From NCBI RefSeq assembly GCF_013466605.1, contig NZ_CP059162.1:434001-498000 (forward strand): a stretch of 64,000 bases of DNA, in the 5' to 3' direction. Shown here in pieces: positions 1 to 64,000 of this stretch. The notes below the pieces were generated by a model that saw nothing but the letters and a program-made list of their open reading frames with translations, did no database searches and had not been told where the DNA came from. The first letter of the stretch is position 1. The number at the start of each line of letters is the position of its first letter. Made by a program: the position numbers and the translations under genes. The stretch is from Pseudomonas chlororaphis subsp. aurantiaca. GTDB lineage: Bacteria > Pseudomonadota > Gammaproteobacteria > Pseudomonadales > Pseudomonadaceae.

Positions 1-1330
1 CGCTGGGGCTATAGCCTTCGCGGGTACCGGACAGCACATCTGCCTTGTAATGCTCGATCAGGACCAGCACGCCGTTGGCGTCGGTTTCGCGCAACTCGCC
101 GTCTTTTTTATCGGCGACGAAGTTCACGCTCTGGTTATGGCTCTTGTCTGTCTTGAGTATCCACGGGCCGCTTTTCAGGCCGTTCTCGAAGCTGCCGCGA
201 CCTGCTTGGGTCACCCATGGTCCTTCGCGTTTGTTGTTGCGGTAGCTGCCGCTCTCCGTGGAGCCGTCCACCTTCTCTTCGCTCGGGCCGTTGAGCACGC
301 TGTGGACATAGGTCTGGAAGCCAGTGACAGCGGGCTCGCCTCCTTCGTCGTAGGACAGCACCCAGCGTCCCTCACGCAGATCGTCCCGATACTCGCCGGT
401 AGCGGTTTGCCAGCCGTAGGACTCAGTCCACTGGCCTTGGCGTTTGCCATCGACAAAACGGCCGTGGGTCCAGCCTTCGTCTGGGTTGGAAAAACTCCAT
501 TCGCCGGTGCGTTGGCCGTGGGCATAGGCACCCTGGGCGATGACGGCACCGCCGAAACAGGAGTACTCCACGTAGGCCCCGTCCTCGCTGCCAGTGAAGC
601 GCTGCGGCTCGGTCTCCCAGGCGATGCGGCTGGCCCGGTAGTTGTACAGCAGGGGCTCGCCCTCCAGCGCAGGTGCTTCGCCGCGCCAGTAGGTGGCGGT
701 GAGAAAGCGTCCGTTCTTTTCGGTGAAGGTCTTTTTGTAGCGGTACTGGTCGGCTCCGGGCGGATTGGCGGTGATGGGCTGCCCGTTAGCGTCGAAATAA
801 CCCACCAGGGTGCCGGCCGAATGGTCGATCTGGTCGAATTCGTCGATACCCGAGTCTTCGTAGAAGTAGCTGTAGTTCAGCGGTGTCAGCTGGCGCAGGG
901 CCTGTTTCACCGTCGAGGCATCGAGTTTTTTCCGGTCTTTGGCGATGCGTTCCAGGGCGGGCTGTAGCTTGTCCAGGCGCCGGTAGAGGCGGTCGTTTTC
1001 GTCATAACGGTAGGCATGCACGCGATACTGGCCGCTCTGCTTGAACAGCACCAGGCGGGTCAGGGACTCATCATCCAGGGCGATGTTGAACACCGACTCG
1101 ATGGTTGCATCGCCGAAGTCGTCCAGCAGCTGCGGCTGGCCCTCGTCCGGGTCGACCGAGTAATAACCTTTGACGCTGCCGGCCTGCTTGATAAAGGCCA
1201 GGGTCGCCTGGCTTTCCGCCAGGCCGGTGATCAGCGGGTGGGCCAGGGATTTGTCGGCATAGAAAGGAGCGGCCTGGGTGCTGCCGAACGCCAGGCAGGC
1301 GATCAGGCCGAGAGAACGAGTCCACTGCAT
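1..1330 (-). CDS. Secreted MORN-variant repeat protein, 3' end cut by window edge
   Basis: This leftward reading frame starts with ATG at 1330 and stays open to base 1, so 443 codons are visible and the C-terminus is missing. AAGGGA just upstream serves as ribosome binding site. The N-terminus (MQWTRSLGLIACLAFGSTQA) is a classical signal peptide, so the product is probably exported. From about residue 245 onward there are loosely repeated units of the form G-x-Y/F-x(n)-G-x-R/K-x-G-x-W (HGQRTGEWSF, DGKRQGQWTE, RDDLREGRWV, NNKREGPWV, NGLKSGPWI). This pattern is typical of MORN-variant/YwqK-like beta-hairpin repeats. I do not recognise a specific function. Such repeats are usually structural or surface-associated, and the 'YwqK family antitoxin' label sometimes attached to them is not supported by anything here. 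Confidence 0.75.
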   Translation of the reverse strand, partial: MQWTRSLGLIACLAFGSTQAAPFYADKSLAHPLITGLAESQATLAFIKQAGSVKGYYSVDPDEGQPQLLDDFGDATIESVFNIALDDESLTRLVLFKQSGQYRVHAYRYDENDRLYRRLDKLQPALERIAKDRKKLDASTVKQALRQLTPLNYSYFYEDSGIDEFDQIDHSAGTLVGYFDANGQPITANPPGADQYRYKKTFTEKNGRFLTATYWRGEAPALEGEPLLYNYRASRIAWETEPQRFTGSEDGAYVEYSCFGGAVIAQGAYAHGQRTGEWSFSNPDEGWTHGRFVDGKRQGQWTESYGWQTATGEYRDDLREGRWVLSYDEGGEPAVTGFQTYVHSVLNGPSEEKVDGSTESGSYRNNKREGPWVTQAGRGSFENGLKSGPWILKTDKSHNQSVNFVADKKDGELRETDANGVLVLIEHYKADVLSGTREGYSPS

Positions 1331-1430
1331 ACGAATCCCTTCGTCGAGGCGCCGGACAGAGGGCGCGAGAGGCGCGGATTATCCATGGATGAATAGCCCG
1401 GGGGAATGCTCCGGGGCGATGGGCGGGCAA

Positions 1431-1460
1431 TAAAAAAGGCCTCCCGAGGGAGGCCTTTTC
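1431..1460 (-). terminator. Rho-independent terminator of glnA
   Basis: A perfect stem AAAAGGCCTCCC/GGGAGGCCTTTT with a tiny loop lies about 35 bases past the glnA stop codon. It has an A-run on one side and a T-run on the other, so it can work in both directions. Leftward it ends glnA; it also separates glnA from the secreted repeat-protein gene, which is transcribed the same way. Confidence 0.85.
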
Positions 1461-1491
1461 TTGTCACGCCGCGTGGGGCGGCGCTACCGGA

Positions 1492-2898
1492 TCAGCAGCT
1501 GTAGTACAGCTCGTATTCCAGTGGGTGTACGAAGGTACGAACCTTGATTTCTTCTTCGCTTTTCAGGGCGATGTAAGCGTCGATGAAGTCGTCGCTGAAA
1601 ACGCCGCCTTTGGTCAGGAACGCACGACCTTTGTCCAGCTCTTCCAGGGCTTCTTTCAGGCTGCCGCAAACTTGTGGGATCTCTTTCGCCTCTTCAGGCG
1701 GCAGGTCGTACAGGTTTTTGTCAGCCGCGTCGCCAGGGTGGATCTTGTTCTGGATACCGTCCAGGCCAGCCATCAGCAGGGCAGCGAAGGCCAGGTATGG
1801 GTTGGCAGCCGGATCCGGGAAGCGTGCTTCGATACGGCGGGCTTTAGGGCTCGACACGTAAGGGATACGGATCGAAGCGGAACGGTTGCGAGCCGAGTAG
1901 GCCAGCATCACTGGAGCTTCGAAGCCTGGTACCAGACGCTTGTAGGAGTTGGTCGAAGGGTTGGTGAAACCGTTCAGGGCCTTACCGTGCTTGATGATGC
2001 CGCCGATGAAGTACAGGGCGGTGTCGGACAGGCCGGCATAACCTTCGCCAGCGAAGGTGTTCTTGCCATCCTTGGAGATGGACATGTGCACGTGCATACC
2101 CGAGCCGTTGTCGCCGTACAGAGGCTTGGGCATGAAGGTAGCGGTGCGGCCGTAGGCATCGGCCACGTTGTGTACGCAGTACTTCAGGGTCTGAACTTCG
2201 TCGCCCTTGTTGACCAGGGTGTTGAACTTCACGCCGATTTCGTTCTGGCCGGCAGTCGCCACTTCGTGGTGGTGAACTTCGATGACCAGGCCCATTTCTT
2301 CCATGGCATTACACATGGAGGTACGGATCTCGTGGTCGTGGTCGAACGGAGGAACCGGGAAGTAGCCGCCTTTGACGCCTGGACGGTGGCCTTTGTTGCC
2401 GCCTTCCACGTCCTGGTCGGACATCCACGAGCCTTGCTCGGAGAAGATCTTGAACATGGAGCCGGAGATGTCGGACTTGAACTTCACTTCGTCGAAGATG
2501 AAGAACTCAGGCTCTGGGCCTACGAATACGGTGTCGCCGATACCGGTGGACTTCAGGTACTCCTCGGCACGCTTGGCGATGGCGCGTGGGTCGCGATCGT
2601 AGCCCTGCATGGTCGAAGGTTCGATGATGTCGCAGACCAGGATCAGGGTCGGCTCTTCGGTGAACGGGTCCAGGACGGCGGTTTCGTCAACCGGCATCAG
2701 GATCATGTCGGAGGCTTCGATGCCTTTCCAGCCAGCGATGGAGGAACCGTCGAACATTTTGCCGATTTCGAAGAAATCGTCATCCAGCGCATCACGGGCC
2801 GGCATGGTCACGTGGTGCTGAGTGCCTTTGGTGTCAGTGAAGCGCAGATCAATCCATTTGACGTCATGATCTTTGATGAGTTGAACCGACTTCGACAT
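1492..2898 (-). CDS. glnA: Glutamine synthetase type I (GSI-beta)
   Basis: Glutamine synthetase condenses glutamate and ammonia with ATP hydrolysis and is the central enzyme of nitrogen assimilation in the cytoplasm, acting as a dodecamer. The 468-residue length fits the family. Visible signatures are FDGSS (residues 49-53), the ATP/metal-binding segment NGSGMHVH, and NLYDLPPEE with Tyr397, the position that is adenylylated by GlnE in enteric and pseudomonad GSI-beta enzymes. The start ATG at 2898 follows GGAGGA; the reading frame remains open further upstream, but an earlier start would lack a binding site and add an atypical tail. The gene is monocistronic, is ended by the hairpin at 1431-1460 and diverges from thiI. 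A sigma-54 element lies about 100 bases upstream. Confidence 0.98.
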
Positions 2899-2996
2899 AG
2901 TGTCCTCCGGGTGGCTTCGGGCGAGTGTTGGTGTGCCCTTAGAATGTGGGTGATGCCGGCGCAGATACTCTGCCATGGCAACCTGCCTCACAAGGG

Positions 2997-3012
2997 AGCA
3001 AATTGCATGCCA
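2997..3012 (-). promoter_or_regulatory. Sigma-54 (-24/-12) promoter of glnA
   Basis: Read on the minus strand the sequence is TGGCATGCAATTTGCT, matching TGGCAC-N5-TTGCW with the invariant GG and GC at the right 10-base spacing. The predicted start is near 2986, giving a leader of about 88 bases before the glnA ATG. glnA is a classical NtrC/sigma-54 target in Pseudomonas, so position and biology agree. Not experimentally shown here. Confidence 0.8.
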
Positions 3013-3084
3013 GTGCCCTGAGTTGGGTTTTATGCCCCAAACTCACGCATTCCGGGCGCTATTGGGGCCAGATTGGCAAACTGA

Positions 3085-3148
3085 CGCACCGCAATGTTGC
3101 GTTTTTATCCGGCGACGACCCGTTTTAGTGCACGAAAAACCGGGTGCA
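3085..3148. promoter_or_regulatory. Candidate NtrC enhancer sites in the glnA-thiI intergenic region
   Basis: Two dyads lie 75-135 bases upstream of the glnA sigma-54 element, the usual distance for an enhancer. CGCACCGCAATGTTGCG (3085-3101) resembles the NtrC pattern GCAC-N-GTGC imperfectly. TGCAC...GTGCA arms at 3129-3133 and 3144-3148 are perfect but spaced by 10 rather than 7 bases. Assignment to NtrC is inference. The remainder of the 2899-3228 gap holds no convincing gene. Confidence 0.4.
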
Positions 3149-3158
3149 CATTAATTGG

Positions 3159-3186
3159 TTAAACCTTGAGCAATTTCCGCTATAAT
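3159..3186 (+). promoter_or_regulatory. Probable sigma-70 promoter of thiI
   Basis: A consensus -10 box TATAAT occupies 3181-3186. A weak -35 candidate, TTAAAC, lies 16 bases before it at 3159-3164. The start of transcription would fall near 3193, about 35 bases before the thiI ATG. The perfect -10 box makes this the best housekeeping promoter I can see in the gap. Confidence 0.55.
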
Positions 3187-3228
3187 CCGCGCCCCCCTTT
3201 TTCGGCTGGCCCAGCGCGCGCTGTTTTC

Positions 3229-4683
3229 ATGAAACTAATCGTTAAAGTTTTCCCGGAAATCACCATCAAGAGCCGCCCGGTACGGACGCGTTTCATCCGT
3301 CAGTTGGCCAAGAACATCCGTGCCGTGCTCCGCGATCTGGACCCGGCCGTGGTGGTCAATGGTGTGTGGGACAACCTCGAGCTGGAAACCGCCGTCAGCG
3401 AGCCGAAAGCCTTGAAGGAGATGACCGAGCGCCTGAGCTGCATGCCGGGCATCGCGCATTTCCTGCAGGTCGATGAATACCCGCTGGGCGACTTCGACGA
3501 CATAGTCGCCAAGTGCAAGCAGCACTTTGGCGAGGCCCTGGCGGGGAAAGTTTTCGCCGTGCGCTGCAAGCGCGCCGGCAAGCACCCATTCAGCTCCATG
3601 GACGTGGAAAAATACGTCGGCAGCCAACTGCGTCGGCAGTGCGGTGCCGCCGGAATTTCCCTGAAAGAGCCGGAAATCGAAGTGCGGATGGAAATTCGCG
3701 ACCAACGGTTGTTCGTGATCCACAGCCAGCACAACAGCATCGGCGGTTATCCGCTGGGCGCCCTGGAACAGACCCTGGTTTTGATGTCCGGCGGTTTCGA
3801 TTCCACCGTGGCGGCCTACCAGATCATGCGTCGCGGCCTGATGAGCCACTTCTGCTTCTTCAACCTGGGCGGGCGTGCCCACGAATTGGGCGTGATGGAA
3901 GTCGCGCACTATATCTGGAAGAAGTACGGCAGCTCCCAGCGCGTGCTGTTCGTCAGCGTGCCGTTCGAGGAAGTGCTCGGCGAAATCCTCGGCAAAGTCG
4001 ACAACAGTCATATGGGCGTCATTTTGAAGCGTATGATGTTGCGTGCCGCGTCGAGTATCGCCGACCGCCTGCACATCGATGCGCTGGTCACCGGCGAGGC
4101 GATTTCCCAGGTGTCGAGCCAGACCCTGCCGAACCTCTCCGTCATCGACTGCGTGACCGACAAGCTGGTGCTGCGCCCGCTGATCGCCAGCCACAAGCAG
4201 GACATCATCGACCTGGCCAACGAAATCGGCACCGCCGACTTCGCCAAGCACATGCCGGAGTACTGCGGGGTCATCTCGGTGAACCCCAAGACCCACGCCA
4301 AGCGCCATCGCGTGGAGCATGAAGAGAAAGAATTCGACATGGCGGTGCTCGAGCGTGCGATCGAGCGGGCCAAGCTGGTGCCGATCGATCGGGTGATCGA
4401 CGAACTGGGCCAGGATTTGCAGATCGAAGAAGTCAGCGAGGCGCTGGCCGGTCAGATCGTGATCGACATCCGTCATCCGGATGCTCAGGAAGACGACCCG
4501 CTTACGCTTTCTGGCATCGAGATAAAAGCGCTGCCGTTCTATGCATTGAATGCACGCTTCAAGGAACTGGACCCTACTCGCCAGTACCTGCTGTATTGCG
4601 ACAAAGGCGTCATGAGTCGCCTGCATGCTCACCATCTGCTCAGTGAGGGACATGCCAATGTGCGCGTTTATAGACCGAGCTAA
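3229..4683 (+). CDS. thiI: tRNA 4-thiouridine synthase ThiI with C-terminal rhodanese domain
   Basis: ThiI transfers sulfur from IscS persulfide to uridine-8 of tRNA and, in many bacteria, also to ThiS for thiamine thiazole synthesis. The 484-residue protein has an N-terminal ferredoxin-like/THUMP region, a PP-loop adenylation motif MSGGFDST (residues 186-193) and a C-terminal rhodanese domain. The rhodanese active cysteine is in YLLYCDKGV (Cys457), and its presumed disulfide partner is Cys346 in EYCGV, matching the Cys456/Cys344 pair of the E. coli enzyme. The start ATG at 3229 gives the standard [12 protein letters not shown]-terminus. An upstream extension of the frame begins at the promoter and is not credible. 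It diverges from glnA and precedes typA. Confidence 0.97.
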
Positions 4684-4822
4684 GTGCCCGGGGCTGTTTG
4701 CCTGTGGCTTGCGTCACCGGCCCCCCGACGCCACCGTCAAGCTGTAACGGCCTTGCCGGACTCTATTGTTAATCGCTGCCAGCAGTTGTCAGCACACCGA
4801 ATCCTCTGATCGAGATACACAA

Positions 4823-6643
4823 GTGATCGAAAATCTACGCAACATCGCCATCATTGCTCACGTTGACCACGGTAAAACCACCCTGGTAGACAAACTCCTG
4901 CGTCAATCCGGCACCCTGGAGCGCAACGAGCTCAACGACGAGCGCGTGATGGACTCCAACGACCAGGAAAAAGAGCGCGGTATTACCATCCTGGCCAAAA
5001 ACACCGCCATCAACTGGAACGGCTACCACATCAACATCGTGGACACCCCGGGCCACGCCGACTTCGGTGGCGAAGTCGAGCGCGTAATGTCGATGGTCGA
5101 CTCCGTTCTGCTGCTGGTCGACGCCCAAGACGGCCCTATGCCGCAAACCCGTTTCGTGACCAAGAAGGCTTTCGAAGCCGGCCTGCGTCCGATCGTGGTG
5201 ATCAACAAGGTCGACCGTCCAGGCGCGCGTCCTGACTGGGTTCTGGACCAGATCTTCGACCTGTTCGACAACCTGGGTGCCACCGAAGAACAGCTGGACT
5301 TCAAAGTCGTCTACGCCTCGGCCCTGAACGGCATTGCCGGTCTGGACCACACCGACATGGCCGAAGACATGACCCCGCTGTACCAGTCGATCGTCGACAA
5401 CGTTCCGGCTCCGGCCGTTGACCGTGACGGTCCGTTCCAGATGCAGATCTCCGCTCTGGACTACAACAGCTTCCTGGGTGTGATCGGCGTTGGCCGTATC
5501 GCTCGCGGTCGCGTCAAGCCGAACACTCCGGTCGTCGCTATCGACACCGAAGGCAAGAAGCGCAACGGCCGTATCCTGAAGCTGATGGGTCACCACGGCC
5601 TGCACCGTGTGGACGTTGAAGAAGCCGCTGCCGGCGACATCGTCTGCATCAGCGGTTTCGACGAGCTGTTCATCTCCGACACCCTGTGCGATCCGACCGC
5701 GGTCGAAGCGATGAAGCCGCTGACCGTCGACGAGCCGACCGTTTCCATGACCTTCCAGGTCAACGACTCGCCATTCTGCGGTAAAGAAGGCAAGTTCGTG
5801 ACAAGCCGTAACATCAAGGAACGTCTGGACAAAGAGCTGCTGTACAACGTTGCACTGCGCGTTGAAGAAGGCGACTCGGCCGACAAGTTCAAGGTTTCCG
5901 GTCGTGGTGAGCTGCACCTGTCGGTACTGATCGAAACCATGCGTCGCGAAGGTTTCGAAATGGGCGTGGGCCGTCCTGAAGTGATCATCCGTGAAGTCGA
6001 CGGCGTGAAGCAGGAACCGTTCGAAAACGTCACCATCGACATCCCTGAAGAATCCCAGGGCAAGGTCATGGAAGAAATGGGCCTGCGTAAGGGCGACCTG
6101 AGCAACATGGTTCCGGATGGCAAGGGCCGTGTACGCCTGGAATACAACATTCCAGCCCGTGGTCTGATCGGTTTCCGTAACCAGTTCCTGACCCTGACCA
6201 ACGGTGCAGGCATCCTGACCTCGATCTTCGATCGCTACGCTCCGATGAAGTCCGGCCACATGTCCGGTCGTCAGAACGGCGTACTGGTTTCGGTCGAGAC
6301 CGGCAAGGCGCTGACCTACTCCCTGGAAACCCTGCAGGCGCGCGGCAAGCTGTTCGTCGAGCACGGCCAGGAAATCTACAACGGTCAGATCGTTGGTCTG
6401 AACAGCCGTGACAACGACCTGGGTGTGAACCCAACCAAAGGCAAGAAGCTCGACAACATGCGTGCTTCGGGCAAGGACGAAACCATCGCCCTGGTTCCGC
6501 CGGTTCGTTTCACCCTGGAACAGGCTCTGGAATTCATCCAGGACGACGAGCTGTGTGAAGTGACTCCTAAGTCCATCCGTCTTCGCAAGAAGATCCTGGA
6601 CGAAGGCGAGCGTACCCGCGCTGCCAAGAAAGCCAAGAACTGA
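4823..6643 (+). CDS. typA: Ribosome-associated translational GTPase TypA/BipA
   Basis: TypA is an EF-G-like GTPase that binds the ribosome and affects 50S assembly, stress and cold responses. The 606-residue product shows the G1 loop AHVDHGKTT (residues 12-20), the G2/switch region RGITI, the G3 motif DTPGHADF and the G4 motif NKVD, followed by domains II, III and V and the C-terminal basic tail ([21 protein letters not shown]). I chose the GTG at 4823 because it gives the family's [18 protein letters not shown] start. A TTG further upstream would add 19 residues with no homology to the family. The gene is followed by a strong terminator and seems to be monocistronic. Confidence 0.97.
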
Positions 6644-6663
6644 TCCTTTAGTTCAGGCTGAAT

Positions 6664-6704
6664 AAAAACGCCCCCGGTCGAAAGGCCGGGGGCGTTTTTT
6701 TTTT
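6664..6704 (+). terminator. Rho-independent terminator of typA
   Basis: AAAAACGCCCCCGG-TCGAAAG-CCGGGGGCG followed by an unbroken run of ten T residues starts about 20 bases after the typA stop. This is the strongest intrinsic terminator in the window. Confidence 0.95.
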
Positions 6705-6725
6705 GATCTGCGAAAAAGCTCGGAT

Positions 6726-6879
6726 CCTGTAGCCGCTGCCGAGCCTGCGAGGCTGCGATCGACCGCGTAGCGGTCGTAAAACGGTAGATCTGAAATCCTG
6801 CGGTGGCCCGTATTGCGGCTGCTTTGCAGCCGATCGCAGCCTCGCTGGGGCTCGGCAGCGGCTATGGGGGGGCTACAGG
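6726..6879. repeat. Family A palindromic repeat pair (REP/REPIN-like), copy A1
   Basis: A left element beginning CCTGTAGCCGCTGCCG (6726-6760) faces a right element ending GGCAGCGGCTA...CTACAGG (6830-6879). The space between contains a further small hairpin, GACCGC-GTA-GCGGTC. The same flanking arms recur at 18542, 28403 and 32009. This element fills most of the gap between typA and the cysteine-cluster gene. Confidence 0.8.
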
Positions 6880-6886
6880 TCGGGGC

Positions 6887-7327
6887 TCAGAAGCGTTCCA
6901 GGGTCCGGCTGCTGGTGTTGGTCGGGCGCTCGACCGGCTTGGGCTTGTACGCGCAATAGCCCGGGCGCGGGCCGATCTTCGGGTGGTTGCGGCAGGTGTC
7001 CGGGCGCTTGTCATAAATGGTGCACAGGCGGCTCTTACGATCCAGATACAGGCAGTCGTTGTTACTCATGCGCTGTAGGGTGAAGATCTCGGACTTCTGG
7101 TTGTAGCGCTCGACGATGCCTTCCTTCTGCAGGCGCTTGGCAATGTTCTTCGCCGGCTCGCCGCGCTCGAATTCGTCGACGATGCCGATGCGGATCAGAT
7201 CCTTTATCTTGACCTCCACCGGCAGGGTGCAGCAGCTGGACATGCAGGAGCCGCACATGGGCGCGGAATACTTGGCCCAGGTATCGAGTCGGTCGATTTC
7301 CGCGGCGGCGATCAGGTTGGACTTCAT
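6887..7327 (-). CDS. YkgJ-family cysteine cluster protein
   Basis: A 146-residue protein with eight cysteines: C25 and C28 and the pair C32-C33 in PMCGSCMSSCC, then C92, C102, C112 and C125 in CLYLDRKSRLC, DTCRNHP and GYCAYK. This is the pattern of the YkgJ/UPF0153 family (CxxCxxxCC core), thought to bind zinc or an iron-sulfur cluster; no reaction is established. There is no signal peptide, so it is likely cytoplasmic. It is a single leftward gene flanked by a repeat element on its 3' side. The ATG at 7327 gives the conserved N-terminus, with a weak purine-rich site upstream. The 267-base gap to glgP shows nothing I can name. Confidence 0.8.
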   Translation of the reverse strand: MKSNLIAAAEIDRLDTWAKYSAPMCGSCMSSCCTLPVEVKIKDLIRIGIVDEFERGEPAKNIAKRLQKEGIVERYNQKSEIFTLQRMSNNDCLYLDRKSRLCTIYDKRPDTCRNHPKIGPRPGYCAYKPKPVERPTNTSSRTLERF

Positions 7328-7594
7328 CAGGCTTGTTTCCAGCGTGTGTATCAGGGCGCGCGATCATACCGGTACTGGTGGATTTCTGAACAACCGTTTA
7401 ACGGAATTTACGCCTGCCCACGGGGATTGCAGGGTCGGCACGGCATCTGCATCATTTTTACCCGCTGCCGCGGGAGACGCCGCTTCTGTTCGGGCAATTG
7501 CAAGACGCACCGAACCAGAGCCTTTGGCTCCTGTCAGACCGACTAGGCTCAGACAACTCCATGCTCACTGTCTATCTCGCTCGAGGTCGTATTC

Positions 7595-10045
7595 ATGACT
7601 CAGGAACTGCAAGTTCGTGACGCTGAGGTGGCCGCTTTTCGCGATGCCGTCCTGACCAAACTCACCTACGCGGTGGGCAAAGACCCGGACCACGCTTTCG
7701 ACCATGACTGGTTCGAAGCCATCGCCCTGGCGGCGCGCGATCACATGGTCGAGCACTGGATGGACCACACGCGGCAGATCTACCGCAAAGGCCAGAAACG
7801 CGTTTATTACCTTTCCCTGGAATTCCTCATCGGCCGCCTGCTCTACGACAGCCTGAGCAACCTCGGGCTGCTGGACGTGGCGCGCGATGCGCTGAGCGAC
7901 CTTGGGGTCGATATGGAACGCATCCGCCTGCTGGAACCGGATGCGGCGCTGGGCAATGGCGGTCTCGGCCGCCTGGCGGCGTGCTTCATGGAAAGCATGT
8001 CGACCCTGGGCATCGCCGGCCACGGCTACGGCATCCGTTATGAACACGGCTTGTTCCGCCAGGCCATAGTCGATGGCTGGCAGCAGGAGCAGACCGAGCA
8101 CTGGCTGGACTTCGGCAACCCCTGGGAGTTCGAGCGCCCGGAAGTGATCTATTCGATCGGCTTCGGTGGCAGCGTCGAGACCGTCACCGACGAGGCTGGT
8201 CATACGCGGCAAGTCTGGTGGCCTGCGGAAACCGTGCGCGCGGTGGCTTACGATACGCCGGTAGTCGGCTGGCGTGGCGCCAGCGTCAACACCCTGCGCC
8301 TGTGGCGGGCGCGAGCCATGGAAGACCTGCACCTGGAACGCTTCAATGCCGGCGACCACCTCGGCGCGGTGGCCGAGGTGGCCCGCGCCGAGAGTATCTC
8401 GCGGGTGCTCTACCCGGCGGACAGCACCGAAGCCGGCCAGGAGCTGCGCCTGCGCCAGGAGTACTTCTTCGTTTCCGCGTCCTTGCAGGACTTGCTGCGC
8501 CGGCACAAGAACATGCACGACTCGGTGCTCAGCCTCGGCGAGCATGCGGCGATCCAGCTCAACGACACCCACCCGTCGATCGCCGTGGCCGAACTGATGC
8601 GCCAGCTGGTGGACCTGCACGGCATCGCCTGGGAAGCGGCCTGGCAGATCACCGTCGAGACCCTGGCCTACACTAACCACACGCTGCTGCCCGAGGCCCT
8701 GGAAACCTGGCCGGTGGGCCTGATGGAACGCATGCTGCCGCGGCACATGCAGATCATTTACCTGATCAACGCCCAGCACATCGATTCGCTGCGGGCCAAG
8801 GGCATTCACGACTTCGACGTGCTGCGTGCGGTGTCGCTGATCGAAGAGGACAACGGGCGTCGCGTGCGCATGGGCAACCTGGCGTTTCTCGGTTCCCACA
8901 GCGTCAACGGCGTGTCCGGCCTGCACACCCAGCTGATGCGCAGCACGGTGTTCTCCGAGTTGCACAAGCTGTATCCGGAGCGGATCAACAACAAGACCAA
9001 CGGCATCACCTTCCGCCGCTGGCTGTACCAGGCCAACCCCAAGCTGACGGCGATGCTGGTCGAGGCCGTCGGCCCTGAGGTGCTGGACAACCCCGAGGAG
9101 CTGTTGCTCAAGCTCGAACCCTTCGCCGAGAAGTCGGCCTTTCGCAAGCAGTTCGCCGAGCAGCGCCTGCACAGCAAGCGCGCGCTGGCGGCGATCATCC
9201 ATGAGCGCCTGGGCATCGCGGTCAATCCGGCGGCGCTGTTCGACGTGCAGGTCAAACGGATCCATGAGTACAAGCGCCAGTTGCTCAACCTGATGCACAC
9301 GGTGGCGCTGTACCAGGCCATCCGCGCCGAGCCGGAAATCGACTGGGTGCCGCGGGTGAAGATCTTCGCCGGCAAGGCCGCGGCCAGTTATCACCAGGCC
9401 AAGCTGATCATCAAGCTGAGCAACGACATCGCCCGCACCGTGAACAACGATCCGACTGTGCGTGGCCTGCTCAAGGTGGTGTTCCTGCCCAACTACAACG
9501 TCAGCCTGGCCGAAAGCATCATCCCGGCGGCCGACCTGTCGGAGCAGATTTCCACTGCCGGCTTCGAGGCCTCGGGCACCAGCAACATGAAATTCGGCCT
9601 CAACGGCGCCCTGACCATCGGCACCCTGGACGGCGCCAACGTCGAGATGTGCGAGCGGGTCGGCGCCGAGCACATGTTCATCTTCGGCCTCAGCGCCCAG
9701 CAGGTGGAGGCGCGCAAACGCAACGGCGAGTTCAGCGCGGTGCCGGACATCGCCGCCTCCCATCGTCTCAACGATGTGCTGCAGGCGATTCGTGGCGGAG
9801 TGTTCTCGCCGGACGATCCGGCCCGCTATACCGGCCTTATCGATTCGCTGGTCGACTATGACCGCTTCCACGTGTGCGCCGATTTCGATTCCTACTGGAA
9901 TGCCCAGCTGCATGTCGAGGAGCGCTGGCGCGACAGCAATCATTGGTGGCATTCGGCGGTGCTCAACTGCGCGCGCATGGGCTGGTTCTCTTCGGACCGG
10001 ACCATTCGCGAGTACGCCACGGAGATCTGGAAGGCTCTGGAATAG
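7595..10045 (+). CDS. glgP: Glycogen/alpha-glucan phosphorylase
   Basis: This 816-residue enzyme of the GT35 family releases glucose-1-phosphate from the non-reducing ends of glycogen or maltodextrins using pyridoxal phosphate. The PLP lysine is K666 in SGTSNMKFGLNGAL, and the flanking GTLDGANVEM is also canonical. The N-terminal half carries the conserved EPDAALGNGGLGRLAACF stretch. The start ATG at 7595 is preceded by GAGGT. It is a single transcription unit, upstream of fbp but separated from it by a repeat remnant, so the two need not be co-transcribed. Other Pseudomonas keep glgP apart from the glgBX/treS cluster, and no other glycogen genes are in this window. Confidence 0.96.
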   Translation: MTQELQVRDAEVAAFRDAVLTKLTYAVGKDPDHAFDHDWFEAIALAARDHMVEHWMDHTRQIYRKGQKRVYYLSLEFLIGRLLYDSLSNLGLLDVARDALSDLGVDMERIRLLEPDAALGNGGLGRLAACFMESMSTLGIAGHGYGIRYEHGLFRQAIVDGWQQEQTEHWLDFGNPWEFERPEVIYSIGFGGSVETVTDEAGHTRQVWWPAETVRAVAYDTPVVGWRGASVNTLRLWRARAMEDLHLERFNAGDHLGAVAEVARAESISRVLYPADSTEAGQELRLRQEYFFVSASLQDLLRRHKNMHDSVLSLGEHAAIQLNDTHPSIAVAELMRQLVDLHGIAWEAAWQITVETLAYTNHTLLPEALETWPVGLMERMLPRHMQIIYLINAQHIDSLRAKGIHDFDVLRAVSLIEEDNGRRVRMGNLAFLGSHSVNGVSGLHTQLMRSTVFSELHKLYPERINNKTNGITFRRWLYQANPKLTAMLVEAVGPEVLDNPEELLLKLEPFAEKSAFRKQFAEQRLHSKRALAAIIHERLGIAVNPAALFDVQVKRIHEYKRQLLNLMHTVALYQAIRAEPEIDWVPRVKIFAGKAAASYHQAKLIIKLSNDIARTVNNDPTVRGLLKVVFLPNYNVSLAESIIPAADLSEQISTAGFEASGTSNMKFGLNGALTIGTLDGANVEMCERVGAEHMFIFGLSAQQVEARKRNGEFSAVPDIAASHRLNDVLQAIRGGVFSPDDPARYTGLIDSLVDYDRFHVCADFDSYWNAQLHVEERWRDSNHWWHSAVLNCARMGWFSSDRTIREYATEIWKALE

Positions 10046-10057
10046 GCTGTTCATCGG

Positions 10058-10102
10058 CCCCGTAGTGTCGCAAGGGCGCAGCCTGCGCCAGCGGCTACGG
10101 GG
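10058..10102. repeat. Degenerate family A palindrome, copy A6
   Basis: CCCCGTAG and CTACGGGG form the outer arms, and GCGCAGCCTGCGCCAGCGGCTAC inside matches the family A right arm with substitutions. It lies just after the glgP stop codon and may act as its 3' end hairpin. Confidence 0.55.
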
Positions 10103-10232
10103 CGGATTTCGGGCTACGCTCGACCCCATGCATGAACTCTCTGTGGCGGATCTCGTCTCATAGGAGGAAATGCACCCCGACTCGCGTTAAACTGCGCGGG
10201 TTTTTTAGCCCCCCATTCCTCCGGAGCCTTCC

Positions 10233-11243
10233 ATGTCCCGCGTTACCCTGAGTCGCTATTTGATTGAGCAGACCCGCAGCAACAACACTCCTGCCGATCT
10301 GCGCTTCCTGATCGAAGTGGTGGCGCGTGCCTGCAAGGAGATCAGCCACGCCGTGTCCAAAGGCGCCCTCGGCGGGGTCCTGGGCAGCATGGGCACTGAA
10401 AACGTCCAAGGCGAAGTGCAGAAGAAGCTCGACGTGCTCTCCAACGAGATCCTGCTCGAAGCCAACGAATGGGGCGGCCACCTGGCCGGCATGGCGTCCG
10501 AGGAAATGGACAACGCCTACCAGATCCCGGGCAAATACCCGAAAGGCGCCTACCTGCTGGTGTTCGACCCACTGGACGGTTCGTCCAACATCGACATCAA
10601 CGCGCCGGTCGGCACCATCTTCTCCGTGCTGCGTTGCCCGAACGAGCACCTGAGCCAGAACGAAGCCCTGAACGAAAAGGCCTTCCTGCAACCAGGCACC
10701 CAGCAGGTAGCCGCCGGCTATGCCATCTACGGCCCGCAGACCATGCTGGTGCTGACCCTGGGCGATGGCGTCAAGGGCTTTACCCTGGACCGTGAAATGG
10801 GCAGCTTCGTGCTGACCCACGAAGACCTGACCATTCCTGAGAGCACCCAGGAATTCGCCATCAACATGTCCAACCAGCGTCACTGGGAAGCGCCGGTCGC
10901 GCGCTACGTGAGCGAGCTGATGGCCGGCGAGGAGGGTCCGCTGAAGAAGAACTTCAACATGCGCTGGGTCGCCGCGATGGTCGCCGACGTGCACCGCATC
11001 CTGACCCGTGGTGGCGTGTTCATGTACCCACGCGACAGCCGCGAGCCATCGAAGCCGGGCAAACTGCGCCTGATGTACGAAGCCAACCCGATGTCGTTCC
11101 TGGTTGAACAGGCGGGCGGCGCAGCCACCGATGGCCACCAGCGCATTCTCGACATCCAGCCTGAAGGCCTGCACCAGCGCGTAGCGGTGTTCCTCGGCTC
11201 GAAGGAAGAAGTCGCCCGCGTCACCGCCTACCACAAGGAATAA
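10233..11243 (+). CDS. fbp: Fructose-1,6-bisphosphatase class I
   Basis: The enzyme hydrolyses fructose-1,6-bisphosphate to fructose-6-phosphate, the committed step of gluconeogenesis. The 336-residue length is normal. The metal/substrate signature [10 protein letters not shown] begins at residue 112, and the later [20 protein letters not shown] segment carries the second substrate-binding region with a conserved glutamate. GGAG about nine bases before the ATG supports the start. The gene is followed after only three bases by the DUF924 gene, so they form an operon. Gluconeogenic flux is central for Pseudomonas growing on amino acids such as histidine. Confidence 0.97.
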
Positions 11244-11246
11244 ATC

Positions 11247-11849
11247 ATGGCCGCGCCCTGGCAGCCCCTGCTCGACTGGTGGTTCGGCTCTGCCGAGAAA
11301 CCTGCGGACATCGTCGCTGAAAAGGGCAAGCTGTGGTTTGGCAAGCGCGACAGCCAGGACCTCGAGGCGCGCGAGCGTTTCGGGGATCTGGTGGAGCAGG
11401 CCTTGGCCGACGGATTGACCGAGTGGGCGCAACGCCCGCAAGGCTGGCTGGCCCTGGTGCTGCTGCTCGACCAGCTACCGCGCATGCTGTATCGCGAAAC
11501 CCCCAAGAGCTTTGCCGGCGACCTGCGTGCCCAGGCGCTGGTGGCCCAGGGCATCGCCGCGGATTTCGACCGGCAACTGCCCGCGACGCAGCGCAGCTTC
11601 ATCTACCTGGTGTTCGAGCATTGCGAGAACCTGGCGGTGCAGAACGAAGCAATCTCCCGGTTCGCCGCGTTGCACGACGAACAGCCGCCGGAAGATCGAC
11701 CGGTGTTCGCCGACCAGCTGGACTACGCCGAACGGCATCGGAAAATCATCGCCCGCTTCGGGCGCTTCCCTCATCGCAACCGGATTCTCGGGCGTGAATC
11801 GACGCCGGAGGAACTGGCATTCCTGCGCGAACCGGGTTCCAGCTTCTAA
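11247..11849 (+). CDS. DUF924 family protein
   Basis: A 200-residue helical cytoplasmic protein with features of DUF924: the N-terminal LLDWWFG, the central LALVLLLDQLPRMLYR segment and the FxYLVFEHCENL helix, which give a TPR-like all-alpha fold. Its biochemical role is unknown. The ATG follows the fbp stop by three bases, which implies translational coupling with fbp. A family B repeat follows it. Confidence 0.85.
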   Translation: MAAPWQPLLDWWFGSAEKPADIVAEKGKLWFGKRDSQDLEARERFGDLVEQALADGLTEWAQRPQGWLALVLLLDQLPRMLYRETPKSFAGDLRAQALVAQGIAADFDRQLPATQRSFIYLVFEHCENLAVQNEAISRFAALHDEQPPEDRPVFADQLDYAERHRKIIARFGRFPHRNRILGRESTPEELAFLREPGSSF

Positions 11850-11871
11850 ATCTGCTGAGCGGTATCAAAAG

Positions 11872-11953
11872 CTATCGCGGGCAAGCCTTGCTCCTACGGA
11901 CGCATGCGCGCATCTATAGGAGCGGCCGGTCGACGCTCGATTGCCAGCGATAG
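11872..11953. repeat. Family B palindromic repeat pair, copy B1
   Basis: CTATCGCGGGCAAGCCTTGC followed by TCCTAC faces TAGGAGCGGCC...TTGCCAGCGATAG. The outer arms CTATCGC and GCGATAG close the structure. It sits between the convergent DUF924 gene and toxin gene and probably gives a bidirectional 3' end. Confidence 0.75.
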
Positions 11954-11965
11954 GGCCTCAAAACC

Positions 11966-12298
11966 TTAACGCCTGGCTCGCAGCAACCGCTTCATCAGCA
12001 AGCTTTGCAGGTCCCGGCGGGTGTCGGCGATGACATGGATGTAGACGGTGGCGTCCCGTACTTCATAGATGATTCGATTCATTCCCGAGAGTACCTGCCG
12101 GTAGTGGCCGATATGCAGTTGTTCGAGTTCTTCGGGAATCACCCCGGCATAGGGCAGGGTGGCCAGTTGGCGAATGGCCTGTTTCAGGCTGCTGTAGCTG
12201 CTTTGCCAGGTCGGGGTGGAGAACCGCTGGGTGAGGTAGGTGCGCAACTCGATGAGGTCGGTTTCCGCCGAATGCAGAAGCACCACCTTGAACGTCAC
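11966..12298 (-). CDS. ParE/RelE-superfamily toxin
   Basis: This 110-residue protein has the ParE-like arrangement: an N-terminal strand (FKVVLLHSAETDL), two long helices, then the strand/turn block HYRQVLSGMNRIIYEVRDATVYIHVIADTRRDLQSLL. The YRVxY-type core and the C-terminal D-x-R-R-D-L segment are typical of ParE toxins, which poison gyrase, rather than of RelE mRNA interferases, but sequence alone does not settle this. It begins with GTG at 12298, and its first bases overlap the stop of the antitoxin gene as GTGA, so translation is coupled. Confidence 0.85.
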   Translation of the reverse strand: MTFKVVLLHSAETDLIELRTYLTQRFSTPTWQSSYSSLKQAIRQLATLPYAGVIPEELEQLHIGHYRQVLSGMNRIIYEVRDATVYIHVIADTRRDLQSLLMKRLLRARR

Positions 12299-12567
12299 GG
12301 CTGATCGGCCTGGTCCAGGTCGGCGAACACGTCCTCCGCATCGCGGAATTGGCCTTCATCGATCTCGCGATTGCCGAGGGCGAGGATCTTCAGCAGCGCC
12401 ATGGTTTCTTCCTGTTGCTCGAAGCTTTTCACATCCATGACCACCAGTTTTGCCTCGCCATTCTGGGTAATGACCATGGGCTCACGGCTTTCGGTGATGG
12501 TCTTGACGATCTCGGCGGTGTGGCTTTTCAGGTAGCTGATCGGTTTGATCTGAGAGGAAAGCTTCAT
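12295..12567 (-). CDS. Phd/YefM-family antitoxin
   Basis: The 90-residue protein begins MKLSSQIKPISYLKSHTAEI, matching the Phd/YefM DNA-binding N-domain. PMVITQNGEAKLVVMDVKSFE is the characteristic hairpin segment, and the acidic C-terminus (EDVFADLDQADQP) is the region that would wrap the basic toxin. It is the first gene of the pair and overlaps the toxin start by four bases. Phd/YefM proteins usually repress their own operon by binding upstream palindromes, and a nested palindrome is present immediately upstream. Confidence 0.88.
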   Translation of the reverse strand: MKLSSQIKPISYLKSHTAEIVKTITESREPMVITQNGEAKLVVMDVKSFEQQEETMALLKILALGNREIDEGQFRDAEDVFADLDQADQP

Positions 12568-12575
12568 GGGAGCAT

Positions 12576-12640
12576 CTCGTCTGGGGAAGCAGGACTGAGT
12601 TTAGTCTTTATTCAGTCCTGTGTGCGTCGTCCCAGACGAG
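12576..12640. promoter_or_regulatory. Nested palindrome upstream of the antitoxin gene (putative operator)
   Basis: The outer arms CTCGTCTGGG (12576-12585) and CCCAGACGAG (12631-12640) are perfect 10-mers. They enclose the inner arms AGGACTGA (12591-12598) and TCAGTCCT (12612-12619). The block starts nine bases upstream of the antitoxin ATG and lies between it and the chemoreceptor stop codon. No T-run follows on the minus strand, which argues for an operator over a terminator; the two roles could coexist. Confidence 0.6.
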
Positions 12641-12657
12641 TTGAGTGTTGCCGATCG

Positions 12658-14550
12658 TTAAATCCGGAAGCTGCCCACCAGATGCGTCAACCGCGCCGCT
12701 TGCTGCTCCAGGTCGGCGCAGGCGCGCAGGGTCGATTGCAGGTTTTCCACGCCTTCCTGGTTCAGGGTGTTGATCTCGGTGATGTCGACGTTGATCGACT
12801 CGACCACGGCGGTCTGTTCCTCGGTGGCGGTGGCCACGGACTGGTTCATGCCGTCGATCTCGCCGATGCGCTGGGTCACGCTGCCCAGGCGCTGACCGGC
12901 CTGGTTGGCGATGCCGACGCTGCTTGCGCTCTCGCGCTGGCTTTCGGTCATGGTGTTCACCGCCTGGCGGGCGCCGACCTGCAGTTCCTCGATCATCTTC
13001 TGCACTTGCTGCGCCGAGTCCTGGGTGCGGTGGGCGAGGTTGCGCACCTCGTCGGCGACCACCGCGAAACCGCGCCCGGCCTCACCCGCCCGCGCCGCTT
13101 CGATGGCGGCGTTGAGGGCCAGCAGGTTGGTCTGCTGGGAGATGCTGGTGATGACTTCGAGGATCTGCCCGATGTTCACCGTGTTGCTGTTCAGCGTCTC
13201 GATGTTGCCGCAGGAGTCGCTGATCTTCGCCGACAGCTGCTGCATGGCGGCGATGGTCTGGTCCACCACGGCCTGGCCTTCGCTGGCCAGGTTGCGCGCA
13301 TCGCTGGAGTGTTGCGACGCCAGGGCGGCGTTCTGGGCGATTTCCTGGGCGGCGGCGCCGAGCTGGTTGATGGCCGCGGCGACGCTGCTGGTGCGCGAGG
13401 CCTGCTGGTCGGAGTTGAGCATCGACGAGTTCGAGGCGCTGACCACCCGCAGGGCGACCTCGTTGACCTGGCCGGTGGCCGAGGCGACTTCGCGGATCGA
13501 GCCGTGAACCCGTTCGACGAAGCGGTTGAACGACGCGCCCAGGGTGCCGAACTCGTCGTGGCCATGGATGGTCAGGCGCTTGGTCAGGTCGCCTTCGCCC
13601 TCGGCGATGTCGTGCATGGCGCGGCCCATCAGGTGCAGCGGCTGCATCAGCACGCGGATCAACATGCCCAGCAGGCTGATGATGATCACCACGGCAATGA
13701 GCATGGCGATGATGGCCGAGGTGCGGAATTCGCTGAGCATCGAGAACGCGGTGTCCTTGTCCAGCACCAGCGCCACGTACCAATCCGCCGCTGGCACGCC
13801 GTTGACCCGGGTGAAGGAGATGAACTGAGTCTTGCCGTCCAGCTCGACTTCCTTCAGGCCCAGGCTGACCTGAGGGGCACCATTGGGGTAGGCGTCGCTG
13901 AGGTTCTTGAGCACCAGCTTGCTGTCCGGGTGGATCAGGATCTTGCCGCCGGCGCTGACGATGAACGCCTGGCCATGACCGCCGAAGTTCAGCGAGTTGA
14001 TGATGGCGCTGACGTTGGACAGGTCGATGTCCGCCCCGGCGACGCCGATGAAGCTGCCCTGGTGCTGGACCGGGGTGGCGATGGTGATCACCAGCTTGCC
14101 GGAAGAGGCGGCGATGTAGGGTTCGGTGACGATGGTCTGCTGGGCCGCGCTGGCCGCCTTGTACCAGCCGCGGGTGCGTGGGTCGTAGTCAGGCGCGCGG
14201 TTGCCCGCCGGGACCGAGAACATCGCGCCGTCCTGGCCGCCGAAGTAGCTGAGCTGGAAGTTGCTGGCGTAGGCGGGGAGGCCGACGCTGCGTTTCAGGT
14301 CGTCGGCGCCGCTGCCGTCCACGGCGATCTGCTGGGCCAGGGTGTGCAGCAACTGGATGCGGCTTTCCAGCCAGGTCTGGATGTTGCTGCTGGTCAGGCT
14401 GCCGAGTTCCTGCATGGAGGATTCGTTGCTGCTGCGCAGGGCCTCGCGCTGTCGATAGTCGTTGAACAGGATAAAACAGGCGAACGCAACGGCGACCACA
14501 AGAGCGGCGGCAAGCAGGATCTTATGGCTGAATTTCATGTTTCTGGTCAT
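12658..14550 (-). CDS. dCache chemoreceptor for amino acids (PctA/CtaA-like)
   Basis: A 630-residue methyl-accepting chemotaxis protein. TM1 is about residues 11-30, a periplasmic double-Cache domain covers about 35-272, TM2 about 278-298, then HAMP, methylation helices and the signalling tip [16 protein letters not shown]. Within the distal Cache module, Y122, R127, W129, Y145 (TEPY) and D174 match the amino-acid-binding motif of the dCache_1AA group. Overall sequence, including the [11 protein letters not shown] start, closely resembles P. aeruginosa PctA as I remember it. It therefore probably senses L-amino acids at the pole. The first ATG gives the PctA-like length; an ATG four codons later is possible. 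Which of PctA/B/C or CtaA/B/C it corresponds to needs alignment. Confidence 0.9.
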
Positions 14551-14741
14551 TAAGTGAACTACCGCGAGAGGGTGGTCAGCGAGGGGGCGTCAATTTGCCA
14601 TAACGGCGGCTTTTGCGCTGCTTTTATGTCGACTGGCCATCAGTAAAGATGAGGGGCGTCGAAGCCTGTCCGACGAAATGTCTTGGGCCGTCGCAAAGTG
14701 GTTGATTCGGGAGGAATGCTGGGCGCTGCGTCACAATAAAT

Positions 14742-14776
14742 AGCCGTCTGGCTGGGGAACCAGATGGGGCTTTTCT
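14742..14776 (+). terminator. Terminator-like hairpin in the chemoreceptor-lipoprotein gap
   Basis: AGCCGTCTGG pairs imperfectly with CCAGATGGGGCT and is followed by TTTTCT. No gene is known to end here on the plus strand, so this is either a leader hairpin of the lipoprotein gene or the 3' end of an unannotated short transcript. The rest of the gap 14551-14832 shows nothing recognisable. Confidence 0.35.
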
Positions 14777-14832
14777 CTTCTAAGCTTCTGGTTGGCAGCA
14801 TGCCATCCCCCCGTCCGCCCAGGAGTTTCACC

Positions 14833-15087
14833 ATGTCCCTGCGTTCTCTCGCTCTGTTGTCGTTCTGCGTGCTGTTGGCTGCATGCGGCAAGGTCAATCA
14901 GGAAAACTATTCCAAGCTGTCGGCCGGCATGCCCAAGGCCGAAGTTGAAAAACTGCTGGGCAAACCGACCGACTGTTCCGGCGCGCTGGGCATGTCCAGC
15001 TGCACCTGGGGCGACAAGAACAGCTTTATCAGCGTGCAGTATGCCGGTGACAAAGTGCTGATGTTTTCCGGGCAAGGCCTGAAGTAA
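14833..15087 (+). CDS. Small outer-membrane-type lipoprotein, SmpA/OmlA-like fold
   Basis: An 84-residue protein with a lipoprotein signal peptide ending LLAAC, so Cys18 would be lipidated. The mature part, NYSKLSAGMPKAEVEKLLGKP, followed by a C-x-W strand and FISVQYAGDKVLMFSGQGL, resembles the small BLIP/SmpA-like domain ('...G.s..eV...LG.P...'). Function is unknown; such proteins are periplasmic-face lipoproteins. The start is well supported by AGGAG eight bases before ATG. It is followed 37 bases later by the lipocalin gene, probably in the same transcript. Confidence 0.8.
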   Translation: MSLRSLALLSFCVLLAACGKVNQENYSKLSAGMPKAEVEKLLGKPTDCSGALGMSSCTWGDKNSFISVQYAGDKVLMFSGQGLK

Positions 15088-15124
15088 AAAAGAACCGGGG
15101 CCGCGTGCCCACGGGAGAAAAATA

Positions 15125-15694
15125 ATGATGCGTTTGCTAGTCACTCTTCTGGCCGGTCTGTTGTTGGCCGGCTGCGCCACTTCCCGGGACGATTCGCTGG
15201 CGCCCAAGACCGCTAATCACGTCGATCTCAAGCGTTACCAAGGGACCTGGTACGAGTTGGCGCGTTTGCCGATGTATTTCCAGCGCCATTGCGCGCAATC
15301 CGAAGCCCGCTACACCCTGCTGCCCGAAGGCAATATGGCGGTACTCAACCGCTGCCTGACCGCCGACTGGCAGTGGGAAGAGGTGCGGGGCACGGCAACG
15401 CCGCAGGCGCCGGATAAAACCGACAAGCTGTGGGTCGAGTTCGATACCTGGTTTTCCCGCTTGATACCGGGCCTGGCCAAGGGCGACTACTGGGTACTGT
15501 ACGTGAGCGACGACTACAAGACCGCCATTGTCGGTAACCCGGATCGTCGATACCTGTGGCTGTTATCGCGCCGGCCGAATGTCAGCGAGGCGGTTCGCGA
15601 GGACCTGCTGAGCCGGGCGCGTCAGCAAGGCTATGACACCACCCGCCTGATCTGGCGCGTGTCGGACTCGGCGATGGCCAAGACCTCGAAGTGA
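15125..15694 (+). CDS. blc: Bacterial lipocalin (Blc-type lipoprotein)
   Basis: A 189-residue lipocalin with a lipoprotein signal peptide (LLLAGC, Cys17 lipidated). The first structurally conserved region is KRYQGTWYELARLPMYF, containing GTWYE, followed by the conserved YVSDDYKTAIVGNPDRRYLWLLSR strands. Blc proteins are anchored in the outer membrane and bind fatty acids or lysophospholipids, with a role in membrane maintenance. Two ATGs lie in tandem (15125, 15128) after GGGAG; either may start translation. It is convergent with hutF, with a hairpin between. Confidence 0.92.
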   Translation: MMRLLVTLLAGLLLAGCATSRDDSLAPKTANHVDLKRYQGTWYELARLPMYFQRHCAQSEARYTLLPEGNMAVLNRCLTADWQWEEVRGTATPQAPDKTDKLWVEFDTWFSRLIPGLAKGDYWVLYVSDDYKTAIVGNPDRRYLWLLSRRPNVSEAVREDLLSRARQQGYDTTRLIWRVSDSAMAKTSK

Positions 15695-15700
15695 ATCCAT

Positions 15701-15726
15701 GCGGGAGCCAGCAAGCCGGCTCCCGC
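15701..15726. terminator. Hairpin between convergent blc and hutF
   Basis: GCGGGAGCC and GGCTCCCGC form a perfect 9-bp stem with an 8-base loop, lying six bases after the blc stop and eleven bases before the hutF stop. There is no T-run, so it may protect 3' ends more than terminate. Confidence 0.5.
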
Positions 15727-15737
15727 GGTGACGGGCT

Positions 15738-17102
15738 TCAGCCGAGCAGGTCGCGCAGCACCCGGGCAAAGGCCCGACTGCTTTCTTCCTCGCCTGCGTG
15801 ACGTCCGTCGCGCACCACCCACTGACCGTTGACCAGCACGTCGCGTACCTGACGATCACCGCCGGCGAACAGCCAGCGGTTGAGAATGCTGTCGCCCTCG
15901 GCGGTGGCCAGGTAAGGATCGTTGCCGTCGAGCACCAGCCAGTCGGCGCGCTTGCCTACTTCCAGAGCACCGATCGGCTGCCCCAGGGCCTGGGCGCCGC
16001 CGTCCAGCGCGGCGTCGTACAAGGTCCGGCCAACCATCGGCTGGTCGGTGCGATACAGGCGGTTGCGGCGTTGATCGCGCAGACGCTGGCCATATTCCGC
16101 CCAGCGCAATTCCTCCACCACGCTCAGCGATACATGGCTGTCGGAACCGATGCCCATGCGCCCGCCCTGGGCGAGGAAATCCACCGCCGGGAAAATCCCG
16201 TCGCCGAGGTTGGCCTCGGTGGTCAGGCACAGGCCGGCAATCGCCCGGCTTTGCGCCATGAGGCTGACTTCGTCGGCATTGGCGTGGGTGGCGTGGACCA
16301 GGCACCAGCGCTGATCGACCTCGGAGTTTTCATACAGCCATTGCAGTGGCCGGCGTCCGCTCCAGGTCAGGCAGTCGTCGACTTCCTTCTGTTGCTCGGC
16401 GATGTGGATATGCACCGGGCACTGCTTGTCGCTGGCGGCCAGCACCTCGCTGATCTGCTGTGGGGTAACCGCGCGCAACGAGTGGAAACACAACCCCAAC
16501 TGCTGGGCCGGTTGCCGGGCCAGCAGCGGTTGCAGGCGACTTTGCAGCTTGAGGTAGTTTTCCGTGCTGTTGATGAAGCGGCGCTGGCCTTCATTGGGTG
16601 CCTGGCCGCCGAAACCGGAGTGGCTGTACAGCACCGGCAGCAGGGTCAGGCCGATGCCGGCGGCGCTGGCGGCCTGGCTGATACGCAGCGACAGCTCGGC
16701 CGGGTCGGCGTAGGGCTGGCCGCTGGTGTCGTGATGCACGTAGTGGAATTCGGCGACCGAGGTGTAACCGGCCTTGAGCATTTCGATGTACAGCTGACGG
16801 GCGATGATGCCCAGCTGGTCCGGGCTGATCTTGCCCACCAGGCGATACATCAGGTCGCGCCAGGTCCAGAAGCTGTCATTGGGGTTGCCGGCCACTTCCG
16901 CCAGCCCGGCCATCGCCCGCTGGAAAGCGTGGGAGTGCAGGTTGGGCATGCCCGGCAGCAGCGGGCCCTGTAGCCGTTCGGCGCCTTCTGCGCGGGCATC
17001 GGCCTGGATGTGGGTCAACAGGCCGTCGGCGCTGACCTCGAGACGTACGTTGTTGGCCCATCCGTTAGGCAGCAGTGCGCGTTCGGCAAAGAAGGCGGAC
17101 AT
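15738..17102 (-). CDS. hutF: Formimidoylglutamate deiminase
   Basis: HutF converts N-formimino-L-glutamate to N-formyl-L-glutamate plus ammonia, the step that defines the five-step histidine pathway of Pseudomonas. The 454-residue protein belongs to the amidohydrolase superfamily. LPGMPNLHSHAFQRAM carries the metal-binding HxH (H56, H58), HIHIAEQQKE the next metal-binding histidine, and GIGSDSHVS the catalytic aspartate. The start ATG at 17102 has no strong ribosome binding site but matches the family length. The gene diverges from hutC across a 107-base control region that contains a HutC-type palindrome, so it is very likely repressed by HutC and induced by urocanate. Confidence 0.96.
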   Translation of the reverse strand: MSAFFAERALLPNGWANNVRLEVSADGLLTHIQADARAEGAERLQGPLLPGMPNLHSHAFQRAMAGLAEVAGNPNDSFWTWRDLMYRLVGKISPDQLGIIARQLYIEMLKAGYTSVAEFHYVHHDTSGQPYADPAELSLRISQAASAAGIGLTLLPVLYSHSGFGGQAPNEGQRRFINSTENYLKLQSRLQPLLARQPAQQLGLCFHSLRAVTPQQISEVLAASDKQCPVHIHIAEQQKEVDDCLTWSGRRPLQWLYENSEVDQRWCLVHATHANADEVSLMAQSRAIAGLCLTTEANLGDGIFPAVDFLAQGGRMGIGSDSHVSLSVVEELRWAEYGQRLRDQRRNRLYRTDQPMVGRTLYDAALDGGAQALGQPIGALEVGKRADWLVLDGNDPYLATAEGDSILNRWLFAGGDRQVRDVLVNGQWVVRDGRHAGEEESSRAFARVLRDLLG

Positions 17103-17129
17103 GGTTCAAGCACCCCGTCGTGTGTTATT

Positions 17130-17166
17130 TGTATATACATATACAGACGTTTGCCTGCTCGGTAAA
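17130..17166. promoter_or_regulatory. HutC-type operator and hutF promoter in the hutF-hutC gap
   Basis: TGTATATACA (17130-17139) is a perfect palindrome and continues as an alternating TATACA tract to 17146. On the minus strand a hutF promoter can be read: TTTACC (17166-17161), a 17-base spacer and TATATG (17143-17138), whose -10 box would overlap the palindrome. Its similarity to the palindrome before hutU supports binding by HutC. The site is well placed to control hutF and hutCD together. Confidence 0.7.
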
Positions 17167-17209
17167 CTCCGGCAAGCTAGTCACTTTATTCGACAAACAA
17201 GGATTTCCC

Positions 17210-17959
17210 GTGCCGACTCCGCCCGCCAACTCCCCGCTGGCCGCCCATCTGGGCGATAGTCCGGCGCCCCTGTACGCCCGCGTCAAGCAGATGATCACTC
17301 AGCAGATCGAGAGTGGAAACTGGCCGCCGCACTACCGTGTACCCTCGGAAAGCGAGCTGGTCAGCCAGCTGGGTTTCAGCCGCATGACCATCAACCGCGC
17401 GCTGCGCGAGATGACCGCCGAAGGCATGCTGGTGCGCATGCAGGGCGTGGGGACTTTCGTCGCCGAACCCAAGAGCCAGTCGGCCTTGTTCGAGGTGCAC
17501 AACATCGCCGACGAGATCGCCTCGCGCGGCCATCGCCACACCTGCAAAGTCATCACCCTGGGTGAGGAGGCGGCCGGTTCCGAGCGCGCCGTGGCCCTGG
17601 AAATGCGCGAAGGGCAGAAGGTCTTCCACTCGCTGATCGTGCATTTCGAGAACGATATCCCGGTGCAGATCGAGGACCGCTTCGTCAACGCGCTGGTGGC
17701 GCCGGACTACCTCAAGCAGGACTTCACCCTGCAGACCCCATACGCTTACCTGAACCAGGTCGCGCCGCTGACCGAGGGCGAGCACGTGGTCGAGGCGATT
17801 CTGGCCGAGCCGGAAGAATGCAAGTTGCTGCAGATCGAGCGCGGCGAGCCGTGCCTGCTGATTCGCCGCCGGACCTGGTCCGGCCGCCAGCCGGTGACCG
17901 CCGCGCGCCTGATCCACCCGGGTTCTCGTCACAGCCTGGAAGGGCGGTTTCATAAGTAA
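17210..17959 (+). CDS. hutC: Histidine utilization repressor HutC (GntR family)
   Basis: HutC represses the hut genes and is released by urocanate. The 249-residue protein has an N-terminal winged helix-turn-helix of the GntR type (YRVPSESELVSQLGFSRMTI, about residues 43-62, then the wing VRMQGVGTFVA) and a C-terminal UTRA ligand-binding domain (about 95-235). The start is GTG at 17210 behind AAGGA; the frame is open further upstream through the promoter, but that part cannot be coding given the divergent operator. hutD follows after nine bases, forming hutCD. Autorepression through the palindrome at 17130 is likely. Confidence 0.96.
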   Translation: MPTPPANSPLAAHLGDSPAPLYARVKQMITQQIESGNWPPHYRVPSESELVSQLGFSRMTINRALREMTAEGMLVRMQGVGTFVAEPKSQSALFEVHNIADEIASRGHRHTCKVITLGEEAAGSERAVALEMREGQKVFHSLIVHFENDIPVQIEDRFVNALVAPDYLKQDFTLQTPYAYLNQVAPLTEGEHVVEAILAEPEECKLLQIERGEPCLLIRRRTWSGRQPVTAARLIHPGSRHSLEGRFHK

Positions 17960-17968
17960 GGGGCATCA

Positions 17969-18541
17969 ATGACTCAGTTGAACGTTTTGCGCGCGGCCAA
18001 CTACCCGCGCATGCCGTGGAAAAACGGCGGCGGCAGCACCGAAGAGATCACCCGGGACGCCGGCGTCGGCCTGGAAGGTTTTGGCTGGCGGCTGTCGATC
18101 GCCGATATCGGCGAGTCCGGCGGCTTTTCCAGCTTCGCCGGCTACCAGCGCATCATTACCGTGCTGCAAGGCGCGGGCATGACCCTGACGGTGGACGGCC
18201 AGGACAGTCGTGCGCTGTTGCCGCTGGACCCCTTTGCCTTCAGTGGTGCCAGCCAGGTCGCCTGCACCCTGATCGACGGGCCGATTCGCGACTTCAACCT
18301 GATCTACGCGCCGGATCGCTACAGCGCTCGCTTGCAATGGCTGCAGGGTGGTCAGCGCTTCTTTACCCAGGCCAGTACGGTGCTGGTATTCAGCGTGGCC
18401 GACCAAATGCGCGCCGACCTGGGTGGCGGTGTCGCCGCCTTGCTGGAGCGCCATGACTGCCTGCAACTGCTCGATAACCCCGGCCTGCGGGAAGTCAGCA
18501 TCAGCGGCGCTTGCTGCGTGATCGAACTGACGGCCATCTGA
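17969..18541 (+). CDS. hutD: HutD family protein (cupin fold)
   Basis: A 190-residue cytoplasmic protein of the HutD/Ves family, recognised by the N-terminal YPRMPWKNGGGSTEEI and the double-stranded beta-helix strands that follow (GFGWRLSIADI, FSSFAGYQRIITVL). HutD has no known enzymatic reaction. Work in P. fluorescens SBW25, as I recall it, suggested that it limits excessive hut expression, possibly by responding to urocanate or formylated intermediates. It is co-transcribed with hutC. A family A repeat begins directly at the stop codon and probably forms the 3' end of the hutCD message. Confidence 0.93.
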   Translation: MTQLNVLRAANYPRMPWKNGGGSTEEITRDAGVGLEGFGWRLSIADIGESGGFSSFAGYQRIITVLQGAGMTLTVDGQDSRALLPLDPFAFSGASQVACTLIDGPIRDFNLIYAPDRYSARLQWLQGGQRFFTQASTVLVFSVADQMRADLGGGVAALLERHDCLQLLDNPGLREVSISGACCVIELTAI

Positions 18542-18646
18542 CCTGTAGCCGCTGCCGCAGGCTGCGATAAGACGCGAAGAGCTTTTCGCGGCCTGCAAGA
18601 GCGCGTCTCCTTCGGAGCCGATCGCGGCCTTCGGCAGCGGCTACAA
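18542..18646. repeat. Family A palindromic repeat pair, copy A2
   Basis: CCTGTAGCCGCTGCCGCAGG and GCTGCGAT face ATCGCGGCCTTCGGCAGCGGCTAC, with a small GACGCGAAGAGCTTTTCGCG hairpin between. It starts right after the hutD stop codon and separates hutCD from the hutU promoter. Within the 482-base gap 18542-19023 this covers the left part, and the hutU control region covers the right part. Confidence 0.85.
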
Positions 18647-18696
18647 ATCTCTCTGTTTCTCTCCCTCCCTGATGTTGTTTCCCTCGCGCACCAATT

Positions 18697-18742
18697 TGTT
18701 ACCGAACGCCCCAGCGTGGCGCAAAGCTCAGCCGAAGTAACA
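18697..18742. promoter_or_regulatory. Candidate enhancer (CbrB/NtrC-type) upstream of hutU
   Basis: TGTTAC (18697-18702) and GTAACA (18737-18742) are exact inverted half-sites 34 bases apart, centred about 140 bases before the sigma-54 element. As I recall it, TGTTAC/GTAACA half-sites are reported for CbrB, and CbrAB activates hut genes in Pseudomonas, but the published spacing is shorter. Treat it as a candidate only. Confidence 0.35.
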
Positions 18743-18855
18743 GCTCTCACATCTCTCCCCACATTCCCCGCGAAAAAATAATCGACGCTGAAACCCTTGA
18801 TCCAGGGGCTTCTCCAGCATTTCCAGAGATTTTCTTGAAGGTGCATTCAACGAGT

Positions 18856-18871
18856 TGGCCGCTCGATTGCA
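18856..18871 (+). promoter_or_regulatory. Sigma-54 promoter of the hutU operon
   Basis: TGGCCGCTCGATTGCA matches TGGC-N7-TTGCA with GG and GC at the required spacing. The predicted start is near 18882, leaving a leader of about 140 bases before hutU. A sigma-54-dependent hutU promoter activated by CbrB or NtrC is known for P. fluorescens. Confidence 0.8.
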
Positions 18872-18875
18872 TATG

Positions 18876-18889
18876 CTTGTATGTACAAG
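18876..18889. promoter_or_regulatory. HutC operator overlapping the hutU transcription start
   Basis: CTTGTATGTACAAG has perfect 6-base arms, lies four bases after the sigma-54 element and covers the predicted start. It shares the core TGTA-N2-TACA with the palindrome in the hutF-hutC gap (17130-17139), which identifies the likely ligand as HutC. Confidence 0.8.
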
Positions 18890-19023
18890 TAAAGACGTAT
18901 GCGTATGAGTCGCTGAAGACTCTTCGCAGCGTCCCCTGATTCGCTTGCTGCGCAGCGCCCTGTGCGCAGGCACGCTCGCCCACTGCCTGGGTTGGTTTGG
19001 ATTGATCGCTGAGGAGTTTTTTC

Positions 19024-20706
19024 GTGACTGAGAATAAACCTACGAAATACCGGAACGTCGAAATTCGCGCTGCCCGCGGCAACAAGCTGACCGCCAAGAG
19101 CTGGTTGACAGAAGCGCCGCTGCGCATGCTGATGAACAACCTCGATCCGGAAGTCGCCGAGAACCCGAAAGAACTGGTGGTCTACGGTGGCATCGGCCGC
19201 GCCGCGCGCAACTGGGAGTGCTACGACAAGATCGTCGAGAGCCTGACCAACCTGAATGACGACGAGACCCTGCTGGTGCAATCCGGCAAGCCGGTCGGCG
19301 TATTCAAGACCCACAGCAACGCACCGCGCGTGCTGATCGCCAACTCCAACCTGGTACCGCACTGGGCCACCTGGGAACACTTCAACGAACTGGATGCCAA
19401 GGGCCTGGCCATGTATGGCCAGATGACCGCCGGCAGCTGGATCTATATCGGCAGCCAGGGCATCGTCCAGGGCACCTACGAAACCTTCGTCGAAGCCGGT
19501 CGCCAGCACTACAACGATGACCTCAAGGGCCGCTGGGTCCTGACCGCCGGCCTCGGCGGCATGGGTGGCGCCCAGCCTCTGGCCGCGACCCTGGCCGGCG
19601 CCTGCTCGCTGAACATCGAATGCCAGCAGAGCAGCATCGATTTCCGCCTCAAGACCCGTTATGTCGACGAGCAGGCCAAAGACCTCGACGACGCCCTGGC
19701 GCGTATCGCCAAGTACACCGCCGAAGGCAAGGCGATCTCCATCGCCCTGTGCGGCAACGCGGCTGAAATCCTTCCGGAGATGGTCCGTCGCGGCGTGCGT
19801 CCGGACATGGTCACCGACCAGACCAGCGCCCACGACCCGCTCAACGGCTACCTGCCGGCCGGCTGGACCTGGGAGCAGTACCGCGAGCGCGCCAAGACCG
19901 AGCCGGCGGCGGTGGTCAAGGCGGCCAAGCAATCGATGGCTGTGCACGTCAAGGCCATGCTCGACTTCCAGAAACAGGGCATCCCGACCTTCGACTACGG
20001 CAACAACATCCGTCAGATGGCCCAGGAAGAAGGCGTCGAGAATGCCTTCGACTTCCCAGGCTTCGTACCGGCCTATATCCGTCCGCTGTTCTGCCGCGGC
20101 ATTGGTCCGTTCCGCTGGGCCGCGCTGTCGGGCGATCCGCAGGACATCTACAAGACCGACGCCAAGGTCAAGGAACTGATCCCGGACGACGCTCACCTGC
20201 ACAACTGGCTGGACATGGCGCGCGAGCGCATCAGCTTCCAGGGCCTGCCGGCGCGTATCTGCTGGGTTGGCCTGGGCCTGCGCGCCAAGCTCGGCCTGGC
20301 GTTCAACGAAATGGTACGCAGCGGCGAGCTGTCGGCGCCGATCGTCATCGGTCGCGACCACCTGGACTCCGGCTCGGTATCCAGCCCGAACCGCGAAACC
20401 GAATCGATGCAGGACGGTTCCGACGCCGTGTCCGACTGGCCGCTGCTCAACGCCCTGCTGAACACCGCCAGCGGCGCGACCTGGGTTTCCCTGCACCACG
20501 GCGGCGGCGTTGGCATGGGCTTCTCCCAGCACTCGGGGATGGTGATCGTCTGCGACGGTACCGACGAGGCGGCCGAGCGTATCGCCCGTGTGCTGCATAA
20601 CGACCCGGGTACCGGTGTCATGCGTCACGCCGATGCCGGTTACCAGATCGCCATCGACTGCGCCAAGGAACAGGGCCTGAACCTGCCGATGATCACTGGC
20701 AAGTAA
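19024..20706 (+). CDS. hutU: Urocanate hydratase (urocanase)
   Basis: HutU converts urocanate and water to 4-imidazolone-5-propionate using tightly bound NAD+ as an electrophile. The 560-residue length and the start sequence ([20 protein letters not shown]) are standard. The NAD-binding glycine-rich loop is in [17 protein letters not shown], and the C-terminal [20 protein letters not shown] block is highly conserved in urocanases. Translation starts with GTG behind GAGGAG. It is the first gene of a ten-gene rightward series ending at hutG, read from the sigma-54 promoter. Its substrate, urocanate, is also the inducer that releases HutC. Confidence 0.98.
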
Positions 20707-20823
20707 GCTCCCGGCGGATTGCCGCCAGGATCAGGGAAGAAGCCGTCGCACGCTGTAGTGCGGCGGCTCGGTCCATGTAGCAGAGCTTTGACATGACAAG
20801 AATCTCCCGGGAGAACAATAACG

Positions 20824-22287
20824 ATGTCCACGGCCAGCGATAGCTCCAAACCCCTGATCGAACGGCGCTCGATCAACTACATCCCCGAGGTCGAACGCCA
20901 CGGCAAGCTCTACAGCCAGTTCACCCTGTGGTTGGGGGCTAACCTGCAGATCACCGCCATCGTCACTGGCGCTCTGGCGGTGGTGCTGGGCGGCGATGTG
21001 TTCTGGTCGCTGATCGGCCTGCTCATCGGTCAACTGCTGGGCGGCGGCGTGATGGCGTTGCACGCGGCGCAGGGGCCCAAGCTCGGCCTGCCGCAGATGA
21101 TCTCCAGCCGGGTACAGTTCGGCGTCTACGGCGCGGCCATCCCGATCGTCCTGGTCTGCCTGATGTACCTGGGCTTCACGGCTACCGGCACCGTGCTTTC
21201 CGGCCAGGCGCTGGGCCAGCTGTTCGGCGTCAGCGACAGCGTCGGGATCCTGATCTTCGCCAGCGTCATCGTGCTGGTCACGGTGCTCGGCTACCGGGTG
21301 ATCCATTTCATCGGTCGCGCCGCCAGCGTCATTGGCGTGATCGCCTTCGTTTACCTGTTCAGTCGCCTGATGAGTCAGACCGACGTTGGCGCGCTCCTGG
21401 AAATCCGCCACTTCAGCTGGAGCAGCTTCCTGCTCGCGGTGTCGCTCGCTGCGTCCTGGCAGATCGCCTTCGGCCCCTATGTGGCGGACTATTCGCGCTA
21501 CCTGCCGAGCAAGACCTCCTCGGTGAAAACCTTCCTCGCCGCTGGCGCAGGTTCGGTGATCGGCGCGCAGGTGGCGATGATCCTCGGCGTGTTCGCCGCG
21601 GCCATGGCCGACGGGCAGTTCGCCGGTCACGAAGTGGCCTACATCGTCGGCCTGGGCGGCAGCGGTGCCACCGCCGCGCTGCTGTACTTCAGCATCGCCT
21701 TCGGCAAGGTCACCATCTCGACGCTGAACTCCTACGGCAGCTTCATGTGCATCGCCACCATCATCAGTGGCTTCCGTGGCCACCTGGAAGTGACGCGCCT
21801 GCAACGCCTGGCGTTCGTGCTGGTCATCGTCGGTACCGCGACCCTGATCGCGTTGCTCGGCCAACACTCGTTCCTCGGTGCGTTCAAGTCTTTCATCCTC
21901 TTCCTGCTGGCCTTCTTCACCCCGTGGAGCGCGGTCAACCTGGTGGACTACTACTGCATCACCCGCGAGCACTATGACGTGCCGGCGCTGGCCGATCCGA
22001 ACGGTCGCTATGGCCGCTGGAACATCCTCGGGATCAGCGTCTACGTGATCGGTGTGCTGGTACAGCTGCCGTTTATCGCCACCAAGTTCTACACCGGCCC
22101 GCTGGTGGAGGCTCTGGGGGGGGTGGATATCTCCTGGATCGTCGGCCTGGTGGTTCCCGCGGCGCTGTATTACGTCTGCGCGAAGAAATGGCATGGCGCT
22201 GTACCCGATCGCCTGATCCTGCCGGTAGAGCAGGACTCGATCACAGAACAAAAGCTGAGTGGGGCAGGCCGCGCTACTGCGGTCTAG
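20824..22287 (+). CDS. hutTu: NCS1-family permease, probable urocanate transporter
   Basis: A 487-residue inner-membrane transporter of the nucleobase:cation symporter-1 (cytosine/purine/allantoin permease) family with about 12 hydrophobic segments, for example WLGANLQITAIVTGALAVVL and SAVNLVDYYCITREHYDVPAL, the latter a typical NCS1 motif region. It lies directly after hutU in the operon. In P. fluorescens SBW25 the hut locus is reported to contain a urocanate-specific permease named HutTu; family and position fit, and I assign that role by inference. Substrate specificity cannot be read from sequence. The ATG at 20824 follows GGGAG; an alternative would be a histidine or nucleobase transporter. 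Confidence 0.75.
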   Translation: MSTASDSSKPLIERRSINYIPEVERHGKLYSQFTLWLGANLQITAIVTGALAVVLGGDVFWSLIGLLIGQLLGGGVMALHAAQGPKLGLPQMISSRVQFGVYGAAIPIVLVCLMYLGFTATGTVLSGQALGQLFGVSDSVGILIFASVIVLVTVLGYRVIHFIGRAASVIGVIAFVYLFSRLMSQTDVGALLEIRHFSWSSFLLAVSLAASWQIAFGPYVADYSRYLPSKTSSVKTFLAAGAGSVIGAQVAMILGVFAAAMADGQFAGHEVAYIVGLGGSGATAALLYFSIAFGKVTISTLNSYGSFMCIATIISGFRGHLEVTRLQRLAFVLVIVGTATLIALLGQHSFLGAFKSFILFLLAFFTPWSAVNLVDYYCITREHYDVPALADPNGRYGRWNILGISVYVIGVLVQLPFIATKFYTGPLVEALGGVDISWIVGLVVPAALYYVCAKKWHGAVPDRLILPVEQDSITEQKLSGAGRATAV

Positions 22288-22361
22288 ACCTGATTGGACG
22301 TGGACGGGCTGGATGCCTTTTGACTGCCGTAATCCATTTCAATGATTGGGAGCGTCACACA

Positions 22362-23330
22362 ATGAAAATGAATAAGACCCTGCTGACCACTTTGCTTTCC
22401 ATGGGCCTGCTGGCCAGTGCCGGCGCTACCCAGGCGGCCGGCTGGTGCGAGTCCGGCAAACCGGTGAAATTCGCCGGCCTGAACTGGGAAAGCGGCATGT
22501 TGCTGACCGACGTGCTGCAAGTGGTCCTGGAAAAAGGCTACGGCTGCAAGACCGACAGCCTGCCAGGCAACTCCATCACCATGGAGAACGCCCTGAGCAG
22601 CAATGACATCCAGGTTTTCGCCGAGGAGTGGGTCGGCCGCAGCGAGGTCTGGAACAAGGCCGAGAAGGCCGGCAAGGTGGTCGGCGTCGGCGCCCCGGTC
22701 GTGGGCGCCATCGAAGGCTGGTACGTGCCGCGCTACGTGATCGAAGGCGATGCCAAGCGCAAGCTGGAAGCCAAGGCCCCGGACCTGAAGAACATCGCCG
22801 ACCTGGCCAAGTATTCCGCCGTGTTCAAGGACCCGGAAGAGCCGAGCAAGGGTCGTTTCTACAACTGCCCGGCCGGCTGGACCTGCGAGCTGGACAACAG
22901 CGAGATGCTGAAAAGCTACGGCCTGGAAAGCAGCTACACCAACTTCCGCCCAGGCACCGGCCCGGCGCTGGATGCCGCAGTGCTGTCGAGCTACAAGCGT
23001 GGCGAACCGATCCTGTTCTACTACTGGTCGCCAACCCCGCTGATGGGCCAGGTCGACCTGGTGAAGCTGGAAGAGAAGCCGGGCGTGGACAAGAGCGTGA
23101 CCATCAAGGTCGGCCTGTCCAAGACCTTCCACGAGGAAGCGCCTGAGCTGGTGGCCGTGCTGGAAAAGGTCAACCTGCCGATCGACCTGCTGAACCAGAA
23201 CCTGGGCCGCATGGCGAAGGAACGTATCGAATCGCCGAAACTGGCGAAAATCTTTCTCAAGGAACATCCTGAAGTCTGGCACGCATGGGTGAGCGACGAC
23301 GCAGCCAAGAAAATCGACGCGGCCTTGTAG
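22362..23330 (+). CDS. hutX: ABC transporter substrate-binding protein HutX (OpuAC/ProX type)
   Basis: This 322-residue periplasmic protein has a signal peptide (cleavage after about residue 25, ...GATQAA) and the glycine-betaine/ProX-like OpuAC fold, seen in VKFAGLNWESGMLLTDVLQ and the aromatic-rich EEWVGRSEVW and FYYWSPTPLMG segments that form the ligand cage. With HutW and HutV downstream it forms an import system; in this genomic position it is expected to bind histidine. Start ATG at 22362 follows GGGAG; the frame extends upstream into the permease gene but without a plausible start. It shows no sign of decay. Confidence 0.88.
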   Translation: MKMNKTLLTTLLSMGLLASAGATQAAGWCESGKPVKFAGLNWESGMLLTDVLQVVLEKGYGCKTDSLPGNSITMENALSSNDIQVFAEEWVGRSEVWNKAEKAGKVVGVGAPVVGAIEGWYVPRYVIEGDAKRKLEAKAPDLKNIADLAKYSAVFKDPEEPSKGRFYNCPAGWTCELDNSEMLKSYGLESSYTNFRPGTGPALDAAVLSSYKRGEPILFYYWSPTPLMGQVDLVKLEEKPGVDKSVTIKVGLSKTFHEEAPELVAVLEKVNLPIDLLNQNLGRMAKERIESPKLAKIFLKEHPEVWHAWVSDDAAKKIDAAL

Positions 23331-23401
23331 GTAGAGCCTTTCCGGCTGCCTGAACGGTAGCCGGGAGCCTTGCCGCAACCCACTTGATCGAGAATCTCTC
23401 T

Positions 23402-24253
23402 ATGTTTCCTGAAAGCTTCACGTTTTCCATCGCCGACTGGGTCAACGGTTGGGTCGATTCGCTGGTAACCAACTACGGCGATGTGTTCCGCCACATCTCC
23501 GACACCCTGCTGTGGGCCATCGTCAACCTCGAAGGCCTGCTGCGCCTGGCGCCCTGGTGGCTGATGCTGGCGATCGTCGGCGGCATCGCCTGGCATTCGA
23601 CCCGCAAGCTGGTGACCACCGCGGTGATCGTCGGCCTGCTGTTCCTGGTGGGCGCGGTCGGCCTGTGGGACAAGCTGATGCAGACCCTGGCCCTGATGCT
23701 GGTGGCGACCTTCATTTCGGTGCTGATCGGCATTCCCCTGGGCATTCTCTCGGCGCGCAGCAATCGCCTGCGTTCGGTGCTGATGCCGCTCTTGGACATA
23801 ATGCAGACCATGCCGAGCTTCGTGTACCTGATCCCGGTGCTGATGCTGTTCGGCCTGGGCAAGGTGCCGGCGATCTTCGCCACCGTGATCTATGCCGCGC
23901 CGCCGTTGATCCGCCTGACCGACCTGGGCATCCGCCAGGTCGACGGCGAGGTCATGGAAGCGATCAACGCCTTCGGTGCCAACCGCTGGCAGCAACTGTT
24001 CGGCGTGCAACTGCCGCTGGCCCTGCCGAGCATCATGGCCGGGATCAACCAGACCACCATGATGGCCCTGTCGATGGTGGTAATCGCCTCGATGATCGGT
24101 GCCCGTGGCCTGGGCGAAGACGTGCTGGTGGGGATCCAGACCCTCAACGTCGGCCGTGGCCTGGAAGCCGGACTGGCGATCGTGATTCTGGCCGTGGTCA
24201 TCGACCGTATTACCCAAGCCTATGGTCGTCCACGCCATGAGGTGAGCAAATGA
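23402..24253 (+). CDS. hutW: ABC transporter permease HutW (ProW type)
   Basis: A 283-residue inner-membrane permease of the glycine-betaine/proline class with six or seven hydrophobic segments and the EAA loop EAINAFGANRWQQLFGVQLP that docks on the ATPase. The first 70 residues form an amphipathic N-terminal extension (FPESFTFSIADWVNGWVDSLV) of the kind seen in ProW proteins. The ATG at 23402 is chosen over an upstream TTG. Its 3' end overlaps hutV by four bases (ATGA), indicating translational coupling. It partners with HutX and HutV in histidine uptake, by context. Confidence 0.88.
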   Translation: MFPESFTFSIADWVNGWVDSLVTNYGDVFRHISDTLLWAIVNLEGLLRLAPWWLMLAIVGGIAWHSTRKLVTTAVIVGLLFLVGAVGLWDKLMQTLALMLVATFISVLIGIPLGILSARSNRLRSVLMPLLDIMQTMPSFVYLIPVLMLFGLGKVPAIFATVIYAAPPLIRLTDLGIRQVDGEVMEAINAFGANRWQQLFGVQLPLALPSIMAGINQTTMMALSMVVIASMIGARGLGEDVLVGIQTLNVGRGLEAGLAIVILAVVIDRITQAYGRPRHEVSK

Positions 24254-25080
24254 ACAACGCAACCGTGAGCAAGATCGAAGTCAAGAATGTCTTCAAGATT
24301 TTCGGCAACCGTTCGGCCGACGCGCTGAACATGATTCGCCAGAACAAGACCAAAGACCAGGTGCTGGCCGAGACCGGCTGCGTGGTCGGGGTCAACGACC
24401 TGTCGCTGAGCATCGGCACCGGCGAGATCTTCGTGATCATGGGCCTGTCCGGTTCCGGCAAGTCGACCCTGGTGCGCCACTTCAACCGCCTGATCGACCC
24501 GACCAGCGGCGCGATCCTGGTGGACGGCGTGGACATCCTGCAATACGACATGGATGCCCTGCGCGAATTTCGCCGGCACAAGATCAGCATGGTGTTCCAG
24601 AGCTTCGGCCTGCTGCCGCACAAGACCGTGCAGGAAAACGTCGCCTACGGTCTCAAGGTGCGTGGCGAGAGCAAGGAAGTCTGCGCCGAGCGCGCGCTGC
24701 ACTGGATCAATACCGTGGGCCTCAAGGGCTACGAGGCCAAGTACCCGCACCAGTTGTCCGGCGGCATGCGCCAGCGCGTCGGCCTGGCCCGCGCCCTGGC
24801 GGCGGACACCGACATCATCCTGATGGACGAGGCCTTCAGTGCTCTCGACCCGCTGATCCGCGCCGAGATGCAGGACCAGTTGCTGGAGCTGCAAAAGACC
24901 CTGCACAAGACCATCGTCTTCATTACCCACGACCTCGACGAGGCCGTGCGCATCGGCAACCGCATCGCGATCCTCAAGGATGGCCGGCTGATCCAGGTCG
25001 GCACGCCGAAAGAGATCCTGCATTCGCCGGCGGACGAGTATGTCGACCGTTTCGTGCAGCGGCGCGCGGCGGTGGTTTAA
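24250..25080 (+). CDS. hutV: ABC transporter ATP-binding protein HutV (ProV type)
   Basis: A 276-residue ATPase with Walker A GLSGSGKST (residues 65-73), signature LSGGMRQRVGLARAL, Walker B IILMDEAFSALDPL and the H-loop FITHDLDEA. The N-terminal KNVFKIFGNRSADAL and the insert before Walker A are those of ProV-like proteins. It lacks the C-terminal CBS domains of osmosensing ProV proteins, which fits a nutrient importer. Its start overlaps hutW. A single family B repeat lies between its stop codon and hutH1. Confidence 0.9.
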   Translation: MNNATVSKIEVKNVFKIFGNRSADALNMIRQNKTKDQVLAETGCVVGVNDLSLSIGTGEIFVIMGLSGSGKSTLVRHFNRLIDPTSGAILVDGVDILQYDMDALREFRRHKISMVFQSFGLLPHKTVQENVAYGLKVRGESKEVCAERALHWINTVGLKGYEAKYPHQLSGGMRQRVGLARALAADTDIILMDEAFSALDPLIRAEMQDQLLELQKTLHKTIVFITHDLDEAVRIGNRIAILKDGRLIQVGTPKEILHSPADEYVDRFVQRRAAVV

Positions 25081-25103
25081 AGGCTTGCGGCGGGTCTCTT
25101 CCT

Positions 25104-25131
25104 CCGTAGGAGCGAGGCTTGCCCGCGAAGG
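25104..25131. repeat. Family B repeat inside the hut operon, copy B2
   Basis: CCGTAGGAGCGAGGCTTGCC followed by CGCGAAGG is a single family B unit. It sits between hutV and hutH1 in what is otherwise a continuous operon, so its hairpin would be within the polycistronic message. Confidence 0.8.
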
Positions 25132-25179
25132 CGGCGGTAAAGCTGCATCAATGTTCAGGTGGTACCCGTGAGGTCGAAG

Positions 25180-26703
25180 ATGTCGCAGGCTGAAAAAATC
25201 GTTATCGCCGACGCCCGGTTGCGTTGGCAGGATGTGGTCGCCGTAGCCCGGCATGGCGCGCAGCTCGAGCTGTCGGCCCAGGCCTGGGCGCGCATCGAGA
25301 ATGCCCAGGCCATCGTCCAGCGCATCGTCGCCAGCGGCGAACGCGCCTATGGCATCAATACCGGCCTGGGCGCGCTGTGCAACGTTTCGCTGCAGGACGA
25401 ACAGCTCAGCCAGCTGTCGCGCAACACCTTGCTCAGCCATGCCTGTGGCGTGGGTGCGCCGCTGGCCGACGAGCAGACCCGGGCGATCATCTGCGCTGCC
25501 ATCGTCAACTACAGCCACGGCAAGTCCGGCCTGCATCGCCGGGTGGTCGAGGCGCTGCTGGCCCTGCTCAATCGCGGTATCACCCCGCAGGTGCCGTCCC
25601 AGGGTTCGGTGGGTTATTTGACCCACATGGCCCATATCAGCATCGCCTTGCTCGGTGTCGGCCAGGTCAGCTATCGCGGGCAGGTCGTATCGGCCGAGCA
25701 GGCGCTGGCGGCGGAAGGCCTGCAGCCGGTGCAACTGGGGGCCAAGGACGGTCTGTGCCTGGTCAACGGTACGCCGTGCATGACCGGCCTGAGCTGCCTG
25801 GCCCTGGCCGATGCCACGCGCCTGCTGCAATGGGCCGACGTGATCGGCGCCATGAGCTTCGAGGCGCAGCGCGGGCAGATCGCTGCGTTCGATGCCGAGA
25901 TCATCGCGCTCAAGCCGCACCCGGGCATGCAGCAGGTCGGCATCAACCTGCGCGCCTTGCTCGACGGCAGCGAAGTGATTGCCGCCAGCAAAGGCATCCG
26001 CACCCAGGATGCCCTGAGTATCCGCTCCATCCCGCAGGTTCACGGCGCCGCCCGCGATCAGTTGGCGCACGCGACGCAACAGGTCGAAACCGAACTCAAC
26101 TCCGTCACCGATAACCCGATGGTGCTGGGCACTCCGGACAACTACCGGGTGATGTCCCAGGCCAACCCCCACGGCCAGTCGGTGGCGTTGGCGGCGGACC
26201 TGCTGGCGATCGCCATGGCCGAGATCGGCTCGATCGCCGAGCGGCGCCTGGATCGCTTGATCAACCCCCATGTCAGCGGTTTGCCGGCGTTCCTGGTGAG
26301 CAACCCCGGGGTCAACTCCGGAATGATGATCGTCCAGTACGTCGCTGCCTCGCTGTGCGCGGAGAACCGCCAGCTGGCGCAACCGGCGGTGCTGGACAAC
26401 TACGTCACCTCCGGCCTGCAGGAAGACCACCTGAGCCTGGGCACCAATGCCGCGCTGAAGCTTTCCCGCGTGCTGGAAAACTGCACCCAGATCCTCGCCA
26501 TCGAATACCTGCTGGCGGCCCAGGCCTTCGAGTTTCTCAAGGAACAGCGTTTCGGTGCCGGCACCGATGCGGCCTGGAAGCTGCTGCGCCAGCGGGTTGC
26601 GGCCTATGACCAGGACCGCTGGCTGGCCCCGGACATCGCCAGCACGGCGGCGCTGCTCAAGGCTCCAGCCTTGCTGCAGGAGGTTTTACCGGGCGTGTGC
26701 TGA
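25180..26703 (+). CDS. hutH1: HutH1: histidase-like protein lacking the MIO triad (probable pseudoenzyme)
   Basis: This 507-residue protein has the full histidine/phenylalanine ammonia-lyase fold, with YGINTGLGALCNV near the N-terminus (Tyr57), LVNGTPCMTG, VETELNSVTDNPM and the C-terminal LQEDHLSLG. At the place where histidases carry [12 protein letters not shown], whose Ala-Ser-Gly cyclises to the MIO electrophile, it reads GSVGYLTHMAHI: Y146-L147-T148. The catalytic-site tyrosine of QDPYSLR is also lost (QDALSIR). It therefore should not form MIO and should not deaminate histidine. The gene is intact, with normal codon usage. ATG at 25180 follows GAGG at seven bases; two upstream GTG codons are less likely. 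It may bind histidine or urocanate, partner with HutH2, or regulate. Confidence 0.9.
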   Translation: MSQAEKIVIADARLRWQDVVAVARHGAQLELSAQAWARIENAQAIVQRIVASGERAYGINTGLGALCNVSLQDEQLSQLSRNTLLSHACGVGAPLADEQTRAIICAAIVNYSHGKSGLHRRVVEALLALLNRGITPQVPSQGSVGYLTHMAHISIALLGVGQVSYRGQVVSAEQALAAEGLQPVQLGAKDGLCLVNGTPCMTGLSCLALADATRLLQWADVIGAMSFEAQRGQIAAFDAEIIALKPHPGMQQVGINLRALLDGSEVIAASKGIRTQDALSIRSIPQVHGAARDQLAHATQQVETELNSVTDNPMVLGTPDNYRVMSQANPHGQSVALAADLLAIAMAEIGSIAERRLDRLINPHVSGLPAFLVSNPGVNSGMMIVQYVAASLCAENRQLAQPAVLDNYVTSGLQEDHLSLGTNAALKLSRVLENCTQILAIEYLLAAQAFEFLKEQRFGAGTDAAWKLLRQRVAAYDQDRWLAPDIASTAALLKAPALLQEVLPGVC

Positions 26704-26861
26704 GCGACGCCCTGCAAGAACAGGATTTTCCACGACAACGGTTTCCACGAAAAACCAGCGTGCCAAGGCGCCACTCGCTCACCAAAGGCGGGCTGCGACG
26801 GACAACGGAAGCTTCCGGAGCGACTGGTAGTTAATAACAAACTCTCAAAAGGAGCATAAAT

Positions 26862-28394
26862 GTGACTGCGCTAAATCTGATTCCCGGCCAACTGACCCTG
26901 GCCCAGCTGCGTGCCGTCTACCAACAGCCGGTAACCCTCAGCCTCGATGACAGTGCATCGAAGCAGATCGACGCCAGCGTCGCCTGCGTCGAGCAGATCC
27001 TCGCCGAGAACCGCACCGCCTACGGCATCAACACCGGTTTCGGCCTGCTGGCCTCGACCCGTATCGCCAGCGCAGACCTGGAAAACCTCCAGCGCTCCCT
27101 GGTGCTGTCCCATGCCGCCGGTGTCGGCGAGCCGATCAGCGACGCCTTGGTGCGCCTGATCATGGTGCTCAAGGTCAACAGCCTGAGCCGTGGTTTTTCC
27201 GGTATCCGCCGCCAGGTGATCGACGCGCTGATCGCCCTGGTCAACGCCGAGGTCTATCCGCATATCCCGCTCAAGGGCTCGGTGGGCGCTTCCGGCGACC
27301 TCGCGCCGCTGGCGCACATGTCCCTGGTGCTGCTGGGTGAAGGCAAGGCCCGTTACAAAGGCCAATGGCTGAACGCCACCGAAGCCCTGAGCGTGGCCGG
27401 CCTCAAGCCGCTGACCCTGGCGGCCAAGGAAGGCCTGGCGCTGCTCAACGGCACCCAGGTGTCCACCGCTTTTGCCCTGCGCGGCCTGTTCGAAGGCGAA
27501 GACCTGTTCGCCGGCGCCCTGGCCTGTGGCGGCCTGACCGTCGAGGCAGTGCTGGGCTCGCGTTCGCCGTTCGATGCGCGGATTCATGCCGCCCGTGGCC
27601 AGAAAGGCCAGATCGATGCCGCCGCGGCTTACCGCGACCTGCTGGGCGACAGCAGCGAAGTCTCCAAGTCGCACCAGAACTGCGACAAGGTGCAGGACCC
27701 GTACTCCCTGCGCTGCCAGCCACAGGTCATGGGCGCCTGCCTGACCCAGTTCCGCCAGGCCGCCGAGGTGCTGGTGATCGAAGCCAACGCCGTGTCGGAT
27801 AACCCGCTGGTGTTCGCCGCCGAGGGCGACGTGATCTCCGGTGGCAACTTCCACGCCGAGCCGGTGGCCATGGCCGCCGACAACATGGCCCTGGCCATCG
27901 CCGAAATCGGTTCCCTGAGCGAACGCCGCATCTCGCTGATGATGGACAAGCATATGTCCCAACTGCCGCCGTTCCTGGTGGCCAATGGCGGGGTCAACTC
28001 CGGCTTCATGATCGCCCAGGTGACCGCCGCGGCCCTGGCCAGCGAAAACAAGGCGCTGTCCCATCCGCACTCGGTGGACAGCCTGCCGACTTCCGCCAAC
28101 CAGGAAGACCATGTTTCCATGGCGCCCGCCGCTGGCAAGCGCCTGTGGGAAATGGCCGAAAACACCCGTGGCATCCTCGCCGTGGAATGGCTGGCGGCCT
28201 GCCAGGGCCTGGACCTGCGTGACGGCCTGAAGACCTCGACCAAGCTGGAAAAGGCCCGCGCTACCCTGCGTAGCAAAGTGCCGTTCTACGAGAAGGACCG
28301 CTTCTTCGCCCCGGACATCAACGCCGCGAGCGAACTGCTGGCGTCCCGTTGCCTGAATGAGCTGCTGCCGGCCAAGTTGCTGCCGAGCCTGTAA
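26862..28394 (+). CDS. hutH: Histidine ammonia-lyase (HutH2)
   Basis: HutH removes ammonia from L-histidine to give urocanate, the first step of the pathway. The 510-residue protein carries the intact MIO triad A143-S144-G145 in [14 protein letters not shown], the Tyr54 in [31 protein letters not shown] and QEDHVSMA, so all canonical active-site elements are present. Translation starts at GTG 26862, preceded by AAAGGAG. Two bases earlier an ATG is followed at once by TGA. It is 158 bases after hutH1 and is clearly the working histidase of the cluster. Similarity to hutH1 is that of ancient paralogues, not a recent duplication. Confidence 0.98.
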
Positions 28395-28402
28395 CGACCA
28401 TG

Positions 28403-28507
28403 CCTGTAGCCGCTGACGAGGCACGAGGCTGCGATGGGCTGCGCAGCAGCCCCGAGGGTGGTCCTGCGGACCGCTTCGCAGCCTCGTACCTCGGCAGCGG
28501 CTACAGG
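28403..28507. repeat. Family A palindromic repeat pair inside the hut operon, copy A3
   Basis: CCTGTAGCCGCTGACGAGGC and CTCGGCAGCGGCTACAGG form the ends, with an inner hairpin GGGCTGCGCAGCAGCCC. It fills most of the space between hutH2 and hutTh. Because hutTh, hutI and hutG continue in the same direction, the structure may adjust expression of the distal genes. Confidence 0.85.
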
Positions 28508-28548
28508 TGGTTCCGGTTTTCTCCGATAAAAATAATTAGGAACGAGAA

Positions 28549-29958
28549 ATGCAACAGCAAGCTCAAGGATTGAAACGCGGGCTGTCCGCCCGACATATTC
28601 GCTTCATGGCGCTGGGGTCGGCGATCGGCACCGGGCTGTTCTATGGTTCTGCCTCGGCCATCCAGATGGCCGGTCCCGCGGTCCTCCTGGCCTACCTGAT
28701 CGGTGGCGCCGCGGTGTTCATGGTGATGCGCGCACTGGGCGAGATGGCCGTGCACAACCCGGTGTCCGGCTCGTTCGGCCACTACGCCAGCAATTACCTG
28801 GGGCCATTGCCGGGTTTTATCCTCGGCTGGACCTATGCCTTTGAAATGATCATCGTCTGCCTGGCCGACGTCACGGCCTTCGGCATTTACATGGGCTTCT
28901 GGTTTCCGGACGTGGCGCGCTGGGTCTGGGTGCTCGGCATCGTGTTCCTGATCGGCGGCCTCAACCTGTGCAACGTCAAGGTCTTCGGCGAGATGGAGTT
29001 CTGGCTGTCGCTGCTGAAAGTCGGCGCGATTGTCGCGATGATCCTCGCCGGCTTCGGCATCATGCTGTTCGGCATCGGTTCGGCCAGCAGCGAGCAGGCC
29101 ACCGGGGTGGCCAACCTCTGGGCCCATGGCGGTTTCATGCCCAACGGCATCGGCGGCCTGATCGCCTCGTTCGCGGTGGTGATGTTCGCCTTTGGCGGCA
29201 TCGAGATCATCGGTATCACCGCCGGTGAAGCCAAGGACCCGCAGCGGGTCATCCCCAAGGCGATCAACGCGGTGCCGATGCGCATCCTGCTGTTCTATGT
29301 GCTGACCCTGTTCGTGCTGATGGCCATCTATCCATGGCCGCAGATCGGCAGCCAGGGCAGCCCGTTCGTGCAGATCTTCGACAACCTGGGCATCGGCTCG
29401 GCGGCGACCATCCTCAATATCGTGGTGATCTCGGCGGCGGTATCGGCGATCAACAGCGACATCTTCGGCGCCGGGCGCATGATGTACGGCCTGGCCCAGC
29501 AAGGGCAGGCGCCCAAGGGCTTTGCCCAGCTGTCGAAACACGGCGTGCCGTGGATGACTGTGGTGGTCATGGGTGCCGCGCTGCTGGGCGGTGTGCTGCT
29601 GAACTACCTGATTCCGGAAAACGTGTTCTTGCTGATTGCCTCGATCGCCACCTTCGCCACGGTCTGGGTCTGGCTGATGATCCTGGTCACCCAGGTGGCC
29701 ATGCGTCGTTCGATGAGCGCCGAGCAGGTCGCCCAACTGAAATTCCCGGTGCCGTTCTGGCCCTGGGCGCCGGCAGCCGCCATCGTGTTCATGCTGTTCG
29801 TCTTCGGCGTGCTGGGTTACTTCCCGCAAACCCAGGCCGCGCTGGCGGTGGGCGCGGTGTGGATCGTGCTGCTGGTGATCGCTTATCTGTTGTGGGTCAA
29901 GCCGGCCGCCGGTCAGGCGGTCCAGGTACACCGCGACCCTTCTTTGTCCCATCGATAA
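28549..29958 (+). CDS. hutTh: Histidine permease, APC superfamily (HutT/ProY type)
   Basis: A 469-residue amino-acid permease with 12 predicted membrane segments. Its N-terminal signature [22 protein letters not shown] is that of the proline/histidine-specific AAT family, and [17 protein letters not shown] is the conserved loop after TM6. Position between hutH2 and hutI points to histidine as substrate, as reported for HutTh of P. fluorescens SBW25. The ATG at 28549 is preceded by AGGAACGAG. Proline permeases of the ProY type are close relatives, so the substrate is inferred from context. Confidence 0.9.
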
Positions 29959-29974
29959 CTAACGGAGGCCTCGG

Positions 29975-31180
29975 ATGAAAACTCTCTGGCAACACTGCCA
30001 CGTCGCAAGCATGGCGCAAGGCGCTTACTCGATCATCGAGGATGCCGCCATCGTGACGTCAGGAGCGCTCATAGAGTGGATCGGCCCGCGCGACCAGGTT
30101 CCGGCCGGCGACTATGCCGAGCGGCATGACCTGGCGGGGGCCTGGGTCACCCCGGGCCTGATCGACTGCCACACCCACACGGTGTTCGGCGGCAACCGCA
30201 GCGGCGAATTCGAGCAACGCCTGCAAGGGGTGAGCTACGCCGAAATCGCCGCCGCCGGTGGTGGTATCGCCAGCACCGTGCGGGCCACCCGCGCGGCGAG
30301 CGAGGACGAACTGTTCGACAGCGCCCGCAAGCGCTTGAAAAGCCTGCTGCGCGACGGCGTGACCAGCGTCGAGATCAAGTCCGGCTACGGCCTGGACCTG
30401 GCCAGCGAACGCAAGATCCTGCGGGTGATCCGGCGCCTGGGCGCCGAGCTGCCGGTCAGCGTGCGCAGCACCTGCCTGGCGGCCCACGCCTTGCCGCCGG
30501 AATACGCCGAGCGTGCGGACGACTACATCGAGCACATCTGCAGCGAGATGCTCCCGGCCTTGGCCGCCGAGGGTCTGGTGGACGCGGTGGATGCGTTCTG
30601 TGAATACCTGGCGTTCTCGCCGGAGCAGGTGGAGCGGGTGTTCGTTGCCGCGCAGAAGCTCGGCCTGCCGGTGAAGCTGCACGCCGAGCAGCTGTCGTCG
30701 CTGCATGGTTCCAGCCTGGCGGCGCGTTATCACGCGCTGTCGGCCGACCACCTGGAGTTCATGACCGAGGAGGACGCCATCGCCATGGCCAAGGCCGGCA
30801 CCGCCGCCGTGCTGTTGCCGGGCGCCTTCTATTTCCTGCGCGAAACCCAACTGCCGCCGATGGACGCGCTGCGCAAGCACGGGGTGAAGATCGCCGTGGC
30901 CAGTGACCTCAATCCCGGCACCTCGCCGGCGCTGTCCCTGCGCCTGATGCTGAACATGGCCTGCACCTGTTTGCGCATGACCCCGGAAGAGGCCCTGGCC
31001 GGCGTGACCCTGTACGCGGCCACCGCGCTGGGCATGGAACAGACCCACGGTTCGCTGGAGGCCGGCAAGGTGGCGGACTTCGTCGCCTGGCAGATCGATC
31101 GTCCCGCCGACCTGGCCTACTGGCTGGGCGGCGACCTGGAAAAACGCGTCGTGCGCCACGGCGTTGAAGTGGATTTATAG
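29975..31180 (+). CDS. hutI: Imidazolonepropionase
   Basis: HutI hydrolyses 4-imidazolone-5-propionate to N-formimino-L-glutamate. The 401-residue amidohydrolase shows the metal-binding [24 protein letters not shown], the histidine of LSADHLEF and the catalytic aspartate of VASDLNPGT. The start ATG is preceded by GGAGG and comes 17 bases after hutTh. hutG follows ten bases later. It supplies the substrate for HutF, whose gene is in the divergent unit at the far end of the locus. Confidence 0.98.
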
Positions 31181-31190
31181 GAGAAGGGTT

Positions 31191-31994
31191 GTGGATAAGG
31201 TTCTGAACTTCAAACAAGGCCGGGTACCGCTGCTGATCAGCATGCCCCACGCCGGCCTGCGCCTGACGCCAGCGGTCGAGGCCGGGCTGATCCCCGAGGC
31301 GCAAAGCCTGCCGGATACCGACTGGCACATCCCGCGGCTCTACGCGTTCGCCGAGGAGCTGGGCGCCAGCACCCTGGCGGCCGAGTATTCGCGTTTCGTC
31401 ATCGACCTCAATCGCCCGTCCGACGACAAGCCTTTATATGCCGGCGCCACCACCGGGTTGTACCCGGCCACGCTGTTCGATGGCGTGCCGTTGTTCCGTG
31501 AGGGGCTGGAGCCGTCGAAGCAGGAGCGGGCCACTTACCTGGAGAAGGTCTGGACGCCTTATCACAGCACCCTGCAGCAGGAGCTGGCGCGGCTGAAGGC
31601 CGAGTTCGGGTATGCCTTGCTGTTCGATGCGCACTCGATCCGCTCGCTGATCCCGCATCTGTTCGAAGGCAAGCTGCCGGACTTCAACCTCGGCACCTTC
31701 AACGGCGCCAGTTGCGATGCCGAACTGGCCAGCCAGCTGGAAGCGATCTGCGCCCGTCACGCCGACTACAGCCATGTGCTCAACGGCCGTTTCAAGGGCG
31801 GCCATATCACGCGGCACTACGGCAACCCGGCGGAGAACATCCACGCCGTGCAACTGGAGCTGGCGCAGAGCACCTACATGGAAGAGTTCGAGCCGTTCCG
31901 CTACCGCGACGATCTGGCGGCGCCGACCCAGGTGGTGCTCAAGCAGCTGCTGCAAGGGCTGCTGGCCTGGGGGCAGAAGCGCTACGGGTGCTGA
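31191..31994 (+). CDS. hutG: N-formylglutamate deformylase
   Basis: HutG cleaves N-formylglutamate to glutamate and formate, the last step of the HutF-dependent pathway. The 267-residue protein belongs to the N-formylglutamate amidohydrolase family: PLLISMPHAGLRLT carries the metal-binding histidine, SRFVIDLNRPSDD and LFDAHSIRSLIPHLFEGKLP are hallmark blocks. The GTG at 31191 follows GGAGAAGGG and gives the usual VDKVLNFKQG start; the frame extends upstream into hutI but that would be an unnatural extension. It ends the operon and is followed by a family A repeat. Confidence 0.96.
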   Translation: MDKVLNFKQGRVPLLISMPHAGLRLTPAVEAGLIPEAQSLPDTDWHIPRLYAFAEELGASTLAAEYSRFVIDLNRPSDDKPLYAGATTGLYPATLFDGVPLFREGLEPSKQERATYLEKVWTPYHSTLQQELARLKAEFGYALLFDAHSIRSLIPHLFEGKLPDFNLGTFNGASCDAELASQLEAICARHADYSHVLNGRFKGGHITRHYGNPAENIHAVQLELAQSTYMEEFEPFRYRDDLAAPTQVVLKQLLQGLLAWGQKRYGC

Positions 31995-32008
31995 AGCCGA
32001 CAGGAAAG

Positions 32009-32113
32009 CCTGTAGCCGCTGCCGCAGGCTGCGATCGCTCCCGAAGGGAGTGCAAGGTCTAAAGGACGTCGAAGGCCTTCGGCCTTATCGCAGCCTGCGG
32101 CAGCGGCTACAGG
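32009..32113. repeat. Family A palindromic repeat pair, copy A4
   Basis: CCTGTAGCCGCTGCCGCAGG plus CTGCGATC faces ATCGCAGCCTGCGGCAGCGG plus CTACAGG. The arms are nearly perfect inverted repeats and the middle has a GAAGGCCTTCGGCCTT hairpin. It lies just after hutG, so it probably marks the end of the hut message. The remaining 140 bases before pip hold no feature I recognise. Confidence 0.88.
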
Positions 32114-32255
32114 GGCGTTAACAACAGCGCAAAACGCGCAAACAACCCTAATGTCTCCAAGGACATGCTCATTCGGTAATTCGGGTTTATGATGCCGGAC
32201 GGCAGAATAATTGAAGTCCCCCCAGGGATGACCTCGACCCCTTACGGAGCGCGCA

Positions 32256-33227
32256 ATGCAGACTTTGTACCCGCAGATCAAACCCTATGCCCGGCACGAT
32301 CTGGCTGTCGACGAACCCCATGTCCTGTATGTCGATGAAAGCGGTTCCCCGGAAGGCTTGCCGGTGGTGTTCATCCACGGTGGCCCGGGAGCCGGGTGCG
32401 ATGCCCAGAGTCGCCGTTACTTCGACCCGAACCTGTACCGCATCATCACCTTCGACCAGCGCGGTTGCGGGCGCTCCACCCCGCACGCCAGCCTGGAAAA
32501 CAACACCACCTGGGACCTGGTCGCCGACCTCGAGCGGATCCGCTTGCACCTGGGCATCGAGAAATGGGTGGTGTTCGGCGGCTCCTGGGGTTCGACCCTG
32601 GCCCTGGCCTATGCGCAAACCCATCCTGAGCGTGTCCATGGCCTGATTCTGCGGGGGATCTTTCTGTGCCGCCCGCAGGAAATCAAATGGTTCTACCAGG
32701 AAGGCGCCAGCCGTCTGTTCCCCGACTACTGGCAGGACTACGTGGCGCCTATCCCGCTGGACGAGCGCGACGACCTGCTCAGCGCCTTCCACAAGCGTCT
32801 CGTCGGCAACGACCAGATCGCCCAGATGCATGCGGCCAAGGCCTGGTCGATCTGGGAAGGGCGCACCGCGACCCTGCGGCCGAACCCGCTGGTGGTCGAT
32901 CGTTTCTCCGAGCCGCAGCGCGCGCTGTCGATCGCCCGGATCGAATGCCACTACTTCACCAACCATGCGTTCCTCGAGCCGAACCAGCTGATTCGCGACA
33001 TGGGCAAGATTGCCCACCTGCCGGGCGTGATCGTGCACGGTCGCTACGACGTGATCTGCCCGCTGGACAATGCCTGGGAACTGCACCAGGCCTGGCCGAA
33101 CAGCGAATTGCAGGTGATCCGCGATGCCGGTCACGCAGCGTCCGAACCGGGCATCACCGATGCCCTGGTGCGCGCCGCTAATCAGATGGCCCGGCGCCTG
33201 CTCGACCTGCCGCCCGAAGAAGCATGA
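32256..33227 (+). CDS. pip: Proline iminopeptidase
   Basis: A 323-residue alpha/beta hydrolase (family S33) that releases N-terminal proline from peptides in the cytoplasm. The oxyanion-hole motif HGGPGAGCD, the nucleophile in [10 protein letters not shown] (Ser110), the acid in HGRYDVICP and the histidine in [10 protein letters not shown] are all present and in order. The ATG is preceded by GGAG at a good distance. The stop overlaps the start of dtd by four bases (ATGA), so the two are co-translated. Confidence 0.95.
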
Positions 33228-33661
33228 AGGGGCTGTTGCAGCGCGTGCGCGGCGCGCGGGTCGAAGTGGCGGGGGAAATCGTCGGTGCGGTGGATCAGGG
33301 CTTGCTGGTGCTGGTAGCGGTGGAGCCCGAGGACACCCGGGCCAGTGCCGACAAACTGCTGCACAAGTTGCTTAACTATCGGGTATTCAGCGATGCCGAG
33401 GGCAAGATGAACCTGTCCCTGGCCGATGTGGACGGCGGTTTGCTGCTGGTCTCGCAGTTCACCCTGGCCGCGGACACCAAGAACGGCCTGCGCCCGAGCT
33501 TTTCCACGGCGGCGCCGCCGCTCCTCGGCGAAGAACTTTTTGACTATCTGCTATGCAAGGCGCAACAGTTGCATGGCAAAGTAGCATCAGGGCGCTTCGG
33601 GGCGGATATGCAGGTCCATCTGGTCAATGATGGCCCGGTAACCTTCCTGTTACAGACCTGA
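33224..33661 (+). CDS. dtd: D-aminoacyl-tRNA deacylase
   Basis: Dtd hydrolyses D-aminoacyl-tRNAs (for example D-Tyr-tRNA) and glycyl-tRNA(Ala), protecting translation from misacylation. The 145-residue length is typical. The conserved [17 protein letters not shown] motif and the C-terminal NDGPVTFLL (the Gly-cisPro-containing active-site loop is in the latter block) identify it. It overlaps pip. A hairpin 16 bases past the stop probably ends the pip-dtd transcript. Confidence 0.96.
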
Positions 33662-33677
33662 AAGTGCTTGAAACATC

Positions 33678-33703
33678 TTTTTCGGCCGGAAGCGGCCGAA
33701 AAT
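33678..33703 (+). terminator. Hairpin terminator after dtd
   Basis: TTTTCGGCC and GGCCGAAAA form a 9-bp stem with a six-base loop 16 bases after the dtd stop; a short TTTTT follows at 33710. The rest of the gap to opgG (33704-33938) is the likely opgG promoter/leader but I see no convincing boxes. Confidence 0.6.
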
Positions 33704-33938
33704 AGGCGTTTTTCGCGATAAATACTTGGTCGCCCCTGATGCGTTGTAACGCGGGCTACTAGATAATCGCGCGCTACGGGGATCAGCGTTCGTTGGTCCG
33801 TTTTTGACTTAGGTAGAGACTTGTTCGGGACCGTTTGGGGAATCATTTAGCCCCATCGGAGTCGGAACAATGCTCGCCAACCTGGCATATAGATAGCTGG
33901 CCGTTGGTTTTTTGATCTGTTTTCGGCGAGGGTTGCTC

Positions 33939-35732
33939 GTGATTGTTAGTCCCTGTAATGCACCAAAATTGTCTGCCAAACGGTTACGAAACGCACTGGT
34001 GACGGGCTCTGCACTGCTCTGCCTGCTTAGCGCCGGCCAACTCTGGGCATTCAATCTGGATGATGTATCGGCCAAGGCTAAGGATCTGGCCGGGCAGAAG
34101 TACGAGGCTCCGCGCAGTAACCTGCCGAACGAATTTCGTGAGATGAAGTTCGCGGACTATCAGAAAATCCGCTTCCTGCCCGAAAAGGCCGAGTGGGCCA
34201 AGCAGAAAACCCCATTCAAGCTGTCCTTCTATCACCAGGGCATGCACTTCGATACGCCGGTGAAAATCAACGAAATCACGGCGAACACCGTCGAAGAGAT
34301 CAAATACGACTCGACTCGCTTCGATTTCGGCGACCTCAAGTTCGATCCCAAGGCCACCGAACAGCTCGGTTATGCGGGCTTCCGTGTCCTGTACCCGATC
34401 AACAAGGCGGACAAGCAGGACGAAATCATGACCATGCTCGGCGCGAGCTACTTCCGCGTCATCGGCAAGGGCCACGTCTATGGTCTGTCGGCCCGTGGCC
34501 TGGCCATCGACACCGCGCTGCCGTCCGGCGAGGAATTCCCGCGCTTTACCGAATTCTGGATCCAGCAACCCAAGCCGACCGACAAGCACCTGGTGATCTT
34601 CGCCCTGCTGGACTCGCCGCGTGCCACCGGCGCCTATCGCCTGACCCTGCGTCCGGGCAGCGACACCATCGTCGACGTCAAGGCCCGGATGTTCCTGCGT
34701 GACAAGGTCGGCAAGCTGGGCATCGCCCCGCTGACCAGCATGTTCCTGTTCGGCGCCAACCAGCCGTCGAAAGTCCTCAACTACCGCCGCGAGCTGCACG
34801 ACTCCAGCGGCCTGTCGATCCACGCCGGCAACGGCGAGTGGATCTGGCGTCCGCTGAACAACCCGAAACACCTGGCCGTGAGCAATTTCTCGGTGGAGAA
34901 CCCGCGTGGTTTCGGCCTGCTGCAGCGTGGCCGCGATTTCAGCCACTACGAAGACCTCGACGACCGCTACGACAAGCGCCCAAGCGCCTGGATCGAGCCG
35001 AAGGGCGACTGGGGCAAAGGCACCGTCGACCTGGTAGAGATCCCGACCGCGGACGAAACCAACGACAACATCGTGGCGTTCTGGAGCCCGGAAAAGCAGC
35101 CTGAGCCAGGCCAGGCGTTCGATTTCGCCTATCGCCTGCACTGGACCATGGACGAGGCTTCCCTGCATTCGCCGGACAGCGCCTGGGTCGAGCAGACCCT
35201 GCGTTCCACCGGTGACGTCAAGCAGTCCAACCTGATCCGCCAGCCGGACGGCAGCGTGGCCTACCTGGTGGACTTCGAAGGTCCATCCCTGGCGGCATTG
35301 CCGGAAGACACCGAGGTGCGCAGCCAGGTCAGCGTCGGCGACAACGCCGAGCTGGTGGAAAACAGCGTGCGCTACAACCCTGAAACCAAGGGCTGGCGCC
35401 TGACCCTGCGGATGAAGATCAAGGACCCGAGCAAATCCACCGAGATGCGCGCGGCCCTGGTCAAGAACGCCACCCCTGTCGAGCCGGCCAAGTCCGTGTC
35501 GCCAGCCTCCAGCGCCTCCATCGCCAAGGCCGACAAAGTCGCCGCCAAGCAGCAGGAGAAGAAAGAGGCGGATGCCAAGCAAGCCGAAGCCAAGCCGGCC
35601 AAGGACGCCAAGAACCACAAAGACGCCAAGCAGCCTGCTGCTGCCGAGGCGGCCCCAGCCACACCGGAATCTGTCCCGACCGAACAAGTCCTGACCGAGA
35701 CCTGGAGCTACCAGTTGCCTGCCGATGAGTAA
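33939..35732 (+). CDS. opgG: Periplasmic glucan biosynthesis protein OpgG/MdoG with a long C-terminal tail
   Basis: OpgG shapes or branches the beta-glucan backbone made by OpgH, giving osmoregulated periplasmic glucans. The N-terminal signal peptide runs from [20 protein letters not shown] to LWA; the mature protein begins [21 protein letters not shown], the standard OpgG start. The GTG at 33939 follows GAGGG and is preferred to earlier codons in the same frame. The catalytic-type beta-sandwich and Ig-like domains fill about residues 30-510. After that comes a low-complexity Lys/Ala/Glu/Pro tail of about 70 residues before a short TETWSYQLP ending. The E. coli protein is about 511 residues, so 597 here is long. 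It overlaps opgH by eight bases. Confidence 0.93.
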
Positions 35733-38295
35733 CCCTCAAGTACAGCCGGAGACTCTTGCCGAGTATCTGGCGCACCTGCCAATGACCGATGAGCAGCGCG
35801 CGGAACTCGCGGGCTGCAAGTCCTTCAGTGAACTGCACGAACGCCTGTCGTCGTCGACGTTCGACGCGCCTGCCGATGCCGCCCAGGCCTCGGTGGGCCG
35901 CCGGCTGACCCTGAGTTCCGCCGAGGAACTGATCGATGCCGAGATGCTGGCGCTCGACGCCAGCGGTCGCGTGTGCCTCAAGGCCACGCCGCCGATCCGT
36001 CGGACCAAGGTGGTTCCCGAGCCCTGGCGCACCAATATCCTGGTGCGTGGCTGGCGGCGCCTGACCGGGCGCACCAACCCGCCGGCACCGAAGAAGGATG
36101 AGCGGGAGCTCCCGGCGGCGCGCTGGCGCACCGTGGGCTCGATCCGCCGTTACATCCTGCTGGTGCTGATGCTCGGTCAGACCATAGTGGCCGGCTGGTA
36201 TATGAAAGGCATCATGCCGTACCAGGGCTGGTCGTTCGTCGACCTGGAGGAAGTCATGCATCAGCCATTGATGCAGACCGCCACCCAGGTACTGCCGTAC
36301 GCCCTGCAGACCAGCATCCTGATCATGTTCGGCATCCTGTTCTGCTGGGTCTCGGCCGGTTTCTGGACCGCGCTGATGGGCTTCCTCGAGCTGCTCACCG
36401 GGCATGACAAATACCGCATTTCCGGCAAAAGCGCCGGCAACGAGCCGATTCCGCAAGACGCACGCACCGCACTGGTGATGCCGATCTGCAACGAAGACGT
36501 GCCGCGGGTATTCGCCGGCCTGCGGGCGACTTTCGAGTCGGTCGCGGCTACTGGTGATCTGGACCGTTTCGACTTCTTCGTGCTCAGCGACAGTAACGAC
36601 ACCGATATCTGCGTGGCCGAGCAGCAGGCCTGGCTGGACGTCTGCCGCGAAACCAAGGGTTTCGGCAAGATCTTCTATCGCCGTCGCCGCCGTCGGGTGA
36701 AGCGCAAGAGCGGTAACCTCGACGATTTCTGCCGTCGTTGGGGCAGCGACTACAAGTACATGGTGGTGCTCGATGCCGACAGCGTGATGAGCGGCGAATG
36801 CCTGACCAGCCTGGTGCGCCTGATGGAAGCCACGCCGGACGCGGGCATTATCCAGACCGCGCCGAAAGCCTCGGGCATGGACACCCTGTATGCGCGCATG
36901 CAGCAATTCGCTACCCGCGTCTACGGCCCGCTGTTCACCGCCGGCCTGCACTTCTGGCAACTGGGCGAATCCCACTACTGGGGCCACAACGCGATCATCC
37001 GCATGAAGCCGTTCATCGAGCACTGCGCTCTGGCGCCATTGCCCGGTAAAGGCGCCTTCGCCGGTGCGATCCTGTCCCACGACTTCGTCGAAGCAGCGCT
37101 GATGCGTCGCGCCGGCTGGGGTGTGTGGATTGCCTACGACCTGCCCGGCAGCTACGAAGAACTGCCGCCGAACCTGCTGGACGAGCTCAAGCGCGACCGG
37201 CGCTGGTGCCACGGCAACCTGATGAACTTCCGCCTGTTCCTGGTCAAGGGCATGCACCCGGTGCACCGCGCGGTGTTCCTCACCGGGGTGATGTCCTACC
37301 TGTCGGCGCCTTTGTGGTTCTTCTTCCTGGTGCTGTCGACGGCCCTGCTGGCGGTCAACACCCTGATGGAGCCGCAGTACTTCCTGGAGCCACGCCAGCT
37401 GTATCCGCTGTGGCCGCAATGGCACCCGGACAAGGCGATCGCGCTGTTCTCGACCACTATCGTGCTGCTGTTCCTGCCGAAGTTGTTGAGCATCATCCTG
37501 ATCTGGGCCAAGGGCGCGAAAGAGTTCGGCGGCAAGTTCAAGGTGACCCTGTCGATGCTGCTGGAGATGCTGTTCTCCATGCTGCTGGCGCCGGTACGGA
37601 TGATCTTCCACACCCGTTTCGTACTGGCCGCGTTCCTTGGCTGGGCCGCGACCTGGAACTCGCCACAACGTGACGACGACTCCACCCCGTGGAGCGAAGC
37701 GGTGCGCCGCCATGGTCCGCAGACCCTGCTGGGCTTCTGCTGGGCGCTGCTGGTGATCTGGCTGAACCCGAGCTTCCTCTGGTGGCTGGTGCCGATCGTC
37801 GGCTCGCTGATGCTGTCGATCCCGGTGTCGGTGATTTCCAGCCGCGTCGGCCTGGGCCTGAAGTCCCGTGACGAAAGCCTGTTCCTGATCCCCGAGGAAT
37901 ACGCGCCGCCCCAGGAACTGCTGTCCACCGACCAGTACACCCATGAAAACCGTTGGCATGCGCTGAACGACGGTTTCATCCGGGCGGTGGTCGATCCGCA
38001 GCAGAACGCCCTGGCCTGTGCCCTGGCGACGTCGCGGCACGGCCTGGCCGAGCCGATCGAGTGGCTGCGTATCGAACGTGTCCGCCATGCCCTGAAAGTG
38101 GGGCCGGCGGCGCTGAACAACGGCGAGCGCCTGGCGCTGCTGAGCGATCCGGTGGCCCTGGCCCGGCTGCACGAGCAGGTCTGGAGCGAAGGCCATGCCG
38201 ACTGGCTGAGCGCCTGGCGGCAATCGGTGGATGAAGACCCTCATGCACCGCTGTTGCCGTTGCGACCGCAAACGGTAATCGCCCAACCGGCCTGA
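35725..38295 (+). CDS. opgH: Glucan glucosyltransferase OpgH/MdoH
   Basis: OpgH is the inner-membrane GT2 processive glucosyltransferase that polymerises UDP-glucose into beta-1,2-linked backbones and exports them. The 856-residue protein has a cytoplasmic N-terminal region, TM segments near residues 140-160 and 195-220, the GT2 domain with FFVLSDSND, the metal-binding MVVLDADS and the acceptor-site ED/QxxRW counterpart RDRRWCHGN, followed by about six C-terminal membrane segments. The start overlaps the opgG stop, showing translational coupling. A strong terminator follows. The long open frame on the opposite strand is only a GC-rich shadow. Confidence 0.96.
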
Positions 38296-38301
38296 TGACA
38301 G

Positions 38302-38327
38302 CGCCCTTGAGAGCACTCTCAAGGGCG
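38302..38327 (+). terminator. Rho-independent terminator of opgGH
   Basis: CGCCCTTGAGA and TCTCAAGGGCG form a perfect 11-bp stem with a four-base loop, followed by TTGTTGTTTG. It begins seven bases after the opgH stop codon. Confidence 0.88.
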
Positions 38328-38528
38328 TTGTTGTTTGTGGCACCTGCTTTTGTCGTCCCCTCTGTAACAACAAATCCTGGTCAAGCCCTTGTGCAAACGG
38401 ACGGGTGAGTTAGCATCGCACCCCGAATTGCTGCGAGCGGGCATTCCTGGTGCCCGTATCCGTCGGTTTTCCAGGGAAAACCTGTCGCGGGTTCGCCTCA
38501 CAATAAAATGGGTTCAGGGGACTTGAAG

Positions 38529-39326
38529 ATGAAGAAGTATCTCTCGATGCTGCTGCTCGGCGTCACGGCAATGGTGGCGGTCAATGCAGCCCAGGCTGGC
38601 GCCATCGATGATGCGGTCAAGCGCGGCACGCTGAAAGTCGGCATGGACCCGACCTACATGCCGTTCGAGATGACCAACAAGCGTGGCGAGATCATCGGTT
38701 TCGAGGTCGATATCCTCAAGGCCATGACCAAGGCCATGGGCGTCAAGCTGGAGCTGGTTTCCACCGGCTACGACGGCATCATCCCGGCCCTGCTGACCGA
38801 CAAGTTCGACATGATCGGCAGCGGCATGACCCTGACCCAGGAACGCAACCTGCGCCTGAATTTCAGCGAACCCTTCATCGTGGTCGGCCAGACCCTGCTG
38901 ATCCGCAAGGAGCTGGACGGCACCATCAAGTCCTATAAAGACCTGAACACCGCCGACTACCGCATCACCTCCAAGCTGGGCACCACTGGCGAAATGGTCG
39001 CCAAGAAGCTGATTGCCAAGGCCAAGTACCACGGCTACGACAACGAGCAGGAAGCCGTGCTCGACGTGGTCAACGGCAAGGCCGACGCCTTCATCTACGA
39101 CGCCCCGTACAACGTGGTGGCGCTGAGCAAGGTCGGTAACGGCAAGCTTACGTTCCTCGACAAGCCGTTCACCTACGAGCCTCTGGCGTTCGGCCTGAAG
39201 AAGGGTGACTACGACAGCCTCAACTTCATCAACAACTTCCTGCACCAGATCCACGAAGACGGCACCTACGATCGTATCCATGACAAGTGGTTCAAGAGCA
39301 CCGAGTGGCTCAAGGACATGGAATAA
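38529..39326 (+). CDS. Amino-acid ABC transporter substrate-binding protein (SBP family 3)
   Basis: A 265-residue periplasmic binding protein. The signal peptide MKKYLSMLLLGVTAMVAVNA precedes AQA cleavage, and the mature start GAIDDAVKRGTLKVGMDPTYMPFEM is the classical family 3 opening, followed by GEIIGFEVDILKAMTK and FDMIGSGMTLTQERNLRLNFSEP. Ligands for this family are polar or basic amino acids; the exact one cannot be read. The ATG at 38529 follows GGGGA; another in-frame ATG 21 bases upstream would add an unneeded extension. It is the first gene of a three-gene transporter, separated from the permease by a repeat. Confidence 0.9.
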   Translation: MKKYLSMLLLGVTAMVAVNAAQAGAIDDAVKRGTLKVGMDPTYMPFEMTNKRGEIIGFEVDILKAMTKAMGVKLELVSTGYDGIIPALLTDKFDMIGSGMTLTQERNLRLNFSEPFIVVGQTLLIRKELDGTIKSYKDLNTADYRITSKLGTTGEMVAKKLIAKAKYHGYDNEQEAVLDVVNGKADAFIYDAPYNVVALSKVGNGKLTFLDKPFTYEPLAFGLKKGDYDSLNFINNFLHQIHEDGTYDRIHDKWFKSTEWLKDME

Positions 39327-39354
39327 CACTCGGCCAGACAGACCGAACCGCCCC

Positions 39355-39423
39355 ATTCGCGGGCAAGCCTCGCTCCTGCAGATTCACGCAATCCCTGTAG
39401 GAGCGAGCCGGCTCGCGATGGCG
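39355..39423. repeat. Family B palindromic repeat pair, copy B3
   Basis: TTCGCGGGCAAGCCTCGCTC then CTGCAG faces CTGTAGGAGCGAGCCGGCTC then GCGATGG, two family B units in inverted orientation. It lies between the binding-protein gene and the permease gene, where a hairpin commonly lets the binding-protein message outlast the distal part. Confidence 0.82.
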
Positions 39424-39475
39424 TCCTGATCGGCAACACCGAGCCTCCCCGCTGCAAACGGCTGGAACCTGCAAA

Positions 39476-40430
39476 GTGATCAAACATAAAAAAGCCCAAT
39501 GGCCTTGGCACGTACTGACCGTGCTGGTGCTGATCGGCCTGGCCGGCGCGCTGTACTACGCCACCTCGCTGATGTCCTACGAATGGCGCTGGAACCGCGT
39601 ACCGCAGTACTTCGCCTACCAGGCCGAGGAATCGCAGCGGGCGGCGGACATCTCCACTGTCAGCGAGCTGGTGCGCAAGGGCGGCAAGGCCGAGGTCACG
39701 CTGCGCAACGACGCGGGCGACGAGCAACGGCTGACGGTCGACGAGAACAGCCTGCAAGTCGCCCGCGGCGACGATGTGGCCGAAGGCGATGTGATCGGGG
39801 TGACTCGTCACTGGGCGGCCGGGCCGCTGCTGTTGGGGCTGTGGACCACCTTGTGGCTGTCGGTGGTGTCCGGGGTGCTGGGTCTGTTCATCGGCCTGGC
39901 GACCGGGCTTTGCCGGCTGTCGAACAACCCGACCCTGCGGGACCTGTCGACCCTCTACGTCGAACTGGTGCGCGGCACGCCGCTGCTGGTGCAGATCTTC
40001 ATTTTCTATTTCTTCATCGGCACGGTGCTGAACCTGTCCCGCGAGTTCGCCGGGATCGCCGCGCTGTCGCTGTTCACCGGTGCCTATGTGGCGGAAATCG
40101 TCCGCGCCGGCGTGCAGTCGATCGCCCGTGGCCAGAATGAGGCGGCCCGCTCCCTGGGCCTGAACGCCAGCCAGTCGATGCGCCATGTGGTACTGCCGCA
40201 GGCCTTCAAACGTGTGCTGCCGCCGCTGGCCGGGCAGTTCATCAGCCTGGTGAAAGACACCTCGCTGGTGTCGGTGATCGCCATCACCGAGCTGCTCAAG
40301 AGCGGGCGTGAAGTCATCACCACCTCGTTTTCGCCGTTCGAGATCCTGTTCTGCGTGGCGGCCCTGTACCTGTTGATCAACCTGCCGCTGTCGAAGATGG
40401 CCAGCCGGCTTGAGCGGAGGCTCGCGCAAA

Positions 40431-40438
<8 letters not shown>
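39476..40438 (+). CDS. Amino-acid ABC transporter permease (HisM/GlnP type)
   Basis: A 320-residue inner-membrane permease. TM1 is about residues 13-32, then a soluble stretch of roughly 75 residues (to about 110), then four or five TM segments and the EAA loop [20 protein letters not shown]. The periplasmic insert between TM1 and the rest is longer than in typical 220-250-residue permeases of this class. Translation starts at GTG 39476 with only a weak ribosome binding site. Its end overlaps the ATPase gene by eight bases. It works with the binding protein and ATPase on either side. Confidence 0.88.
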
Positions 40439-41165
<727 letters not shown>

Positions 41166-41203
41166 CCCATCCCGATCTTCTGCCGAACATCTGACGGCCT
41201 GGA

Positions 41204-41253
41204 GATCGCTGCGACCGTACCGGTCGTTCGCAGCCTTCGGTAGCGGCTACAGG
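41204..41253. repeat. Family A repeat, single unit, copy A5
   Basis: GATCGCTGCGACCGTACCGG then TCGTTCGCAGCC ending TTCGGTAGCGGCTACAGGG. Only the right arm plus a GACCGTACCGGTC hairpin is present. It lies between the convergent ATPase and chemoreceptor genes. Confidence 0.7.
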
Positions 41254-41263
41254 GCGGGGTGGC

Positions 41264-43180
41264 TCAGACCCGGAAGCGCCCGACCAGGGTCTGCAGATGG
41301 GTCCCCAGGCGCGCCAGCTCGACGCTGGAGGCCGCTGTCTCCTCACTGGCTGCCGAGGTCTGCTCGGACACGTCGCGCACGTTCAGCACGCTTCTGTTGA
41401 TTTCCTCGGCCACCGCGCTCTGCTGTTCGGCCGCGGCGGCGATCTGCTGGTTCATCGCCTGGATCGCCGAGACGGTGCGGGTGATGTTTTCCAGCGAGCC
41501 ACCGGCCCGTCGGGTCAGCTCGACGCTGCTGTCGGTCAGGTCGCGGCTGTTGTCCATGATGTTGGCCACTTCCTGGGTGCCGTTCTGCAGGCCGACAATC
41601 AGCTCCTCGATCTCTTCGGTGGACTTCTGGGTGCGCTGCGCCAGGCTGCGCACCTCGTCGGCCACCACGGCGAAACCACGACCGGCCTCGCCCGCGCGGG
41701 CGGCTTCGATGGCGGCGTTGAGGGCCAGCAGGTTGGTCTGCTGGGCGACCGACTTGATCACGTCGAGCACGCTGCCGATCTTGTCGCTTTCCTGCTTCAG
41801 GTGGCCCATGGCGGCGGTGGAGTTGCCGACCTCGGCGGCCAGGCGTTCGATCTGCGCGATCGCCTCGCCGACCACCTTGTCGCCTTCGCGGGCCTGCTGA
41901 TCGGCGGCGACCGCCGCTTCCGAGGCTTCTTCGGCGTTGCGCGCGACTTCCTGGACCGTGGCGGCCATTTCATTCATGGCGGTGGCGACCTGGTCGGTCT
42001 CGACTTTCTGGCTGTTGACCCCGGCGCTGGTCTGCTCGGTCACCGCCGACAACTGCTCGGCGGCGCTGGCAATCTGGGTGACGCCATCGCTGATGCCGCC
42101 GATCAGCTCGCGCAGGCTCTGGGTCATGCGTTGCATGGCCCGTTGCAGCTGGCCGAGCTCGTCGCGACGCTCGACCTGCAGGTTCTCGCTGAGATCGCCC
42201 GAGGCGACACGCTCGACCACCTTGAGGGTCTGGCGCAGCGGGATGACGATCTGCCGGGTGATGCTCCAGGCGGCAACCAGGCCGAACAGCAGGGCCAGGG
42301 CGGTGACAATGGCCAGGGTGCTTCTGGCCCGGGCAGCGTCGCTGTCGCGTTTGTGGGTTTGCGCGGTGGTCAACTGCTTGCTGACTTCCATCAGGCGGTC
42401 GCCCTGGGCCGCCATGCGTTTGAGGGCGGCGGCGCTGGCCACCTGGGAGTCGCGGAAATCGCTGACCGCGGAGCGGTAGCCCTTGAGGGCGTCGGTGGCC
42501 TGCTGCAGGTTGGCCAGGTGCTGTTCCGGCAGCTTGGCCGGCAGGCTGGCGAGGTTGTTCAGGGCGTTGTCGATGGCGTCCAGCGCCGGCTGTTCGGCCT
42601 CGGCCTTGCCGCTGTAGGTGTAGCCGCGGACCTGGAAGCGCGCCTGCTGGATCAGTTTGCTCAGGTCGATGACGCTATTGAACTGCGCCACGCTGTCGCC
42701 CTGCAGCATGGATTTCTCCACTTCGGCCACCCGGGCCACGGCGTTATCGGCGGTGGCGCCCAGTTTGGCGCGGGCGGCTTCGCGGCTGGCGGTGGCGCGG
42801 GTCATGTCGGCGAAGGCCAGCTTGTACTCGCTGACGGCGGCGATCTGCTGGTCGATCATGGCGATGCTTTCAGGCATTTCCAGCATCTTGCGTGCGCGTT
42901 GCAAGCCTTCGTCGAGTTTGTTCAGCAGCTCGCTGACGGCCCCCGGCCCCTGCTCGCCACGGCGCATTTCATAGTCCAGGCGCGCGATGCGCAGGTCCTT
43001 GGTCAGCTCGTTGAGGCTGGAGATATAGCCCAGCTTGTCGCCGCGCTCGATCACATTGCCCAGGCCCAGCCAGCCGGTCGCGGTGATCAGCAGGGTCAGT
43101 AGCAGCACCAGACCGAAGCCAACGCCGAGTTTGAGGTTGACGCTTACATTTCCCAGACTCTGGGCTAACCAACGGTACAT
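41264..43180 (-). CDS. Chemoreceptor with helical bimodular (HBM) sensor domain
   Basis: A 638-residue methyl-accepting chemotaxis protein. TM1 is about residues 18-40, followed by an all-helical periplasmic domain of about 250 residues, TM2 (about 290-310, [20 protein letters not shown]), HAMP and the cytoplasmic coiled coil with the tip [16 protein letters not shown]. The size and helical content of the sensor, and the start [18 protein letters not shown], match the HBM class typified by P. putida McpS/McpQ, which bind organic acids such as TCA intermediates or citrate. Ligand assignment is inference. There is no C-terminal pentapeptide for CheR tethering. Confidence 0.88.
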
Positions 43181-43271
43181 GCCGCGAACTCCCTTGGGCT
43201 ATTAATAGGTTTTGTAGAGAACCTATCGGCTGCGTCAGATAAATCTGAAGCGCAGGAGCGAGTGGGGTTAG

Positions 43272-43979
43272 TTAGAAGAGGCGGGCGAGAAGGGCGGTAA
43301 CGGCGGTTTCGACCCGCAGGATGCGCTCGCCGAGCTGCACCGGGCGCAGGCCGGACTTGCCCAGCAGGTCTATTTCGTAGGGGATCCAGCCGCCTTCCGG
43401 GCCGATGGCCAGGGTCACCGGTTCATCCAGGCCGCGAGGGCAGGCCGGGTACTGGCCGGGATGGCCGACCAGCCCGAGGGTACCTTCGACCAGCGTCGGC
43501 AGGCGGTCTTCGACGAAGGGTTTGAAGCGCTTTTCGATGACCACTTCCGGTAGCACGCTGTCGCGGGCCTGTTCCAGGCCGAGGATCAGTTGCTCGCGAA
43601 TCGCCTCGGGTTCGAGGAAAGGCGTTTGCCAGAAGCTTTTCTCGACCCGGTAGCTGTTCACCAGCACCAGCCGGGGCACGCCCATGGCGGCGACGGTTTG
43701 CAGCACCCGACGGAGCATTTTCGGGCGCGGCAGGGCCAGCACCAGGGTCAGGGGCAGCTTGGCTGGCGGTGGCTGGTCGAGGCTGACTTGCAGCTCGGCC
43801 TCCCCGGGCTCCAGGCGCAGCAGCTCGGCCGAGCCCATCAGGCCGCCGATACGGCCGACCCGCAGGCTGTCGCCCACCGCGGCCCGATGGACTTCCTGCA
43901 TGTGGGTCAGGCGGCGATCGCGCAGGATCACCCGGTCGGCCGCGATGAAGTCGGCCTCCTCGAGCAGCAGCAGGTTCAC
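43272..43979 (-). CDS. rsmE: 16S rRNA (uracil-1498-N3) methyltransferase RsmE
   Basis: RsmE methylates U1498 in helix 44 of 16S rRNA with S-adenosylmethionine. The 235-residue protein has the N-terminal PUA-like part ([41 protein letters not shown]) and the SPOUT/trefoil-knot end [20 protein letters not shown] and [12 protein letters not shown]. It begins with GTG overlapping the tatC stop by four bases, so it is the last gene of the hisI-hisE-tatABC-rsmE series. Confidence 0.95.
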
Positions 43980-44770
43980 GCTTGGGTCGCTGGCGGCTGG
44001 TCGTTGTGGTCTTCAGCCGGCTGGTCGTCCGGATGATCGCCGCGCTTGCTGATCAGGCTGCCGAACAGGATGCCGATCTCGAACAGCAGCCACATCGGTA
44101 CCGCCAGCAAGGTCTGGGAGAAGATGTCCGGCGGGGTCAGGATCATGCCGACCACGAAGCAGCCGATGATCACGTACGGGCGGATCTTCTTCAGGTAGGC
44201 GACGTTGACCACGCCGATCCACACCAGCAGCACCACCGCCACCGGGATCTCGAACGCCACGCCGAAGGCGAAGAACAGGGTCATGACGAAGTCGAGGTAG
44301 CTGGTGATGTCGGTCATCATTTCCACGCCGGCCGGGGTGGCTGCGGCGAAGAACTTGAAGATCAGCGGGAACACCAGGAAGTAGGCGAAGGCCATGCCGA
44401 TGTAGAACAGCAGGATGCTGGAGACCAGCAGCGGTACGGCGATGCGCTTTTCATGCTTGTACAGGCCGGGGGCGATGAAACCCCAGATCTGGTGCAGGAT
44501 CACCGGGATCGCCAGGAACAGCGAGACCATCATCGTCAGCTTGAGCGGGGTCAGGAACGGCGACGCCACGTCGGTGGCGATCATCGTTGCGCCCGCCGGC
44601 AGGTACTGGCGCAGCGGCGTGGAGACGATGGTGTAGATCTGCTGGGTGAAGGCGAACAGCCCGCCGAAGATCAGGAAGATCGCCGCCACGCAGCGCAGCA
44701 ACCGGGTGCGCAACTCGGTGAGGTGCGACACCAGAGGCATATGTTGGTCGTTTTCCGGAATATCGCTCAT
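43976..44770 (-). CDS. tatC: Twin-arginine translocase subunit TatC
   Basis: TatC is the polytopic core of the Tat translocase that recognises twin-arginine signal peptides with TatB. The 264-residue protein has six membrane segments and the conserved N-terminal [17 protein letters not shown] motif and the periplasmic/TM region [23 protein letters not shown]. The C-terminal tail is hydrophilic ([19 protein letters not shown]). It overlaps tatB by four bases upstream and rsmE downstream. Confidence 0.97.
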
Positions 44771-45207
44771 GGGGCTCGCGGCGGCAAAGTAGGGTCGTGG
44801 GGGGCTGGCGTGACAGGCGTTGTCACGGGCGCAGCCGGTTCGGCCGGTGCAGTTGCGGCAGTAGGGCTCGCTGTGGTCGCGCTGGCTGGCGCTTCAGGTG
44901 CCGCGGCGGGCGCATGAGTGCTCTGTTCGGCCACGGGCTCGACCGGTGTCGGCTGTTGCTGGATCGGATTGAGGATTTTCCGCGCTTCCTGTTCCAGCGA
45001 CAGAATGTGTTCGTTGTGCAGTTGCCGACGAATTTCATCGGCACCGATCTCCCGTTCAACTTCCTGCTTGATCGCATTGAAGCTGCGCTTCAGGCGGCCG
45101 ACCCACAGGCCTGCCGTGCGCGCAGCGCCCGGCAGACGCTCGGGGCCGAGCACCAGCAGGGCCACCAGGCCGACGAGCAGCAGTTCAGAGAAGCTGATAC
45201 CAAACAT
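44767..45207 (-). CDS. tatB: Twin-arginine translocase subunit TatB
   Basis: A 146-residue protein with the N-terminal membrane helix [20 protein letters not shown], the Pro/Glu hinge [19 protein letters not shown] and an amphipathic helix ([20 protein letters not shown]). The C-terminal half is a disordered Ala/Pro/Thr-rich tail that varies widely between species. It stands between tatA and tatC and is coupled to tatC by an ATGA overlap. Confidence 0.96.
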
Positions 45208-45217
45208 TAGTCAGTGC

Positions 45218-45496
45218 TCACGAGTCTTTGCGGGTCGGCTCTTCGACTTTTTGCGCCTGCACGTCGATGGTGTGCGGCTGGTTCAGCGGAGCGCTTTGCG
45301 GCTGGACCGGCGGAGCAGGCTGGGCGGTCGGTGGCACGTCAGGCTCGGCGTTTTTTTCGTCGTCGTTCATGGCCTTGCGAAAGCCCTTGATCGATTCGCC
45401 GACGTCGGTGCCGAGGTTTTTCAGTTTCTTGGTGCCGAACACCAGCACCACGACAATCAGGATGACGATCCAGTGTTTCCAGTCAAAAATGCCCAT
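45218..45496 (-). CDS. tatA: Twin-arginine translocase subunit TatA
   Basis: TatA oligomers form the protein-conducting element of the Tat pathway. The 92-residue protein begins [20 protein letters not shown], with the transmembrane helix, then [20 protein letters not shown], the hinge and amphipathic helix. The frame continues upstream, but the ATG at 45496, preceded by GAGAGG, gives the standard TatA start. It lies between hisE and tatB. Confidence 0.97.
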
Positions 45497-45521
45497 GCTG
45501 CGTTTCCTCTCTAAATAATGT

Positions 45522-45854
45522 TCAGGCGGACGGACGCGAGGCTTTCTCGGCGTGTCCGGACAAACCGAAGCGCCGGTCCAGTTCATCGAGAACGGCCTGC
45601 GGATGCTGCCCCAGCTGGGCGAGCATGACCATGGTGTGAAACCACAGGTCGGCGGTTTCGTAGATCACATCGCTGCAGTCACCGCTGTGGGCGGCGTCCT
45701 TGGCGGCGATGATGGTTTCCACCGATTCCTCGCCGACTTTTTCCAGAATCTTGTTCAGGCCCTTGTGGTACAGGCTGGCGACATAGGAAGTGTCGGCGGC
45801 GGCGCCTTTGCGCTCTTCCAGCACCTGGGCCAGACGGGTCAGGGTATCGCTCAT
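45522..45854 (-). CDS. hisE: Phosphoribosyl-ATP diphosphatase
   Basis: HisE hydrolyses phosphoribosyl-ATP to phosphoribosyl-AMP, the second step of histidine biosynthesis. The 110-residue all-helical MazG-like protein has [15 protein letters not shown] and [17 protein letters not shown], the metal-binding E-x-x-E and E-x-x-D blocks. It follows hisI by two bases, so both are translated from one message. It is separate from hisI here, whereas enteric bacteria have a HisIE fusion. Confidence 0.97.
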
Positions 45855-45856
45855 GT

Positions 45857-46249
45857 TCAGTGTCCTGCTTGATAGATCGCGTGCGGGTCTTTGAGTACCG
45901 GATCGACCGTTTTCCAGTCGCCGTTTTCATAAACGCGGTAGAAGCAGCTCTGGCGGCCTGTGTGGCAGGCGATGTCGCCGATCTGTTCGACCATCAGGAT
46001 GATGACGTCGGCATCGCAGTCCAGGCGCATTTCATGAAGCTTTTGCACATGCCCGGACTCTTCTCCCTTGCGCCATAGCTTGCCACGCGAACGTGACCAG
46101 TAGATGGCACGGTTTTCGGCAGCGGTCAGGCTCAGCGCCTCGCGGTTCATCCAGGCCATCATCAGCACGCGCCCGGTCTTGTGATCCTGGGCGATGGCCG
46201 GCACCAGGCCGTCAGCGTCCCATTTGATCTCGTCCAGCCAATCTTTCAT
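45857..46249 (-). CDS. hisI: Phosphoribosyl-AMP cyclohydrolase
   Basis: HisI opens the adenine ring of phosphoribosyl-AMP, the third step of histidine biosynthesis, and needs zinc and magnesium. The 130-residue protein carries the metal-binding [14 protein letters not shown] and the zinc cysteines in [13 protein letters not shown] chose the ATG at 46249 ([15 protein letters not shown]) because GGAG lies six bases before it; an upstream in-frame TTG would place the ribosome binding site inside the coding region. A hairpin stands just upstream, between ubiB and hisI. Confidence 0.96.
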
Positions 46250-46267
46250 CTTCGACTCCGACAACAG

Positions 46268-46289
46268 GGCTCGACGCGCTCGTCGAGCC
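46268..46289 (-). promoter_or_regulatory. Hairpin between ubiB and hisI
   Basis: GGCTCGACG and CGTCGAGCC form a perfect 9-bp stem with the four-base loop CGCT (46277-46280). On the minus strand it sits about 10 bases before the hisI Shine-Dalgarno sequence. There is no T-run. It could be a ubiB 3' end, an mRNA processing site or a translational control element. Confidence 0.45.
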
Positions 46290-46330
46290 TCGGCGATGAG
46301 AAACAGTGTGCCAGCCGCTAGCCCGGCTGG

Positions 46331-47935
46331 CTATCGGCGCACGACCAGATACAAGCCCACGGCCATCATGATGCCGGCCGGCCAGTGACCCAGTTCGTTC
46401 AGCGGTCCGCCGGCCGCGAGGATCGCGCCACCACCCAGGTGCGCCGCGCCGAGAAGGCGCAGGAACCAGTCGTCCTTGCGCCGTTTCCAGGGCGGCGAAG
46501 GATCCTGGGCATGGGGCTGGGACATGCGTTCGAGCAGGTCGCGGGTCATGTTGGCCAGGTGCGGCAGTTGCTCGACCTGGCTGTGCAGGTTGCCCAGCAA
46601 GGCTTTCGGGCTGACGCGCTCGCGCATCCAGCGTTCGAGGAACGGCTGGGCGGTGTTCCACAGGTCCAGCTCCGGGTACAGCTGGCGGCCCAGGCCTTCG
46701 ATGTTCAGCAGGGTCTTTTGCAGCAGCACCAGTTGCGGCTGCACTTCCATGTTGAAGCGGCGAGCGGTCTGGAACAGGCGCATCAGCACCTGGCCGAAGG
46801 AAATATCTTTTAACGGTTTTTCGAAGATCGGCTCGCACACGGTACGGATTGCCGCTTCGAATTCGTTGAGTTTGGTCTCTGCCGGCACCCAGCCCGAATC
46901 GATGTGCAGTTGCGCCACGCGCCGGTAGTCGCGTTTGAAGAACGCGAACAGGTTGCGGGCCAGGTAGTCCTGGTCTTCCGGGGTCAGGCTGCCGACGATG
47001 CCGCAGTCGATGGCGATGTACTGCGGGCTCCACGGCTGCACGGTGCTGACGAAGATATTGCCCGGATGCATGTCGGCGTGGAAGAAACTGTCGCGGAACA
47101 CCTGGGTGAAAAAGATCTCCACGCCGCGCTCGGCGAGCATTTTCATGTCGGTGCGCTGGTCGGCGAGGGTGGCCAGGTCGGTCACCTGGATCCCGTAGAT
47201 GCGTTCCATGACCAGCACTTTCGGCCGGCACCAGTCCCAGTAGACCTGCGGCACGTAGAGCAGCGGCGAGCCTTCGAAGTTGCGCTTGAGCTGGCTGGCG
47301 TTGGCCGCTTCGCGCAACAGGTCGAGTTCGTCGTAGATGGTCTTTTCATAATCGCTGACCACATCCACCGGGTGCAGCAGGCGGGCGTCGGCCGAAACCT
47401 TTTCGGCGGCGCGGGCGAGGATGAACAGCCAGGCCAGATCCTGGGCGATGACCGGCTTGAGGCCCGGGCGGATGACCTTGACCACCACTTCTTCGCCGCT
47501 CTTGAGCTGGGCGGCGTGGACTTGCGCCACCGAAGCGGAGGCCAGTGGCTCGATATCGAAGCGGCTGAATACATCGCTGATCTTCTTGCCCAGCTGCTCC
47601 TCGATCAGCGCCACCGACTTCTTCGAGTCGAAGGGCGGCACGCGGTCCTGCAGCAGCATCAGCTCGTCGGCGATGTCTTCAGGCAGCAGGTCGCGACGGG
47701 TCGAGAGAATCTGGCCGAACTTGATGAAGATCGGCCCCAGGTCCTGCAAGGCCAGGCGCAGGCGCGCACCGCGGCTCAGTTCCAGCTGCTTGCGCGGGAA
47801 CCAGCGCCAGGGCAAGGCGTAGCGCAGCGCCAGGAGGAGCCAGGGCAGGGGCAGGGCGAACAGCAGGTCATCGAGGCGGTAGCGGATCACGACGCGCTGG
47901 ATGCGCAACAAACGGCGGACGGCAAGCAGCTTCAT
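46331..47935 (-). CDS. ubiB: Ubiquinone biosynthesis ATPase/kinase-like UbiB
   Basis: UbiB is an atypical protein-kinase-fold ATPase that supports the Ubi complex in coenzyme Q synthesis. The 534-residue protein shows [20 protein letters not shown] (the KxGQ motif that replaces the glycine loop), the [11 protein letters not shown] loop, VVVKVIRPG, and the [11 protein letters not shown] and IDCGIVGSL catalytic/metal motifs, and ends with hydrophobic segments that anchor it to the membrane. The start ATG overlaps the ubiJ stop by four bases. Confidence 0.96.
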
Positions 47936-48555
47936 GCGTTATCGCTTGGGTCAAGGGATCGGGAAAGGCGCTCGAAGCGCGCCTCGAGGCGTTCCAGGTC
48001 GAGCTTGACCCGGTCCAGTTCGCTGAAACGGGCTTCGGCTTCGTGCTGGCCCACCAGGGTGCGTGATTCTTCGGCCAGGTATTCGGCGAGGTTCTGGTTC
48101 AGGCTGGCGAAACCCTGGCGATACCAGCGCGTGCGGCTGCGTAAATGGCCGCTGAGCAGCTGGGTGGCTACCGGACCGAGCCAGCGCGAGAGTTCGTACT
48201 CCCAGTCCAGCTCCAGGTCCTGGAGGATGGCCGCCAGTTCCAGTAGCACGCCGCTGTCGCCTTCCAGCTCGACCTCGGGGCTGTGCAGCACCGAAGTCTT
48301 GTCCTGGCTCAGGGCCAGGCGCACCAGGCTCGAGGCCGGCGTCCGCAGGGTGCAGTCGGCGTCGGCCGCCCAATGCGCGGCGAGGGTCAGGCCCTCGTCG
48401 CCGGGAATGACGAACAGCTGCACGCTCGGGCTGCGGCAATCGACGGCGATGACCTTGCCGTTCAAATGCTGCAAGCGTGGCAAAGCCGTGCTGTCGAGAC
48501 GCAGTACACGGTTGAGGCTGTGCTCGACGCTGGCAAGCAGGCCGCTGAACAACAT
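47932..48555 (-). CDS. ubiJ: Ubiquinone biosynthesis accessory factor UbiJ (SCP2 domain)
   Basis: UbiJ binds lipophilic quinone intermediates through its SCP2 domain as part of the soluble Ubi complex. The 207-residue protein has an N-terminal SCP2-like part (about residues 15-110, with [17 protein letters not shown] and the substrate-pocket strands) and a C-terminal coiled-coil helix ([19 protein letters not shown]). It overlaps ubiE by one base (TGATG) and ubiB by four. The order ubiE-ubiJ-ubiB is conserved across gammaproteobacteria. Confidence 0.94.
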
Positions 48556-49325
48556 CAGGGTTTGATACCGCGGTGCAGGGCGACGATGCCCGCGGTCATG
48601 TTGTGGTAGGTCACGCGATCGAAACCGGCCTCGACCATCATTGACTTCAGGGTTTCCTGGTTCGGGTGCATGCGGATCGATTCGGCCAGGTAGCGATAGC
48701 TTTCCGAGTCATTGGTGATCAGCTTGCCGGCCAGCGGCATGAAGGCGAACGAGTAGGCGTCGTAGACCTTGGACATCAGCGCGTTGGTCGGCTTGGAGAA
48801 CTCCAGCACCAGCAGGCGGCCACCGGGCTTGAGCACCCGCAGCATCGAGCGCAGGGCGTCTTCCTTGTGGGTCACGTTACGCAGGCCGAAGGCGATGGTC
48901 ACGACGTCGAAATGGTTGTCCGGGAACGGTAGCTTTTCCGCGTCGGCCTGAACGAACTCGATGTTGCCGGCCACGCCCTTGTCGAGCAGGCGGTCGCGAC
49001 CGACCTTGAGCATGGAGGCGTTGATGTCCGCCAGCACCACCTGGCCGGTAGGGCCCACCAGATGGGAGAACTTGCGGGTCAGGTCGCCGGTGCCGCCGGC
49101 GATGTCCAGCACTCGATTGCCCGGGCGAACGCCGGACAATTCGATCGTGAAGCGTTTCCACAGGCGATGCATGCCACCGGACAGTACGTCGTTCATCAGG
49201 TCGTACTTGGCGGCCACCGAGTGGAACACTTCAGCGACTTTTTCCGCCTTCTGGCTTTCCGGAACGTTTTTGAAGCCGAAGTGAGTGGTGGGTTCGGCAT
49301 CGCTGCCTTTGCGCTGATCAGTCAT
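48555..49325 (-). CDS. ubiE: Demethylmenaquinone/2-octaprenyl-methoxy-benzoquinol C-methyltransferase
   Basis: UbiE is the S-adenosylmethionine-dependent C-methyltransferase of ubiquinone (and menaquinone) synthesis. The 256-residue protein shows [19 protein letters not shown], the SAM motif [11 protein letters not shown] and the later [23 protein letters not shown] and [17 protein letters not shown] blocks. The ATG at 49325 ([12 protein letters not shown]) gives the Pseudomonas length; the reading frame extends upstream to the divergent PHA-associated gene without a plausible start. It heads the leftward ubi-his-tat-rsmE series. Confidence 0.97.
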
Positions 49326-49480
49326 ATCGCTGTCACCAAAAGAGAATGCGGGACATTCTAATCCCGGTGGCGGTCTTTGTCTTGGCAAGGCTGAATGTAA
49401 GATAGTGAAGCGCCGGGGCGTTTTGACGCAGCGCAGCTCAAGACGCTCAAGGCAAGTCCCGATAAAACAGGAGTCATTCA

Positions 49481-49756
49481 ATGGCCCGTATAAGTGTTGA
49501 GCGTGCCCACGGCCTGGGTAAGGAAGCAGCCCGCGAAAAGGCTGACCAGTTGGCGCAGAAACTGGCCGATCAGTATGGCCTTGAGCCGCAGTGGTCGGGC
49601 GATACCCTGAACCTCAAGCGTTCGGGGGTCAAAGGTGCGGTGCAGGTGGGAGACGATTCGATCAGGGTCGATGTCGAGCTGGGCCTGTTGATGTCCGCCA
49701 TGAGCGGCATGATCAAGTCGGAAATCGAAAAGGCGCTGGATAAAGCCCTGGTCTGA
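49481..49756 (+). CDS. PHA-system family protein (PHA granule region)
   Basis: A 91-residue protein of the polyhydroxyalkanoic-acid-system family: [20 protein letters not shown] then [11 protein letters not shown], followed by four short strands ([31 protein letters not shown]) and a final helix. Proteins of this family are encoded beside phasin genes and are small alpha/beta proteins of unknown role. The ATG follows AGGAG and it diverges from ubiE. It precedes phaI by 209 bases, which contain a hairpin (GGTTAT/ATAACC at 49833-49849), so it may be transcribed separately. Confidence 0.85.
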
Positions 49757-49832
49757 GCCACTTTCGTAGAAGTCGGCTTGCCGGTGATCTCGGGTGTTGT
49801 CATGACGCCTGGAAAAACATCGCTGGCGAGCC

Positions 49833-49849
49833 GGTTATCTCCAATAACC
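49833..49849 (+). terminator. Small hairpin in the gap before phaI
   Basis: GGTTAT and ATAACC with loop CTCCA lie about 77 bases after the PHA-system gene and are followed at 49858 by TTTTTA. This fits a weak terminator for the upstream gene or an operator upstream of phaI. The downstream part of the gap probably contains the phaI promoter. Confidence 0.45.
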
Positions 49850-49965
49850 CCTCCACCTTTTTATGACATTGGTTAGGGTGCCGATTCTAATTTTTCTCAC
49901 TACTTTGTGCCTGAGCCCACTTTCCTGCGGGCAGTTCCTCAAACCTTCTGCGCGTGAGGTGCACC

Positions 49966-50388
49966 ATGGCCAAAGCAATTCTGAAGAAAAAAGTTGATGT
50001 CGCATCAACCACTCTGAGCGAAGTCAAATCCTATGCCCGCAAGATCTGGCTGGCAGGCCTGGGTGCCTACACCAAGGTCGGTCAGGAAGGCAGCGAGTAC
50101 TTTCAAGAGCTCGTTAAAGCCGGTCAAGCTGTTGAAAAAAAAGGCAAAAAAGTTGTGACTGAACAACTTGAGGCCGCCAACAGTCAGATTGATAGCGTGA
50201 AGGGGGATGTCACCAGTCTCAGGGGCAAAGTCGAAGTGCAGCTGGATAAAGTCGAGAGGGCTTTTGACACGCGCGTCGCAAGTGCCTTGAATCGCATTGG
50301 CATTCCGTCTAAACATGACGTTGAGACACTCTCTGCTAAGCTCGATGAGCTGACGGCATTGCTCGAACGTGTCGCGCGTAAACATTAA
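49966..50388 (+). CDS. phaI: Phasin PhaI
   Basis: PhaI is a granule-associated phasin that coats PHA inclusions. The 140-residue protein contains the amphipathic phasin helix SYARKIWLAGLGAYTKVGQE and a C-terminal coiled coil with the VERAFDTRVASALNRIGIPS block found in both phasins of this locus. The start ATG at 49966 follows GAGGT. phaF begins ten bases after its stop, so phaIF is one operon. Confidence 0.95.
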   Translation: MAKAILKKKVDVASTTLSEVKSYARKIWLAGLGAYTKVGQEGSEYFQELVKAGQAVEKKGKKVVTEQLEAANSQIDSVKGDVTSLRGKVEVQLDKVERAFDTRVASALNRIGIPSKHDVETLSAKLDELTALLERVARKH

Positions 50389-50398
50389 GGAGAACGGG

Positions 50399-51202
50399 AT
50401 GGCTGGTAAAAAGAATACTGAAAAAGAAGGCAGCTCGTGGATCGGGAAGGTCGAAGACTACTCCCGTAAAATCTGGCTTGCTGGTTTAGGCGTGTACTCG
50501 AAAATCGACACTGACGGCAGCAAGCTTTTCGAGTCGCTGGTCAAGGATGGCGAGAAAGCCGAGAAGCTCACCAAAAGCGCTGTCGGCAAGAAAGTCGATG
50601 CCGCCAAGGACTCCGCGAGCTCGGCAAAATCGCGCATCAGTGGCGTCAAGGACCGCGCGCTGGGCAAGTGGGACGAGCTGGAAGGTGCATTCGACAAGCG
50701 CTTGAACAGTGCCATTTCGCGTCTGGGCGTGCCCAGCCGCAATGAAGTCAAGGCGCTGCACAGCAAGGTCGACACCCTGACCAAACAGATCGAGAAACTC
50801 ACAGGCGCCAAGGTGGCTCCGATCGCGGCCAAGACTGCAGCGGTCAAACCTTTGGCTAAAGCCGCGGCCAAACCGGCAGCCAAAGCTCCGGCGAAGGCAG
50901 CAGCCAAGCCTGCCGCGAAACCGGCAGCCAAAACTGCGGCGGCCAAGCCGGCTGCAAAACCTGCCGCCAAGCCAGTAGCGGCCAAACCTGCCGCCAAACC
51001 AGCGGCCAAGCCCGCTGCGAAACCGGCGGCGAAAAAACCGGCAGTGAAGAAACCGGCAGCACCCAAGGCCGCTGCACCGAAGCCCGCGGTTGCCGCCAAG
51101 CCGGCAGCACCGGTCAGCCCTGCGAACTCCGCAGTGGTGCCAAGCCCTGCCGTCACCCCGACTGTCGCGCCAGCACCTGCGACGCCAACCAGTCAGTCCT
51201 GA
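50399..51202 (+). CDS. phaF: Phasin PhaF with histone-like AAKPA repeats
   Basis: PhaF coats PHA granules and, in P. putida, also binds DNA and helps partition granules at cell division. The 267-residue protein has an N-terminal phasin domain (about residues 1-135: SRKIWLAGLGVYSK, LEGAFDKRLNSAISRLGVP, a short leucine/heptad segment). About residues 143-235 form a highly basic tail of AAKPA/KPAAKPA units resembling histone H1, and a Pro/Ala/Thr-rich C-terminus follows. ATG 50399 follows AAGGAG. The repeat region makes the opposite strand look like a long hydrophobic frame, which is an artefact. Confidence 0.96.
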   Translation: MAGKKNTEKEGSSWIGKVEDYSRKIWLAGLGVYSKIDTDGSKLFESLVKDGEKAEKLTKSAVGKKVDAAKDSASSAKSRISGVKDRALGKWDELEGAFDKRLNSAISRLGVPSRNEVKALHSKVDTLTKQIEKLTGAKVAPIAAKTAAVKPLAKAAAKPAAKAPAKAAAKPAAKPAAKTAAAKPAAKPAAKPVAAKPAAKPAAKPAAKPAAKKPAVKKPAAPKAAAPKPAVAAKPAAPVSPANSAVVPSPAVTPTVAPAPATPTSQS

Positions 51203-51218
51203 GTCTTTCGGGACATAC

Positions 51219-51252
51219 AAAAACGCCCGGCCTGCAAAGGTCGGGCGTTTTT
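51219..51252. terminator. Bidirectional terminator between phaF and phaD
   Basis: AAAAACGCCCG-GCCT pairs with AGG-CGGGCGTTTTT and is flanked by A and T runs on both sides. It lies 16 bases after the phaF stop and 25 bases from the phaD stop, so it can end both convergent transcripts. Confidence 0.92.
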
Positions 51253-51277
51253 GTTTGTGGGATTCTTGCTGCGCCGA

Positions 51278-51898
51278 TCAATCGTGTTCGTCGAGGTAAC
51301 GCAGGGCCATTTGTTCGGTGGCCAGTTTCGCCGGTGGCAGCAGGTGCGGCGCCACCAGCATCATGATCTGGTAGACCACCACCCTTACCTCACCCTCGCG
51401 ATCGAGGATGCGCTGATAGTCCAGCGAGAACAGCAGGGTCATGGTGATCTGTTCCACCAGTTGCCCCAGCGCCTGGGTATCGCTGACCAGTTGTCCCGAA
51501 GCCTTGAGCCTGGCCAGTAGCGAGGCCAGGGTGCGCTTCAGGGCGTTGAGCAGGTTGCGAATCCCCTTGGCCAGCTTCGGCAGGCGTCCGGCCAGGTTGG
51601 ACAGGTCCTGGAACAGGAAGCGGTAGTGCGCCAGGCGTTCGACGATCAGGTGCAGGAACAGCCAGTAGTCTTCGGGCGCCAGGTGCACATCGGCGGGCGG
51701 ATCGAGCAGGGGCGTCAGCTCATTCTGAAAACGCTCGAACAGCCCGAGGACCAGCGGCTCCTTGCCGTGAAAGTGGTAGTAGAGGTTGCCGGGGCTGATC
51801 CCCATTTCGTTGGCAACTTCCATGGTCGAGACATTGGGTTCGCCCTTGTGGTTGAACAGCAGCAGGGCACATTCGAGTATCCGGTCGCGGGTTTTCAT
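51278..51898 (-). CDS. phaD: TetR-like regulator PhaD
   Basis: PhaD is a TetR-family regulator; in P. putida it activates the phaC1 and phaI promoters in response to a CoA intermediate of fatty-acid oxidation. The 206-residue protein has an N-terminal helix-turn-helix (TMEVANEMGISPGNLYYHFH, about residues 25-44) and a helical ligand/dimer domain. It is the last gene of the phaC1-phaZ-phaC2-phaD series, and its start lies 57 bases after phaC2 without a strong ribosome binding site. Confidence 0.95.
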   Translation of the reverse strand: MKTRDRILECALLLFNHKGEPNVSTMEVANEMGISPGNLYYHFHGKEPLVLGLFERFQNELTPLLDPPADVHLAPEDYWLFLHLIVERLAHYRFLFQDLSNLAGRLPKLAKGIRNLLNALKRTLASLLARLKASGQLVSDTQALGQLVEQITMTLLFSLDYQRILDREGEVRVVVYQIMMLVAPHLLPPAKLATEQMALRYLDEHD

Positions 51899-51955
51899 CC
51901 AGTCTTCTTGGTTGTTCAGTCAGGCCGCGACCCTCGGGCCGCGGCGCGGGGAAAT

Positions 51956-53638
51956 TCAGCGGACGCGCACGTAGGTGCCAGGCGCCGCCTCCATCGGTGG
52001 GTAATTCTGGTTACCCAGGGTCATCAGGGTTTCGCGCTGGGCGCCGGAACGCTGCTGGATCCATTCCAGCCATTGTGTCCACCAGCTGCCGTCGACGTGC
52101 TTGGCGTCGTAGTACCAGGCCCGCGGGTCGCTGCTGAGCTTGCCGTTTTCGACGTAGTTGGCCTTGGGATTGTTCGGCGGGTTGAGGATGCTCTGCACGT
52201 GCCCGCTGTTGGACAGCACAAAGCGCTTTTCGCCGCCCAGCAGCAGGGTTGAGCGATACACCGCATCCCAGGGGGTGATGTGGTCGTTGATTCCGGCAAC
52301 GCTGAAACTGTCGACCGTGACTTTTTGCAGGTCGATTGGTGTGCCGCAGACTTCCAGGCCACCGGGATGACTCATCGGGTTGTGCTTGAAGAAATCCAGC
52401 AGATCGCCATGAAAGGCAGCCGGCAGCCGAGTGTTGTCGTTGTTCCAGTAGAGGATGTCGAACGCCGGCGGCTCCTTGCCCAGCAGGTAGTTGTTGACCC
52501 AGTAATTCCAGATCAGGTCGTTGGGCCGCATCCAGGCGAACACCTTGGCCATGTCGCGACCTTCGAGCACGCCGCGTTGATAGGAGCGGCGCTTGGCTGC
52601 CTCCAGGGTCTGCTCGTCGGCGAACAGGGCCGCGGGACTGTCCATCTGGCTGTCCAGCAGGCTGACCAGGTAGGTGGAGCTGGAGACCCGGCGCAGTTGT
52701 CGCTTGGCTTGCAGGTGGCCTTGCAAGGCGGCAATGGTCAGGCCGCCGGCACAGGCCCCCATCAGGTTCACGTCTCGACTGCCGGTGATCGCCCGGCAGA
52801 CATTCATGGCTTCCTCCACGGCCTCGACATAGCTCGACAGGCCCCATTCGCGATGCCGGACATCGGGATTGCGCCAGCTGATGATGAAGGTCTGCAGGCC
52901 GTTTTTCAGGGCGAACTGCACGAAGCTGTTGGCGGGACTGAGGTCGAAGATATAGAACTTGTTGATCTGTGGCGGCACAATCAGCAGGGGCCGGGCGTAC
53001 TGTTTTTCGCTCATCGGCTTGTACTGGATCAGTTCCAGCAGCTCGTTGCGAAACACCACCGAACCGGGGGTGGTGGCCAGGTTCTTGCCGACTTCGAAGG
53101 CCTGTTTGGTGACCTGGCTGGGCAGGCCATTGTTATGCAGCAGGTCGTCGACCAGATGACCGATGCCGCGGATCACGCTGTTGCCACCGGAGTTGAAGAT
53201 CTCCTTGATCGCCAGCGGATTGAGCAGGGTGTTGGACGGTGCCACGGCATCGTTGAGCAGGTTGAAGGCAAAGTGCGCGCGGGCCCGGTCGTCCGCGCTC
53301 ATGCTGCTGTCGTCGATCCAGCTTTTGATCTGTTTCTGCCAGCTGAGATAGGCCTGCAGGCCGCGTCGGTAAAACGGGTTCAGGCTCCAGGTCGGATCGG
53401 AGAACCGGCTGTCCTGGGGGTTGGGTTTGTGCAGCGTTTCCCCCAGCAGGACACGGCCCAATTGGCCACCCAGCGCCAAGGCGTGGCGGGCGCTGTGCGC
53501 TGGGTGGCGCAGGCCGTAGGTGGCCACGCTGCGCAGGGTCGACAGCAAGTCACGGCCACGCAGGCCGGTGATGGCACTCTGGGCTGTGATGTAGGTGGCG
53601 GGCGTGGGCAACGAGCCCGCCGTTGGTTTGTCTCGCAT
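51956..53638 (-). CDS. phaC2: Class II PHA synthase PhaC2
   Basis: PhaC2 polymerises medium-chain (R)-3-hydroxyacyl-CoA into PHA at the granule surface. The 560-residue protein carries the modified lipase box GACAGG with the nucleophile Cys296. The predicted catalytic Asp lies in VAGINDHITPWD and the His in SGHVQSILNPP. The ATG follows AAGGAG at nine bases. It lies 108 bases downstream of phaZ. It is an ancient paralogue of phaC1, as in all mcl-PHA pseudomonads. Confidence 0.97.
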   Translation of the reverse strand: MRDKPTAGSLPTPATYITAQSAITGLRGRDLLSTLRSVATYGLRHPAHSARHALALGGQLGRVLLGETLHKPNPQDSRFSDPTWSLNPFYRRGLQAYLSWQKQIKSWIDDSSMSADDRARAHFAFNLLNDAVAPSNTLLNPLAIKEIFNSGGNSVIRGIGHLVDDLLHNNGLPSQVTKQAFEVGKNLATTPGSVVFRNELLELIQYKPMSEKQYARPLLIVPPQINKFYIFDLSPANSFVQFALKNGLQTFIISWRNPDVRHREWGLSSYVEAVEEAMNVCRAITGSRDVNLMGACAGGLTIAALQGHLQAKRQLRRVSSSTYLVSLLDSQMDSPAALFADEQTLEAAKRRSYQRGVLEGRDMAKVFAWMRPNDLIWNYWVNNYLLGKEPPAFDILYWNNDNTRLPAAFHGDLLDFFKHNPMSHPGGLEVCGTPIDLQKVTVDSFSVAGINDHITPWDAVYRSTLLLGGEKRFVLSNSGHVQSILNPPNNPKANYVENGKLSSDPRAWYYDAKHVDGSWWTQWLEWIQQRSGAQRETLMTLGNQNYPPMEAAPGTYVRVR

Positions 53639-53746
53639 GCTTCAACACTCCTTCGTCAAGCCATCAACAAGCACACCAAGACAAACACCATAGTCGGTCC
53701 TGAACCATCCTGCGCGCGCGACGATCCTGTCGGCAGACGCTTTTTG

Positions 53747-54604
53747 CTACGTACCGCTGAACGGTGTCGGATGCGGGTGCATCACTGCCCGCTGCCGTTC
53801 CTCCTCGAGGAATTTCATGATGATCGGCGCGACGGCTTCGGCCCGGGTAATCAGGAACAGATGCCCGTCGTCGATGATGTGCAGCTGGGCGTTGGGAATT
53901 CGCCACGCCAACATGCGCATGTTGATCAGCGGGATCAGCGGGTCGTCGTCGCCGGCCAGTATCAGGGTCGGCTGGTGGATCTTGTGCAGCCAGTGGATGC
54001 TGGTCCAGCCGAGGCCGGCGAACAATTGCCAGTAGTAGCCCAGCTTGCCCGCCGAGCGGACCTTGCTGGCATGCTCGGCGGCGAGGTTGGGGTCGCGGCG
54101 GAACGAGCCGCCGTAGATCAGGGGGGCGATGCGCATCACATGGGAGGGTTGGATGTAGCGCCGCGGGCTGGCCATCATCCACAGCACATTGGGTTTGCCT
54201 GGCACCATGAAGGCGCCAGCGGCGGTAGCGGCCAGCACCAGTTTCTTGCAGCGTTCGGGGTAGTCGTAGGCGAACTGCTGGGCTAGCGCCCCGCCCCAGG
54301 ACACACCCACCACATTGACCTGCCCATAGTCGAGGTAATCGAGCATTCGTGCAGTCAACTTGGCCAGGCTGGGAAAACGGTAGGGTAGGCTCGGCGTCGA
54401 GGAGCCACCAACGCCCGGTACGTCGAAGGCGATGACTTCCAGGTCCGGGTCCAGAGCCTGGACGAATGGAAACACCAGCTCCAGGTTGGCGCCGATACCA
54501 TTGAAGATCAGCAAGGGTGTCAAGTGAGGCTTGCCTGAGCGTACCGCGGTGCGGATGGTCTGGCCATCCAGGTCGACGGTGCGAAAGATGAACGGTTGAG
54601 GCAT
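53747..54604 (-). CDS. phaZ: Intracellular PHA depolymerase
   Basis: PhaZ hydrolyses stored medium-chain PHA to hydroxyacids at the granule. The 285-residue alpha/beta hydrolase has the lipase box GVSWGG with Ser102; the Asp and His of the triad are expected in AGDDDPLIPL and DDGHLFLITR. These positions fit the PhaZ of P. putida. The ATG is 96 bases after the phaC1 stop and 27 bases after a large inverted repeat, which may reduce or stabilise the downstream message. Confidence 0.96.
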   Translation of the reverse strand: MPQPFIFRTVDLDGQTIRTAVRSGKPHLTPLLIFNGIGANLELVFPFVQALDPDLEVIAFDVPGVGGSSTPSLPYRFPSLAKLTARMLDYLDYGQVNVVGVSWGGALAQQFAYDYPERCKKLVLAATAAGAFMVPGKPNVLWMMASPRRYIQPSHVMRIAPLIYGGSFRRDPNLAAEHASKVRSAGKLGYYWQLFAGLGWTSIHWLHKIHQPTLILAGDDDPLIPLINMRMLAWRIPNAQLHIIDDGHLFLITRAEAVAPIIMKFLEEERQRAVMHPHPTPFSGT

Positions 54605-54630
54605 GCCTTGGCCCTGTTGGTGGAATCGTT

Positions 54631-54690
54631 GCCTGCAGGATCGAGTCGCTTGCGCAGCAGCATCAGCGCAAGCGGCTCGATCCTGCAGGC
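54631..54690. repeat. 25-bp inverted repeat between phaC1 and phaZ
   Basis: Two 25-base arms (54631-54655 and 54666-54690) are complementary except for one position that can form a G-U pair in RNA; they are separated by ten bases. The key core is GGATCGAGTCGCTTGCGC. No T-run follows on the minus strand. A structure this strong in a leader between two operon genes would act as a partial terminator or as a 3' stabiliser for phaC1. Confidence 0.85.
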
Positions 54691-54700
54691 TTGCTATCGG

Positions 54701-56380
54701 TTAACGTTCATGGACATAAGTACCCGGCGCCGCCTCGGCCGCTGGATACGCCTTGTTGCCGAGAATGCTCGGCGTCTTTTTCAGTTTGCCCGAGCGCTCC
54801 GCCTGCCAGGCCTGCCAGTGCAGCCACCAGGAGTCAGTGTGCTTGGTCGAGTTTTCCTGCCAGTCGTCGGCGCTGGGCGGCATCTCTTCGCTGGTCATGT
54901 AGCGCGACTTGGGGTTGCCTGGCGGGTTGAGGATACTCTGGATATGCCCGCTGCTGGAAAGGACGAATTCGACCTTGCCGCCGAACAGTTGGGCCGACTT
55001 GTAGCAGGACTTCCACGGGGTGATGTGGTCGTTGGTGCCGGCCAGGGAGAAGATGTCGGCGGTGACCTGTTTCAGGTCGATCGGCGTACCGCACACTTCC
55101 AGTGCGTTGGGGCGGATCAGTGGATTGTTTTTGAACATTTCGATCAGGTCGCCGTGGAAGGCCGCGGGCAACCGGGTGGTGTCGTTGTTCCAGAACAGGA
55201 TATCGAACACCGGTGGCTCGTTGCCCAGCAGGTAGTTGTTCACCCAGTAGTTCCAGATCAGGTCGTTGGGCCGCATCCAGGCGAAGACCTTGGCCATGTC
55301 GCGGCCTTCCAGCACGCCAGCCTGATAAGAGTGACGCTTGGCGGCTTCCAGGGTCTGCTCGTCGACGAACAGCGCCACCTGTGTATCGAGGGTGGTATCG
55401 AGCACGCTGACCAGCAGGGTCAAGGCATTGACCTTCTTCTCGCCCAGGGCCGCGTAGTGCCCCAGCAGCGCGGTGCAGGTGATGCCGCCGGAGCAGGCAC
55501 CGAGCATGTTCACATCCTTGCTGCCGGTGATGGCGGTGACCACGTCGACCGCTTCTTTCAGCGCTTCGATGTAGGTCGACAGGCCCCACTCGCGCTGCGC
55601 CTTGGTCGGGTTGCGCCAACTGACGATAAAGGTCTGCAAGCCGTTGCGCAGACAGAAGCGCGCCAGGCTCTTGTCCGGGCTGAGATCGAAGACATAGAAC
55701 TTGTTGATCTGTGGCGGGACCACCAGCAGCGGGCGCTCGTGCACCTGCTCGGTCACCGGGCGGTACTGGATCAGCTCCAGCACGTCGTTGCGAAACACCA
55801 CCGCGCCTTCACTGGTGCCCAGGTTCTTGCCGATCTCGAAGGCGTCCATGTTGACCTGGCTCGGCATGCCGCCGTTGTGCACCAGGTCCTTGGCCAGATG
55901 GGAGAGGCCATCGAGCAGGCTTTTGCCGCCGGTCTCGAAGAAGCGTTTGACCGCCGCGGGGTTGGCGGCGGTGTTGGTCGGCGCCATGGCTTCGGTCATC
56001 AGGTTGATGACGAAGTGGCCGCGACTGATGTCCTGTTCGGAGAGGTTGCTGTGGCCGATCCAGTCGTGAAGCTCCTTGCGCCACGCCAGGTAGGTTTGCA
56101 GATAACGCTTGTACAGCGGGTTCTGGCTCCAGGCCGGATCGTTGAAGCGACGGTCATCGCTCTCCGGTTGCAGCGTCGATTTGCCGAACATCACGTTCTT
56201 CAGTTCGACGCCGAAATGGGCCACATGTTTGGCGCTGTGCAGCGGTTGTTTGATGGCCTGGGTCAGCACCATTCGAGCAGAGGTAAGCAGATCTTTCCGA
56301 CGTAAACCGATGACAGGATTCAGGCCCAGAGTGTTTTCCGAGGCTTGGCGTTTCAGGTCATCGTTATTCTTGTTACTCAT
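54701..56380 (-). CDS. phaC1: Class II PHA synthase PhaC1
   Basis: PhaC1 is the main medium-chain-length PHA synthase. The 559-residue protein carries the lipase-like box GACSGG with nucleophile Cys296, and the Asp and His of the triad in LAGTNDHITPWK and SGHIQSILNPP. The start ATG at 56380 follows GGAG at eight bases. It is the first gene of phaC1-phaZ-phaC2-phaD. A sigma-54-type element and a palindrome lie 115-140 bases upstream, fitting regulation by carbon/nitrogen status and by a local regulator. Confidence 0.98.
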   Translation of the reverse strand: MSNKNNDDLKRQASENTLGLNPVIGLRRKDLLTSARMVLTQAIKQPLHSAKHVAHFGVELKNVMFGKSTLQPESDDRRFNDPAWSQNPLYKRYLQTYLAWRKELHDWIGHSNLSEQDISRGHFVINLMTEAMAPTNTAANPAAVKRFFETGGKSLLDGLSHLAKDLVHNGGMPSQVNMDAFEIGKNLGTSEGAVVFRNDVLELIQYRPVTEQVHERPLLVVPPQINKFYVFDLSPDKSLARFCLRNGLQTFIVSWRNPTKAQREWGLSTYIEALKEAVDVVTAITGSKDVNMLGACSGGITCTALLGHYAALGEKKVNALTLLVSVLDTTLDTQVALFVDEQTLEAAKRHSYQAGVLEGRDMAKVFAWMRPNDLIWNYWVNNYLLGNEPPVFDILFWNNDTTRLPAAFHGDLIEMFKNNPLIRPNALEVCGTPIDLKQVTADIFSLAGTNDHITPWKSCYKSAQLFGGKVEFVLSSSGHIQSILNPPGNPKSRYMTSEEMPPSADDWQENSTKHTDSWWLHWQAWQAERSGKLKKTPSILGNKAYPAAEAAPGTYVHER

Positions 56381-56491
56381 CTACGACGCTCCATTGTCCT
56401 GAGACGAGTACCGGACCTGCTGTGTAGTCACACAGCAAAGATGCCAGGTACTACTGCTCGGGTGACCGTTGATTCTGCATTACTACTTTTT

Positions 56492-56504
56492 TGTTCAGAG
56501 AACA
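56492..56504. promoter_or_regulatory. Palindrome over the predicted phaC1 transcription start
   Basis: TGTTCAGAGAACA has perfect five-base arms and a three-base centre. It overlaps the start (about 56495) predicted from the adjacent sigma-54 element. Its placement suits a regulator such as PhaD, but I cannot confirm PhaD specificity. Confidence 0.45.
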
Positions 56505-56505
56505 C

Positions 56506-56521
56506 TGCAGGGAACTTGCCA
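56506..56521 (-). promoter_or_regulatory. Sigma-54-type promoter of phaC1
   Basis: On the minus strand the sequence is TGGCAAGTTCCCTGCA, matching TGGCA-N6-YTGCA with GG and GC at correct spacing. A -24/-12 promoter upstream of phaC1 was described in P. aeruginosa, which supports the reading. The leader to the phaC1 ATG would be about 115 bases. Confidence 0.65.
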
Positions 56522-56560
56522 GCTCCATTGGTTACCCGAGTTTAATTTTTTTCGCAAGCA

Positions 56561-56575
56561 GGCCAATCGTTGGCC
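56561..56575. promoter_or_regulatory. Perfect palindrome in the DUF971-phaC1 gap
   Basis: GGCCAA-TCG-TTGGCC lies 40 bases upstream of the phaC1 sigma-54 element and about 65 bases after the DUF971 stop. It may be the end of the DUF971 transcript or a regulator site. The remainder of 56381-56638 shows no gene. Confidence 0.4.
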
Positions 56576-56638
56576 ATGCAGCCCAGCATTCAAACAGATG
56601 AATCTAGAAAATGCCCTCTAAAGCGTCAGAGGTCTGAT

Positions 56639-57019
56639 CTAGAGCATCAGCTTGACGATGGACTCATTCGGGTCGCGGGACTTTCCGGCGGCTTGAAGTT
56701 CGGCAAGATAATCCTTCCACAGATCGTCCTGGCGCACCGCCAACTGGTACAGGTAGTCCCAGGTGAACAGGCCGCTGTCATGCCCGTCGTCGAAGGTCAA
56801 TTTCAGTGCGTACTGGCCCGCCGGTTCGACCTTGGTCAGGCCGACGTCGATCTTGCCAAATTGCAGGATGGGTTTGCCGTGGCCCTGGACCTCGGCGGAG
56901 GGGGAGTGCACCCGCAGGAATTCGGCGGGCAGGTGATAGACCTCGTCTGGCGCATAGGTCAGCGTCAGGGTCCTCGAGGCTTTGTGCAGGTTGATGGCGG
57001 TGGGAAGTCGAGTGGTCAT
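56639..57019 (-). CDS. DUF971 domain protein
   Basis: A 126-residue protein containing the DUF971 fold (also found at the N-terminus of gamma-butyrobetaine hydroxylase): PTAINLHKASRTLTLTYAPD, YHLPAEFLRVHSPSAE, FGKIDVGLTKVEPAGQYALK then LTFDDGHDSGLFTWDYL. The GLFTWDYL end of the domain is diagnostic. Such stand-alone proteins are often encoded near Fe-S assembly or hslVU genes; no reaction is known. Translation starts at ATG 57019; an earlier in-frame start is 9 codons upstream but adds nothing recognisable. It lies downstream of hslVU and is read in the same direction. Confidence 0.88.
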   Translation of the reverse strand: MTTRLPTAINLHKASRTLTLTYAPDEVYHLPAEFLRVHSPSAEVQGHGKPILQFGKIDVGLTKVEPAGQYALKLTFDDGHDSGLFTWDYLYQLAVRQDDLWKDYLAELQAAGKSRDPNESIVKLML

Positions 57020-57050
57020 GGGGCAGCCTGCGGTCCGTCTGTACAAGGAA

Positions 57051-57086
57051 TCCCCGCGGCGGCGAGCTTGCTCGCTACTGCGGGGA
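57051..57086. terminator. Nested hairpin after hslU
   Basis: TCCCCGC (57051-57057) and GCGGGGA (57080-57086) enclose GCGAGC/GCTCGC (inner stem). It lies just after the hslU stop at 57095 on the minus strand and before the DUF971 gene. No T-run, so it could be a 3' stabiliser or a degenerate REP. Confidence 0.5.
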
Positions 57087-57094
57087 CGTGCTCG

Positions 57095-58435
<1,341 letters not shown>

Positions 58436-58492
58436 AGTAATTGGCGGTCCTCAAGCAAGAATGAATGCCGTGGCGCGATGGCCGAAACAGGC

Positions 58493-59023
58493 TTATTCCG
58501 CGAGATCCTGCTCCTCAATGGTCTGGGTGTGGTTGGTGAAAACGCAGATGTCGCCGGCGATGCCCAAGGCGGTTTCGACGATTTCGCGGGCCGACAGGTC
58601 GGTTTTCTTCAGCAGGGCGCTGGCCGCGGCCTGGGCATAGGCGCCGCCGGAGCCCATGGCGATCAGGCCGTCTTCCGGCTCGACCACGTCACCGTTGCCG
58701 GTGATGATCAAGGAAGCGTCCTTGTTGGCGACCGCGAGCATGGCTTCGAGGCGGCTGAGGGAGCGGTCGGTGCGCCATTCCTTGGCCAGTTCGACGGCGG
58801 CGCGCACCAGGTGCCCCTGATGTTTCTCAAGCTGGCCTTCGAAACGTTCGAACAGGGTGAAGGCGTCAGCCGTGGCCCCGGCAAAGCCGGCGATAACCTG
58901 GCCGTGATACAGGCGACGAACCTTTTTCGCGTTGCCTTTCATCACGGTGTTGCCGAGGGAAACCTGGCCGTCGCCGCCCATGACGACTTTGCCGTGGCGG
59001 CGGACTGAAACGATGGTGGTCAA
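58493..59023 (-). CDS. hslV: HslUV protease peptidase subunit HslV
   Basis: HslV is the threonine peptidase core of the bacterial proteasome-like complex. The 176-residue protein starts TTG-ACC-ACC, so the mature N-terminus after Met removal is Thr, the catalytic nucleophile ([20 protein letters not shown]). GGAG lies eight bases before this TTG. The upstream in-frame GTG at 59038 would bury the nucleophile behind extra residues, so TTG at 59023 is the functionally required start. Lys and Gly of GDGQVSLGN and the later [11 protein letters not shown] segment are conserved. Confidence 0.96.
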
Positions 59024-59162
59024 GGGGAGAGTCTCCACGCTGCGGGGCGAAAATGCCCTGATGGAGACTCATATGGGGGTGGCGTGGGGTTTTTCAACTG
59101 CGGCGGGGGTTGTGGGACGAGCGGTATTTCCTGGCGGGAGAGCGGGCGCCAGGGAGGACGCC

Positions 59163-59213
59163 TCGCGGGCAAGCCTCGCTCCTGCAGGGTGCGGAACGGG
59201 CTTGCTCGCGATC
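59163..59213. repeat. Family B palindromic repeat, copy B4
   Basis: TCGCGGGCAAGCCTCGCTCC then TGCAG, followed by GGGCTTGCTCGCGAT. It stands between the SPOR protein gene stop and hslV, in the 197-base gap that otherwise contains only the hslV leader. Confidence 0.75.
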
Positions 59214-59220
59214 GGCCGTC

Positions 59221-59940
59221 TTAGCGGCTCTGGCGCTGTTGTAACAGCAGGTTGCTGAAGCCGGCGCCGGCCAGTTGCTTCTGCGCGGTGGTCAGCTGTT
59301 CGCGGTTGCTGAACGGGCCCACCAGTACGCGGTACCAAGTCTCGTCCTTGACGGTGCCGGACTCGACGGACACCGATTGCCCCAAGAGGATGATCTGTGC
59401 GCGGACCTTGTCGGCATCGGTCTGCTTGCGGAACGAACCGGCCTGCAGGAAGAACTTGGTCACCGGTGCGGCCTTCGCCACCTGCGCCACGGGTGGGGCA
59501 GGTGGCGGGGTGATGCCGGCCAGGGCGGCCTGGGCGCGCGCGGTGTCGATCTTCGCCGCTTCCGCCGGGGTTACCGGGGTGGTCGGAACCACTGGCGCGG
59601 TCTGCGGCGTCGGCAGGGTTTTTTCCGGCACCGCTTCCGGCGGCACTATCACCTCCGATTCCGGCAGCAGGGTATAGAAGTCGTACTTCGGCTTCACCGG
59701 TTGCTGCGGGCTCGGCGGGGTCTTGTTGGCCTCGGCGATCTTGGTGGTTTTCTGTTGTTCCAGCCGCTCGCGCTTGACGCTGTCCCCGCCCTTGCCTGGC
59801 TCCAGCTTCATCAGGAACACGATGAAGGCGCCCACGGCCAGGCCGATGGCCATCCACAACCAACCCGGGATCGGTTGCTTTGCAGGAGCTTGGTAACGGC
59901 TGGCGCCACGCTTGGGTGCAGGTTTTTTCTTGGCAGCCAA
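59221..59940 (-). CDS. SPOR-domain cell-division protein, FtsN-like
   Basis: A 239-residue bitopic membrane protein: a basic cytoplasmic N-terminus (AAKKKPAPKRGASRYQAP), a single membrane helix (IPGWLWMAIGLAVGAFIVFL, about residues 24-43), a Pro/Thr/Ala-rich periplasmic linker and a C-terminal SPOR domain (about 163-233, KFFLQAGSFRKQTDADKVRA ... WYRVLVGPFSNREQLTTAQ) that binds denuded septal peptidoglycan. The layout is that of FtsN. Translation begins with TTG at 59940, one base after the argS stop, with GGAG ten bases upstream. The argS-ftsN-hslV-hslU order is common in gammaproteobacteria. Confidence 0.9.
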   Translation of the reverse strand: MAAKKKPAPKRGASRYQAPAKQPIPGWLWMAIGLAVGAFIVFLMKLEPGKGGDSVKRERLEQQKTTKIAEANKTPPSPQQPVKPKYDFYTLLPESEVIVPPEAVPEKTLPTPQTAPVVPTTPVTPAEAAKIDTARAQAALAGITPPPAPPVAQVAKAAPVTKFFLQAGSFRKQTDADKVRAQIILLGQSVSVESGTVKDETWYRVLVGPFSNREQLTTAQKQLAGAGFSNLLLQQRQSR

Positions 59941-59941
59941 C

Positions 59942-61678
59942 TTACATTTGCTCCAGAACTTTCAGGCCCAGCAACTCCAGGCCTTGCTTGAGGGTACGAC
60001 GGGTCAGCTCGGTGAGGCGCAAGCGGCTCTGCATCTGCGTCGGCGATTCGGCACTGAGGATCGGGCAGTTCTCGTAGAAACTGGAGAACAGCCCGGCCAC
60101 GTCGTACAGGTAGGTGCACAGGATGTGCGGCGTACCCTTGTCGGCCACGTTGTTCAGTATTTCGCCGAACTGCGCCAGCTTGGCCGCCAGCTCCAGTTCC
60201 TGGGCGGCTTCCAGGTTGATCTGGCCCTGTACTTCGCTGAAGTCCTTGCCCAGCTTGCGGAACACACCGGCGGCGCGGGTGTAGGCGTACAGCAGGTAAG
60301 GCGCGGTGTTGCCTTCGAAGTTCAGCATCAGGTCGAAGTTGAAGCTGTAGTCGCTGGTGCGGTGCTTGGACAGGTCGGCATATTTCACCGAGTCGATGCC
60401 TACCACCTTGGCGATATTGCGCAGATCGGCTTCGGCCAGCTCCGGGTTCTTTTCCTTGACCAGGCTGTAGGCGCGCTCTTCGGCTTCGGTCAGCAGGTCG
60501 ATCAGCTTCACGGTGCCGCCGTCGCGGGTCTTGAATGGACGGCCGTCGGCGCCGTTCATGGTGCCGAAGCCCATGTGCTCCATTTCCATCGGGTGGGTCA
60601 CGAAGCCGGCCTTGCGGGCCACCGCGAACACTTGCTGGAAGTGCAGGGCCTGACGCTGGTCGACGAAGTACAGCGCACGGTCGGCCTTGAGCTTGCCGCT
60701 GCGGTAGCGCACGGCCGCCAGGTCGGTGGTGGCGTACAGGTAGCCGCCGTCGGCCTTGACGATGATCACCGGCAGCGGCTCGCCTTCGGCGTTCTTGAAC
60801 TCGTCGAGGAACACGCACTGGGCGCCGTTGCTCTCGACCAGCATGCCCTTGGCCTTGAGATCGTTGACCACGTTGATCAGGTCGTCGTTGTAGGCGCTTT
60901 CGCCCATCACGTCGGCCATCGTCAGCTTGACGTTCAGCAGTTCGTAGATCTTCTGGCAGTGGGACAGGGAGATGTCCTTGAACTTGGTCCACAGCTCCAG
61001 GCAGTCCGCATCACCGGCCTGCAGCTTGACCACCAGGCCGCGGGCACGGTCGGCGAACTCTTCGGATTCGTCGAAGCGCTGCTTGGCGGCACGGTAGAAG
61101 TTCTCCAGGTCCGACAGCTCGTCGCGGGTGTACGGGTTTTCCTGCAGGTAGGCCATCAGCATGCCGAACTGGGTGCCCCAGTCGCCCACGTGGTTCTGGC
61201 GAATCACGGTATCGCCGAGGAACTCCAGGACCCGCGCCACGCCGTCGCCAATGATGGTCGAGCGCAGGTGGCCGACGTGCATCTCCTTGGCCAGGTTCGG
61301 GGCCGACAGGTCGACCACCGTGCGCTGCAACGCGCCGGCCTTGCGCACGCCGAGGTGGGCATCGGCCAGGGCGGCGTCCAGGCGGGTGGCCAGGGCCTGG
61401 GTGTTCTGGAAGAAGTTGATGAAGCCGGGGCCGGCGATCTCGGCCTTGCTGACCTGCTCGTCGGCGGGCAGGGCGGCGATGATCTTTTCCGCCAGGTCGC
61501 GTGGTTTCATGCCGGCCGGCTTGGCCAGCATCATGGCGATGTTGCTGGCGAAGTCGCCGTGGGTCTTGTCGCGGGAGTTTTCTACCTGGATCGCCGGCGT
61601 CAGGCCTTCTGGCAACACACCTTCGGTGACGAGTTGGGTGATGGCTTGCTGGATGAGCTGGCGAATGGTGTCTTTCAT
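59942..61678 (-). CDS. argS: Arginine-tRNA ligase
   Basis: ArgS charges tRNA(Arg); like other arginyl-tRNA synthetases it requires tRNA for amino-acid activation. The 578-residue class I enzyme has the additional N-terminal domain, the HIGH-type motif [21 protein letters not shown], a DALR anticodon-binding C-terminal domain (RFNFDLML-type block [20 protein letters not shown]) and ends [16 protein letters not shown] 61678 ([13 protein letters not shown]) follows GAGAAG; an upstream in-frame TTG is unlikely. It precedes the FtsN-like gene by one base. Confidence 0.97.
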
Positions 61679-61810
61679 GGTCTTCTCTTTCAACCGCTGG
61701 CGCGGCGGCGCTTCGATGCGCAGGTGGAAAAACTGGGCATTATCCGTTGCGAAGACGGGCTTGCCAACTATAGCGGGCCGCTTGTGGATATGCGGTGGCT
61801 ATTCGGGCCA

Positions 61811-61837
61811 TCTCGCGGGCAAGCCTCGCTCCTGCAG
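61811..61837. repeat. Family B repeat, single unit, copy B5
   Basis: TCTCGCGGGCAAGCCTCGCT then CCTGCAG, one family B arm in the 192-base gap between priA and argS. The rest of this gap is featureless except for the argS leader. Confidence 0.75.
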
Positions 61838-61870
61838 AGACTCTGCTTGCCTGAGATGGCGGTTTTTCTA

Positions 61871-64000
61871 TCAATACAGGTCCACAGGGTCAACATCCAG
61901 CGACCAGCGTACCTGGCGCCCGCTGGGCATCTGCTCCAGGACCAGCAGCCAGTGGCTCAGCAGCTTGTGCAGCGGCGCCCGGGCATTGGCCTGCAACAGC
62001 AGTTGCGCGCGATAACGCCCGGCGCGGCGTTCCATGGGCGCCGGAACCGGCCCCAGCAACTCGATACCGCCGAGGTTCATCTGGGCCAGCAAACGCTCGG
62101 CTTCGCTGCAGGCTTCGTCGAGGAACCCTTCGGCTTGCCCCGGCTTGTGCGCCTCGGCGCGCAGTAGGGCCAGATGGGCGAACGGTGGCAGGCCGGCGGC
62201 GCGGCGTTCGCTCAAGGCCTGTTCGGCAAAGGCGAAGTAACCCTGTTCGGTCAGTTGCACCAGCAGCGGGTGGTCGGCCAGGTGGGTCTGGATGATCACC
62301 TTGCCCGGCTCCTCGGCCCGTCCGGCCCGGCCAGCCACCTGGACGATCAACTGCGCCATGCGTTCGCTGGCGCGGAAGTCGCCGGAGAACAGGCCGCCGT
62401 CGGCATCGAGGATCGAGACCAGGGTCACCCGTGGGAAGTGGTGCCCCTTGGCGAGCATCTGGGTGCCCACGAGGATGCAGGGCTGGCCCTTCTGGATAGT
62501 GGCGAACAACTGGTTCATCGCGTCCTTGCGCGAGGTGCTGTCGCGGTCGACTCGCAGTACCGGGTAGTCCGGGAACAGGATCGCCAGCCGCTCCTCGGCG
62601 CGCTCGGTGCCGGCGCCGACCGGGCGCAGGTCGACCTTGCCGCATTTCGGGCAATGCCGCGGTACGCGCTCGGAGTGGCCGCAGTGGTGGCAGCGCAGCT
62701 CGCCGTAGCGCTGGTGCACGGTCATCCGCGCGTCGCAGCGTTCGCACTCGGACATCCAGCCGCAGTCATGGCACAGCAGGGTCGGCGCGAAGCCGCGGCG
62801 ATTGAGGAACACCAGCACCTGCTGGCCTGCCGCCAGGGTCTGGCCGATGGCTTGTTGCATGGGGCCGGAAATGCCACTGTCCAGCGGCCGGCTCTTCACG
62901 TCCAGGCGCAGGAAGCGTGGCTGTTTGGCGCCGCCAGCCCGCTCGTTCAGGCGCAACAGGCCATAGCGACCGGTGTAGGCGTTGTGCAGGCTTTCCATCG
63001 ATGGGGTGGCGGAGCCCAGCACGATAGGGATGTTTTCCTGGCGGGCACGGACCAGGGCCAGGTCGCGGGCGTGGTAGCGCAGGCCTTCCTGCTGTTTATA
63101 GGAGCCGTCGTGTTCTTCATCGATGATGATCAGCCCGGGGTTTTTCATCGGCGTGAACAGCGCCGAGCGGGTGCCGATAATAATGTCGGCCTCGCCGTCG
63201 CGGGCCGCCAGCCAGGCATCCAGGCGCTCGCGGTCGTTGACCGCCGAGTGCAGCAGGGCGATGCGCGCGTTGAAGCGTTGCTCGAAGCGCGCCAGGGTCT
63301 GCGGCCCGAGGTTGATCTCCGGGATCAGCACCAGCGCCTGCTTGCCGGCTTCCAGGGTTTCGCGGATCAGTTGCAGATAAACTTCGGTCTTGCCGCTGCC
63401 GGTGACCCCGGCCAGCAGGAAGGCGTGATAGCTGTCGAAACCGGAGCGGATAGCCTCATAGGCGGCGCGCTGTTCGCTGTTGAGCGGCAGTTCCGGCTGG
63501 GCCAGCCAATGTTCGTGGCGTTCGCCCGGGGCATGCCGACGGACTTCCACCTGCACCAGGTCCTTGGCCAGCAGCAGATCCAGGCTGTCCTTGCTCAGCA
63601 TCAGTTTGCTCAGCAATTGGTGGGCGACGCCATGAGGATGCTGGGCCAGGGTCGCCAGGGCTTCGCGCTGGCGCGGGGCGCGGGCGATGCGTGGGTCGTC
63701 GAGGCTGGCGCCGGGGCTGACCGACCAGAAGCGTTCCTGCCGGGCCTCGGCCGGCTCGCCCTGGCGCAGCAGGACCGGCAGCGCCCAGCTCAGGGTGTCG
63801 CCGAGGCTGTGCTGGTAATACTGCGCGGTCCACAGGCACAGCTTGAACAGCGCGGGCGGCAGCGGTGGGGTGGCGTCCAGCAGGGCCAGTGCCGGTTTGA
63901 GTTTCTCGGCGGGGACTTCGCTGCTGTCCGTGACCTCGACCAGGATGCCGATCATTTCCCGGCGACCGAATGGCACTCGCAGGCGCATGCCCGGATGCAA
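61871..64000 (-). CDS. priA: Primosomal replication restart helicase PriA, 5' end cut by window edge
   Basis: PriA is a 3'-5' superfamily 2 helicase that reloads the replisome at stalled forks. About 709 residues are visible; the family is about 730-740, so only the extreme N-terminus lies outside. Visible are part of the 3' DNA-binding domain, Walker A GVTGSGKTEVYLQL, the DEEH box in IIIDEEHDGSYKQQEG, GSATPSMES, the zinc-binding cysteines in LLCHDCGWMSECERC and CHHCGHSERVPRHCPKCG, QMLAKGHHFP and the helicase motif VAGRAGR. It precedes argS in the same direction. Confidence 0.97.
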   Translation of the reverse strand: MHPGMRLRVPFGRREMIGILVEVTDSSEVPAEKLKPALALLDATPPLPPALFKLCLWTAQYYQHSLGDTLSWALPVLLRQGEPAEARQERFWSVSPGASLDDPRIARAPRQREALATLAQHPHGVAHQLLSKLMLSKDSLDLLLAKDLVQVEVRRHAPGERHEHWLAQPELPLNSEQRAAYEAIRSGFDSYHAFLLAGVTGSGKTEVYLQLIRETLEAGKQALVLIPEINLGPQTLARFEQRFNARIALLHSAVNDRERLDAWLAARDGEADIIIGTRSALFTPMKNPGLIIIDEEHDGSYKQQEGLRYHARDLALVRARQENIPIVLGSATPSMESLHNAYTGRYGLLRLNERAGGAKQPRFLRLDVKSRPLDSGISGPMQQAIGQTLAAGQQVLVFLNRRGFAPTLLCHDCGWMSECERCDARMTVHQRYGELRCHHCGHSERVPRHCPKCGKVDLRPVGAGTERAEERLAILFPDYPVLRVDRDSTSRKDAMNQLFATIQKGQPCILVGTQMLAKGHHFPRVTLVSILDADGGLFSGDFRASERMAQLIVQVAGRAGRAEEPGKVIIQTHLADHPLLVQLTEQGYFAFAEQALSERRAAGLPPFAHLALLRAEAHKPGQAEGFLDEACSEAERLLAQMNLGGIELLGPVPAPMERRAGRYRAQLLLQANARAPLHKLLSHWLLVLEQMPSGRQVRWSLDVDPVDLY

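Follow-up and report, generated by a model that had tools for sequence, protein, structure and literature searches.

HutH1, a histidase-fold protein without the MIO site in proteobacterial hut loci, as a putative hercynine trimethylamine-lyase

In canonical histidine ammonia-lyase (HAL), some active-site residues provide the base and the contacts to the imidazole and the carboxylate of the substrate, and others serve the activation of the amine. A second lyase of this fold is the ergothionase of Treponema denticola (PDB 6s7j and 6s7q), which, according to the accessible text of PMC13405746, has no MIO and releases trimethylamine; its substrate bears a 2-thione, unlike hercynine (N,N,N-trimethylhistidine), the compound proposed below for HutH1. 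Here we analysed a window (the whole stretch of DNA under study, 64,000 nucleotides) from Pseudomonas chlororaphis subsp. aurantiaca that carries hut genes for both HutH1 and a canonical histidase, HutH2. The 6.95 Mb genome (one contig) encodes three PF00221 proteins, namely HutH1, HutH2 and a third copy (G000:533962-535359) with the Ala-Ser-Gly (ASG) triad and the segment QDRYSLR, which we take to be TAL/PAL-like; it was rejected as a relative of HutH1. Such TAL/PAL-like lyases share the PF00221 fold with HutH1, but they have kept ASG and have Gln at position 414 in 6/6 rows of our alignment.

From gene order, we take the first enzyme gene listed in Table 1 to be hutU. The only PDB relative of HutX at E ≤ 1e-10 is 7yle, a glycine betaine/proline-binding protein. 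The hutTu-like gene product is 52% identical to an NCS1 permease encoded 3' of hutH1 on an Erwinia plasmid; HutTu is a urocanate transporter according to the accessible text of PMC12977541.

Table 1 Features of the hut region, in window coordinates
Feature	Position	Strand	Remarks
HutC-type operator TTGTATATACAT	17129..17140	.	match to consensus TGTA-N2-TACA
HutC-type operator TTGTATGTACAA	18877..18888	.	5' of hutU; match to consensus TGTA-N2-TACA
hutU	19024..20706	+	urocanate hydratase, proposed user of the HutH1 product; ORF
hutTu-like gene	20824..22287	+	NCS1 (cytosine-permease family) transporter; PF02133; presumed orthologue
hutX	22362..23330	+	OpuAC-type substrate-binding protein of a betaine-class ABC importer; PF04069, 209 bits
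hutW	23384..24253	+	ABC permease; PF00528
hutV	24250..25080	+	ABC ATPase, directly 5' of hutH1; PF00005
hutH1	25180..26703	+	507 aa, MIO-less histidase-fold protein, putative lyase; translation, PF00221 558 bits, clade membership
hutH1 product, proposed name	25180..26703	+	hercynine (histidine betaine) trimethylamine-lyase, putative
Tyr57 (HAL Tyr53)	25348..25350	+	proposed catalytic base; Tyr in 31/31 HutH1-clade, 31/31 HAL and 3/3 ergothionase-like rows
His87 (HAL His83)	25438..25440	+	retained in 31/31 clade rows
GSVGYLTHMAH (142-152)	25603..25635	+	remodelled MIO site; ASG missing in 31/31 clade rows
Tyr146 codon	25615-25617	+	within GSVGYLTHMAH
QDALSIR (276-282)	26005..26025	+	Gln277 and Arg283 equivalents retained; HAL Tyr280 replaced by Leu279
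SQANPHG (326-332)	26155..26175	+	SGGNFHA in HutH2; HAL Phe329 replaced by Pro330
QED (414-416)	26419..26427	+	includes HAL Glu414 equivalent; Glu in 31/31 clade rows
hutH2	26862..28394	+	canonical MIO histidase; QDPYSLR; TIGR01225 736.9 bits, cut-off 539.15

Active site and fold of HutH1

The hutH1 frame is uninterrupted over 507 residues and its stop codon, and the translation contains Tyr57, the NGT loop, the QED segment and QDALSIR. The first-pass annotation had described the protein in just this way, as an intact histidase-fold protein of 507 codons without the MIO triad beside a HutH2 that is normal at the active site, and the translations, with the canonical triad and QDPYSLR in HutH2, bear it out. 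It had also read Tyr-Leu-Thr as taking the place of Ala-Ser-Gly. The loss of the triad stands, but not the simple swap, since across 72 aligned rows HAL Ala142 is matched by Tyr146, and Ser143, Gly144 and Asp145 face a three-residue gap that is common to all 31 HutH1-clade rows. The ASG triad is absent from each of these rows and present in 31/31 HAL rows; MIO formation from the HutH1 sequence is predicted to be impossible.

Tyr53, His83, Asn195, Gln277, Arg283 and Glu414 (HAL numbering) are invariant in the 31 rows of the HutH1 clade. Position 280 is Leu in all of them and in 3/3 ergothionase-like rows, compared with Tyr in 31/31 HAL rows, and the position of Phe329 is occupied by Pro (26/31) or Ala (5/31). 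If the residue roles of P. putida HAL apply, the kept residues presumably take the beta proton and hold the imidazole and the carboxylate, and the lost ones presumably serve the departure of ammonia. Canonical HAL (P. putida 1b8f and HutH2 of the window) shares with HutH1 the fold, the base, the substrate-side residues and the hut-operon context, whereas it has the MIO triad and Tyr280, belongs to a separate tree group and has other transporter neighbours.

The AlphaFold2 model of HutH1 has a mean pLDDT of 89.1, with residues 405-422 below 50. In Foldseek, P. putida HAL is its best PDB match (TM-score 0.92, 41% identity) and ergothionase 6s7j ranks 13th (TM-score 0.90, 28% identity); phmmer likewise ranks histidase above ergothionase. 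Like HutH1, ergothionase has the histidase fold, has lost ASG and MIO, carries Leu in place of Tyr280 (QDPLSFR in 6s7j) and retains Tyr53, Gln277, Arg283 and Glu414. The gap in its MIO loop, however, comprises one residue instead of three, and it retains Phe329 but has changed equivalents of Asn195 and His330, whereas HutH1 has kept Asn195 and lost Phe329. That HutH1 would be catalytically impossible, as had been stated from the missing triad, does not follow, as ergothionase is a lyase of the same fold that is described as MIO-less in the accessible text of PMC13405746.

The NCBIfam HutH equivalog TIGR01225 accepts HutH1 with 548.7 bits (cut-off 539.15), and 4/4 other clade members tested fall under the cut-off; the model does not cleanly separate the HAL and HutH1 clades. 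Adding an Ala-Ser-Gly requirement to it would set the MIO-less proteins apart. Among the matches listed (the best 120 of 7437), HutH1 homologues mostly carry the name histidine ammonia-lyase where the source gives one.

Distribution, phylogeny and selection

YLTHM and QDALS were found together in 120/120 listed homologues (the best 120 of 7437 matches in the protein search), and GSVGYL[T/S/A]HMAH with QDALS in 80/80 genome loci (72 T, 6 S and 2 A at the third position), so that a sequencing artefact or chance as the source of the changed MIO site was rejected. The 80 loci head a list of 562 stretches that tblastn confirmed, ordered by how closely they resemble a Salinicola protein; not all 562 need be of the HutH1 type. 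The 80 come from Pseudomonas, Halomonadaceae, Zobellella, Oceanimonas, Corticimicrobacter, Serratia and one gammaproteobacterial MAG. A genome search with a DNA pattern that detects exact YLTHM forms only found the motif in 12/390 genomes of an order sample and 13/398 genomes of an overlapping phylum sample; in the order sample, 6/12 genomes of the genus Pseudomonas carry it. Relatives of HutH1 are also encoded on plasmids of Erwinia (70% identity) and of Burkholderia and Rhizobiaceae (52-54%), and the core GYLTH is common to the six plasmid-borne proteins that we read.

IQ-TREE recovered three separate groups: the 31 HutH1 rows (support 100/99), the 31 HAL rows (100/97), and a set (100/100) in which 6s7j is joined by ergothionase-like proteins from Salinicola corii (L047) and from L140. 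This unrooted tree, with its long ergothionase branches, does not prove how many times MIO was lost. HutH1 belongs to an old, separate and deep clade that spans alpha-, beta- and gammaproteobacteria. The protein had been called a paralogue inside the operon; its position in the operon is right, but the deep separate groups led us to reject a recent or within-operon duplication of HutH2. Caballeronia L139 has retained ASG and was rejected, and of eight weak PF00221 matches of the class that were considered as ergothionase candidates, seven have ASG and one (L131) Thr-Ser-Gly.

The clade is under purifying selection. Median dN/dS was 0.138 for HutH1 (1587 of 1711 pairs among 59 Pseudomonas sequences, 124 pairs being removed by dS limits; sequences from the window and from loci L067-L126, L081 and L124 excepted) and 0.084 for HutH2 (741/741 pairs, 39 sequences from Pseudomonas loci). 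The earlier view of HutH1 as a retained gene is upheld by this value, and a pseudogene or decaying paralogue was rejected on the same median and on the invariance of Tyr53 and Arg283.

Transporters, hut genes and operators around hutH1

A transporter of a quaternary-ammonium type is the nearest detected gene 5' of hutH1 in 79/80 loci, counting genes on the same strand, within 500 bases and detectable with our query set: 58 loci have an OpuA-type ABC importer, with the HutV-type ATPase adjoining hutH1, and 21 a BCCT transporter (confirmed by Pfam in 6/6 tested cases); HutU takes this place in the remaining one. Because all OpuA cases are from Pseudomonas and one Serratia, they represent few independent events. 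In one genome (G365), the BCCT gene is positioned between HutU and HutH1. Neither transporter type was found within up to 9 kb per side of 20 canonical HAL loci from other gammaproteobacteria, several of which end at contig ends, or beside HAL in the six genomes examined where both lyases occur (0/6 canonical loci, one of them, L195, ending at a contig end); in 3/6 of these within-genome controls a PAAT-type importer lies near HAL.

Some other clade members are paired differently. Those of Burkholderia, Rhizobium, Sinorhizobium, Erwinia and G900 have as partner an importer of the PAAT type (SBP family 3), which is usual for ordinary amino acids, and no transporter was found directly 5' of the Aminobacter clade member (L142). 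Since OpuA-type Hut transporters can also carry histidine, as in S. meliloti, hutX need not imply a betaine. In Sinorhizobium sp. B11, a gene annotated as solA (N-methyl-L-tryptophan oxidase; L130:10501-11631) lies 3' of the hutH1-type gene, perhaps for N-methylated substrates.

In the stretches examined, 68/80 loci have an ordinary HutU, 76-98% identical to that of the window, and 56/80 a canonical HutH2, which is directly 3' of hutH1 in 46/80. In P. fluorescens SBW25, hutH2 alone is reportedly needed for growth on histidine. Six Pseudomonas loci, presumably of the P. putida group, have stand-alone hutXWV-hutH1 units with no other hut genes detected within up to 10 kb per side. In the genomes of S. 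corii, S. acroporae, S. lusitanus and Corticimicrobacter populi, on the other hand, HutH1 stands beside HutU and HutI, and a canonical HAL was not found; the S. corii genome (G494, same coordinates) scored 100% complete. HutH1 is the only hut-linked candidate source of urocanate in these four genomes, and its product is probably urocanate. On a different contig, the three Salinicola genomes encode a TAL/PAL-like lyase that has ASG, a possible other source of histidase activity that counts against hercynine as the substrate of HutH1; from its tree group and Gln at 414 in the S. corii copy, this lyase would not be a histidase.

Two loci tie the HutH1 family to histidine betaines. In S. corii, a second MIO-less lyase (L047:13993-15528) adjoins the hut operon and groups with ergothionase in the tree, its best solved relative (268 bits); two HutC-type operators lie 5' of the gene and OpuAC-type transporter genes 3', which suggests that the breakdown of ergothioneine and hercynine is co-regulated in this species. 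On plasmid pAtA6 of A. tumefaciens A6, a HutH1-clade member is the last gene of an operon that also encodes a Zn-hydrolase, an amidohydrolase, a molybdopterin S/N-oxide reductase, a homologue of urocanate hydratase (48% to HutU) and proteins of the ProX/W/V type, of which the binding protein shares 50% identity with HutX. As a lead only, this operon may be compared with the ergothioneine sulfonate pathway of Agrobacterium radiobacter cited in the accessible text of PMC13405746.

Further MIO-less lyases were seen on other plasmids. One on A. tumefaciens pAt15-1187-1-2a1 (L141:3818-5365; GSVGYLIATS, QDALSLR), which shares its operon with genes for an ABC importer, a CoA transferase, a 3-hydroxyacyl-CoA dehydrogenase and an enoyl-CoA hydratase, perhaps acts on another amino-acid betaine. 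Another, on S. meliloti pSymA (L140:3797-5437; GSVGQADMTLL, QDPLSFR), is ergothionase-like and has an apparent signal peptide.

Sites resembling the HutC consensus TGTA-N2-TACA (accessible text of PMC12977541), of which chance would give 0 to 0.4 in a whole locus when ≤2 mismatches are allowed, precede several units of transporter and hutH1 that have no hut enzyme genes beside them: in Erwinia L127, 79 bases 5' of the first gene; in Burkholderia L128, at 102 bases with one core mismatch; in Halomonas L066, 127 bases 5' of the first ATG of the BCCT frame; and in Halomonas L064, with two sites. The Burkholderia, Rhizobium and Sinorhizobium units adjoin hutC. No such operator was found within 400 bases 5' of hutX in the six stand-alone Pseudomonas units, or directly 5' of the transporter-hutH1 genes in Serratia, Rhizobium, Sinorhizobium, Aminobacter and A. 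tumefaciens A6. The operator pattern gives partial support to a urocanate/HutC link of the hutH1 units.

Proposed reaction, competing explanations and meaning

On this comparative evidence, it is highly probable that HutH1 is an MIO-independent lyase acting on a histidine derivative of some kind, and we consider it probable that this derivative is hercynine, which would be cleaved to urocanate and trimethylamine and so feed HutU. The quaternary-ammonium importer (HutXWV in the window, BCCT in other lineages) would take up hercynine, and HutH1 would hold its imidazole and carboxylate with the same residues as histidase. Tyr57 would abstract the beta proton, and trimethylamine would then leave. 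Histidase needs an electrophile to activate the free amino group, whereas HutH1 would need none because its leaving group is already quaternary. The urocanate formed would be passed to HutU, and so into the ordinary hut pathway, and would act through HutC as an inducer of hut as well. A main contrary fact is the presence of PAAT importers in part of the clade.

An ergothionase-like role on a sulfur betaine (ergothioneine or ergothioneine sulfonate) instead of hercynine is unlikely. It would fit the A. tumefaciens A6 operon, which resembles an ergothioneine-type catabolic operon, and the A. radiobacter ergothioneine sulfonate pathway cited in PMC13405746 (accessible text); however, 68/80 loci have an ordinary HutU, the S. 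corii HutH1 has a distinct gene of the ergothionase-like type as its neighbour, and HAL Asn195, kept in HutH1, is replaced in the 3 ergothionase-like rows.

About as unlikely is that HutH1 takes another leaving group off another modified histidine (for example N-methyl, N-hydroxy or acylated), still with urocanate as the product. The conserved imidazole and carboxylate side and the link to HutU would suit any histidine derivative, and the solA-annotated gene of Sinorhizobium B11 and the PAAT-type importers of some clade members point in the same direction, but two unrelated families of quaternary-ammonium transporters are nearest 5' in 79/80 loci.

That HutH1 deaminates L-histidine itself without MIO is very unlikely. 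It is the sole hut-linked lyase in four HutU-positive genomes without canonical HAL, and TIGR01225 accepts the window protein; yet an amino group leaves poorly unless it is activated, for which the family needs MIO, MIO and Tyr280 were lost together in 31/31 rows, and 56/80 loci also carry a canonical HutH2. Least credible is that HutH1 serves HutH2 without catalysis, as its partner, buffer or regulator, the kind of role (binding, hetero-oligomer or regulation) that the first-pass annotation had mainly favoured over its other option of a different reaction, which our data prefer. Although the cofactor is lost, hutH2 is directly 3' in 46/80 loci and HAL-type enzymes are tetramers with active sites built from several subunits, HutH1 persists with HutU in four genomes that lack any canonical histidase as a possible partner or target of regulation, occurs elsewhere without neighbouring hut genes, keeps Tyr53 and the substrate-side residues invariant in 31/31 rows and travels with its own transporters.

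Gene labels in P. aeruginosa PAO1 bear on the hercynine reaction. In the accessible text of PMC12772324, PA5093 is labelled hutG and PA5092 hutI, and a 'hutG' mutant had a growth defect on histidine and urocanate; HutTh is PA5097 and HutTu PA5099 in that of PMC12977541. Because in relatives (e.g. L067 and L071) hutI is directly 3' of hutH1, with hutG following at the downstream side, PA5093 would by gene order be hutH1. If the mutant is truly in PA5093, its defect speaks against hercynine as the substrate; if it is in the deformylase gene, it has no bearing.

We found no description of a hercynine lyase or of hercynine catabolism in the open-access literature covered, which does not establish absence from print. 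It is somewhat more plausible than the opposite that hercynine trimethylamine-lyases are an overlooked class, a betaine entrance to the hut pathway in many Proteobacteria, which would have lost MIO separately from ergothionase, been paired with two unrelated importer families, been tied to the urocanate/HutC regulon, and replaced histidase in Salinicola and Corticimicrobacter. If so, hut in these two genera would serve betaine breakdown, the name histidine ammonia-lyase would be wrong for many of the proteins that now bear it, and the NCBI equivalog annotation of a protein without the catalytic cofactor would be corrected. The two hutH genes of many Pseudomonas would be explained. Hercynine, the precursor of ergothioneine according to the accessible text of PMC7653990, would be joined to core catabolism and to trimethylamine release. 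An apparently 'broken' enzyme of the histidase fold would then work on a pre-activated substrate, with a parallel change of Tyr280 to Leu in a separate lineage.
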